From: Longimicrobiales bacterium
GTDB taxonomy: Bacteria > Gemmatimonadota > Gemmatimonadetes > Longimicrobiales > RSA9
Assembly: GCA_035461765.1 (NCBI GenBank)
Contig: DATHUY010000155.1
Span: 1 to 38,543, forward strand
Length of the DNA stretch: 38,543 nt
Direction: 5' to 3'
The notes under the pieces were generated by a model. It was not told the origin of the DNA. It searched no databases and saw only the letters and a program-made list of their open reading frames with translations. Position numbers and translations under genes: made by a program. Shown one piece after another: positions 1 through 38,543 of this stretch. The first letter of the stretch is position 1. Each line of letters starts with the position of its first letter.

Positions 1-64
1 GTGGAGACACGGACCGCCCGACCACACGATCGACAGCCTGCGCCCGCCTTCGACTGAGGAGGTA
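1..64. other. Left edge, nothing recognised
   Basis: This 64-base stretch lies downstream of tRNA-Gln in its direction of transcription. No gene, clear hairpin or CCA tail is visible. The tRNA 3' end is followed on its own strand by TAC, so CCA must be added after transcription. Confidence 0.4.
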
Positions 65-137
65 TTGCCCCTCCTGGGCTCGAACCAGGACTCTCCTGAT
101 CCAGAGTCAGGCGTGTTGCCAGTTACACCAAGGGGCA
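65..137 (-). tRNA. tRNA-Gln (anticodon CTG)
   Basis: Read on the minus strand this folds as a 73-nt cloverleaf. It has a 7-bp acceptor stem (TGCCCCT/AGGGGCA), a 4-bp D stem, an anticodon stem CCTGA/TCAGG around the loop CTCTGGA, and a T arm with TTCGAGC. The loop places CTG at positions 34-36, which reads CAG (Gln). The discriminator is A and CCA is not encoded. It lies 48 bases downstream of gltX on the same strand. If the organism lacks GlnRS, this tRNA would be charged by a non-discriminating GluRS and then amidated; the window does not settle that. Confidence 0.95.
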
Positions 138-185
138 GCGCTTGTGGTCCAATGCTATTCCCCCGACAGGCCGCGTGTCAAGCGA

Positions 186-1637
186 TCAGCCGCCCGGCTG
201 CGACGCCCCGGTCGCCAGGGCGCTGACCGCCCGCTCCATCCGAGCCAGCACACGCTCCCGCCCGAGCAGGCGCGCCACCTCAAATATCCCGGGTGACGCG
301 CCGGCACCCGTGAGCGCTACCCGCAACGGGTGGATCAGCTTGCCCGCACCCACGCCCTCGGCGTCGGCACGGCTCCGCAGGCACGCCTCCACGGCTGGCT
401 CCGTCCACTCCGGTAGCGAGGAAAAGTCCGCGCTCAGCTTCTCCATCCGACTGGCGACGGCGGCACCGTCCTTCCAGTGCTTCGCGACGGCCGCCGGATC
501 GTATTCCAGATCGTCGAACGCGTAGGGTCGGGCCTGTTCGATCATCTCCAGGACCGTCCGGGAACGGACTTTCAGGAGCTCAGCCAGCTCCGTCCACCAC
601 TGCTCCGTATGCGTGTCCGGCTCGGCGCCGAGCGCAGCGCTGAGCACCGCGCCCAGATCCCTGCCCGGCATCTCCGCCAGGTAGCGGCCGTTCATCCACT
701 CGAGCTTCTGCGTGTCGAAGATCGCGCTCTTGCGGTTGATGCCGTCGAGCGAGAATCGCCGGATCAGCTCGTCGCGCGCGAAAATCTCCTCGTCCGTACC
801 CGGCGACCAGCCGAGCAGTGCCAGGAAATTGAACAGCGCATCCGGGAGTATACCATGGTTGTGATACTCGCCCACCGCTGTGGCGCCGTGGCGCTTGGAC
901 AGCCGTTTGCCGTCCGGCCCGAGAATCATCGGCACATGTGCGAACACCGGCTCCGGCACGCCGAGCGCCCGGTACAGCATGATCTGCTTGGGCGTGTTCG
1001 AGATGTGATCGTCACCGCGCACCACGTGAGTGATCCGCATCGCGACGTCATCGCTGACCACCGCCATGTTGTAGATCGGCGTGCCATCGGTGCGCAGGAT
1101 GATGAAGTCCTCGATGTCCGCGTTGTCGAACGCGATCGTGCCATGAACCGCATCCTCCCACGAGGTGGTCCCGGCCGGAACACGGAACCTCACGGTGTGC
1201 GGCTCACCGGCGCCGGCCCGGCGTTCGGCGTCAGACGATGCAACGGACTCGCAGTGGCGGTCGTACCGGAAGGCATCCGCGCCTGCGCCGTGAGCCGCCC
1301 GGCGCGACTCCAGCTCCTCGGCCGTGCAGAAGCAGCGGTACGCCGCGCCGCCTGTGAGGAGCCGCAGCGCATCGGCGCGATGGCGCTCGACGCCGTCCGC
1401 CTGGTGGAACGGTCCCTCGTCCCAGTCCAGTCCCAGCCACTCCATGCCCTCGAGGATAGCCGCCGTCATGGCATCGCTCGAGCGCTCGCGGTCGGTATCC
1501 TCGATGCGGAGCACGAACACGCCATCGTGATGCCGCGCGAGGAGCCAGTTGAAGAGTGCGGTGCGTGCGCCGCCCACGTGCAGGTAGCCGGTCGGCGAAG
1601 GCGCGAAGCGCACCCGTATGTCGCTTTTCTCACTCAT
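186..1637 (-). CDS. gltX: Glutamyl-tRNA synthetase
   Basis: Cytoplasmic class I aminoacyl-tRNA synthetase that charges tRNA-Glu, and in many bacteria also tRNA-Gln. The 483-residue product has the usual bacterial length. The N-terminus carries PSPTGYLHVGGARTALFNW (HIGH-type motif around residue 20) followed by RIEDTDRER. The middle has a CFC pair reminiscent of the GluRS zinc site and HVVRGDDHISNT. The KMSKS-type loop reads GKRLSKRHG. The C-terminal anticodon-binding half ends near GVGAGKLIHPLRVALTG. The start is ATG at 1637. It has no Shine-Dalgarno, but a -10-like TAAAGT lies 6 nt upstream, so the message may be leaderless. The gene is divergent from fhs. Whether the enzyme is discriminating cannot be judged by eye. 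Confidence 0.97.
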   Translation of the reverse strand: MSEKSDIRVRFAPSPTGYLHVGGARTALFNWLLARHHDGVFVLRIEDTDRERSSDAMTAAILEGMEWLGLDWDEGPFHQADGVERHRADALRLLTGGAAYRCFCTAEELESRRAAHGAGADAFRYDRHCESVASSDAERRAGAGEPHTVRFRVPAGTTSWEDAVHGTIAFDNADIEDFIILRTDGTPIYNMAVVSDDVAMRITHVVRGDDHISNTPKQIMLYRALGVPEPVFAHVPMILGPDGKRLSKRHGATAVGEYHNHGILPDALFNFLALLGWSPGTDEEIFARDELIRRFSLDGINRKSAIFDTQKLEWMNGRYLAEMPGRDLGAVLSAALGAEPDTHTEQWWTELAELLKVRSRTVLEMIEQARPYAFDDLEYDPAAVAKHWKDGAAVASRMEKLSADFSSLPEWTEPAVEACLRSRADAEGVGAGKLIHPLRVALTGAGASPGIFEVARLLGRERVLARMERAVSALATGASQPGG

Positions 1638-1643
1638 GTGCTG

Positions 1644-1673
1644 ACTTTACCGGACCTGCACGGTCACGGACAA
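1644..1673 (-). promoter_or_regulatory. Putative leaderless promoter of gltX
   Basis: On the minus strand TTGTCC (1673-1668) is followed after 18 bp by TAAAGT (1649-1644), and the gltX ATG begins 6 nt further on. Transcription would start at or next to the A of ATG. The match to consensus is moderate (4/6 and 4/6). The absence of any Shine-Dalgarno sequence supports the reading. Confidence 0.4.
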
Positions 1674-1692
1674 GGGCGCGGGGAACTCCCGC

Positions 1693-1720
1693 TTGATACG
1701 AGCCGCCCCACGCGTATTAT
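1693..1720 (+). promoter_or_regulatory. Sigma-70 type promoter of fhs
   Basis: TTGATA at 1693-1698 and TATTAT at 1715-1720 are separated by 16 bp, each matching five of six consensus bases. Transcription should begin near 1727, giving a leader of about 57 nt with a small G/C palindrome (1732-1745). The fhs Shine-Dalgarno (GAAGGGA) lies in this leader. It is the best promoter match noticed in the window. Confidence 0.7.
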
Positions 1721-1783
1721 ATGTCGCCGCCGGGGCCCGGGGCCCGACGTCATCTCCGCCATTCACTGCATGAAGGGACGCGC

Positions 1784-3451
1784 ATGCTCACTGACATTGA
1801 GATCGCCCAGAGCGCGAAGCTGCGCCCGATCGCCGAGATCGCCCGCACGATCGGGCTGGAAGAGGACGACATCGAGCCGTATGGCCGTTACAAGGCGAAG
1901 GTGCATGCGGAGCCGATCATCGCGCGCGCCGAGGGCACGGGCCGGCTCGTGCTGGTTACCGGCATCAATCCGACACCGGCGGGCGAGGGCAAGTCCACAG
2001 TCTCGGTCGGACTCGCTGACGCGCTGCATCTGCTCGGACAGAAGGTGGTGCTCGCCCTGCGTGAGCCGAGCCTCGGTCCCGTATTCGGGATGAAGGGTGG
2101 AGCGACCGGCGGCGGCTACTCGCAGGTTCTGCCGATGGAAGACATCAACCTGCACTTCACGGGCGACTTCCACGCGATCACGAGCGCGCATTCGCTGCTG
2201 GCCGCCATGCTGGACAACCACCTTCAGCAGGGCAACGCGCTCGGCATCGATCCGCGTCGTATCACCTGGAAACGCACGATCGACATGAACGACCGCGCAC
2301 TCCGCCGCATCGTGATCGGACTGGGCGGCACAGGCAGCGGCGTGCCGCGCGAGGATGGCTTCCTCATCACCGCCGCATCGGAGGTGATGGCGATCTTTGC
2401 GCTCGCCACCGACCGTGTCGATCTCGAGCAGCGGCTCGGTCGCATAATCCTCGGCTACAGCCGGGAAGGACAGCCGGTGCGCGCCGCCGACATCACCGCT
2501 GCAGGTGCAATGACACTGCTGCTGAAGGATGCGCTGGAGCCCAACCTCGTGCAGACGCTCGGTGGCGTACCCGCGCTCATCCACGGCGGACCGTTCGGCA
2601 ACATCGCACACGGCTGCAATTCCCTGATTGCCACGCGCACCGCGCTCGCGCTCGGTGACATCACGGTGACGGAGGCAGGATTCGGTGCAGATCTCGGTGC
2701 GGAGAAGTTCTTCAACATCAAGTGTCGCACGGGCGGGCTCAAGCCCGAGGTCGCGGTGATCGTCGCGACGATACGCGCACTCAAGATGCACGGCGGCGTA
2801 GCGCAGGCGGATCTCGGTGGCGAGAATGTCGACGCCGTCGAGCGCGGCTTCGCAAACCTGCAGCGACATATCGAGAACGTCCGCAAGTTCGGCGTGCCGC
2901 CCGTGGTCTCCATCAACCGCTTCGCCTCGGACACCGAAGGTGAGATCGAGGCGCTGCGTGCGGCATGCGCGAAGCTCGGCGTGCCGGTGGCGCTCACCGA
3001 CATCCATGCGAAGGGCGGCGAGGGTGGCCGCGAGCTGGCCGAGACAGTGCTGGGCGTGCTCGAGGAGGGCAAGGCGGACTTCAAGCCGCTCTACCCGCTC
3101 GGACAGCCGCTCGCCGGCAAGATCGAAACGATTGCGAAGGAGATCTATCGCGCGCGCGGTGTGAGCTATACGCCCGCGGCACTGAAGGACATCAGGCGGC
3201 TCGAGGACATCGGCATGCGCGACGTGCCGATCTGCATGGCAAAGACGCAGTATTCGTTCTCCGACGACCCGTCACTGCGCGGCGCGCCCGAGGACTTCAT
3301 GGTCACGGTGCGCGAGGTGACACCGTCGTCCGGCGCAGGCTTCGTCGTTGCGCACACCGGAGACATCATGACCATGCCCGGCCTGCCGAAGCGGCCGGCG
3401 GCCGAGGCCATGAGGGTGGGCGCCGACGGCACCATCACGGGGCTCTTCTAG
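1784..3451 (+). CDS. fhs: Formate--tetrahydrofolate ligase
   Basis: Catalyses ATP-dependent formation of 10-formyl-tetrahydrofolate from formate and THF in the cytoplasm. This feeds one-carbon units to purine synthesis, served here by purN and purH. The 555-residue length is typical. The N-terminus [16 protein letters not shown] and the P-loop [10 protein letters not shown] (residues 63-72) are characteristic, as are [18 protein letters not shown] and the HFTGDFHAI region. The frame stays open upstream to 1721, but ATG 1784 is preceded by GAAGGGA at good spacing and gives the conserved N-terminus. The gene stands alone, with its own promoter at 1693-1720 and a hairpin after the stop. No folD or other folate gene is adjacent. 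Confidence 0.97.
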
Positions 3452-3508
3452 ACCGTAGGGCCGCGGCTCGCACGCCGTGGTCGCGACGGCGCAGCATCCG
3501 GAAACGAG

Positions 3509-3543
3509 GAAGCTCCGCGGCCTGATCCAGGCTGCGGAGCTTC
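3509..3543. terminator. Bidirectional hairpin between fhs and ccmH
   Basis: GAAGCTCCGC and GCGGAGCTTC pair, and the stem continues inward through a G-T wobble and GCCTG/CAGGC. The result is a nearly perfect 16-bp stem with a 3-nt loop. It lies between the convergent ends of fhs (stop at 3451) and ccmH (stop at 3568), so it can end both transcripts. The T tracts on either side are weak. Confidence 0.7.
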
Positions 3544-3567
3544 TCCATATTCACAGAGTCAGCAATG

Positions 3568-4050
3568 TCAGGGCCGCGTGACCTCGACTTCGGAGTCCTG
3601 CGCCGTGCGCGTCCAGCTGCGCGCCTTCACGAAGACGAACGCGGCGCCCCCGAGCAGCATGGCGATGGGCAGCAGGTAGACGAGCAGGTTGACGCCACTG
3701 GCCTTCGGGCGCAACAGCACCCACTCGCCGTAACGTTCGACGAAGTACGCCTTGACCTGTTCCGGCGACTTTCCGGCCTCCAGCTGCTCGCGCACGAGCG
3801 ACCGCATCTCCTGTGCGAGCGTCGATGGCGAATCCTGGATGGAAAGTCCCTGGCACACGACGCAGCGCAGCTGCGACGAAACCTCCTTCACCTGGCGGTC
3901 GAGCTCCGTCTCGCGGATCACCGCTCCCTCTGCAGGCGCCGCTTGCTGTTCGGCCCGGGGCACCGTCCCCTGTGGAGGCGCCGACTCCTGCGCGGCCGCA
4001 GGCGCGGCCAGAATCACGAGCAGTAGAGCCACGCGCACCGGGTGCATCAT
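3568..4050 (-). CDS. ccmH: Cytochrome c maturation protein CcmH
   Basis: Membrane-anchored periplasmic thiol oxidoreductase that acts with CcmG and CcmF to keep apocytochrome c cysteines reduced for heme ligation. The 160-residue protein has a signal peptide (MMHPVRVALLLVILAAPAAAQ) and the CcmH signature LRCVVCQGLSIQDS with Cys63 and Cys66. A C-terminal membrane helix (VNLLVYLLPIAMLLGGAAFVFV) is followed by a charged tail. It is the last gene of the ccm operon and its ATG overlaps the ccmG stop as ATGA. The TPR-rich CcmI extension seen in some proteobacteria is absent, as in short-form CcmH proteins. Confidence 0.93.
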   Translation of the reverse strand: MMHPVRVALLLVILAAPAAAQESAPPQGTVPRAEQQAAPAEGAVIRETELDRQVKEVSSQLRCVVCQGLSIQDSPSTLAQEMRSLVREQLEAGKSPEQVKAYFVERYGEWVLLRPKASGVNLLVYLLPIAMLLGGAAFVFVKARSWTRTAQDSEVEVTRP

Positions 4051-4655
4051 GATTCCGCCCCTGCGGCCGTCTCGTCCGGAACGGGGCCGGCGGGTTCGAC
4101 AGCGTCCAGCGCAGCGGCAGGCTCGGCGAGGAGCGGGTCGATGATGCTCGCGAGCTTCTCCGCGGTAATCGGCCCGATCTGCTTGTGCACTACCCTGCCC
4201 TGCTGATCGATGATAAACGTCTCGGGCACGCCGTAGAGGCCGTAGCTGATGGCGGTGCGCGAACGGTCGTCGATCAGCGCCGGATACGCCTGCCCGCCCA
4301 TCTCCCGGATCCAGGATCGCCCGTTCGACTCCGTGTCGCTGTACAGTACGCCGTAGAACTTCACGCCCTTTGCCGCGTACGTGCTCGCGACGAGCGACAG
4401 GTCAGAGTGCTCGACACGGCACTCGAGACACCACGAGGCCCAGAAGTTCACGACGACCACCTCGCCACGGTGATCGCTCAGGCGTACCGTGTCCGGAGGC
4501 TGCGAGTCCATCCTGGGCAGCGCAAACTCGGGTGCGGGCCGGCCGGGCAGCGTGGAAGGCAGCTCGTTCGGGTCGACGGTCATGCCGTAAGCGAGCAGCG
4601 CGATGATGGGCAGCGCGATGCCCGCTCCGATTGCAGCTCTGTTCCAGTTCATCAT
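4047..4655 (-). CDS. ccmG: Periplasmic thioredoxin-like protein CcmG/DsbE
   Basis: TlpA-type thiol-disulfide reductase of cytochrome c maturation, anchored to the inner membrane and facing the periplasm. The 202-residue product has an N-terminal anchor (about residues 9-25). The thioredoxin fold carries VVVNFWASWCLECRVEH with active-site Cys76 and Cys79, and the cis-proline loop GVPETFIID follows. The acidic, alanine-rich tail after about residue 175 looks dispensable. Two ATGs lie in tandem at 4655 and 4652, overlapping the ccmF stop (ATGATGA), behind AGGAGG. The second is better spaced, so the true start could be 4652. Overlaps at both ends show tight coupling to ccmF and ccmH. Confidence 0.92.
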   Translation of the reverse strand: MMNWNRAAIGAGIALPIIALLAYGMTVDPNELPSTLPGRPAPEFALPRMDSQPPDTVRLSDHRGEVVVVNFWASWCLECRVEHSDLSLVASTYAAKGVKFYGVLYSDTESNGRSWIREMGGQAYPALIDDRSRTAISYGLYGVPETFIIDQQGRVVHKQIGPITAEKLASIIDPLLAEPAAALDAVEPAGPVPDETAAGAES

Positions 4656-6649
4656 GCCTCCTGCTCGACGAGCACGCGACGTGGACGAACGACAGGCGGC
4701 GGGCGGCGCCGGCCGCCGACCATGCTGATGAGCGCACCGAACGCGACAACGAAGCTGCCGATCCAGATCCAGACGACGAGCGGCTCCACGATGACGTGCA
4801 GCGTGGCACTCGACCCGTCCCTCTCGAACGCGAGCAGGTTCACGTACAGGTCCTGGTGCGCGCGACTGCGCACCGAGGGCGTCGTGATCGCCTCCTCGCC
4901 CCGGCTCCGGTAGTAGTTCAGCCGCGGGTCCATGGCGCCCGCCTCCCGGCCGTCGATCAGCACGGTCAGATTGGCGCCGACCACGAACCGATGCGGCTCC
5001 TCGTTCGCCCACAGCTCGTCGAAGCGAACGTTGTAACCGGCCAGCTCGATGGCTTCGCCCGGCCGCACCGTCGCGACGATGTCGGACTGGAGCACGGATG
5101 AGCCCGTCATGCCGACCGCCGACATGATCAGTCCGAGGTGCGCCACGTAGCCGCCATAGCGGCGCGGGTTCGCATTGATCATTCCGAACAGCGACGCGAT
5201 CGCACCGCCGCCGCCCGCCCGGCGCCGCGCTGCGGTACCCTGTGCGAACTCCTGGAGGTTGGCAGTTGCGGCCCATGCCGCGAACGAGAACGCGATCAGA
5301 CCCCAGACGTTGCGCAGGCCGAATGCGAACGCGATAACCAGTGTGAGCACGAGCGCGATCGCCGGCAGACGCGTCTTGCGCTTGAACTCGGTCAGGTCGG
5401 CCACGCGCCACGGCAGCATCGGACCGACCCCGACCAGGAACAGCAGCATCACACAGATCGGGATGGTCATCTGGTTGAAGAACGGCGCGCCTACGCTGAC
5501 CTTCTCGCCGCGCAGTGCCTCGGCCACGAGCGGAAACATCGTGCCGAGCAGGACCGTGAACGTGAACGCGGTCAGCAGCAGGTTGTTGACCAGAAATACG
5601 GTCTCACGCGACACCATCGTGTCCAGATGCCCGCTGCTTCGCAGCTCTGTCGAGCGGCCCGCCACCAGAACAAGCGAGAACAGCAGCACGACCGCAATGA
5701 AGGCCAGGAAGTACATTCCGATCGGACCTTCGCTGAACGCGTGCACTGACGAGATGATGCCGCTGCGGGTCAGGAATGTGCCGAGTATAGTGAGCAGGAA
5801 CGTCGCGACGATCAGCGACATGTTCCAGACGCGGAGCAGATTGCGGCGCTCCTGCACCATCGCCGAATGCATGAATGCGGTGGCGGTCAGCCACGGCATG
5901 AACGACGCGTTCTCCACGGGGTCCCAGGCCCACCAGCCGCCCCAGCCGAGCACTTCGTAGGACCACCACATGCCTGCGACGATCGCGAGCGACAGGAAGC
6001 CCCAGGCGGCTACGGTCCAGCGATGCGTCACCCGCAGCCACGTGTCATCCAGCCGGCCCGACAGCAGGGCGCCCATGGCGAACCCGAACGGCACCGTCAT
6101 GCCGACGTAGCCGAGGTAGAGGAGCGGCGGGTGCACGCCCATGAGCCAGTGATTCTGAAGCAGCGGGTTCGGACCCGGCCCGTCCATCGGTGCCGGTGAG
6201 ATCAGGCCCCACGGATTGGCCGGACCCGCCAGGAGGATGTAGAAGAACACGCCGACGCCGAGCATTGTGGCGTTCGCGTATGCACCCAGCGAACCGAGCT
6301 TCGGACCGGTGAGCCACACGGCGAGCGCGGTATAGAACGACAGCACCCAGCCCCAGAACAGGATCGATCCCTCGAGCGAGCTCCACAGCGAGATGATCGT
6401 AAAGAAAAGCGGCGTGGCGCGGCTGCCGACCTGCGCGACGTAGTCAATGCTGAAATCGTGCGTCACCAGGCCATAGATCATGGCCGCGTTGGCGATGGTC
6501 ATCAGCACGAAATTCGTATATGCGGCCGCGCGTGCACTCCGCACGAGCGCGGCCTCGCGTCGCCGCACACCGACCGTCGCGGCCACCACGCCGTACGATG
6601 CCACGGCCAGCGCGGCGATGCAGGCGGACAACCCAATCATTCTGATCAC
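4652..6649 (-). CDS. ccmF: Heme lyase subunit CcmF
   Basis: Large polytopic inner-membrane protein that receives heme from CcmE and attaches it to apocytochrome c (CcmF/CcsA superfamily). The 665-residue length fits the family. The tryptophan-rich heme motif WGGWWAWDPVENASFMPW lies near residues 236-253, flanked by candidate heme-ligand histidines in GVHPPLLYLG (His173) and FMHSAMVQ (His261). The periplasmic domain in the last 150 residues contains GYVAHLGLIMSAVGMTGSS. The start is GTG at 6649, preceded by GAGGGAG at 7-nt spacing; an ATG lies nine bases further in. The gene sits 43 nt after ccmE and overlaps ccmG. Confidence 0.95.
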   Translation of the reverse strand: MIRMIGLSACIAALAVASYGVVAATVGVRRREAALVRSARAAAYTNFVLMTIANAAMIYGLVTHDFSIDYVAQVGSRATPLFFTIISLWSSLEGSILFWGWVLSFYTALAVWLTGPKLGSLGAYANATMLGVGVFFYILLAGPANPWGLISPAPMDGPGPNPLLQNHWLMGVHPPLLYLGYVGMTVPFGFAMGALLSGRLDDTWLRVTHRWTVAAWGFLSLAIVAGMWWSYEVLGWGGWWAWDPVENASFMPWLTATAFMHSAMVQERRNLLRVWNMSLIVATFLLTILGTFLTRSGIISSVHAFSEGPIGMYFLAFIAVVLLFSLVLVAGRSTELRSSGHLDTMVSRETVFLVNNLLLTAFTFTVLLGTMFPLVAEALRGEKVSVGAPFFNQMTIPICVMLLFLVGVGPMLPWRVADLTEFKRKTRLPAIALVLTLVIAFAFGLRNVWGLIAFSFAAWAATANLQEFAQGTAARRRAGGGGAIASLFGMINANPRRYGGYVAHLGLIMSAVGMTGSSVLQSDIVATVRPGEAIELAGYNVRFDELWANEEPHRFVVGANLTVLIDGREAGAMDPRLNYYRSRGEEAITTPSVRSRAHQDLYVNLLAFERDGSSATLHVIVEPLVVWIWIGSFVVAFGALISMVGGRRRPPPVVRPRRVLVEQEA

Positions 6650-6692
6650 TGCACGACTCCCTCATCACGCGTGCGACGCGTGCTGTAAACCA

Positions 6693-7145
6693 TCACGATT
6701 CGCGGATCAGGCTCTTGTACATGTCTTCCGGTTTCGGATGCGTCCCATCCTCCGGCGGCCGGTACTCGTTCGAGTGCTTCACCATCACGCTCGACGACTC
6801 GAAAATGCCTTCACGATTCAGCTTTCCCTCCACGATCACGCCCATGCCCTCGCGGAACATCGCCGGCGGCGCCTTCTGTGAATGCACCCGGATCTGACCA
6901 TCTTCGTCCTGTAGCGTGAAGCGCAGATCGAGTGCGTCCGCGTCCCACTGCATGGTGCCCGGCATCACCTGGCCGCCCAGACGGATCGGCTTGTCGTACG
7001 CCTGCGTGCCCTTCGCCAGCAGCTCGCCCGGCGTCACGAAATAGACGATGTTCTCGCCAATGCCACCGTACACGAGGTAGCCGAAGCTCGACAGCACAAT
7101 GATCAGGGCGAGCGCGAAGCCCACCTTCTTCTTTCCGCCCATCAT
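6693..7145 (-). CDS. ccmE: Heme chaperone CcmE
   Basis: Periplasmic, membrane-anchored heme chaperone that binds heme covalently and passes it from CcmC to CcmF. The protein is 150 residues. An N-terminal anchor (FALALIIVLSSFGYLVYGGI, residues 10-29) precedes an OB-fold domain. The C-terminal heme site is VMVKHSNEYRPPEDG, with His124 as the covalent heme ligand and Tyr128 at the conserved HxxxY position. The start overlaps the ccmD stop as ATGATGG behind a strong GGAGGAGGTGA; the second ATG (7142) is also possible. The histidine form marks this as a classical System I chaperone, not the cysteine variant. Confidence 0.95.
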   Translation of the reverse strand: MMGGKKKVGFALALIIVLSSFGYLVYGGIGENIVYFVTPGELLAKGTQAYDKPIRLGGQVMPGTMQWDADALDLRFTLQDEDGQIRVHSQKAPPAMFREGMGVIVEGKLNREGIFESSSVMVKHSNEYRPPEDGTHPKPEDMYKSLIRES

Positions 7146-7282
7146 CGGTCACCTCCTCCGGATCCGATCTCCCGCACTGCCCGTTCCGCCGCGACGCGAC
7201 GCCGGTTCAGCAGCAGCATGTATCCTCCGAGCACGCTCCACGTGATGCCGAGCGCGAGCCAGATGTAGAACCACTCAGACAT
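7142..7282 (-). CDS. ccmD: Heme exporter protein CcmD
   Basis: A 46-residue single-pass membrane protein beginning MSEWFYIWLALGITWSVLGG, with one helix (about residues 4-24) and a basic, polar tail. CcmD stabilises the CcmABC complex and promotes release of heme-loaded CcmE. The assignment rests on size, topology and position: it overlaps the end of ccmC by 8 nt and its stop overlaps the ccmE start. The short aromatic N-terminus followed by one helix fits the family. The gene is easily missed because of its length. Confidence 0.88.
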   Translation of the reverse strand: MSEWFYIWLALGITWSVLGGYMLLLNRRRVAAERAVREIGSGGGDR

Positions 7283-8000
7283 GAACCGTACCTCCGGTCA
7301 GTGCCCGCTCCTCGAGCACGGCCGCCCGCGCCCGCTCGAGCCGTGCGATGTAGTATCGCATCCCTACCAGGAAAATGAAGATGAACAGGAACGCGAATGC
7401 GTTCAGCCGGAGACCGAGCTTGTATGTCGCGTCCATCGTGTCCGGTGTGGACTGCACCTGATGTATCGTACGCCACCAGCGCACCGACATGTAGACGATC
7501 GGCACGTTCAGGAAGCCGAGAATGCCGACCGCGGCGCTCCAGCGGCCGCGCTGGTCCTCGTCCTCCGCGAACGCGCGCAGTGCCAGGTAGCCGGCGTAGA
7601 TCAGGAACAGGATCGCCGTCGTCGTCAGTCGCGGGTCCCACGTCCACCAGATGCCCCAGGTCGGCCGCGCCCAGATCGACCCCTGGATGAGCGTCAGACC
7701 AATGAACACGATGCCGACCTGCGCCGCGGCAGCGGCCACCATGTCGTGCTTCGCCTGCCGCTTCCACAGGTAGAGCACGCTGGCAACGAACACGACTGCG
7801 GGCGCAATCATCGACATCCACGCGGACGGCACGTGGACGTACAGGATCTTCTGCAGATTGCCCATGTCGCGGTCGGGCGCCGACAGCAGGAGCGCCGTGG
7901 CCTGTGACGCGATCAGGAACAGCACGGCAAAGATGCCGAACGGCAGCAGCCAGCGGGGGCGCTCCGGTACGGCCGGGGTTATCGGATATCTTGTACTCAC
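7275..8000 (-). CDS. ccmC: Heme transporter/handling protein CcmC
   Basis: Six-helix inner-membrane protein that loads heme onto CcmE. The tryptophan-rich motif WGIWWTWDPRLTTTAILFLIYAGYLALR identifies it, and the histidine in HVPSAWMSMI is one of the expected heme ligands. I prefer the GTG start at 8000. It lies one base after the ccmB stop and six bases after GAGG, and gives a 241-residue protein. An in-frame TTG at 8012 would add MRID. The C-terminus overlaps ccmD. With CcmA and CcmB it forms the CcmABC complex. Confidence 0.94.
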   Translation of the reverse strand: MSTRYPITPAVPERPRWLLPFGIFAVLFLIASQATALLLSAPDRDMGNLQKILYVHVPSAWMSMIAPAVVFVASVLYLWKRQAKHDMVAAAAAQVGIVFIGLTLIQGSIWARPTWGIWWTWDPRLTTTAILFLIYAGYLALRAFAEDEDQRGRWSAAVGILGFLNVPIVYMSVRWWRTIHQVQSTPDTMDATYKLGLRLNAFAFLFIFIFLVGMRYYIARLERARAAVLEERALTGGTVHV

Positions 8001-8001
8001 A

Positions 8002-8682
8002 TCAATCCTCAATCACATGCTCGAAGGCGAACAGCGCACCGACGAAGAACACGATATCGAACACCACCAGCACCTTCAGCCAATCCCCGCTCAGGCCCAG
8101 CAAGTCGCCGGAAAGGATCGCTCCGGTCGCCTGCACGGCCGAGATGAGCAGCGGTATCAGCATCGGGAACAGCAGCAGCGGCAGCAGCACCTCGCGTGCA
8201 CGCAGCCGGCTCGCCATCGCGGCGTAGAACGTCCCCAGCGTGACGAACCCGACCGTCCCGAGGAACAGCACCAGCGCCAGCGGTGCCATGACACCCCAGA
8301 TGGGAATGTCATAGAGAACCGCGGCCAGCGGAATCAGCACCGCCTCGACCAGCAGCACGAACGTCAGGTTCGCGATCAGCTTGCCGAGGAAAATGGAGCG
8401 GCGGTCGCCCGGATAGAGCAGCAGCATCTCCAGCGAGCCGTTCTCCAGCTCCTGCTCGTAGGAGCGGTTGAATGACAGTACCCCGCTGAACAGGACCGTG
8501 AGCCACAGCACGCCGCCGGCTACATTGCGCAGCGCCTCGGTATCCGGCCCGAGCGCGAAGCCGAACAGGAGGAGGATCAGGGCGGCGAGGAATGCGACCG
8601 AATTGAAGTTGGCCTTGGTGCGGCGTTCCGCCGTCAGGTCCTTCCAGACGATCGCGCCGATGCGCATCGTTTCGGCGCTCAT
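8002..8682 (-). CDS. ccmB: Heme exporter membrane subunit CcmB
   Basis: ABC-type membrane subunit of CcmABC, the complex that releases holo-CcmE from CcmC. The 226-residue protein begins with a cytoplasmic stretch (MRIGAIVWKDLTAERRTKANF) followed by six predicted helices. The family region SFNRSYEQELENGSLEMLLLYP sits between helices 2 and 3. Its ATG overlaps the ccmA stop (ATGA) and its stop lies one base before the ccmC GTG, so ccmABC are translated in close succession. Confidence 0.93.
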   Translation of the reverse strand: MSAETMRIGAIVWKDLTAERRTKANFNSVAFLAALILLLFGFALGPDTEALRNVAGGVLWLTVLFSGVLSFNRSYEQELENGSLEMLLLYPGDRRSIFLGKLIANLTFVLLVEAVLIPLAAVLYDIPIWGVMAPLALVLFLGTVGFVTLGTFYAAMASRLRAREVLLPLLLFPMLIPLLISAVQATGAILSGDLLGLSGDWLKVLVVFDIVFFVGALFAFEHVIED

Positions 8683-9416
8683 GGCATCACACCGAGGCGC
8701 GCAGAGGTGAGCGGGCGCACCGCGTCACTGCCCGCTACAGGCATGTCCGACAGCAGCCCATCGGCGACGTGTACGTGCCGGGACATGATCTCAGCGGAGC
8801 GGGCCAGGTCATGCGTCGTCATGAGGACCACGCCACCGTCGCGGGCGACCTGCGCGATGAAGGCATTTACGATGTCTATGCCATCCTCGTCGAAGCTGGC
8901 GTAGGGCTCATCGAGCAGGAGCACCTCGGGCGGCCGCAGCAGCAGCCGGGCGAGGCCCAGCCGGCGGCGCATGCCGGCAGAAAAGCCGCGCGCCCGCTCG
9001 CCCGCGACGTGGCCGAGACCGACCTGCTCGAGCGCCTGGCCGATCGCCAGGGTATCGGCGGAGCGGCCACCCATGCGCATGGCAAAGATGAGGTTCTCGG
9101 CCGCCGTCAGGTCGTCATAGAGCCCGCTGTTGTGGCCGAGCAGACCGACCCGGCCCCGGATCTCGGCGCCGGCGCGCACCGTATCGTGACCCAGGACCGC
9201 TGCCGTGCCGCGGGTAGGCCTGAGTACGGTCCCGATGATGCGCAGCAGCGTCGTCTTGCCACTGCCGTTGCGGCCCGTCATGGCCACGACCTCGCCCGCC
9301 TCGACCGTCAGATCGACGCCGCGCAGGATCCAGCGCTGCCCGAAACGGCGGGCCACGCCATCGAGCCGGATCACCGCCTGAGCGGGCGTCACAGAGTCCA
9401 CATGAGGTCGAAGCAT
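8679..9416 (-). CDS. ccmA: Heme exporter ATPase CcmA
   Basis: Cytoplasmic ATPase of the CcmABC complex. The 245-residue protein carries Walker A GRNGSGKTT, a degenerate signature FSAGMRRRLGLARLL, Walker B VLLLDEPYASFDEDG and the switch-region MTTHD. It is the first gene of the eight-gene ccm operon. Its ATG at 9416 has no Shine-Dalgarno, but a -35/-10 pair ends 12 nt upstream. The operon order A-B-C-D-E-F-G-H with overlapping junctions is the textbook arrangement. Confidence 0.94.
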   Translation of the reverse strand: MLRPHVDSVTPAQAVIRLDGVARRFGQRWILRGVDLTVEAGEVVAMTGRNGSGKTTLLRIIGTVLRPTRGTAAVLGHDTVRAGAEIRGRVGLLGHNSGLYDDLTAAENLIFAMRMGGRSADTLAIGQALEQVGLGHVAGERARGFSAGMRRRLGLARLLLRPPEVLLLDEPYASFDEDGIDIVNAFIAQVARDGGVVLMTTHDLARSAEIMSRHVHVADGLLSDMPVAGSDAVRPLTSARLGVMP

Positions 9417-9428
9417 AAGTTAGGCTTG

Positions 9429-9457
9429 AAGATAGCCCGAAGCGGCACCGGACTCAA
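9429..9457 (-). promoter_or_regulatory. Putative promoter of the ccm operon
   Basis: On the minus strand TTGAGT (9457-9452) and TATCTT (9434-9429) are 17 bp apart, and the ccmA ATG follows after 12 nt. The predicted transcript would have a leader of only about five bases. No Shine-Dalgarno is present before ccmA. Confidence 0.5.
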
Positions 9458-9484
9458 CTCGAGCCCGGCCCCCGCCACGGCAGG

Positions 9485-10912
9485 CTACACGCCAGCCTTT
9501 ACCTCCTGCACCAGCGTCGTGAGCGACTTCTTCGCATCGCCGAACAGCATTCGTGTGTTGTCCGCGAAAAACAGCTCGTTCTCGATGCCCGCAAACCCGG
9601 GATTCATGCTCCGCTTCATGACGATCACGGTCTTCGCCTTATCGACGTCCAGGATCGGCATCCCGTAGATGGGGCTCGCGGTGTCATGCCGCGCGGCCGG
9701 GTTGACGACATCGTTGGCGCCGATGACGACCGCCACGTCGGTGCGGTCGAACTCAGGGTTGATCTGCTCCATCTCGATCAGCTGGTCGTAGGGCACGTTC
9801 GCCTCGGCCAGCAGCACGTTCATGTGGCCCGGCATACGGCCGGCTACCGGGTGAATCGCGTACTTGACGTCGACGCCCCGCGACTGGAGGAGGTCCGCCA
9901 GCTCACGCACCTGGTGCTGCGCCTGGGATACGGCCATGCCGTAACCGGGCACGAAAACCACCGAGCGCGCGTAACCGAGCAGGATTGCCGCGTCCTCGCC
10001 CGTGATGTCGCGTACCGAACGACCCTCGGCACCCTCCGCGGCGGCCCCGGCCGTCACGTTCGCCCCGAACGCGCCGAACAGCACGTTCGTGAGCGAGCGA
10101 TTCATCGCGTCGCACATGATCTTCGTCAGGATGATCCCGGAAGCGCCGACCAGCGCACCGCTGATGATCAGCACATTGTTGCCGAGGACGAAGCCGGTCA
10201 TCGACGCGGCAATCCCGGAAAACGAGTTGAGCAGTGAGATGACGACGGGCATATCCGCGCCGCCGATCGGCAGTACGAAGAGCACGCCGATCAGGAGCGC
10301 TGCGCCGGTGAGCACGAGGTAGAGCGGCAGGTTGGCGTCCGCGGCCACGAGATACGCCGCGAGCGCGAACGTGCCACCGAAAATGAGGCCGTTGACCACC
10401 TTCTGGCCGGGGTACGTCACCGCCCGGCCCGTAACCAGCTCCTGGAGTTTGCCGAACGCCACGAGGCTGCCGGAGAACGTCAGGGCCCCGATCAGCACGC
10501 TCAGCATGATCGTCGCCTGCACGTTGGCCGGGGCGTCGATCGATCCTGCCGCGAACCGGAGGTACTCGTCACCGGCCACGAGTGCGGACGCGCCGCCGCC
10601 GAAGCCGTTGAGCAGCGCGACCATCTGCGGCATGCCGGTCATCTTGACGCCGCGTGCCATGACCACACCGATGGTGCCACCGATGGCGATGCCGACGGCG
10701 ATCCAGATCCAGCTGACAATGTCCCAGTGCAGCAGCGTGGCAGCGACGGCCACCAGCATGCCGGTGGCGCCGAGCATGTTGCCCGAGCGCGCCGTTGCGG
10801 GTGAGCTGAGCCGCTTCAGCCCGACAATGAAGAGGACCGCGGCGACCAGGTACGATATCTCGATGAGCAGCGGGGCGAACCCGAGCGCTCCGCCATTGAC
10901 GACTTCGCTCAT
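9485..10912 (-). CDS. pntB: NAD(P) transhydrogenase subunit beta
   Basis: Membrane and NADP(H)-binding subunit of the proton-translocating transhydrogenase, which uses the proton gradient to reduce NADP+ with NADH. The 475-residue product begins with a series of helices. It ends in the cytosolic dIII domain, with PGYGMAVSQAQHQVRELAD, HPVAGRMPGHMNVLLAEA, VIGANDVVNPAARHD and VIVMKRSMNPGFAGIEN, which bind NADP(H). Its ATG overlaps the pntAB stop (ATGA). It is the last gene of pntAA-pntAB-pntB, and its stop lies about 30 bases before the ccm promoter on the same strand. Confidence 0.97.
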   Translation of the reverse strand: MSEVVNGGALGFAPLLIEISYLVAAVLFIVGLKRLSSPATARSGNMLGATGMLVAVAATLLHWDIVSWIWIAVGIAIGGTIGVVMARGVKMTGMPQMVALLNGFGGGASALVAGDEYLRFAAGSIDAPANVQATIMLSVLIGALTFSGSLVAFGKLQELVTGRAVTYPGQKVVNGLIFGGTFALAAYLVAADANLPLYLVLTGAALLIGVLFVLPIGGADMPVVISLLNSFSGIAASMTGFVLGNNVLIISGALVGASGIILTKIMCDAMNRSLTNVLFGAFGANVTAGAAAEGAEGRSVRDITGEDAAILLGYARSVVFVPGYGMAVSQAQHQVRELADLLQSRGVDVKYAIHPVAGRMPGHMNVLLAEANVPYDQLIEMEQINPEFDRTDVAVVIGANDVVNPAARHDTASPIYGMPILDVDKAKTVIVMKRSMNPGFAGIENELFFADNTRMLFGDAKKSLTTLVQEVKAGV

Positions 10913-11205
10913 TTCGCGTCCTCCCCGCGGCGCCGGAACATCTGCAGCATGCGGTCGGTGACGAGGAAGCCGCCGACGACATTGATCGTGGCGAACGCGA
11001 CGGCGATCACGGCGAGTGCCGTACTCATCGGCGACTCGACGCGCCCGGCCACGACCACCGCCCCGACGAGCGTGATGCCTGAGATGGCGTTGGAGCCGGA
11101 CATCAGCGGCGTATGCAGCATCTGCGGCACTTTCGTGATGACCTCGAAGCCCACGAAGATCGCCAGCACGAATATGTAAAGCGAAAGCAGCAGTCCCTCT
11201 GCCAT
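10909..11205 (-). CDS. pntAB: NAD(P) transhydrogenase subunit alpha part 2
   Basis: Small integral membrane subunit of the three-gene form of transhydrogenase. In E. coli it is fused to the NAD-binding part. The 98-residue protein has about three to four helices (LLLSLYIFVLAIFVGFEVI; GITLVGAVVVAG; ALAVIAVAFATINVVGGFLV) and the family stretch VPQMLHTPLMSGSNAISGI. ATG 11205 is chosen; the frame extends upstream into pntAA, but GGAG and the conserved N-terminus fit this start. It begins six bases after the pntAA stop and overlaps pntB. Confidence 0.93.
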   Translation of the reverse strand: MAEGLLLSLYIFVLAIFVGFEVITKVPQMLHTPLMSGSNAISGITLVGAVVVAGRVESPMSTALAVIAVAFATINVVGGFLVTDRMLQMFRRRGEDAK

Positions 11206-11210
11206 TTTGA

Positions 11211-12344
11211 TCAGCGCTCCTGTTGAACGGTCGCGCTCACGCGCGGATGCACGATCTGACCTGCATCGGTGACGAGACACTCGCGGACGATTTCATCCTC
11301 GCGGTCGATGTTCAGCGCGCCGTCCTTCGTGATGTGCTGAACGAGCGCTTCGACGTTGCGCGAGTACATCTGGCTCGCATGGATCTGCGTGCCTCCCGCC
11401 AGATCCGTCGGGCCCAGAATGAGTGCGCGGCCGTGACGAACCTCCTCGTCCGGCCGCGTCAGCTCGCAGTTGCCGCCGCTCTCCGCGGCAAGATCCACAA
11501 TGACAGATCCCGCTTTCATGCCATCGACCATGTCGGTCGTAATCAGCACCGGCGCCGGCCGGCCCGGTATCTGTGCCGTGGTGATGACGACATCGGCGTC
11601 AGCGATCAGCTTCGCGAGATGCTCGTGCTCGCGGCGCTGGGTCTCTTCCGACACTTCCGCCGCGTAGCCGCCGCTGCCCTCCGCCTCCGCCAGCTCCATC
11701 CCCACCCACTGCGCCCCCAGGCTCTCGACCTGGTCCTTCACGGCCGGACGGATATCGAAGCCCTGCACGACTGCGCCCAGCCGGCGCGCCGTGGCGATCG
11801 CCTGCAGTCCCGCCACACCCGCACCGAGAACGAGCACGCGCGCCGGCGGCACCGTACCGGCCGCCGTCATCAGCATGGGGAAGAATTTGCCGTGACCGGC
11901 CGCGGCGAGCAGAACCGCCTTGTAGCCGGCGGCCGTCGCCTGTGATGACAGCGAGTCCATCTTCTGCGCACGCGTGATCCGGGGCACCAGCTCCATCGCC
12001 AGCGCCCGCACCCCGGCGTCCGCGAGCGCCGCCACGTGCGCGGGCGACGTGAGCGGACGGAGCATGCCGATCTGCCCGGCGCCCTTCCGCAGCATCCCGA
12101 GGTCGCCATCCGGCAGCTGACGCACCGTGACCACCAGGTCGGCGTCCGACAGCAGGGCGCGACGATCGGCAGCTATGGTGGCGCCTGCCGCCTCGTACGC
12201 GGCGTCCTCGAATCCCGCCGCCCCGCCCGCACCCTGTTCGATGGCTACGGCGCTGCCGCCCTTCGTGAGTCGTGCGACACTCTCAGGGACCAGCGCGACC
12301 CGTCGCTCTCCCTGTCCTGCCTCCTTCGGCACCGCGATCTTCAT
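11211..12344 (-). CDS. pntAA: NAD(P) transhydrogenase subunit alpha part 1
   Basis: Cytosolic NAD(H)-binding dI subunit. The 377-residue protein opens with MKIAVPKEAGQGERRVALVPE, typical of the alanine dehydrogenase/PNT N-terminal domain. It continues with RAQKMDSLSSQATAAGYKAVL and the Rossmann loop VLVLGAGVAGLQAIATARRLGA. VITTAQIPGRPAPVLIT and VIVDLAAESGGNCELTRP complete the family pattern. The ATG at 12344 is preceded by GGGAG at 5-nt spacing. The gene starts the pnt operon. The split AA/AB arrangement matches alphaproteobacterial and several soil-phylum enzymes. Confidence 0.96.
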   Translation of the reverse strand: MKIAVPKEAGQGERRVALVPESVARLTKGGSAVAIEQGAGGAAGFEDAAYEAAGATIAADRRALLSDADLVVTVRQLPDGDLGMLRKGAGQIGMLRPLTSPAHVAALADAGVRALAMELVPRITRAQKMDSLSSQATAAGYKAVLLAAAGHGKFFPMLMTAAGTVPPARVLVLGAGVAGLQAIATARRLGAVVQGFDIRPAVKDQVESLGAQWVGMELAEAEGSGGYAAEVSEETQRREHEHLAKLIADADVVITTAQIPGRPAPVLITTDMVDGMKAGSVIVDLAAESGGNCELTRPDEEVRHGRALILGPTDLAGGTQIHASQMYSRNVEALVQHITKDGALNIDREDEIVRECLVTDAGQIVHPRVSATVQQER

Positions 12345-12373
12345 GAACGCTCCCGTTCCCCGGTAGGTCTGCC

Positions 12374-12388
12374 GCCGGCTTGGCCGGC
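12374..12388. other. Short perfect hairpin upstream of pntAA
   Basis: GCCGGC-TTG-GCCGGC forms a compact 6-bp stem with a 3-nt loop, 30 nt upstream of the pntAA start and about 130 nt past the stop of the upstream PD40 gene on the same strand. It could be a weak terminator of that gene or a leader structure of pnt. No T tract follows. I see no convincing pnt promoter in 12389-12518. Confidence 0.35.
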
Positions 12389-12518
12389 ACGGACGATCTC
12401 ACAACACCATGTGCTGACGGCTGAGAATCTCGACACGCCGCCTCGCTTTGTCTGTCAGGCGACCGCCGATTCACCTCGGCTGAAACGGCTACAGGAAGAA
12501 GGGATTTCCACTACATGC

Positions 12519-13616
12519 TCAGTCCCGTGTGGCCGACTCCTGCCACTGCGCGATGAACACGTTCGTCTCCCCCGGCTGCGCCTGATTGCGGTTGGACGCG
12601 AACACCAGCGTGCGCCCGTCTGCACTGAACATCGGGAACCCGTCGAAATCCGGTGAAAACGTGATCCGCTCCAGTCCGGTACCGTCGACGTTGATCATGT
12701 ACAGCTCGAAGTTCCGCTGCTCCGGATCATCCATGTTCGAGCTGAAGATGATCCGCTGCCCGTCAGGATGCATGTAAGGGGCGAAGTTCGCCGCACCGTT
12801 ATCGGTGACACGCACCCGGTTCGAGCCATCGACATCCATGATGTAGATGTCCAGACGCGATGGGCGGATCAGGTTCTGCCCCAGCAGCCGGCGATAATCC
12901 GCGAGCTCCTCGGCCGTCTCCGGATGCCGTGCGCGGTAGACGATCTTCGATCCGTCGGGCGAGAAGAACGCGCCGCCGTCATAACCAGGCTCGTTCGTCA
13001 GACGGCGCACATCCGAGCCGTCCGCATTCATGGTGTAGATCTCGAGGTCACCGTCGCGCGTCGATGTGAAAACGATGCGCGAGCCGTCCGGCGAAATGGT
13101 CGCCTCGGCATCGTAATGCGGCGTGCTACCGATCTTCTGCAGGTCGGATCCGTCCGGTCGCGCGGTATAAATGTCGAACGGGTGCAGCGGCCAGACGTAG
13201 CCCTGGCTGTAGTCCGGCCGGGGCGGACACTCAGGCGAATGCTCGTGCGTCGAGCTGTACAGGATCCGGTCGCCCGACGGAAAGAAATACGCGCACGTCG
13301 TGGCTCCCTCGCCGGTCGACACCATCCGCACATCGGTGCCGTCGGCATTCATCGTGTAGATCTGATCGCAGCTGCTGATTCCCGGCCGTGTCGCCTGGAA
13401 AATGAGCTGGGACGCGTCTGAGGAGAAATAGGCTTCGGCATTCTCGCCGCCGTTGGTGAGCATTCGGATGTTGCCGAGCCTGACCTCGCCCTCCGCGGGC
13501 TCGACGGCAGCGGGCACACCGGGCTGTGAGTACTGTCCCGGGCCGGGGACGATCTGCGGGCTGGGGCTGCAGGCGGCGAGAATCGCCGCGGCGCCCACTG
13601 TCATATGTGGTCTCAT
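12519..13616 (-). CDS. PD40/TolB-like beta-propeller lipoprotein
   Basis: Predicted periplasmic or surface lipoprotein of 365 residues. From ATG 13616 the N-terminus is a short lipoprotein signal with lipobox LAAC (Cys16). The rest is a TolB/WD40-like propeller with recurring blades of the type FSPDGSKIVYRA, TMNADGSDVRRLT, MHPDGQRIIFSS and FSADGRTLVFASNR. TolB itself has an extra N-terminal domain that is absent here, so I do not call tolB. The frame extends upstream to 13670, but the lipobox and a promoter abutting ATG 13616 favour this start. It is divergent from the M28 peptidase. The function is unknown; such proteins often serve as binding scaffolds. Confidence 0.85.
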   Translation of the reverse strand: MRPHMTVGAAAILAACSPSPQIVPGPGQYSQPGVPAAVEPAEGEVRLGNIRMLTNGGENAEAYFSSDASQLIFQATRPGISSCDQIYTMNADGTDVRMVSTGEGATTCAYFFPSGDRILYSSTHEHSPECPPRPDYSQGYVWPLHPFDIYTARPDGSDLQKIGSTPHYDAEATISPDGSRIVFTSTRDGDLEIYTMNADGSDVRRLTNEPGYDGGAFFSPDGSKIVYRARHPETAEELADYRRLLGQNLIRPSRLDIYIMDVDGSNRVRVTDNGAANFAPYMHPDGQRIIFSSNMDDPEQRNFELYMINVDGTGLERITFSPDFDGFPMFSADGRTLVFASNRNQAQPGETNVFIAQWQESATRD

Positions 13617-13622
13617 GCGATT

Positions 13623-13651
13623 AGAATAGTCCCGGAGGCGTATGCTGTCGA
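13623..13651 (-). promoter_or_regulatory. Putative leaderless promoter of PD40 lipoprotein
   Basis: On the minus strand TCGACA (13651-13646) and TATTCT (13628-13623) are separated by exactly 17 bp. The ATG follows 6 nt after the -10, and no Shine-Dalgarno is present. The start codon would be at or next to the first transcribed base. Confidence 0.5.
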
Positions 13652-13687
13652 GGCGACGTCTCACCCTCACTGGATGGACAGGACCCT

Positions 13688-14986
13688 ATGCTTGAATTCG
13701 CCCGCCGCAGGGTATTCCTCGCCATTGCAGGTCTGCCGCTCAGTGCAGCCGCGGTGAATGCCCAGACCTGCCCTGACGCCGCGTCGCTGACGCGTTCCCT
13801 TGCCGAGCCGCTCGCAACCGTCCGCTATCTCGCCGATGATGCCCTCGAGGGTCGCCTCGCCGGGTCCGCGGGCGAGCGCTGTGCCGGCGACTACATTGCC
13901 GCCCGCCTGGAGGCCCTCGGCTTCCGCGGCGCCGGGGCCGACGGCAGCTATTTCCAGGAAGTGCCCGTGCCGGCGGCGGGTGGTAATCCGCACGCAGCCG
14001 GTCCTGCCGATGGACCGAAGGGCCGCAATGTGATCGCGTTGCTGGAAGGCGCGGACCCGGCAGTGCGTGATGAGCTGATCGTGATCGGAGCGCACTACGA
14101 TCACCTCGGCCTCGGTACGGGCGGATCGCTCGCTCCCGGGGAGAGCGCGATCCACAACGGAGCGGATGACAACGCCTCCGGTGTGGCGGCGCTGCTGCGC
14201 GTAGCGACGTTGCTGAGCGAGGGCCCGCGTCCCGCCCGCTCCGTGCTGTTCATCGCATTCACCGGCGAGGAGTCCGGACTGCTGGGCTCGGCCTTCTTCG
14301 CACGCACACCCACGGTGGACCTGGACCGCGCGCGCGCCATGCTGAACATGGACATGGTGGGGCGTCTGGAGGACGAGCCACTGATCGTGTACGGAGTCGG
14401 CACGGCGGCCGAATGGACGGACATCGTCGAGCGCGAAGCGGGCCGCGCGGGCCTCGAGGTGGCGCTACAGCCCGACGGTGTCGGGCCGAGCGACCACACG
14501 TCGTTCTACCTGCGTGACATCCCGGTGCTGCACTTCTTCACAAATACGCATGCCGACTATCACAAGCCGAGCGACGACTGGGACCTGGTCGACGCCGAGG
14601 GCATCGAGCGCGTCGCCCGACTGGTGACTGCACTGGCGCGCGGCATCGCTGCTCCGGACGTGGCACTCACCCTCCAGCGTGGCGCCGGAAAGCCGGCGGC
14701 CGCGCCGTCCCGGGGATCGGGTGCCTGGCTCGGTACCGTGCCCGATTTCACGCCCGTGGAGCGCGGCGTCCTCCTCGGTGGCGTCACGGCCGAGTCGCCG
14801 GGTGCCGCCGCGGGGATGCAGAAGGGCGATATCCTGATCCGGATCGGCAGCTACGACATCGCCGACCTTCAGGGGTTCACCGATGCGTTGAGCGCCCACA
14901 AGCCGGGCGACGAGGTGGAGATCGTCGTTTTGCGTGAAGGCCGGGAGATTCGGCTCCGGGCCGTGCTCGGCCGCCGCGGCGGCTGA
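13688..14986 (+). CDS. Secreted M28 zinc aminopeptidase with PDZ domain
   Basis: Exported metallopeptidase of 432 residues. A signal peptide (residues 1-25, ending in VNAQ) starts the protein. The M28 domain has the di-zinc ligands in order: His136 (GAHYDHLG), Asp160/161 (NGADDNASG), Glu194-Glu195 (FTGEESGLLGS; base and ligand), Asp222 (NMDMVGR) and His292 (DYHKPSDDW). A PDZ domain (about 345-428) contains GVTAESPGAAAGMQKGDILIRI. M28-PDZ proteins are common in soil and gliding bacteria and usually release N-terminal amino acids from peptides. The start is ATG 13688 behind CAGGA. A GGDEF-EAL gene follows after 35 nt on the same strand. Confidence 0.92.
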   Translation: MLEFARRRVFLAIAGLPLSAAAVNAQTCPDAASLTRSLAEPLATVRYLADDALEGRLAGSAGERCAGDYIAARLEALGFRGAGADGSYFQEVPVPAAGGNPHAAGPADGPKGRNVIALLEGADPAVRDELIVIGAHYDHLGLGTGGSLAPGESAIHNGADDNASGVAALLRVATLLSEGPRPARSVLFIAFTGEESGLLGSAFFARTPTVDLDRARAMLNMDMVGRLEDEPLIVYGVGTAAEWTDIVEREAGRAGLEVALQPDGVGPSDHTSFYLRDIPVLHFFTNTHADYHKPSDDWDLVDAEGIERVARLVTALARGIAAPDVALTLQRGAGKPAAAPSRGSGAWLGTVPDFTPVERGVLLGGVTAESPGAAAGMQKGDILIRIGSYDIADLQGFTDALSAHKPGDEVEIVVLREGREIRLRAVLGRRGG

Positions 14987-15021
14987 GGCACCGCGGCCCC
15001 ACCGCAACATCTTCAGATTGC

Positions 15022-17820
15022 ATGGACGCTGACGAGCTGACATCGGCGAACCCCGCTGCGGGTACCGGGCCGGACGCGGGGGCGCTGTCCAGCGCGGACC
15101 CGCCGGTCGCGCCGAGCCGGGAGGCCGCCACGGCGGCCGCGCGGCTCGCGCTCGATGTGGCACGCGCACAGGAAGGCCGCATGGCATTTCTGGCCCGGGC
15201 GAGCATGGCGCTCGGCACCAGCCTCGACAGCGTAGCCACCGCCGCCCACGTGGCCAACCTCGCGGTGCCTGAGATGGCCGACCTCTGCATCATCGATCTG
15301 GCGGGCACCCAGCCGTTCCGCGCGGCCGCGTTGAGTGATGCGCACGGCGGCGCGGAACGGATCGCAGGGGTCGTCGACGGGACCACTCCCGCGCCCGGCT
15401 CACCCCAGCAGGCCGCCCTCGAGTCCGGCCGAGCTCAGATCGGGGTAATCACCGACGATGGCCCGGTGCCCTGGCCGGATGAAGCCCTGGAGAGCGCGCT
15501 GATCCGGGATATCGACATCCGTGCCTATCTCGTCCTCCCGCTTCGCTCACGCGGCCAGATTCTCGGGGTGGTATCGCTGCTCTCCGGCCGGCGCCGCGGA
15601 TATGCGGCCGACGAGTTCGCCACGGCCGGCGAGTTCGTGGCCCGCGCCTCCGTCGCCGTGGACAACGCTCTGCTCTACGAGAGCGCAGTGCGCGCGCGAG
15701 CCGAGGCGGAGACGGCACAGCAGCAGTTCCAGTTCCTCGTCGACGGACTGCGCGAGAGCGAGGAGCGCTACCGCACGCTGTTCGAGGAATCGCGCGATGC
15801 CATCTACGTGACTCGCATCGACGGCCGATTCATCGATGCCAATACCGCCGCTCTGGAGCTGTTCGGCTACTCGCGTGACGAGCTGATGAACGTCAATGCG
15901 CGGGACCTCTACCTCGATCCGAATGCGCGGAGCACGTTCTCGCGCGTGGTCGAGGAGCATGGCTCGGTGCGCGACTACGAGGTCACGCTCCGCACCCGCA
16001 CGGGCGACCGTCTGGACTGCCTGCTCAGCTCCATCGTCAGGCGCGCCCCCGATGGCAGCGTCATCGGATATCAGGGTATCATTCGTGACATCACCGATCG
16101 CAAGCGGGCCGAACGGCGACTGAGGGAGTCGGAGCACTTCACCCGCGCCATCATCAGCAGTGTCCGCCAGGGCATCATCGTCTACGACCGTGAGCTGCGG
16201 TACCAGGTCTGGAACCGCTTCATGGAGGAAATCACCGGCCTGAGCGCGGAGCGCGTCATTGGCACGCATGCGGTGGACGAGTTCCCCCACCTGCTGGAGC
16301 AGGGCGTCGAGGCGCTGCTGCGGCGTGCGCTCGCGGGCGAGACCGTCTACTCGCAGGACACACCGTTCGTCATTCCCGACACGCGCCGGTCCGGCTGGGT
16401 CACGGCGGTCTACAGTCCGCACGTCTCACCGGACGGTGACGTGATCGGCGTGGTGGGCATCGTCCATGACATCACCGAGCGCAAGCGACTCGAGGAGCAG
16501 CATCTCCACAATGCGTTCCACGACCCGCTGACCGGTCTGCCGAACCGGGCATTGCTCGTCGATCGCCTCGAGCGGCTCCTGCGGCAGGTCGACCGCCATC
16601 CCGAGTATGTGTTCGGTGTGGCGTTCCTCGATCTCGACCGCTTCAAGACGGTTAATGACAATTTCGGCCATATGGTCGGCGACGACCTGCTCGTGTCGAT
16701 CGCGCGCCGGCTCGAGGGCTGCGTGCGCGCGGGCGATACCGTCGCACGGCTCGGCGGTGACGAGTTTGCTGTTCTGCTGGCCGAAGTGAGCGATGTCCGC
16801 GATGCGACACGGGTGGCCGAGCGCATCCTGGTGGAGCTCAGTGTGCCGTTCCGGCTGGCGGGGCACGAAGTTTACATGGATGCGAGCATTGGCATCGCAC
16901 TCAGCTCCACCGGCTACGAGCGGCCGGAGGAGATCCTGCGGGATGCCGACACGGCCATGTACCGTGCCAAGCTGGACGAGCGCTCGCGCTACGAGATCTT
17001 CGACCGCCAGATGCACCAGCTCGTGCTGACCACCGAGCAGACGGAGACGGACCTGCGCAACGCCCTGGAGCGCGACGAGTTCAGACTCGAGTATCAGCCC
17101 ATCATCAGCCTGGCCGACGGCCGCATCACCGGCTTCGAGGCGCTCATACGCTGGGATCATCCACGCCGCGGCATGCTCGCACCCGACGACTTCCTCCCAT
17201 TCGCCGAGGATAATGGTCTCATCGTTCACATCGGCTGGTGGGTCCTCGAGCACGCGACTACCCAGATGGCGGAGTGGCTGCGCCGCTTCCCGGACCAGAC
17301 CGATCTGACGATGAGCGTGAACCTGTCCGCCGCTCAGTTCCAGCAGCCGGAGCTGGTCGAGCGCATCGACGCGATCCTGGCGCGAGCCGGCATACCGCCA
17401 TCCGCCCTGAAACTCGAGATCACCGAGAGCGTGCTCGGCGATGATGACAGGAGATTCACCGCCGCGATCGCTGCGCTGCGACAGCGCGGCGTGCGGCTCT
17501 GCATCGATGACTTCGGCACGGGCACGTCCTCGCTCGGCCATCTGCACACGTTCCCCGTCGACACGCTGAAGATCGATCGCTCGTTCGTGCGCCAGATCGG
17601 CTTCAGCGGCAACAGCGCACGTCTTGTCGAAACGATCGTCGCGCTCAGCCACACGCTGGGCATGGCCTCGGTGGCGCACGGCGTCGAGACGCGCGAGCAG
17701 CTCGAGTTCCTGCGCCAGCTCGGTCCCGAGTTCGCCCAGGGATTCCTGTTCTCCGCCCCACGCTCATCGGCCGATATCGTGGCCCTGCTCGAGCAGAACC
17801 CCGCCGCACCCGCTCGCTGA
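15022..17820 (+). CDS. GAF-PAS-PAS-GGDEF-EAL c-di-GMP protein
   Basis: Cytoplasmic signalling protein of 932 residues with no membrane segment. The order is GAF-like (about 55-215), PAS (about 240-365), PAS (about 370-490), GGDEF (about 495-660) and EAL (about 675-925). The cyclase motif GGDEF is intact at 578-582, with the inhibitory RxxD site RAGD five residues upstream. The EAL motif is intact at 706-708, as are the N of VNLSAAQF, the E of ITES, DDFGTG, the LKID lysine and FAQGF. However, the conserved Glu of VAEGVET is His886 (VAHGVET), so phosphodiesterase activity is doubtful. The start is ATG 15022; no Shine-Dalgarno is evident. It may be cotranscribed with the M28 peptidase. Confidence 0.93.
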   Translation: MDADELTSANPAAGTGPDAGALSSADPPVAPSREAATAAARLALDVARAQEGRMAFLARASMALGTSLDSVATAAHVANLAVPEMADLCIIDLAGTQPFRAAALSDAHGGAERIAGVVDGTTPAPGSPQQAALESGRAQIGVITDDGPVPWPDEALESALIRDIDIRAYLVLPLRSRGQILGVVSLLSGRRRGYAADEFATAGEFVARASVAVDNALLYESAVRARAEAETAQQQFQFLVDGLRESEERYRTLFEESRDAIYVTRIDGRFIDANTAALELFGYSRDELMNVNARDLYLDPNARSTFSRVVEEHGSVRDYEVTLRTRTGDRLDCLLSSIVRRAPDGSVIGYQGIIRDITDRKRAERRLRESEHFTRAIISSVRQGIIVYDRELRYQVWNRFMEEITGLSAERVIGTHAVDEFPHLLEQGVEALLRRALAGETVYSQDTPFVIPDTRRSGWVTAVYSPHVSPDGDVIGVVGIVHDITERKRLEEQHLHNAFHDPLTGLPNRALLVDRLERLLRQVDRHPEYVFGVAFLDLDRFKTVNDNFGHMVGDDLLVSIARRLEGCVRAGDTVARLGGDEFAVLLAEVSDVRDATRVAERILVELSVPFRLAGHEVYMDASIGIALSSTGYERPEEILRDADTAMYRAKLDERSRYEIFDRQMHQLVLTTEQTETDLRNALERDEFRLEYQPIISLADGRITGFEALIRWDHPRRGMLAPDDFLPFAEDNGLIVHIGWWVLEHATTQMAEWLRRFPDQTDLTMSVNLSAAQFQQPELVERIDAILARAGIPPSALKLEITESVLGDDDRRFTAAIAALRQRGVRLCIDDFGTGTSSLGHLHTFPVDTLKIDRSFVRQIGFSGNSARLVETIVALSHTLGMASVAHGVETREQLEFLRQLGPEFAQGFLFSAPRSSADIVALLEQNPAAPAR

Positions 17821-17864
17821 CCGCCAGCCGGTCTGCGGCCTACCGGTGCGGACCGGGACTGCTT

Positions 17865-19004
17865 TCAGGGCGTTCCCGGGTCCGGCGCCAGCCGATACAC
17901 GCTGCCGTTACGGCTTAGCAAGTACAGCTCGCCCTCGGCGTCCTCGCCGAACGAGAGGACCTGGCCCAGATCGCCGACCGCCCATTCCCGATGCTCCGTG
18001 GCAGTGCCGCCGCTCAGTCGGAAGCTGCGCAGAAAGCCCGCGCAGAAGTCGGAATAGAAGTAAATCCCTGCGAGGCCCGACAGGGCAGAACCGCGATACA
18101 CATGGCCGCCGGTCACAGAGCAGCCATCCGCATGGGTGTACTCGTGCACGGGCAGAACAAGACCCGTCCGGTCGCAGTCGCTCGAACCGAAGCAGTGTGT
18201 ACCCTCCATGATGGGCCAGCCGTAGTTCACCGGCGCGTCGTCAATGGAAACGACGTTGATCTCTTCCCACTGGCTCTGCCCCACGTCCGCGATGTAGATG
18301 TCACCGGTGACCGCGTCGAACGAGAAGCGCCACGGGTTGCGGAGTCCGTACGCCCAGATCTCGGGCCGCGCGCTGGTCGACGCCGCGAACGGGTTGTCGG
18401 GCGGGATCGCGTAGGGCGCGATCCGTACATCGATGCGCAGCAGTGACCCGAGGAGGGTCGAGCGGTCCTGTGCGTGGTCGTCGGGGTCGCCGGAGCCGCC
18501 GCCGTCGCCCATGCCGACATAGAGCATACCATCGGGACCGAACGCGATCTGGCCGCCGTTGTGGTTGGAATACGGCTGATCCACCGCAAGCACCAACAGG
18601 GCGGATGAGGCATCCGCGACATCGGGGTCTGACGAGACACTGAAGCGCTCCACCCGCGTGTTGCCATTCGTGTCCGTGAAATTCACCCAGAAATGTCCGG
18701 TGTCGTCGTAATCGGGGTCGAACGCCATGCTGAACAGCCCGCGCTCGCCTCCGGACGATACCCGGGCCGAGATGTCCAGGAACGGGGCCGGCAGCAGGCT
18801 GCCGTCCCTGATGATCCGGATAACACCGGCCTGCTCGACGACGAACAGACGCGCATCGCCCTGCGGGGCCGTGAGATGGACGGGCGATGCCAGTCCGGCC
18901 GCGATAACCACCGCGCGCAGCTCGCCGACGGCGGGCATCCGCGGACCTGTACCGTCATCTGAGCATGCCAGCACAGCAGCCGCCAGGAGCATGAAACGCC
19001 GCAT
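17865..19004 (-). CDS. PQQ-dependent sugar dehydrogenase-like lipoprotein
   Basis: Soluble aldose-sugar-dehydrogenase family (GSDH six-blade propeller) of 379 residues. These enzymes oxidise sugars using pyrroloquinoline quinone. A lipobox (AVLAC, Cys14) points to membrane anchoring outside the cytoplasm. Family motifs are PVHLTAPQGDARLFVVEQAG, SNHNGGQIAFGPDG (the His is the expected catalytic base), WAYGLRNPWRFSFD and YGWPIMEG. ATG 19004 is chosen because GGAGGA lies seven bases upstream; the GTG at 19019 overlaps that site. No PQQ synthesis genes are in the window. It is divergent from the 19117 operon. Confidence 0.9.
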   Translation of the reverse strand: MRRFMLLAAAVLACSDDGTGPRMPAVGELRAVVIAAGLASPVHLTAPQGDARLFVVEQAGVIRIIRDGSLLPAPFLDISARVSSGGERGLFSMAFDPDYDDTGHFWVNFTDTNGNTRVERFSVSSDPDVADASSALLVLAVDQPYSNHNGGQIAFGPDGMLYVGMGDGGGSGDPDDHAQDRSTLLGSLLRIDVRIAPYAIPPDNPFAASTSARPEIWAYGLRNPWRFSFDAVTGDIYIADVGQSQWEEINVVSIDDAPVNYGWPIMEGTHCFGSSDCDRTGLVLPVHEYTHADGCSVTGGHVYRGSALSGLAGIYFYSDFCAGFLRSFRLSGGTATEHREWAVGDLGQVLSFGEDAEGELYLLSRNGSVYRLAPDPGTP

Positions 19005-19116
19005 CTTCGATTCCTCCACGGTCGAGCAGCCTCACCTATGCGGCCGCAGGCTGGGCACGCGACGGCGATGGCAGCAAATTTGCCACGCTCCCGCACGGAA
19101 ACCCCGAACGGATAAT

Positions 19117-19953
19117 ATGCAGGAAGCAGTGTTGCGGGATCTCATTCGCCGGATCGGTGCGGACGCGGGTGTCAGCGCCCTCGCGATCACAGCATATGAC
19201 TTCGAGCACCGGACCGCCTGGTGCCTGGACAGCGATCGCTGGTTTCATGCCGCGAGCACCATAAAGGTGCCCGTGCTGCTCGGCGTATTCGACGCCATCG
19301 AGCAGGGGCGGCTGGAGCCGTACTCGCGCGTGCATGTCCGCAATCGCTTTCTCAGCATAATCGACGAGCGACCGTTCCGGGTGCAGTCGAGCCGCGATGC
19401 GAACGCCGAAGTCCACGCCGCGCTCGGCAAGATGCTGATGGTACGCGAGCTGGCGGAGCACATGATCGTCACGAGCAGCAACCTCGCGACGAACCTGCTG
19501 CTCGACATCGTCGGCGTCGACAACATCCGCGCAACCCTCGATCGGCTGAACCTCCACGGCATCGACCTGCGTCGCGCGGTGGAAGACGAGTCGGCGTGGG
19601 AAGCCGGCATCAACAACCGCATCACCGCCGATGGTCTCGCCGCTGCACTCCGCCTGATCGAGGAACGACGCGCCATCTCTGACAGCGCGTCCGACCAGAT
19701 GCTCGAGATCCTCCACAAGCAGCGCTTCCGCAGCGGTATCCCCGCAGGCCTGCCCGAGGAAGCCCGTGTCGCGAACAAGACCGGGGAGATGTCCACCGTG
19801 GCTCACGACGGCGGGATCGTCTACATCGAGGGCCGCAAGCCCTACGTGGTGGTCATCCTCACCGAATGGGAGAACGGCGGCGACAGCAGACAGGCGACGA
19901 TCGCCCGCATTTCGCGCGCGATCTACGAGTACATGTGCGAGGGGGCCGAATGA
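19117..19953 (+). CDS. Cytoplasmic class A beta-lactamase-fold serine hydrolase
   Basis: A 278-residue member of the beta-lactamase/transpeptidase fold. All class A landmarks are present: S47-T-I-K50 (SxxK), S120-S-N122 (SxN), E162-x3-N166 (matching the Glu166/Asn170 pair of TEM-type enzymes) and K221-T-G223. The N-terminus MQEAVLRDLIRRIGADAG is not a signal peptide and nothing upstream in frame supplies one, so it should stay in the cytoplasm. That argues against resistance or cell-wall work and suits a peptidase or amidase on an internal substrate. No clear Shine-Dalgarno precedes ATG 19117. Its stop overlaps the next start (ATGA). It is the first of three co-oriented genes. Confidence 0.85.
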   Translation: MQEAVLRDLIRRIGADAGVSALAITAYDFEHRTAWCLDSDRWFHAASTIKVPVLLGVFDAIEQGRLEPYSRVHVRNRFLSIIDERPFRVQSSRDANAEVHAALGKMLMVRELAEHMIVTSSNLATNLLLDIVGVDNIRATLDRLNLHGIDLRRAVEDESAWEAGINNRITADGLAAALRLIEERRAISDSASDQMLEILHKQRFRSGIPAGLPEEARVANKTGEMSTVAHDGGIVYIEGRKPYVVVILTEWENGGDSRQATIARISRAIYEYMCEGAE

Positions 19954-20552
19954 CGTTGCCGCTCCCCCTCGTCACTGCTGACGAGCTGCCCCAGGACGTG
20001 CGTCGCATCCTCGACCCGGGCGCCACCCTCTACGATGAGCAGGGCCGGCCCCACTCCCTGCCCCGTGCATTTCTCCGCATCGACAGCTGGCAGCAGGCAA
20101 TGGAAACGGAGCTCACACCTCATTTCATGCTGTGGGAGCTGATCGGCGTGGACGTGCGGGAGACGCCGCAGCTGCGAGGGTTTCCACGGTATGTTCCGTG
20201 CGCTCTCCTGATGCTGGCGACCGCGCTCGAGCTGTTCAGGCTGGAAGCGGGGTCCTACGTGCATATCGCGGCGAACGGCGGGTATCGCTCGCCCGGCCAC
20301 GCATTGAGTCGTCACGCCTCGAGGCACTGCTGGGGCACGGCCGCGAACATATACCGCGTCGGCGACACCTATCTGGACAGCCGCGCCGAGATCGAGAAGT
20401 ACGCGGCCGTAGCGCGGCGCGTACTGCCCGGCGTGTGGATCCGGCCGTACGGCATGGAGGATGGAGAGGCGGACGATCACCTGCACATCGACCTCGGGTA
20501 CACCGTGTTCGATCCATTCATGCAGGACGACAGAGTGGATTCCCAGGCGTAG
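19950..20552 (+). CDS. M15-like peptidase with altered zinc ligand
   Basis: A 200-residue protein of the D-Ala-D-Ala carboxypeptidase/M15 fold. The core has NGGYRSPGHALSRHASRHCWGTAANIY and DDHLHIDLGY. Comparison with the M15 pattern HxxGxAxD gives His126, Gly129 and Ala131, but Asn133 where the zinc-binding Asp is expected; the final ligand is His179. No signal peptide is visible, unlike cell-wall carboxypeptidases. ATG 19950 overlaps the stop of the upstream hydrolase (ATGA) and follows GAGGGGG. The ligase gene begins four bases after this stop. The enzyme may be inactive, may still bind metal through Asn, or may have a different substrate. Confidence 0.75.
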   Translation: MTLPLPLVTADELPQDVRRILDPGATLYDEQGRPHSLPRAFLRIDSWQQAMETELTPHFMLWELIGVDVRETPQLRGFPRYVPCALLMLATALELFRLEAGSYVHIAANGGYRSPGHALSRHASRHCWGTAANIYRVGDTYLDSRAEIEKYAAVARRVLPGVWIRPYGMEDGEADDHLHIDLGYTVFDPFMQDDRVDSQA

Positions 20553-20556
20553 CCAT

Positions 20557-21771
20557 ATGCAGTACACGAAGAAGCTGGACACCTCCTCCGCAACGCAGCG
20601 GCCGCGCCTCGCCGCGATGGGCATGGAAGCCGAGTTCGCCCTGGTCGTCAACGGCGAGCAGAAGCGGCCCGAAGACGTCTTTGGTTCACCCCGCGAATTC
20701 ATCCGCGGCAACCTGATGCATCGGCAGGGGACGTCGTATCATCTGCCGACGGGCGGCGCCGTGTATTTCGATACGGGTGTCATTGAAGTCGCGACGCCGG
20801 TGATCGAGATCGAACGCGGCTGCGCCGCGCGCGCCGGCAGGTCGCTCTGGGAATCGATCAACTTCATTCGTGCCGAGATGGACGAGTGGGATCTGCGCCA
20901 CGGCACGGACAGCACGCTGACCGGCTTCAGTGCGCATTACAACGTGTCGTTCGACGAGACACCGGGCGGACGTTCGAACGGGAGGAGCATCGAGGCCCTC
21001 GCGCACATGCTCACCTATGTGCTGCCGGCTCCCGTGATGCTGCTCGCCACGAACCGGCGCTCGACGGGTGTCGGCGTCCGCCCGCGCAAGGATCGCATCG
21101 AGATCACGGTGGACTTCACGCCCAGCCCCGCTCTGATGATCGCCACCGCGACTCTCATCGTCGGCATCGTACGTGACGCGATGACGTGGGACCGTTTCAG
21201 CCTCGATGAGCTGGACGCCCGCGACCTGCCGGTGATCCGCAACTTCAGGCCGGTGCCGCACACGTCACGCAAGGGTTGGCTCGCGCGGTTCAGCTGCTAT
21301 CCACACAACCCGTTCATGTCCGACATTGACGAGCCGATCTGGGACACGCGTCATCACGGCCGCCTCAGCCTGCGCACGATCTCGGGCAGGACTGTTCGCC
21401 ATTTCTGGCGCTCGATCCGGCGGATCTCCGATCCGTTCACGTTCCGGCTGATCGGCTCCGTCATCCGCGGCCGCAGCCCGTCCCTCCTCGAGCTGGACGA
21501 CCGGCCGGAAGAGTATGAGGATGTCGGTCGGCTGTGCGCGTGGGACGAGCTGTTCCCGCCGGCGCAGATGAACCGGTCACGCTACGAGCGCGTCCTCATC
21601 CGTGCCATATCCGGCCGCCGCCTGCGCGTCGACGGACGCATGCTCAGGCCCGTCGGCATGAAGGGCTGGTCTGCAGTGGTATTCGAAGAGGAAGGAAACG
21701 GGAGTCGCCGGACTATCGCAATCGATGATCTCATCGACCACCTCGATCGCTGGGAGCGGGAAGCGCGCTGA
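20557..21771 (+). CDS. GS/GCS-fold amidoligase, Pup-ligase/Dop-like
   Basis: A 404-residue protein of the glutamine synthetase/glutamate-cysteine ligase superfamily, which joins a carboxylate to an amine using ATP. Visible landmarks are MGMEAEF with Glu24 and Glu26 (first metal strand), PTGGAVYFDTGVIEVATP (residues 64-81), SAHYNVSF (His127, Asn129) and DRIEITVDFTPSPAL with Arg180. The order ExE, GAxYxD then ExATP, HxN resembles PafA/Dop (Pup ligase and deamidase), though the overall similarity is low and YbdK-type carboxylate-amine ligases are an alternative. No signal or membrane segment is present. It is the last gene of the trio, starting four bases after the M15-like gene and ending just before a strong terminator. 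The substrate is unknown. Confidence 0.75.
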   Translation: MQYTKKLDTSSATQRPRLAAMGMEAEFALVVNGEQKRPEDVFGSPREFIRGNLMHRQGTSYHLPTGGAVYFDTGVIEVATPVIEIERGCAARAGRSLWESINFIRAEMDEWDLRHGTDSTLTGFSAHYNVSFDETPGGRSNGRSIEALAHMLTYVLPAPVMLLATNRRSTGVGVRPRKDRIEITVDFTPSPALMIATATLIVGIVRDAMTWDRFSLDELDARDLPVIRNFRPVPHTSRKGWLARFSCYPHNPFMSDIDEPIWDTRHHGRLSLRTISGRTVRHFWRSIRRISDPFTFRLIGSVIRGRSPSLLELDDRPEEYEDVGRLCAWDELFPPAQMNRSRYERVLIRAISGRRLRVDGRMLRPVGMKGWSAVVFEEEGNGSRRTIAIDDLIDHLDRWEREAR

Positions 21772-21784
21772 GGCAGCCTGCCGG

Positions 21785-21829
21785 AAAGCCCGATGCGCCG
21801 GCACGTTTACGGCCGGCGCATCGGGCTTT
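21785..21829. terminator. Strong intrinsic terminator after the amidoligase operon
   Basis: An 18-bp perfect inverted repeat (AAAGCCCGATGCGCCGGC and its complement) flanks a 9-nt loop, and ATCTTTCATT follows. It closes the 19117-21771 operon 13 nt after its last stop. It could also block readthrough from the other side. tRNA-Ser begins 14 nt downstream. Confidence 0.88.
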
Positions 21830-21843
21830 ATCTTTCATTGCCG

Positions 21844-21929
21844 GGAGGGGTGTCCGAGCGGTTTAAGGAGCTGGTCTTGAAAACCAGTGAGGGCGCAAGC
21901 CCCCGTGGGTTCGAATCCCACCCCCTCCG
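21844..21929 (+). tRNA. tRNA-Ser (anticodon TGA)
   Basis: An 86-nt class II tRNA. The acceptor stem GGAGGGG/CCCCTCC is complete, and the anticodon stem CTGGT/ACCAG encloses CTTGAAA with TGA at 34-36 (reads UCA). A long variable arm (GTGAGGGCGCAAGCCCCC region) and the T arm GTGGG-TTCGAAT-CCCAC follow. The long variable arm is diagnostic for serine. CCA is not encoded; TTT follows the discriminator G. The sequence from 21930 to 22076 up to the end of purH holds nothing I recognise. Confidence 0.96.
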
Positions 21930-22076
21930 TTTCAGCCACAGCCTTTCACCACCCGCACGCCAGGCCACCCGCGCCCGTGAGCCCGCCCGCGTGCGCGCCC
22001 GAACCGGAAGCACGCCCGCAGCGAACCCGCGCGTGCCCGTGCCCCCCGCACGGTATCCGCCGCGCAACCGTCCGGT

Positions 22077-23636
22077 TCAGTGCCTGAAGACGCGCCGCCC
22101 TGTGAACACCATCGCGATACCATGCTCATCCGCAGCGGCCACGACCTCATCATCGCGAACGCTTCCGCCAGGTTGGATGATGCACGCCACGCCGGCCTCC
22201 GCGGCTGCATCGATGCCGTCGCGGAACGGAAAGAACGCGTCTGAGGCCAGGGCGCTCCCGCGCGTATCCGCATTCTGATCGCGCGCTTTCATGACGGCCA
22301 GGCGGGAGGCGTCGACGCGACTCATCTGGCCCGCCCCGATGCCGAGTGTTCGGCCGCCGGCCGCGATCACGATCGCGTTTGATTTGACGGATGCGGCGAC
22401 ACGCCACGCAAAGCGCAGGTCGTGCATCTCGGCATCGGTCGGCTGTCGTTTCGTCGCGACGCTCCAGCCGGCCTCATCGAAGCGCATGCTCATGCGCTGC
22501 TGCACCAGGAACCCGCCGCGGACCCTCTTGAAGTCGAGCTCTCCCGCGTCTGCCGGGACGACCGGCAGCTCGATCAGACGCAGGTTCTTCTTCCGGGTCA
22601 GCACCGCCATCGCCTGCCCGGTGAAACCGGGGGCAACGACAATTTCCAGGAACGTGCCGGCGAGCTGCGCCGCGAGTGCCTCCTCCACAGTGCCGTTCAC
22701 GGCTACAATGCCGCCGAATGCAGACACGGGATCACCGGCGAGGGCACGTGTGTATGCGTCCACCTGGGAATCGGCGACGGCGACGCCGCAGGGCGTCGTG
22801 TGTTTCACGATGACGCATGCAGCCCTCGCGTCAGCGAACGCGGACGCCGCGGTGACGGCGGCCTCGACATCGAGCAGGTTGTTGAACGAGAGCTCCTTGC
22901 CGTGCAGCTGCTTGAGGTGTGGTATCGAACCGTCCGGTGCTGCGGACTCGGCATAGAACGACGCTGCCTGGTCGGGATTCTCGCCGTACCGCAGGGATTG
23001 CACGCGCGTGAGGTCCAGCCGCATGGACGCCGGCCACTCCCCTGCCCCATCATCGTCACTCTCTGCGAAGCGGGCGAAGTAGGCGGCGATAGCAGTGTCA
23101 TAGGCCGCGGTGTGAGCGAACACCTTTCCCGCGAGCTCGCGCTGCAGCGACGCGCGGTCCCCGCCCGATCGCAGCGCATCGACGACCCGACCGTAATCCT
23201 GCGGGTCCACGACGACGAGCAGGGACGCGTGATTCTTTGCTGCGGCGCGCAGCATGGTCGGTCCGCCGATGTCCACCTTCTCCATGGCGATCGGGAGATC
23301 GCTACCCGCGGCTACGGCCTCGTGAAACGGGTAGAGATTGACGACCACCATGTCGACGGCACCATAACCGTGCTCCTCGAGCGCGCGCATGTCATCCGCT
23401 CGGTCACGCCGAGCGAGAATACCGGCGTGCACTGCGGGATGCAGGGTCTTCACACGGCCATCCATCATCTCCGGGTGACCTGTGACATCGCTCACGTCAC
23501 GCACAGGCAGACCGGCGTCGCGCAGCAGCCGTGCCGTGCCGCCCGTCGATAGCAGCTCCCATTGCATCTCGTGCAGCCCGCGCGCGAGCTCGACCACTCC
23601 GTTCTTGTCTGAAACACTCAGCAGGGCACGTGGCAT
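22077..23636 (-). CDS. purH: Bifunctional AICAR formyltransferase/IMP cyclohydrolase
   Basis: Catalyses the last two steps of IMP synthesis: formylation of AICAR with 10-formyl-THF, then ring closure. The 519-residue protein starts [18 protein letters not shown] with the MGS-like cyclohydrolase domain ([44 protein letters not shown]). The formyltransferase domain follows, with [39 protein letters not shown] and [11 protein letters not shown] near the end. ATG 23636 is preceded by GAAGGAGA; the frame opens further upstream inside purN, but this start matches the family. It lies 10 nt after purN. Its formyl donor is the product of Fhs, encoded at 1784. Confidence 0.97.
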
Positions 23637-23646
23637 CGAGTCTCCT

Positions 23647-24321
23647 TCAGATACGCGCAATTGCGATGATTTGCTGATCAGCAGGCGGCATGTCCCCGCC
23701 AAGTTGAAACGCCTCGGCAGCGGACGATTCGCGTTCACCGGACACGCCCCGCGCGATGGCGTCGATGACGGCCGGATACAGACGGTGCTCGACCTTGAGC
23801 ACGCGTGCGGCCAGCGTCGCGGGTGTGTCGCCGGGAAGAACCGGCACAGGCCACTGTGCGACGATACGCCCCTCGTCGTAGCGTTCATCCACGTAATGCA
23901 CCGTCGCGCCCGTCACGCGACAGCCGGCGGCCAGCACAGCTTCGTGCACGTGCCGCCCGTACATCCCGGCACCGCCGAACGCGGGCAGGAGCGCGGGATG
24001 GATGTTCAGCATGCGTCCGCTGTACCTGCCGACCACAGCGGGTGGGACGAGTCGCAGATATCCTGCGAGGGCGAGGAGGTCGATTTGGTGTGCTGTCAGG
24101 GCAGCGAGCGTGTCGGCCGCGACATCCGCCTCAGCGCGCCCGCCCACAGCAATGTGCACGGCGGGCACACCTGCGGACGCGGCATGCGCGAGTGCGCCGG
24201 ATGCTGCTCGATCGCTCACGACGAGCGCGACTCGCACGTGCTCTGCGTCGACGAATCGATTGAGAATGGCTTGCAGGTTGGAGCCGCCGCCGGACGCGAA
24301 CACCGCCAGACGAACGCTCAC
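23647..24321 (-). CDS. purN: Phosphoribosylglycinamide formyltransferase
   Basis: Transfers a formyl group from 10-formyl-THF to GAR, the third step of purine synthesis. The 224-residue protein begins MSVRLAVFASGGGSNLQAIL. It carries the catalytic trio Asn106 and His108 (MLNIHPALLPAF) and Asp145 (VHYVDERYDEG). The C-terminal tail of about 15 residues is longer than in E. coli. The start overlaps the stop of the upstream MBL hydrolase (ATGA). The operon order is MBL hydrolase, purN, purH. Confidence 0.96.
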   Translation of the reverse strand: MSVRLAVFASGGGSNLQAILNRFVDAEHVRVALVVSDRAASGALAHAASAGVPAVHIAVGGRAEADVAADTLAALTAHQIDLLALAGYLRLVPPAVVGRYSGRMLNIHPALLPAFGGAGMYGRHVHEAVLAAGCRVTGATVHYVDERYDEGRIVAQWPVPVLPGDTPATLAARVLKVEHRLYPAVIDAIARGVSGERESSAAEAFQLGGDMPPADQQIIAIARI

Positions 24322-24974
24322 GCCAGCCCACCGCCGTAATGTGGAATGAGGAACGGGTTGGTGGCGCGCTCGTGGCCGACGGTCGTGGGCGGACCATGGC
24401 CCGGATAGAGTGTGGTATCGTCGGGCATGCTCAGGACCTGCGCGCGAATCGATTCGATGAGCTGAGTGAAATCACCGCCGGGCAGATCGCTGCGGCCGAT
24501 GGAGCCCTGGAACACTACATCGCCGACGAACGCGCAGTCCGCGTCCGCGACGTGGAAGACCACGTGGCCCGGCGAGTGACCGGGCGCGTGCAGCACGTGG
24601 TAGGTAACGTCGCCGATCGCAAGCTGCTGGTCGTGCTCGAGCGGTCGGCTGACATCAGGCAGCGGATCCACGCGCATGCCGAACTGCTGCGCCTGCTGCG
24701 CGACATGATCGTACAGGAACCGGTCCGCGGGATGCAGATAAACGGGCGCGGCTGTCTCGCCCACCAGGCGGGAGACGCCTTCGACATGATCGAGATGGGC
24801 GTGGGTCAGCAGCACCGCTGCGATCTGCAGCCCCTCGTCCGCAAGCAGCTGGAGCATCGGGGCGACGCTGTTGCCGGGATCGATGGCGACCGCGGTCGCA
24901 GACCCGTCCCGCCACACGATGTAGCCGTTCTCACCGAAGCCCGGCGCAACGAAAGGTCTTATCTGGAGAATCAT
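24318..24974 (-). CDS. MBL-fold metallo-hydrolase (glyoxalase II-like)
   Basis: A 218-residue cytoplasmic metallo-beta-lactamase-fold hydrolase. The zinc motif is LTHAHLDHVEG (His58, His60, Asp62, His63). The further ligands are in HAPGHSPGHVVF, AFVGDVVFQGSIGR and LYPGHGPPTTVGHE, the pattern of glyoxalase II-like thioester hydrolases. The C-terminal FIPHYGGGLA is short, without the full glutathione-binding domain, so the substrate is open. ATG 24974 is preferred over the upstream frame because the family N-terminus starts there and a promoter ends 7 nt before it. It is the first gene of a unit with purN and purH. Confidence 0.9.
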   Translation of the reverse strand: MILQIRPFVAPGFGENGYIVWRDGSATAVAIDPGNSVAPMLQLLADEGLQIAAVLLTHAHLDHVEGVSRLVGETAAPVYLHPADRFLYDHVAQQAQQFGMRVDPLPDVSRPLEHDQQLAIGDVTYHVLHAPGHSPGHVVFHVADADCAFVGDVVFQGSIGRSDLPGGDFTQLIESIRAQVLSMPDDTTLYPGHGPPTTVGHERATNPFLIPHYGGGLA

Positions 24975-24981
24975 GGCGCGG

Positions 24982-25010
24982 AAAGTAGGCAGCCGCCGCG
25001 CCGTCGGCAA
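24982..25010 (-). promoter_or_regulatory. Putative leaderless promoter of MBL-purN-purH
   Basis: On the minus strand TTGCCG (25010-25005) and TACTTT (24987-24982) are 17 bp apart, and the MBL ATG follows after 7 nt. No Shine-Dalgarno is present. The geometry matches that before gltX and the PD40 lipoprotein. Confidence 0.42.
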
Positions 25011-25040
25011 ACGCCGGCGCGGGTGCGCCAGCGTGGGCGT

Positions 25041-26117
25041 TCAGGCGCAGCCGCAGCCGCTCCGGACCAGGCCGGCCGCCTCGAGCTGCTCCTCGTCTGC
25101 CGTCGGCGGCCGCCAGCCGCCCGGCATGGCCAGCATGCCCCGCAGCGCCTGCTCGGCCCGCGTGCGGATATCCTCGTCCAGCAGGACCTCGTACTGCTCA
25201 TGGTCGAGGCACCATGCCAGCTTGGCGAGCGTGTTGACCTTCATGTTGCCGCAGATCGCGGCGCGCGAGAGGGGCACGATGGTCTTCTGCGGGTACAGCT
25301 GGTGCAGCCGGTCGATGAGTCCGCGCTCCGTGCCAATGATCAGCTCATCGTACTGCTCGGCGAGGGCGGCCATGGCGGATGTCGACACCACATGGTCCGC
25401 CTTCTCCAGCAGGTCGCGTCGCGCCTCGGGATGAATCACGACCTGTGCATTCGGGTGCGCCCGCTTCGCCGCGTCCAGCTCGTCCATCACCAGGTCATCA
25501 TGCACATAGCAGTATCCGTCCCAGGCGACGATCTCACCCGGATCACCGGTGTGCTCCGGCGTTGACGTGCTCCGTATAGCGCGGCCGGTCCGCTCGGCGA
25601 CGTATTTTGCGAGGTTGCGATCCGGGACGAACAGGATGGGACGATCGCGATCGATAGACTCGGCGACCTGCACGGCATTGGAGCTGGTGCAGCAGATGTC
25701 CGACTCCGCCTTCACCTCAGCCGTCGAATTGACGTAGGCGACGACGGCGGCGCCGGGTAGGCGCTGTTTCATGAGCCGCAGCGACTCACCCGTGACGAAG
25801 TCCGCCATGGGGCACCCAGCCTTGAGGTCCGGCATGAGAACCGTCTTCGACGGAGACAGGATCTTCGCGGTCTCCGCCATGAAATGCACACCGCAGAACA
25901 CTATGACGTCGGCGGCCGTCGATGCCGCCTCCTGCGACAGGCCGAGGGAGTCGCCCACGTAATCGCTGACGTCCTGGATGTCACCACGCTGATAGTTGTG
26001 TCCGAGGATGACCCCATTCAGCTCCTGCTTGCGCTGCAGGATGCGCTCAGTGAGCTGCTCGCGCGTCAGCTTCGAGTAATGCAGCGGACTCGTAAGTGGT
26101 GCAGTGCCAGCGCTCAT
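25041..26117 (-). CDS. nadA: Quinolinate synthase
   Basis: Condenses iminoaspartate with dihydroxyacetone phosphate to quinolinate in NAD synthesis, using a [4Fe-4S] cluster. The 358-residue protein has GVILGHNYQRGDIQDV and VFCGVHFMAETAKIL. The three expected cluster cysteines are Cys102 (DLKAGCPMADF), Cys203 (WDGYCYVHDD) and Cys289 (RAAICGNMKVNTL). The pattern ICCTSSNAV adds two more Cys. The tail ends SGCGCA, giving an additional CxC. ATG 26117 has GAGGAG upstream at workable spacing. No nadB or nadC is adjacent. The neighbour upstream encodes an Fe-S carrier, which fits cluster delivery to NadA. Confidence 0.96.
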   Translation of the reverse strand: MSAGTAPLTSPLHYSKLTREQLTERILQRKQELNGVILGHNYQRGDIQDVSDYVGDSLGLSQEAASTAADVIVFCGVHFMAETAKILSPSKTVLMPDLKAGCPMADFVTGESLRLMKQRLPGAAVVAYVNSTAEVKAESDICCTSSNAVQVAESIDRDRPILFVPDRNLAKYVAERTGRAIRSTSTPEHTGDPGEIVAWDGYCYVHDDLVMDELDAAKRAHPNAQVVIHPEARRDLLEKADHVVSTSAMAALAEQYDELIIGTERGLIDRLHQLYPQKTIVPLSRAAICGNMKVNTLAKLAWCLDHEQYEVLLDEDIRTRAEQALRGMLAMPGGWRPPTADEEQLEAAGLVRSGCGCA

Positions 26118-26148
26118 TGCAGTGCTCCTCGTGTCTCCGATATGCGAC

Positions 26149-26177
26149 GGGCCCGCGGCTGCATACACCGCGGGCCC
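26149..26177. terminator. G/C-rich hairpin between erpA-like gene and nadA
   Basis: GGGCCCGCGG and CCGCGGGCCC form a perfect 10-bp stem around a 9-nt loop. It lies 25 nt after the stop of the A-type carrier and 32 nt before nadA, both on the minus strand. No T tract follows, so it may be a partial terminator, attenuator or mRNA-stabilising element. Confidence 0.55.
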
Positions 26178-26201
26178 GGAAATTGTCTCGCGCGCCGCGG
26201 C

Positions 26202-26531
26202 TCAGGCCGTGAAGGAGCTGCCGCAGCCGCAGCCGCCCGATGCGTTCGGGTTCTTGAACGTGAAGCCCGAGCCCATCATGGTCGTGACGTAGTCGATCTC
26301 GACGCCATCGAGATACTGGCCGCTGAACGGGTCGACGAACAGCTTGATGCCGTTCGACTCCAGGATCTCGTCGTCGTCCTGAGCCTCGTCCTCGATGTTG
26401 AGGCCGTACTGGAATCCGGAACAGCCGCCAGGCAGAACCGCCACACGCAGACCCGCGTCCTGCGTCGCGCCCTGCTCCTCAATGAACTTCTGAACTTCCG
26501 CAATCGCGGTCGGAGTGACCGTAATGGTCAT
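26202..26531 (-). CDS. A-type iron-sulfur carrier protein (ErpA/SufA family)
   Basis: A 109-residue cytoplasmic Fe-S cluster carrier of the HesB/IscA family. The three cluster cysteines are Cys37 (LPGGCSGFQYGL), Cys101 and Cys103 (GGCGCGSSF). The sequence DYVTTMMGSGFTFKNPNA is the family C-terminal strand. The acidic stretch around residues 47-55 resembles ErpA, but ErpA, IscA and SufA cannot be separated safely by eye. The ATG is preceded by AGGAGG. A TTGACA lies upstream in the end of gmhB, suggesting its own promoter. Its partner may be NadA, encoded next. Confidence 0.93.
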   Translation of the reverse strand: MTITVTPTAIAEVQKFIEEQGATQDAGLRVAVLPGGCSGFQYGLNIEDEAQDDDEILESNGIKLFVDPFSGQYLDGVEIDYVTTMMGSGFTFKNPNASGGCGCGSSFTA

Positions 26532-26619
26532 TGCATCCTCCTGAAGGGTCGACCCGTGATCCGTCCATGGAGTACCCCACGGAGATCGGCGGGTTTCACG
26601 TCTGGTCCATCCGTGTCCG

Positions 26620-26649
26620 AACGTAAATCCACACTATCGGAAGTGTCAA
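26620..26649 (-). promoter_or_regulatory. Putative promoter of A-type carrier gene
   Basis: A perfect -35 TTGACA reads on the minus strand at 26649-26644, overlapping the gmhB stop codon. The -10 is poor: TACGTT about 18 bp downstream is the best candidate. A leader of roughly 85 nt with a good AGGAGG follows, unlike the leaderless type seen elsewhere in the window. Confidence 0.35.
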
Positions 26650-27182
26650 CGCCCTCTGACGAGCCGCCCGAGCGCGCTGAGGTCATCGATCACCTCGATT
26701 CCGGGTGGTGCGAGCTGCGCGTGCTCCCGGCCATAACCCGTCCTCACGAGGTAGCCGGTACCGCCCGTGGCGAGCGCAGGCAGCACATCACTCAGCCGGT
26801 CGCCCACGTACATGGAGGCGGCCAGGTCGAGCCCGAGCGCGGTCTGCGCCTGCTCGTACAGGCCAAGGGCCGGCTTGCGGCAGTCGCACGGTCCGGTGAA
26901 ATCGGGGTGGTGGGGGCAGTGCAACACGGCGTCGAGCTGTACACCCGCCTCGGCGAGCAACCGCTCGACGCGATCCTGCACCGCGCGGAACTCGTTCTCG
27001 GAGTAATAGCCTCTCGCGATGCCAGACTGGTTGGTGACCACGACGAGCTCGAATCCCGCGCGCCTGATGTCGCGCAGGCCCTCCGCAGCGCCCGGCACCA
27101 GGACGACGCCGTCCGGGTCCGACAGGTACTGCACCTCCTCGATGATGGTGCCGTCCCGGTCGAGAAACGCCGCCTTCTTCAT
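26646..27182 (-). CDS. gmhB: D-glycero-D-manno-heptose 1,7-bisphosphate 7-phosphatase
   Basis: HAD-family phosphatase of lipopolysaccharide heptose precursor synthesis. The 178-residue protein has the nucleophile motif FLDRDGTI (Asp8, Asp10), TNQSGIARGYY, and the zinc loop CPHHPDFTGPCDCRKP (Cys89, His91, Cys99, Cys101) characteristic of GmhB. The motif YVGDRLSDVLPALATGG completes the HAD site. The histidinol-phosphatase domain of HisB is the close relative to exclude. The start overlaps the selA stop (ATGA). A heptose gene implies an outer membrane with a heptose core, though some GmhB homologues serve other nucleotide-heptose pathways. Confidence 0.88.
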   Translation of the reverse strand: MKKAAFLDRDGTIIEEVQYLSDPDGVVLVPGAAEGLRDIRRAGFELVVVTNQSGIARGYYSENEFRAVQDRVERLLAEAGVQLDAVLHCPHHPDFTGPCDCRKPALGLYEQAQTALGLDLAASMYVGDRLSDVLPALATGGTGYLVRTGYGREHAQLAPPGIEVIDDLSALGRLVRGR

Positions 27183-28561
27183 CCCGTCACAGCATGTTCC
27201 AGCGCAGTCCGCACCTGCACGTCGTCGTCCGGTGACACCGTTCGCAGGTCGAGCGCGACGGCATCGTCGACGATACGCGTAATCACGGGCGGCGTGCCCG
27301 CGCGCAGACGGGCTTCCAGCTCATGCACCGCTACGCCCTCGACCCGAACGAGCAGCAACGACGTCGCCAGCGCTGCACCCGCGGCCGCGCCACCCCCGAC
27401 CGCGGAATGGCCGTCAGCCACGCTCATCCGGAGCCCCGGGCCGTCACACTGCTCAACGAGCGCCACGGCACGCTGCTCGACGTCCGCCTTCTGCATTGCA
27501 AGCATGCGGAGGACGGGGATCTCGCTGCGCGCGCGTGACGGCTCGAGGTAGAGTCTGAGAGTGGCGGCGAGCGCGGCGAGGGTGAGCTTGTCCACGCGCA
27601 GCGCGCGACACAGCGGGTTGCGCCGCATCCGCTCGAGCAGCTCGGCGGACCCGAGCACGATTCCGCACTGTGGCCCGCCCAGCAATTTGTCGCCGGACAT
27701 CGTGATGATGCCGGCGCCGACGGCGATGGAAGACTGCGGCGTCGGCTCGCTGGCAGGCAGCCCTAGCTCCGCGGGATCCATCAGCAGCCCGGACCCGATG
27801 TCGTGAATGAACGGGACGCGCGCGTCCGCTGCCAGCGCCGCGAGCTGGGCCGCACCGGTTTCCGCGGTGTAACCGGACATCTCGAAGTTCGATGGATGCA
27901 CCTTGAGCACCGCGCCGGTGGCCTCCCCCAGCGCCGCCCGATAGTCTTCGATGTGCGTCCGGTTCGTCGCGCCGACCTCACGCATGTGCGCGCCGCTCCG
28001 CGCCATGATCTCCGGTATGCGGAACGCACCCCCGATCTCGACCAGCTCACCGCGGCTGACGATCGCATCGAGGCCGCGGGCGTGCGTATTGAGCGCGAGC
28101 ACGAGCGCAGCCGCGTTGTTGTTCACGACCAGCGCATCCTCCGCACCGGTCAGGCGGCACAGCAGCGCGCGACAATGCGTGTAGCGACTGCCGCGTGCGC
28201 CGCTTTCGGCATCGTACTCGAGCGTCGAGTACCCGCGCGCAATGACGTTCATCGCTGCAAGCGCGACGTCGGCGAGCGGCGCACGGCCGAGGTTGGTATG
28301 AAGGACCACGCCCGTCGCGTTGATCACCGGCACGAGCGAGTCTGCCGCGAGCGTCTCCAGGGAGTGGCGCACGCGCTCTGCGATCGCAGCGTCGTCCACC
28401 TCGATCGCCGCACCGTGCTGCATGCGGGTGCGCAGCGCGGCCAGCTCATCCTGGAGCGTGCTCACCAGCAGCGGTCGCGACCACTGCCGCCGCAGCGGCG
28501 CGAACACATCGCCCGACAGTAGCCGGTCCACGGACGGAATGCTGCGGCGCGCGTCCTTCAT
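27179..28561 (-). CDS. selA: L-seryl-tRNA(Sec) selenium transferase
   Basis: PLP enzyme converting Ser-tRNA(Sec) to Sec-tRNA(Sec) with selenophosphate. The 460-residue length is standard. The N-terminal domain (SIPSVDRLLSGDVF) is followed by NATGVVLHTNLGRAPL, EYDAESGARGSRYTHCRALLCRLTGAEDALVVNNNAAA, HPSNFEMSGYT and the PLP lysine Lys292 in MSGDKLLGGPQCGI. Bacterial SelA decamers need the N-terminal domain, which is present. The gene starts two bases after the Ig-like lipoprotein stop and overlaps gmhB. I found no selB, selC or selD in the window. The presence of selA predicts selenoproteins elsewhere in the genome. Confidence 0.95.
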   Translation of the reverse strand: MKDARRSIPSVDRLLSGDVFAPLRRQWSRPLLVSTLQDELAALRTRMQHGAAIEVDDAAIAERVRHSLETLAADSLVPVINATGVVLHTNLGRAPLADVALAAMNVIARGYSTLEYDAESGARGSRYTHCRALLCRLTGAEDALVVNNNAAALVLALNTHARGLDAIVSRGELVEIGGAFRIPEIMARSGAHMREVGATNRTHIEDYRAALGEATGAVLKVHPSNFEMSGYTAETGAAQLAALAADARVPFIHDIGSGLLMDPAELGLPASEPTPQSSIAVGAGIITMSGDKLLGGPQCGIVLGSAELLERMRRNPLCRALRVDKLTLAALAATLRLYLEPSRARSEIPVLRMLAMQKADVEQRAVALVEQCDGPGLRMSVADGHSAVGGGAAAGAALATSLLLVRVEGVAVHELEARLRAGTPPVITRIVDDAVALDLRTVSPDDDVQVRTALEHAVTG

Positions 28562-28563
28562 GC

Positions 28564-29784
28564 TCAGGATCGACCCGTGCGCGGGATCGTGTCCGGAGAC
28601 GCTGGCGGCGGCTGGATCGGCGCCGGCGGGCTCAGCTCGAACTGCGTCGAGCCCCCGCCGGTGAGGCGGTGCAGGTTGGTCACGCCGGATATGGAGATGG
28701 TATAGCTGCCCGGCACCAGCGGCCGCTCGAGACGCACGACCAGCGCGCGCGTGGGCAGCGCAGGGTCGACAGCACCACCACCGGGCGACACGCCAGGCCG
28801 CACCGGGACGGGCGCGGCGGGAGCCGCGAGGGTATCGCGCACCGCAGCTGCGGTGTCCGCGGCGGCCGCAGCGCTGTCGGCGGCGAGTCGTGCCGCGTTC
28901 CTCTCGGCGTTGAATACCACTTCCGACATGACGCGCGCACTCACGGCCCAGGCGCTGCTGTCGGGCAGCGTACTGACTGCAGCACGCGCATCCTGGAGTC
29001 CGGCTGCGGGATCGACGTAATCATCCAACTCGACACGCACGTGAAGCGAGTCCAGTGCCCTGGCACTCGTGACGCGCGGTGCCGTGGTGTCCGGAATGAG
29101 GACCTGGAAGACGAGCGCGACCGTGTCGGTCGGTTGCGCGAACAGTGCAGTGTGGCCGCTGTCGACCGGCTCCATGGCGTCGCGCCGGCGGTTGCGGTTC
29201 AGATCCTCATAGGCCCGTACATCGTATTGACCCACGGGAAGGTAGCGCAGCGAGTAGAAGCCGGAGCTGTCAGCGATGGCCGTGTAGCGTGCGCCCTCGG
29301 TACGGTGCACGGCATCGACGACGCCCTGGGGTGCGCCCACACCTGTCAGCCGGTCGATCACCATGCCGGCCAGCGCGGTGCTGCCGACCGGCGCACCGGT
29401 GGAGAAGACCAGCTCGACGGGCTCGCGCCGCGCGTTGCCGAACAGGTCGCTCGCACCGGGGAGCAGGACGACACGATAGACGCGGTTCGGGCGCCAGCCG
29501 CCATCGATGCGGACACGCACCTCGGACCCTGAACGTTCTACGCGCAGCGTGCTGTCGAGTGGAGATACGCTCACGAGCGCCTCGGAAAAGCCGCGCTCGC
29601 TGAGCCGCTCATCGAACCGGATCACCGCCGGTGCGGTGCCCGGCTCGACAACAGCGAGCGGGGCAGGCACGGTCTCGACGAGGCGCGGCGCGACCACATC
29701 CCGCTCGCCGCCTGGCGGCGCGAACGGACGGGCGCACGCGAGCACGCCGGTGGCGAGCGCACACAGCAGCGCCGCCCCACGCAT
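28564..29784 (-). CDS. Ig-like domain lipoprotein
   Basis: A 406-residue predicted lipoprotein with lipobox GVLAC (Cys17). The region after the signal resembles the bacterial Ig-like Big_5 type (DVVAPRLVETVPAPLAVVEPGTAPAVIRFDERL; LVFSTGAPVG). A carboxypeptidase-regulatory or SdrD-like fold may follow (GMVIDRLTGVGAPQGVV; ADSSGFYSLRYLPVGQYDVRAYEDLNRNRRRD). An alanine- and proline-rich stretch (about 295-345) precedes the end. ATG 29784 is chosen; an in-frame TTG at 29790 overlaps the valS stop. The valS stop and this ATG are separated by two bases (TGAGCATG). The function is not known. Such proteins are common in Bacteroidota and Gemmatimonadota. Confidence 0.8.
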   Translation of the reverse strand: MRGAALLCALATGVLACARPFAPPGGERDVVAPRLVETVPAPLAVVEPGTAPAVIRFDERLSERGFSEALVSVSPLDSTLRVERSGSEVRVRIDGGWRPNRVYRVVLLPGASDLFGNARREPVELVFSTGAPVGSTALAGMVIDRLTGVGAPQGVVDAVHRTEGARYTAIADSSGFYSLRYLPVGQYDVRAYEDLNRNRRRDAMEPVDSGHTALFAQPTDTVALVFQVLIPDTTAPRVTSARALDSLHVRVELDDYVDPAAGLQDARAAVSTLPDSSAWAVSARVMSEVVFNAERNAARLAADSAAAAADTAAAVRDTLAAPAAPVPVRPGVSPGGGAVDPALPTRALVVRLERPLVPGSYTISISGVTNLHRLTGGGSTQFELSPPAPIQPPPASPDTIPRTGRS

Positions 29785-29786
29785 GC

Positions 29787-32504
29787 TCAACCGAGGCCGC
29801 GCAGCTTGGCGTCCAGTCGGTCGCGCTGGTCGCGCAGGCTGTCCGCCTTCTCCCGCTCGCGCGCCACGATCTCCGCGGGAGCCCGCGCCGCGAACTGCTC
29901 GCTCGACAGACGCGCTTCCGTGGCGCGCAGCTGCCCCTCGATCCGCTCCAGCTCCCGCCCCAGGCGCTGCCGTTCCTGCTTCACGTCGATGACATCCGCC
30001 AGCGGCAGGAACAAGTCGGCGCCGCTGCGGAGCACCGCATGCGCGCCCATCCCTTCCGCGCTCCCGTTCACGGTGACTTCACCCACGCGCGCCATCCGTC
30101 GCAGCGCACGCTCCTCCGCAGCCAGCGCCTCGCGCAGCGATGGCCCCGGATTGCTCAGCTGCACACGCACATGGGATCCGGCAGGGACGTTGTATTCCGA
30201 ACGCAGCGTGCGTACGGCGCCGATGAGCTCCATCAGCGCCTCCATCTGCGCCTCGGCATCCGCATCACGCATACCGGGCTCGGGCCAGCGACCCGTGACG
30301 AGCGACTCCTCGCGCTCCGAGCCGGTCGCGACGGGCAGCCGCAGCCACAACGATTCCGTGATGTACGGCATAATCGGGTGCAGCAGCCGCAGCGCACCAT
30401 CGAGGACGTGGACGAGTGTCGCCTTCGCCGCCGCACGGCTCGCCGCCGATGCATCCGTCTGCATGCGCGGCTTGATCAGCTCCAGGTACCAGTCCGCCAG
30501 CTCACCCCAGAAGAAGTGATACGCGCTCTCCGCAGCCTCGTGGAACCGGAACGCCTCGAGCTGCCGCGTCACGTCTGCCGTCGCGGCGGACAGCCGTGAG
30601 AGGATCCACCGGTCAGCCGTCTCCAGATCGCCACGCACATCATCCACCGCCGCAACCGGATCGTCGCCGATGTTCATCAGCGCGAAGCGGCCGGCGTTCC
30701 AGATCTTGTTGGAGAAGTTCCGGCCGGCACTGAACGTCGCATCCAGATTGTCCGGATCCATGTATACGTCCGTGCCGAAACCGACGCTCGATATGACCGT
30801 GTAGCGGAGTGCGTCCGCACCGTACAGTTCCACGACCTCGAGCGGGTCAATGCCGTTGCCGAGTGATTTCGACATTTTCCGGCCCTGCGTGTCACGTACG
30901 GTACCCGTGAGATAGACATCGCTGAAGGGCGCATCACCCTTGAATTCGTACCCGGCCATGATCATGCGGGCGACCCAGAAGAACAGGATCTCCGGCGCCG
31001 TCACGAGCGTCTGCGTCGGGTAGAACGCGCGTAGATCCTCCGTCTCGTCGGGCCAGCCGAGCGTCGACAGTGGCCAGAGCCAGGATGAGAACCAGGTATC
31101 GAGCACGTCGGGATCCTGCTCGATGTCGGCGCTGCGGCACTTCGAGCACTCCGTTGGGTCGGTGCGCGGCGCCATTACGTTGCCGCAGCCTTCCGCCCTG
31201 CAGTACCAGACCGGGATCCGATGACCCCACCAGAGCTGCCGCGAGATCGTCCAGTCCCGGATGTTGTCGAGCCAGTGCTCGTAGACCTTCGTCCACCGGT
31301 CCGGCGTAAACCGGACTCGCCCGGAGCGCGCCGCCGCGAGCGCGGGCTCCGCGAGCGGCTTCATGCGTACGAACCACTGCTCCGACAGCCGCGGCTCCAC
31401 CACCGTGTCGCAGCGATAGCAGTGCGGCACGGAGTGCGTATGATCCTCGATGCGTTCGATCAGCCCGAGGTCCTGCAATGCGGCGACGACGCGGCGTCGG
31501 GCCTCGAACCGTTCCAGACCGCGGAACGGATCCGGCACATCCTCGCTCATGTGTGCGTCCGGCGTCATCACATCCAGCGGCGCGATGTCGTGCCGCTTCG
31601 CCAGCTCGAAATCGTTCGGATCGTGCGCCGGCGTGATCTTGACGACGCCGGTACCGAACTCCGGATCGACATAATCATCGGCTACGACCGGCAGCTCGCG
31701 CTCGACGAGCGGCAGCTGCACCATGCCGCCAACAAGCGCGCTGTAACGCTCATCACCGGGATGCACGGCCACCGCCGTATCGCCGAGCATGGTTTCCGGA
31801 CGCGTCGTCGCCACCACTACGTAGGGTCGGCCGTCAGGCAGACGCGCGGCGCCGGCCGGGCCGTCACCGAGCACGGGATAGCGGATGTGGTAGAGCCGCC
31901 CCTGCGTCTCCGCCGGTTCCGCCTCCTCATCGGAAAGGGCGGTGAGGCAGCGCGGACACCAGTTGATGATGTACTTGCCGCGGTAGATCAATCCCTTCTC
32001 GAACAGCCGGACGAACGCCTCGCGCACGGCACGCGACAGATCCGGTTCCAGCGTGAACCGCGTTCGCGTCCAGTCGCAGGAACAGCCGATTGCGCGGAGC
32101 TGCTCGAGAATGGTCGAACCCGTGCGATCCACGAATTCCCACACGCGCTCGACGAACGCCTCGCGACCCACGTCGTAGCGTGTCTTTCCCTCTGCCGCGA
32201 GCTGTTTCTCCACTACGTTCTGCGTCGCGATCCCGGCGTGGTCGGTGCCGGGCAGATAGAGCGCCTCGCGGCCCTGCATCCGGCGCCATCGGATCAGGAC
32301 GTCCTGGATCGTGTTGTTGAGACCGTGCCCCATGTGGAGCACGGCGGTTACGTTCGGCGGGGGAATGACGATGACATAGGGGTCGGCGTCCTGCTTCAGG
32401 ACGCGCTCCGCCCTTGCATGGAAATAGCCGCGCTCTTCCCACTCACGGTAGAGCGCGGCCTCGATTTGTGCAGGGTCGTACTGAGACGAAAGCGGCTCCG
32501 CCAT
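29787..32504 (-). CDS. valS: Valyl-tRNA synthetase
   Basis: Class Ia synthetase charging tRNA-Val, 905 residues. The signature sites are PPPNVTAVLHMGHGLNNT (HIGH type, residues 48-65), TTRPETMLGDTAVAVHP in the editing domain, and KMSKSLGNGIDPL. The zinc-type region has CYRCDTVVEP and CRAEGCGNVMAPRTDPTECSKC. The C-terminus is the long coiled coil expected for ValRS (DVIDVKQERQRLGRELERIEG). It is the first gene of an operon continuing into the Ig-like lipoprotein, selA and gmhB. The ATG follows GAGTGAG at short spacing. Confidence 0.97.
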   Translation of the reverse strand: MAEPLSSQYDPAQIEAALYREWEERGYFHARAERVLKQDADPYVIVIPPPNVTAVLHMGHGLNNTIQDVLIRWRRMQGREALYLPGTDHAGIATQNVVEKQLAAEGKTRYDVGREAFVERVWEFVDRTGSTILEQLRAIGCSCDWTRTRFTLEPDLSRAVREAFVRLFEKGLIYRGKYIINWCPRCLTALSDEEAEPAETQGRLYHIRYPVLGDGPAGAARLPDGRPYVVVATTRPETMLGDTAVAVHPGDERYSALVGGMVQLPLVERELPVVADDYVDPEFGTGVVKITPAHDPNDFELAKRHDIAPLDVMTPDAHMSEDVPDPFRGLERFEARRRVVAALQDLGLIERIEDHTHSVPHCYRCDTVVEPRLSEQWFVRMKPLAEPALAAARSGRVRFTPDRWTKVYEHWLDNIRDWTISRQLWWGHRIPVWYCRAEGCGNVMAPRTDPTECSKCRSADIEQDPDVLDTWFSSWLWPLSTLGWPDETEDLRAFYPTQTLVTAPEILFFWVARMIMAGYEFKGDAPFSDVYLTGTVRDTQGRKMSKSLGNGIDPLEVVELYGADALRYTVISSVGFGTDVYMDPDNLDATFSAGRNFSNKIWNAGRFALMNIGDDPVAAVDDVRGDLETADRWILSRLSAATADVTRQLEAFRFHEAAESAYHFFWGELADWYLELIKPRMQTDASAASRAAAKATLVHVLDGALRLLHPIMPYITESLWLRLPVATGSEREESLVTGRWPEPGMRDADAEAQMEALMELIGAVRTLRSEYNVPAGSHVRVQLSNPGPSLREALAAEERALRRMARVGEVTVNGSAEGMGAHAVLRSGADLFLPLADVIDVKQERQRLGRELERIEGQLRATEARLSSEQFAARAPAEIVAREREKADSLRDQRDRLDAKLRGLG

Positions 32505-32534
32505 TCACTCACTCGCGCAAAGGTATATCCGACT

Positions 32535-32564
32535 AGGTTAGCGCGGGCCGAAGGGCCGCGTCAA
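32535..32564 (-). promoter_or_regulatory. Putative promoter of the valS operon
   Basis: On the minus strand TTGACG (32564-32559) and TAACCT (32540-32535) are 18 bp apart, giving a predicted start about 24 nt upstream of valS. The -10 is weak. A TATACC closer to the gene (32529-32524) is an alternative without a clear -35. Confidence 0.33.
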
Positions 32565-32592
32565 CCGCGCGAGTGTGTGGTTTTACCGGGCG

Positions 32593-33180
32593 TTACGCGT
32601 CCGGCCTGGCGCCCTCACCGTCCTCCACGGCGTTCAGCCCCTCATTGATGTCCGCCGCGCTCACCTCCAGGCTGCGCGTCCGAATCTTCGCGGCATCGTC
32701 ATCGCGACCCGGATCCGTTTCGGGTGACTGACGCCGACGGCCCATGCCGACCCGCACGCCGTACCACTGCCGCTCGCGCGTTGCCGGCTCACCGCGCGCG
32801 CGACGCCCGCGATTCGACGCCAGCTGCTGCTCCAGCGCTCCCGTGTCCAGCCGGTTCACCACGGTACGCACGCCCGGCAGAGCGTGCAGCAGGCGGGCGG
32901 CGCGCTGCGCGATCTCGTGCGTCGCCACGACACCCGTCAGCTCGATCATGCCGGGACCGGTGGCCGCCACATCGATTGCGGCACTGCCGGTCAGCGAATC
33001 CCGCCGGAGAACGTCGACGGCGGCATCCTCCAGATAATCCAGGTCTGTAGTCAGCGGCAGGCGGTCGCGCCGGCGGCGGACCGTGCGCAGCACCGCCCAG
33101 GACAGGGCGGCTGAAACTCCGGCAACGGCTCCTCCGGCCAGGATCCACATGGGGACCGCGTCCTGCTGACGACGGAACAT
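32593..33180 (-). CDS. Membrane-anchored BON-domain protein
   Basis: A 195-residue protein with an N-terminal membrane helix (PMWILAGGAVAGVSAALSWAVL, about 10-31) and a basic stop-transfer RTVRRRRDR. A BON-like domain (about 50-115: AAVDVLRRDSLTGSAAIDVAATGPGMIELTGVVATHEIAQRAARLLHALPGVRTVVNRL) follows. The C-terminus is polar and probably disordered. BON domains bind phospholipid or act as envelope-stress modules. Topology cannot be fixed by eye. The start is ATG 33180 behind GGGAGGA. It is divergent from the second GGDEF-EAL gene and lies upstream of valS on the same strand, separated by an 88-nt gap. Confidence 0.82.
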   Translation of the reverse strand: MFRRQQDAVPMWILAGGAVAGVSAALSWAVLRTVRRRRDRLPLTTDLDYLEDAAVDVLRRDSLTGSAAIDVAATGPGMIELTGVVATHEIAQRAARLLHALPGVRTVVNRLDTGALEQQLASNRGRRARGEPATRERQWYGVRVGMGRRRQSPETDPGRDDDAAKIRTRSLEVSAADINEGLNAVEDGEGARPDA

Positions 33181-33203
33181 ATATCCTCCCGCTCGATCAT
33201 TTT

Positions 33204-35540
33204 ATGCGTGGTATCGGACACTGTTTTCCGGGTGCAAATCGCAGACCATACGCGCTCGTGCACCTTGCGTGCGTACGCGTGAGCCCCCTAGATTTTGTGC
33301 ACTCCCCGAACAACCGGTCTTTCATTCAGGCGAAGAGGGCGGCTGCCATCAGCACGTTCATCTCGTTCCACGGCGGACTTGCGTCCGTACTGACGTCCGA
33401 CGGCACCCTTGCGACGGTGGCCGCAGCCATGCTCGTCATGCTGGTGCGTCCGCGGCTGCGCACACGCGCACGCCCGGACATGTCCGCCGAGATGCGAGCG
33501 GCCCGGACGCTGGGCAGCACGGTGTTCTGCTTCCTGAGCCGCGACGGCGTCGTCGCATCGATCACACCCAATGCACGCGAGGTGCTCGGCGAGGCGTGTG
33601 ATCGCGCCGCCGACCTCGCGCTGTCGTTCGCAGACCTCATCCAGCCCGACCAGCGCGCCACGGTGGATGACTGGACGGCGCGCGCCTGGCTCTCGGAGCC
33701 GCCGCCGCCGTGCGTCGTGCCGACGCGCGGCCCGTATGCGGCCCGCCGCTGGCTCCATCTGTCTACGCCGGGTCGCGTGGACCTCAACGGTCAGGCCGCC
33801 GTGCTGGTGGAGCTGCGCGAGGTTACCGACCAGGCTGAGATCCACAACCACGCGCGACTGCTGGCGCGTGCGCTCGATACCGGCACCGACGCCGCGTACA
33901 TCACGGACCTCGATGGCCGGCTCGAGTACGTGAACGGCGCGTTCGAAACGATGTTCGGATACCGCTCGGCGGAGGTTCTCGGCCGGCCGGTCTCCCTGCT
34001 GGCGTCCGGGCGCCATCGCCCGGAGTTCTTCAGTGCCATGTGGCAGACACTCGCGTCGGGCGAGCCGTACACGGGCGAGGTGCTGAACCGGCGCATGGAT
34101 GGCGCGCTCTGCACGGTCGATCTCACGATCACGCGCCTGGAGGGCGACGACATCACGCCGCCCCGCTTCATCGCGATCGCCCGGGACATCACGAGCCGGC
34201 GTCGCGTCGAGAAGGAGGTCGAGGACCACGCCTACTACGACGCGCTCACGGGCCTCGCCAATCACCGGCTGCTGCGCGAGCGTGCACGTCAGATCCTCGC
34301 CCTCGTGCGGCGGCACGGCAGCACCGCCGGGCTGCTGCACATTGATGTCGCGGACCTGCGCAGCGTCAACGACAAGCACGGCCGCGTTATCGGCGATGAC
34401 CTGCTGCGCACAGTGGCCGAGCGACTGAAACAGGGGCTGCGCGAGAGCGACACGCTGGCACGGATGGGCGGGGACGAGTTCCTCGTGCTCCTGAGTGATG
34501 CCGCCGACGAGCCGTCGATCGCGCGCGTAGTGCATCGGCTGCACCAGTCCATTTCGCAGACGTTCACGCTGCGCGATCGCGCCATCGACGTGACGTGCAG
34601 AATCGGCGTAGCGCTCTATCCACAGGATGCCAGCTCGTTCGATGACCTGGTGGGAGCGGCCGAGGTTGCGCTCCGGCGCGCGGAACAGGCCGGTACCTCC
34701 TTCGAGTTCTTCGAGCGGAGCGTGAGCGCCGCGAGCCATGACCGCATCCTGCTCGAGGAGGACCTGCACTGGGCGTGGGAACACGACCAGTTCGTGCTGC
34801 ACTACCAGCCGATCATCGGCACGAACGGCGAGATCGTCGGCGCGGAAGCCCTGGCGCGCAATGAGATCGTCGGCGTCGAGGCGCTCGCACGCTGGCCTCA
34901 CATGGAGCGCGGACTGCTCCAGCCGTCGGCGTTCATCCCGATAGCCGAACGTACCGGACGCATCCTGTCGCTCGACCGGTGGGCGATCGCCACCGCGGCA
35001 CGGCAGGCGGTGAAATGGCTGGAAACCGGCTGGAGCGGCTGGGTCTCCGTGAATTTGTCCGCGCGATCTCTGCAGGACCCTGACCTGCCGGAGTACGTGG
35101 AACGCACGCTCCAGGCGCACGGGCTGGAGCCGTCACGCCTCGTGATCGAAGTCACGGAAAGCGCTGCCATGCGGGACCCGGCGCGTACTGCGGGTGTGCT
35201 GGAGGCACTCCATCGTCTCGGAGTCAGGATCGCACTCGACGACTTCGGTGTCGGCCACTCGTCGCTCGCGTACCTGAAGCTGTTCCCCGTCGACCTGCTG
35301 AAACTCGATCACTGTTTCATCCGCGGCCTCGGCAGCGATCCGCGCGAGGAGCAGCTCATCGAGATTCTGATCTCGCTCGCACACCGTATCGGCGCGAAGG
35401 TGGTTGCGGAGGGGGTCGAGGAGCAGTGCCAGATGGACTGGCTGCGACAGGCAGGCTGTGATTACGTGCAGGGCTTTCTCATCGGGAAGCCAGCACCGCC
35501 TGAGTCGATGCCCGGCACGGCCTCGTCCGGTACGGACTGA
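33204..35540 (+). CDS. Membrane PAS-PAS-GGDEF-EAL c-di-GMP protein
   Basis: Signalling protein of up to 778 residues. One probable membrane helix (about 57-82) is followed by two PAS-like regions (about 100-205 and 215-335), then GGDEF (about 340-505) and EAL (about 520-770). GGDEF is intact at 422-426 with the I-site RESD upstream. The EAL region contains an 11-residue tandem repeat, so the motif EAL occurs twice (548-550 and 559-561). The remaining catalytic residues are present: VNLSARSL, VTES, DDFGVG, LLKLD, VAEGVEE and YVQGF. The start is uncertain. ATG 33204 has no Shine-Dalgarno and sits before a promoter-like TTGCGT/TAGATT pair (33265-33294); ATG 33429 is the next candidate but would cut the helix. 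Confidence 0.87.
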   Translation: MRGIGHCFPGANRRPYALVHLACVRVSPLDFVHSPNNRSFIQAKRAAAISTFISFHGGLASVLTSDGTLATVAAAMLVMLVRPRLRTRARPDMSAEMRAARTLGSTVFCFLSRDGVVASITPNAREVLGEACDRAADLALSFADLIQPDQRATVDDWTARAWLSEPPPPCVVPTRGPYAARRWLHLSTPGRVDLNGQAAVLVELREVTDQAEIHNHARLLARALDTGTDAAYITDLDGRLEYVNGAFETMFGYRSAEVLGRPVSLLASGRHRPEFFSAMWQTLASGEPYTGEVLNRRMDGALCTVDLTITRLEGDDITPPRFIAIARDITSRRRVEKEVEDHAYYDALTGLANHRLLRERARQILALVRRHGSTAGLLHIDVADLRSVNDKHGRVIGDDLLRTVAERLKQGLRESDTLARMGGDEFLVLLSDAADEPSIARVVHRLHQSISQTFTLRDRAIDVTCRIGVALYPQDASSFDDLVGAAEVALRRAEQAGTSFEFFERSVSAASHDRILLEEDLHWAWEHDQFVLHYQPIIGTNGEIVGAEALARNEIVGVEALARWPHMERGLLQPSAFIPIAERTGRILSLDRWAIATAARQAVKWLETGWSGWVSVNLSARSLQDPDLPEYVERTLQAHGLEPSRLVIEVTESAAMRDPARTAGVLEALHRLGVRIALDDFGVGHSSLAYLKLFPVDLLKLDHCFIRGLGSDPREEQLIEILISLAHRIGAKVVAEGVEEQCQMDWLRQAGCDYVQGFLIGKPAPPESMPGTASSGTD
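34830..34895 (+). repeat. 33-bp tandem duplication across the EAL motif
   Basis: Two 33-bp units (34830-34862 and 34863-34895) begin with the same 13 bases, GAGATCGTCGGCG, and encode EIVGAEALARN and EIVGVEALARW. They differ mainly at third positions and at the last codon. The duplication keeps the frame. The divergence between the units indicates that it is not very recent. Confidence 0.9.
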
Positions 35541-35591
35541 TCGAGGATCCGGCCGCTTTCTCTGGAGGCCGACCTCTCCCGAATCGGGTCG

Positions 35592-36452
35592 TTACCGCGG
35601 CTGCCCGCCCGAGCGAGTGGTATCGCGCGGCGCTGGCGGCGGTGGAGGCGTTGTCCCGACGCGGGCGGCACGCTCCCGGTTCATCCGCTCCTCGATGGCC
35701 TTCACGCGATCCTTGAATTCACCCTTCGCCTCCTCCCGGACGGCCTGATCCTGCAGCTCGTTCCAGGTGCGCACCCGACCTGCAAACTCCTCCCTGCGAC
35801 CGGGCGCCACGGCAAAATGTGAATCGCCGACCGGGATGGTGATGCTGCCCAGGTGGATAGCCCCCGGCGACACGCCCCAGCGACCGCCATCCGCATCCTT
35901 CACCGTCCAGTCCATGGCCCGTTCAGCGGCAGCAGCTTCTGCCGCCACCGAGTCGTTGTATTCGCCCAGCTGCGCAGCAATGCGACGCTGCACGATCTCC
36001 TGGGGTGTCGGCTCTGCAACGATCTCCTCGCTCGGAGGACGCCACAGCTGCGGCGTGGTGAGGTGGTAGCGAAGACGGTCGCGGACCGAGCGCGGATCCT
36101 CCCGCTCCGGTGCGCGACCGATCTCCGTCTCGACTGGGACCGCACCGGGCGGCGTGGGCCGCACCGGTTCCGTCCGCGGCGGAGCCCGCTCCATTACCTG
36201 AACTTCGATCGGTGCCACTTCGCCAGCCACCTGGACGATGTCGTAGGCCTGCATGGCCGGCGCGACATGGATGATGCGCGAGATCGGCGCGGACGGGACG
36301 CGCGGCTCGACCTGGGTGCGGAACGAGAGACCGAAGAGGATGATGAGATGGACGAGTGCAGAGACCAGGATCGCCGGACCCAGGACGACACCGTCATTGT
36401 GGCGGTCGCGACGCACCGCCGCTGTCTGGTGTCGCCCCCGGGCCTCATGCAT
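35592..36452 (-). CDS. TonB-like single-pass membrane protein, function unknown
   Basis: A 286-residue protein with a basic, cytoplasmic N-terminus and one helix (VLGPAILVSALVHLIILFGLSF, about 23-44). A proline-rich, presumably periplasmic stretch follows (RAPPRTEPVRPTPPGAVPVETEIG). This is the layout of TonB or of energy-transducing linker proteins. No TonB C-terminal domain is recognisable. Instead there is a region around 170-215 (MDWTVKDADGGRWGVSPGAIHLGSITIPV) that looks folded, then a charged helix and a PPPPPAP tail. It begins 34 nt after the aminotransferase stop, on the same strand. I do not assign a function. Confidence 0.72.
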   Translation of the reverse strand: MHEARGRHQTAAVRRDRHNDGVVLGPAILVSALVHLIILFGLSFRTQVEPRVPSAPISRIIHVAPAMQAYDIVQVAGEVAPIEVQVMERAPPRTEPVRPTPPGAVPVETEIGRAPEREDPRSVRDRLRYHLTTPQLWRPPSEEIVAEPTPQEIVQRRIAAQLGEYNDSVAAEAAAAERAMDWTVKDADGGRWGVSPGAIHLGSITIPVGDSHFAVAPGRREEFAGRVRTWNELQDQAVREEAKGEFKDRVKAIEERMNRERAARVGTTPPPPPAPRDTTRSGGQPR

Positions 36453-36486
36453 GACCCTGATAACCCGCCTCAGAGGGCCGGTTCCG

Positions 36487-37665
36487 TCATAACAGCGTGG
36501 CCAGGCGCCGGGCAGCCTCGCGCAGCCGCTCCGCCGGCTGGGTCAGCGCCACACGGAAGAAGCCCTCGCCCCCGGCGCCGAGCGCCGCACCTGGCATGAT
36601 CACGACACCCTGCTCCATGAGTGCGCGCCGGGCGAACGTCTCCGACGCGCCGCCGGGTACGGGCACCCACAGGTACATCGTCGCCGCAGGCGCTGTCGCT
36701 TCGATGCCAGCCTCGTTCAGGGCCGTCACGAGGGCGTCCCGCCGGTCGCGGAACTGTGCGACGTTCGCCGGCACCCACTCGTCGTACGTCTCGAGCGCTG
36801 CCGCGGCCGCCGCCTGAATGGGCAGGAACTGGCCGGTATCCACGAACGATTTCACCCGCGCCAGCGCCGCGATCGGACCCGCCCCGCCCGCGGCCCAGCC
36901 GATACGCCAGCCCGTCATGTTGTACGTCTTCGAGAACGAGTGGAACTCGACGGCAACGTCGATGGCGCCGTCGACCTCGAAGATGCTCGGCGGACGGTAA
37001 CCGTCAAACGCGATCTCGCTGTACGCGTTGTCATAGACGAGAATCGCACCATGGCGCCGGCAGAAGTCGACCGCCTGCTCCAGATATCCCAGCGGCGCGA
37101 TCGCCGCGGTGGGGTTATTCGGATAGTTGAGATACACGATGCGCGTGCGACGTGCGACGTCATCTTCGATGTCATCGAACGGGATCAGGAAATCGTTCTC
37201 CGGCCGCAGCGGCACCGGATGCGGCTCCCCGCCGGCCAGCAGCGTGCCGCCGAGATAGGGCAGATAACCCGGATCCGGGAAGACCGTCACGTCACCCGGC
37301 CCGGCATAGGCGAACGCGATGTGCGCGATGCCTTCCTTCGAGCCGATGAGCGGCAGGATTTCGCGATAGGGGTCGAGCTTCACATCGAACCGCTTCTGCA
37401 TCCATGCACTGACAGCCTCCCGGAATGCCGGCAGTCCGAGCTGGAAGGGGTAACGGCTCATCTGGGGCTGGGCCGCGGCAGCCTGAAGTGCAGCCACCGC
37501 CGCGGGCGGCGGGGCCAGATCGGCGTCGCCCGCACCCAGGTCGATCACGTCCACACCGCGTCCGATCAGATCGCGCTTGATCTGCGGAACATCCGCGAGT
37601 GGATACGAAGGGAAGTTCGAGAATCGCCCTGCCAGCTGAATCATGCGCGGCTCAATCGTGCTCAT
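36487..37665 (-). CDS. Class I/II PLP aminotransferase (DapL/DapC-like)
   Basis: A 392-residue fold-type I aminotransferase. The PLP lysine is Lys246 in FHSFSKTYNMTGWRIGWAAG, with the downstream Arg of WRIGW. Other landmarks are GAGDADLAPPPAAV, YPFQLGLPAFREAVSAWM, FPDPGYLPYLGG, YLNYPNNPTAAI and VYDNAYSEIAFDG. This set resembles LL-diaminopimelate and N-succinyl-DAP aminotransferases and their alanine or methionine aminotransferase relatives, so lysine/DAP synthesis is likely but not proven. ATG 37665 overlaps the FAH-family stop by 14 nt; ATG 37644 is an alternative. Confidence 0.88.
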   Translation of the reverse strand: MSTIEPRMIQLAGRFSNFPSYPLADVPQIKRDLIGRGVDVIDLGAGDADLAPPPAAVAALQAAAAQPQMSRYPFQLGLPAFREAVSAWMQKRFDVKLDPYREILPLIGSKEGIAHIAFAYAGPGDVTVFPDPGYLPYLGGTLLAGGEPHPVPLRPENDFLIPFDDIEDDVARRTRIVYLNYPNNPTAAIAPLGYLEQAVDFCRRHGAILVYDNAYSEIAFDGYRPPSIFEVDGAIDVAVEFHSFSKTYNMTGWRIGWAAGGAGPIAALARVKSFVDTGQFLPIQAAAAAALETYDEWVPANVAQFRDRRDALVTALNEAGIEATAPAATMYLWVPVPGGASETFARRALMEQGVVIMPGAALGAGGEGFFRVALTQPAERLREAARRLATLL

Positions 37666-38290
37666 CGTCTGAAGCCTCTACGGGGTTGCTGATGCTGCCA
37701 ATGCCCGGAATCTCGATCTCGATCGTGTCGCCCGGTGCGAGCGGACCCACGCCTTCGGGCGTGCCCGTCGCAATGATGTCGCCCGGCTCCAGGGTCATGA
37801 TACGGCTGACGTACGCGATGATGTCCGGTATGCCGAAGATCATGTCCGCCGCCCGGCCATGCTGCCGCACCACGCCGTTGACCCTTCCGATCACCTCCAG
37901 CTCGCGCCAGTCATCGTGCGGGGCCGGCGTGCCGATCGGGCAGAACGTGTCGAATCCCTTCGCCCTCGTGAACTGCACATCCAGCTTCTGGAGATCGCGC
38001 GCAGTCACGTCGTTCACCGGCAGATATCCCGCGACGCAGCTCAACGCCTCCGGCGCCGACACATGCCGCGCCTTGCGGCCGATTACGACGCCGATTTCCG
38101 CCTCGTGCTCCACGCGCTTTGAGTCCCGCGGCAGCACGATGCAGCCGCCGTCCCGGATCAGCGACGAAGGCGGCTTCAGGAAGAGCAGCGGACGCTCCGG
38201 AACGTCGTTACCCAGCTCGCGGGCGTGGGCGGCATAGTTGCGGCCCACGCAAATGATTTTCGATGGGCGCGGCAGTGCGGGTTCAGGCAT
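37652..38290 (-). CDS. Fumarylacetoacetate hydrolase family protein
   Basis: A 212-residue enzyme of the FAH/acylpyruvase family, which hydrolyses or isomerises beta-keto acids such as acylpyruvates, oxaloacetate enol or aromatic degradation products. The start ICVGRNYAAHARELG and the metal-binding residues Glu63 and Glu65 (VEHEAEIGVVIG) with Asp94 (PVNDVTARDLQ) are present. KGFDTFCPIGTP and IIATGTPEGVGPLAPGD follow. The short, single-domain form matches acylpyruvase (FAHD1/YcgM-like) proteins. ATG 38290 is chosen because the family N-terminus begins there, although the frame is open to 38461. No Shine-Dalgarno is present; TAGACT lies 5 nt upstream. It overlaps the aminotransferase gene. Confidence 0.9.
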   Translation of the reverse strand: MPEPALPRPSKIICVGRNYAAHARELGNDVPERPLLFLKPPSSLIRDGGCIVLPRDSKRVEHEAEIGVVIGRKARHVSAPEALSCVAGYLPVNDVTARDLQKLDVQFTRAKGFDTFCPIGTPAPHDDWRELEVIGRVNGVVRQHGRAADMIFGIPDIIAYVSRIMTLEPGDIIATGTPEGVGPLAPGDTIEIEIPGIGSISNPVEASDDEHD

Positions 38291-38345
38291 GCGGGAGTCT
38301 ACGTGCGGGTCCGCGTCATCGCCAGCGCACGGCGCATGGAAAAGA

Positions 38346-38385
38346 GAAGCCCCCAGGAGCCGCAACGTGGCTTCCTGGGGGCTTC
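38346..38385 (-). terminator. Intrinsic terminator upstream of the FAH-family gene
   Basis: GAAGCCCCCAGGA pairs with TCCTGGGGGCTTC over 13 bp, extended by GCC/GGC across a one-base bulge. On the minus strand the hairpin is followed by TCTTTTCC. It should end a leftward transcript from a gene lying beyond 38500, leaving the FAH-family gene to its own promoter. Confidence 0.78.
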
Positions 38386-38543
38386 CATTCGCTGGCGGGA
38401 TCGAATCATTCGTTCGGTCAGCACCACGTGCGGTGCCGGATTCACTTCCCTTCCGCCGCATACGCGCGGTCCTGCGTGCGACGGGTCCCGGAGCTCGGGG
38501 ACTACCAGCCGAGGCCAGCGACCTCTCGGCCGACCTGACGGAG
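38386..38543. other. Right edge, no gene assigned
   Basis: No complete gene is visible. On the minus strand a frame reading REVAGLGW ends at a TAG (38504-38502), about 120 nt before the terminator at 38346-38385. It could be the last residues of a leftward gene cut by the window edge. The evidence is too short for a CDS call. Confidence 0.3.

Follow-up and report, generated by a model that had tools for sequence, protein, structure and literature searches.

The 38,543-nucleotide stretch of Longimicrobiales DNA analyzed here (contig DATHUY010000155.1; hereafter the window) carries, at positions 19117–21771 and entirely on the + strand, genes for a class-A-type serine hydrolase, an M15-like protein, and a GS-fold ligase. 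This locus raises the question of what bond the three proteins make or break, and on which substrate. The original prediction, made from the sequence alone, was that the trio may form and process a peptide or isopeptide bond, its substrate being internal and either a small-peptide metabolite or a protein tag. It was to be abandoned if the genes did not co-occur in related genomes or if the ligase fell outside the GS/GCS superfamily.

A conserved and mobile three-gene operon

The features of the operon are as follows.

19117..19953, + strand: cytoplasmic class-A beta-lactamase/DD-peptidase-fold serine hydrolase, 278 aa (PF13354, E 4.8e-48; conserved motifs; no signal peptide)
19950..20552, + strand: M15-like protein (zinc DD-peptidase/L-Ala-D-Glu peptidase fold), 200 aa (PF08291 matches of homologues, PHROG, model fold, conserved residues)
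20557..21771, + strand: GS-fold carboxylate-amine ligase-like protein of the PafA/Dop branch, 404 aa (AlphaFold2 model, fold matches, hhalign)
21785..21829, + strand: intrinsic-terminator-like hairpin at the operon end (folding energy relative to shuffles)

The predicted layout, a three-gene operon closed by a strong terminator, was upheld by the ORFs and by the energy of the hairpin. The hydrolase and M15-like ORFs share an ATGA overlap (19950/19953), and 4 nt separate the M15-like gene from the ligase gene. The hairpin region folds at −48.4 kcal/mol (z −6.9 relative to shuffles), and a tRNA-Ser gene lies 3′ of it at 21844–21929. A generic terminator scan did not list this hairpin, probably because its stem and loop are beyond the limits of the scan. 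The predicted absence of signal peptides also held, as no signal-peptide-like N terminus was found in any of the three proteins by Kyte-Doolittle analysis of the first 45 residues (peak 12-residue means of 1.6, 0.8, and 1.4 for proteins 1, 2, and 3).

Co-occurrence in relatives was confirmed. Wherever all three genes were found, their order and strand are identical (96 of 96 loci), and these loci are distributed among Gemmatimonadota, Ramlibacter, Verrucomicrobia, one Acidobacteria MAG, and one Rhodothermaceae MAG. Presence of the M15-like protein and of the ligase is concordant in 59 of 61 relatives; in the two discordant cases the ligase lies at or near a contig end. The window joins Ramlibacter in all three gene trees with support of 95 to 99, and therefore the genes moved as one block. 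The trio is thus a single conserved, horizontally transferred unit.

The flanks of 17 Ramlibacter trio loci are not conserved, being alignable in only ~2% of locus pairs, and they revealed no conserved fourth gene or Pup-like ORF beside the trio (very short ORFs would escape this search). A HIT gene upstream of the trio was observed in Verrucomicrobia only. A defense or phage origin was rejected: none of the three proteins has a PADLOC match, the ligase has no PHROG match, and the M15-like protein matches only an endolysin in PHROG (E 2.8e-6). Plasmid carriage of the ligase was likewise rejected, with none found in PLSDB. We found no description of the trio in the literature searched, and a mention in the 2009 amidoligase survey (PMC3268129) is not excluded.

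The three proteins and their active-site motifs

The serine hydrolase carries the complete class-A motif set (SxxK, SxN, KTG), with S47xxK50, S120-S-N122, and K221-T-G kept in nearly all of 97 homologues. Its score of 95.6 bits is well under the 200 bits of the curated class A beta-lactamase score.

Neither the window M15-like protein nor the window ligase has any Pfam or NCBIfam match on its own. For the M15-like protein, 11 of 17 homologues match PF08291 (Peptidase_M15_3; best E 2.9e-4), and the best fold matches of its model are 1lbu (Z 7.7), ChiX, Hedgehog, and Ply500. A PDB sequence search with its profile found no relative. H126, H179, and D176 are conserved, and the second zinc ligand is Asn in 84 of 97 homologues and Asp in 13. 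The model predicts an M15 fold with most of a zinc site, zinc binding itself being inferred. Because of the prevalent Asn, it is possible that this protein is not a standard peptidase.

The ligase was modeled by AlphaFold2 with a pLDDT of 84, and its top VIA-align matches are Dop (Z 20.5), PafA (Z 18.9), YbdK (Z 16.9), GCS, and GS, with Z falling to 9. The nearest matches being Dop and PafA, the second ground for abandoning the prediction was not met either. Neither phmmer nor a profile search with the ligase sequence identified a relative in the PDB. The following parts of the protein are relevant to its assignment.

20749..20799, + strand: ligase residues 65–81 (TGGAVYFDTGVIEVATP), aligned by hhalign to the PafA/Dop catalytic-Asp motif; the D72 codon is 20770–20772
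20935..20943, + strand: H127-x-N129, the [HQ]x[NH] strand-4 motif of the superfamily (homologue alignment; motif definition from PMC2588565)
21079..21114, + strand: ligase residues 175–186 (RPRKDRIEITVD), with R175, R177, R180, E182, and D186 invariant in 100 of 100 homologues
21544..21768, + strand: C-terminal domain, approximately residues 330–404, equivalent to the small domain of pupylation enzymes; W371 invariant

The superfamily is defined by GhExE in strand 1, acidic residues in strands 2 and 3, [HQ]x[NH] in strand 4, and a conserved Arg pair (PMC2588565). The predicted order of ExE, GAxYxD/ExATP, and HxN was borne out, each motif lying where it had been placed: GMEAEF (ExE at 24–26), GGAVYFDTGVIEVATP (66–81), and HYN (127–129) show little or no variation among 100 homologues. 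The same holds for the superfamily positions G22-M-E24-A-E26, E77/E84, H127-Y-N129, and R175/R177/R180.

By hhalign, the ligase aligns with PafA/Dop at E 6.6e-5 with D72 on the catalytic Asp, a residue present in 99 of 99 homologues with that column filled. With a larger alignment, the motif match scores 41, versus at most 29.5 in 150 column shuffles. The hhalign global mode gave a meaningless alignment. The position that aligns with D72 is Asn in the PafA–Pup crystal construct 4bjr. Structural alignment with Dop extends to ligase residue 404 and that with YbdK only to residue 328. The small C-terminal domain has been described as unique to pupylation enzymes (PMC8599861); as a sequence profile on its own, it places W371 on the Dop C-domain Trp with a weak E of 0.036. 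We conclude that the ligase has a PafA/Dop-type GS fold, as predicted by the model, and that it retains both the full set of ATP/metal motifs and the catalytic Asp of PafA/Dop.

Note that strand assignments past the first motifs come from the model and from inspection by eye. No significant profile alignment with PafA/Dop was obtained for the central part of the ligase (strands 4–6), and residues in this region are therefore equated on the basis of the fold match and by eye.

Despite this likeness, the ligase is not a recognized member of either neighboring family. None of 19 members of the trio ligase family matches PF03136 at E ≤ 10, and a PF03136 search of 61 genomes gave no match. The GCS2 model PF04107 does not match the ligase, and hhalign against same-phylum GCS2 gave E 0.17 out of register, so GCS2/YbdK membership was rejected; three GCS2 proteins distinct from the ligase are encoded in the window genome. 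The predicted absence of a Pup-like protein or proteasome gene from the window held and extends to the whole window genome, which has no PF03136, no Pup (PF05639), and no 20S-type proteasome, HslV being its sole proteasome-fold protein. Pup-based tagging in this genome was rejected on these grounds. Because trio-bearing Verrucomicrobia also keep a separate, true PafA and Dop pair, the trio is not a pupylation system.

Genomic context and candidate functions

Mpl, the murein-peptide ligase, was found in 40 of 46 trio genomes versus 29 of 349 without the trio (Fisher 1e-29), and by genus in 18 of 18 versus 15 of 120 (6e-14). A curated Mpl cut-off lowers the counts to 30 of 46 and 19 of 349. Of 14 trio genomes reached via GTDB loci, predominantly from Ramlibacter or Verrucomicrobia, 13 are Mpl-positive. 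The Mpl and ligase genes are no more than 9 kb apart in 19 genomes, with Mpl always on the opposite strand and mostly directly downstream. The association is not universal: no Mpl was detected in six trio genomes, of which two are 99% complete, or in the Rhodothermaceae MAG, and in the window genome the trio and Mpl are on different contigs. Note also that these genomes are not independent, and lineage or shared ecology could account for the link.

Genes for peptide cleavage and transport also accompany the trio. S66/LdcA-type carboxypeptidases occur in 21 of 23 trio relatives versus 11 of 38 others. Because these enzymes are also present, the trio is not a simple replacement of a known recycling step, and the M15-like protein was rejected as a substitute for LdcA. 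Nine Gemmatimonadaceae loci have a DppB-type permease gene directly 5′ of the trio. Those that extend far enough also show a gene for an SBP_bac_5 peptide-binding protein immediately upstream of the permease gene.

We infer that this context (Mpl and a peptide-transport operon) makes a small murein peptide a better candidate substrate than a protein tag. The original prediction is supported, neither ground for abandoning it having arisen, but action of the trio on an amide bond of an internal substrate is still an inference. The best explanation is that the three proteins form a self-contained module in the cytoplasm for the salvage or editing of small murein stem peptides. We consider it as likely to prove wrong as right; both substrate and enzymatic action are inferred, and there is no biochemistry. 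In this view, the serine hydrolase and M15-like protein would trim imported or turned-over stem peptides by cleavages characteristic of such folds (D,D- or L,D-type, or at L-Ala-D-Glu). The ligase would use ATP to convert a gamma-glutamyl carboxylate to an acyl phosphate, and D72 would deprotonate the incoming amine to give a gamma-glutamyl amide. The superfamily works on glutamyl carboxylates (PMC2588565), and murein tripeptide has a D-Glu gamma linkage to mDAP (PMC6022919). A candidate reaction is L-Ala-D-Glu + mDAP + ATP to murein tripeptide, which would be a substrate for Mpl. That a gamma-glutamyl amide is made or broken is inferred, and the enzyme may act as a ligase or, like Dop, as a hydrolase.

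A small-peptide metabolite pathway is a less likely possibility, in which the ligase joins a glutamyl carboxylate and an amine into a dipeptide-like cofactor or secondary metabolite while the hydrolases process precursors or degrade the product. Most GS/GCS-fold relatives make small molecules, uncharacterized relatives have been assigned such a role (PMC2588565), and the three genes move as a block that no conserved fourth gene accompanies in Ramlibacter. However, this pathway does not predict Mpl co-occurrence and adjacency or two murein-peptidase folds, and no linked tailoring, export, or carrier gene was seen.

It is unlikely that the PafA/Dop-like protein is a Dop-like hydrolase or amidase, with ADP/Pi catalytic, that strips murein or other peptides of an amide or a gamma-linked group, the trio being purely degradative. 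Dop is the single best structural match, the partners are hydrolases, and the Asp motif also serves Dop hydrolysis. Against this, the Dop and PafA Z-scores are close, the ligase lacks a Dop-loop, and its ExE-to-Asp spacing of ~44 residues resembles that of PafA rather than that of Dop (~84). In addition, strand 6 has His/Gln in Dop/PafA and Glu in the remaining superfamily (PMC2588565), and the trio ligases have an invariant Glu, E182, in this stretch, although this by-eye alignment is unsure.

Protein tagging, in which the ligase puts an unidentified small tag on lysines and the hydrolases mature or remove it, is very unlikely. The nearest fold is the Pup ligase/depupylase pair, with catalytic Asp and C-terminal domain (PMC8599861), but the window genome lacks Pup, PafA, Dop, and a 20S-type proteasome, no conserved ORF adjoins the Ramlibacter trio (with the same caveat for very short ORFs), and Verrucomicrobia keep their true PafA/Dop pair separately. 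Chance proximity of genes with a common promoter and no common pathway is all but ruled out, being refuted at the level of linkage by 96 of 96 loci in several phyla and by the shared key branch of the three gene trees, with no evidence found in its support.

Relation to known systems

What is new here is the co-occurrence of the trio with Mpl, the frequent proximity of the two, and, in one clade, the placement of the trio after genes for a peptide-binding protein and a permease. If the murein link is true, a three-enzyme step would be added to peptidoglycan recycling, one invisible to current annotation, as two of the three proteins in the window have no Pfam or NCBIfam match of their own. Since cultured hosts exist (Ramlibacter, Chthoniobacter flavus), the question is testable at the bench. 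The origin of the Pup ligase and depupylase is unsettled, and a GCS2-like precursor has been proposed (PMC2588565). The trio ligase offers a testable outgroup that has in common with PafA/Dop the catalytic Asp motif and, by structure, the C-terminal domain, without Pup. A bolder reading, which we consider less likely than not, is that it represents a third PafA/Dop-type branch that forms or breaks a gamma-D-glutamyl amide of murein peptides within a three-gene recycling module, and that the pupylation enzymes, which share the Asp and C-terminal domain, may derive from a cell-wall salvage enzyme.

PafA/Dop (PF03136) is the closest family by fold search. The ligase shares its GS-fold catalytic domain and C-terminal domain, GhExE, HxN, and the catalytic Asp motif YxDxGxxExxxP, with spacing identical to that of Verrucomicrobia PafA. 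It differs in being too distant in sequence for the Pfam model, in having ~400 residues and no Dop-loop, in lacking a link to a Pup gene or proteasome, in its class-A serine hydrolase and M15-like partners, and in occurring alongside true PafA and Dop in Chthoniobacter-type genomes. With GCS2/YbdK (PF04107), it shares the superfamily fold over the catalytic domain and the ATP/metal motifs, but it has no match past residue 328 and no in-register profile match.

The hydrolase resembles class A beta-lactamase-like serine hydrolases (PF13354) in its three motifs and whole-domain match, but differs from class A beta-lactamases in being cytoplasmic, without an export signal peptide. The M15-like protein shares, according to its model, the fold and also the HxxGxA(N/D) and D-H-x-H-x-D motifs of M15 peptidases (the 1lbu DD-peptidase and the L-Ala-D-Glu endopeptidases ChiX and Ply500), but it has no signal peptide, mostly carries Asn where the second zinc ligand would be Asp, and adds an N-terminal region of ~55 residues outside the matched fold. 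Finally, the trio is linked genomically to murein-peptide recycling (Mpl, LdcA, AmpD, MppA/Opp) through Mpl, S66 carboxypeptidase, and peptide transport, and its two partner folds classically cut murein peptides, but none of its proteins is a described recycling enzyme, and the LdcA-type and Mpl genes are additional to it.

A conserved and mobile three-gene unit

The trio comprises three same-strand genes encoding products of 278, 200, and 404 residues, whose folds are predicted by model, and it is closed by a hairpin.

19117-19953, + strand: ORF for the class-A-type serine hydrolase (protein 1)
19950-20552, + strand: ORF for the M15-like protein (protein 2)
20557-21771, + strand: ORF for the GS-fold ligase (protein 3)
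21785-21829: strong hairpin closing the trio (region -48.4 kcal/mol, z -6.9)

The genes for proteins 1 and 2 share an ATGA overlap, those for proteins 2 and 3 are separated by a 4-nt gap, and a tRNA-Ser lies just beyond the hairpin. None of the three products has a signal-peptide-like start. The ORFs, hairpin folding, and N termini uphold the original observation of an operon with these junctions, a strong terminator, and no signal peptides. A glucose/sorbosone dehydrogenase gene (PF07995; window 17868-19019, - strand) is divergent from the trio, with no functional link apparent.

Among 61 related genomes, the ligase is present in 23; of these, 21 also have the M15-like protein, which no ligase-negative genome carries. 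In the two ligase-only cases, the ligase lies at the contig start (genome G023) or the retrieved locus ends near the contig end (genome G053). A scan of GTDB genomes yielded 80 further loci beyond these relatives, from taxa that include Gemmatimonadota, Ramlibacter/Caenimonas, Verrucomicrobia (with Chthoniobacter flavus), an Acidobacteria MAG, and Rhodothermaceae-type MAGs. Of 395 Gemmatimonadota genomes, 46 have the ligase. Gene order and strand are the same in all loci having all three genes (96/96), and a lack of co-occurrence, which would have counted against the original idea, was thus not seen. In each of the ligase, serine hydrolase, and M15-like protein trees, the window's pair of loci (L001 and L002) groups with Ramlibacter (support 95-99). 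Given this identical arrangement and the agreement of the three trees, we conclude that the trio was transferred between phyla as a single block. The 1.5 kb on each side of the trio is unconserved in Ramlibacter (~2% of locus pairs), and therefore a fourth gene is not required there.

In a few genomes (loci L019 and L061, and entry G010:C177), the ligase is interrupted by in-frame stops (TAG, TGA), and decay versus assembly error remains undecided. Approximately 20 Verrucomicrobia loci have a conserved ORF cluster upstream of the trio that was not seen in other phyla. At the C. flavus locus (L083), a HIT-domain gene (PF01230; 8017-8517), preceded by lpxB, is immediately upstream of the serine hydrolase.

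Association with the murein-peptide ligase Mpl

Because the two peptidase folds suggested a cell-wall connection, we examined Mpl (TIGR01081), which re-attaches stem peptides to UDP-MurNAc (PMC11980594). Mpl often adjoins the trio: in 19 genomes it is no more than 9 kb away from the ligase, on the opposite strand in all. It is convergent in most of them and comes immediately after the ligase (closest 15 nt to 1 kb), with a divergent arrangement in one genus. When Mpl-type proteins were counted at E <= 1e-75 across the 395 Gemmatimonadota, they were present in 40/46 trio genomes versus 29/349 others (Fisher 1e-29). Note that these genomes are not phylogenetically independent. The association is also evident by genus (18/18 trio genera versus 15/120 others; 6e-14) and at the curated cut-off (30/46 versus 19/349). 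Mpl was likewise detected in 13 of 14 trio genomes from the GTDB loci, mostly Ramlibacter and Verrucomicrobia, without a trio-less control in those phyla. An S66/LdcA-type carboxypeptidase follows the same pattern (21/23 trio relatives versus 11/38 others).

In one Gemmatimonadaceae clade (nine loci), a DppB-type permease gene is immediately upstream of the trio, preceded by a gene for an SBP_bac_5 peptide-binding protein in the Gemmatimonadaceae loci long enough to show it. This protein is of the same class as MppA, which is required for uptake of murein tripeptide, wherein D-Glu is joined through a gamma linkage to mDAP (PMC6022919). Several trio-less order-level relatives (group f2) have Mpl beside an S66/LdcA-type gene, where the trio often resides in trio genomes of other families.

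Proposed role of the trio

The linked unit, its predicted folds, the intact catalytic motifs, and the Mpl association are established, and the mechanism that follows is inferred. We propose that both hydrolases may act in the cytoplasm to shorten murein stem peptides and that the ligase would use ATP to activate a glutamyl gamma-carboxylate. Residue D72 (window ligase numbering) would deprotonate the amine acceptor to form a gamma-glutamyl amide, possibly the bond between D-Glu and mDAP in the tripeptide that serves as an Mpl substrate. By analogy with Dop, it is possible that the ligase instead breaks a gamma-glutamyl amide bond. A pupylation role was rejected, as the window genome has no PafA, Dop, or Pup and its sole proteasome-fold protein is HslV; the noted absence of Pup-like and proteasome genes from the window thus extends, HslV aside, to the whole genome.

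The murein-peptide role might equally well be right or wrong, and any single reaction is less probable still. Its weak points are the phylogenetic non-independence of the genomes, the six trio genomes without detected Mpl, the separate locations that trio and Mpl have in the window genome, and the lack of any biochemical data. The earlier suggestion that the trio forms or processes an amide bond on an internal substrate likewise remains an inference, with the Mpl association and peptide-transport neighbors pointing to a small murein peptide more than to a protein tag.

Relationship to known enzymes

The folds and superfamily of the trio proteins were already known. The literature searched, which excluded the 2009 amidoligase survey, contained no description of the ligase family, of its affinity to PafA/Dop outside pupylation, or of the three-gene module.

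Protein 1 matches PF13354 (E 4.8e-48) and retains the SxxK, SxN, and KTG motifs. Its closest PDB relatives are class A beta-lactamases, yet it scores far under the curated beta-lactamase cut-off. Neither the M15-like protein nor the ligase of the window individually matched a Pfam or NCBIfam model. PF08291 is matched by 11/17 M15-like homologues, and the protein matches an endolysin PHROG. Its fold matches (1lbu DD-peptidase, ChiX, Hedgehog, and Ply500) indicate only moderate likeness, because the best Z is 7.7. Most members have Asn as the second putative zinc ligand, and 13/97 have Asp.

The AlphaFold2 model of the ligase is good (pLDDT 84, pTM 0.86), and both Foldseek and VIA-align rank the Dop/PafA pair first. 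VIA-align Z values are 20.5 for Dop (5lrt, over 341 residues) and 18.9 for PafA (4bjr), versus 16.9 for YbdK (to residue 328 only), 11-15 for GCS, and 9-10 for GS. The original assignment to the GS/GCS superfamily with PafA/Dop likeness is therefore supported at the level of a predicted structure. In a profile-profile comparison with Verrucomicrobia PafA and Dop sequences (alignment A4), the ligase GMEAEF aligned to the GhExE motif and TGGAVYFDTGVIEVATP to the catalytic-Asp motif NGxRxYxDxxHxEYxxPE (E 6.6e-5). With a 100-sequence ligase alignment the score was 41, versus <=29.5 across 150 column shuffles, and GCS2 proteins from the same phylum gave no in-register match. The middle of the ligase could not be aligned to PafA/Dop by sequence, and residue equivalences there were assigned by eye.

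Residues E24, E26, D72, E77, E84, H127, N129, R175, R177, R180, E182, D186, H235, and R238 show little or no variation across 100 ligase homologues, a set that we infer, without biochemistry, to be of the active-site type. W371 is invariant and aligned to a Dop C-domain Trp, and the sequence signal of the C-terminal part alone is weak (E 0.036). Ligase C termini are -RGG in one Gemmatimonadota family, and Verrucomicrobia ligases have Lys/Arg-rich tails. The window genome also encodes three separate GCS2 proteins (entry G000:C4:33680-34510), one inside an open frame of ~1,070 residues that is perhaps a fusion.

Chthoniobacter-type genomes with the trio also encode true PafA and Dop elsewhere, and therefore the trio ligase represents a separate family. 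In three such Verrucomicrobia (G061, G066, and G067), the true PafA and Dop genes are on different contigs and not visibly adjacent. Compared with these enzymes, the trio ligase has an ExE-to-Asp-motif spacing similar to that of PafA and is without the Dop-loop, and its additional aligned length with Dop spans the C-terminal domain that has been called unique to pupylation enzymes (PMC8599861).
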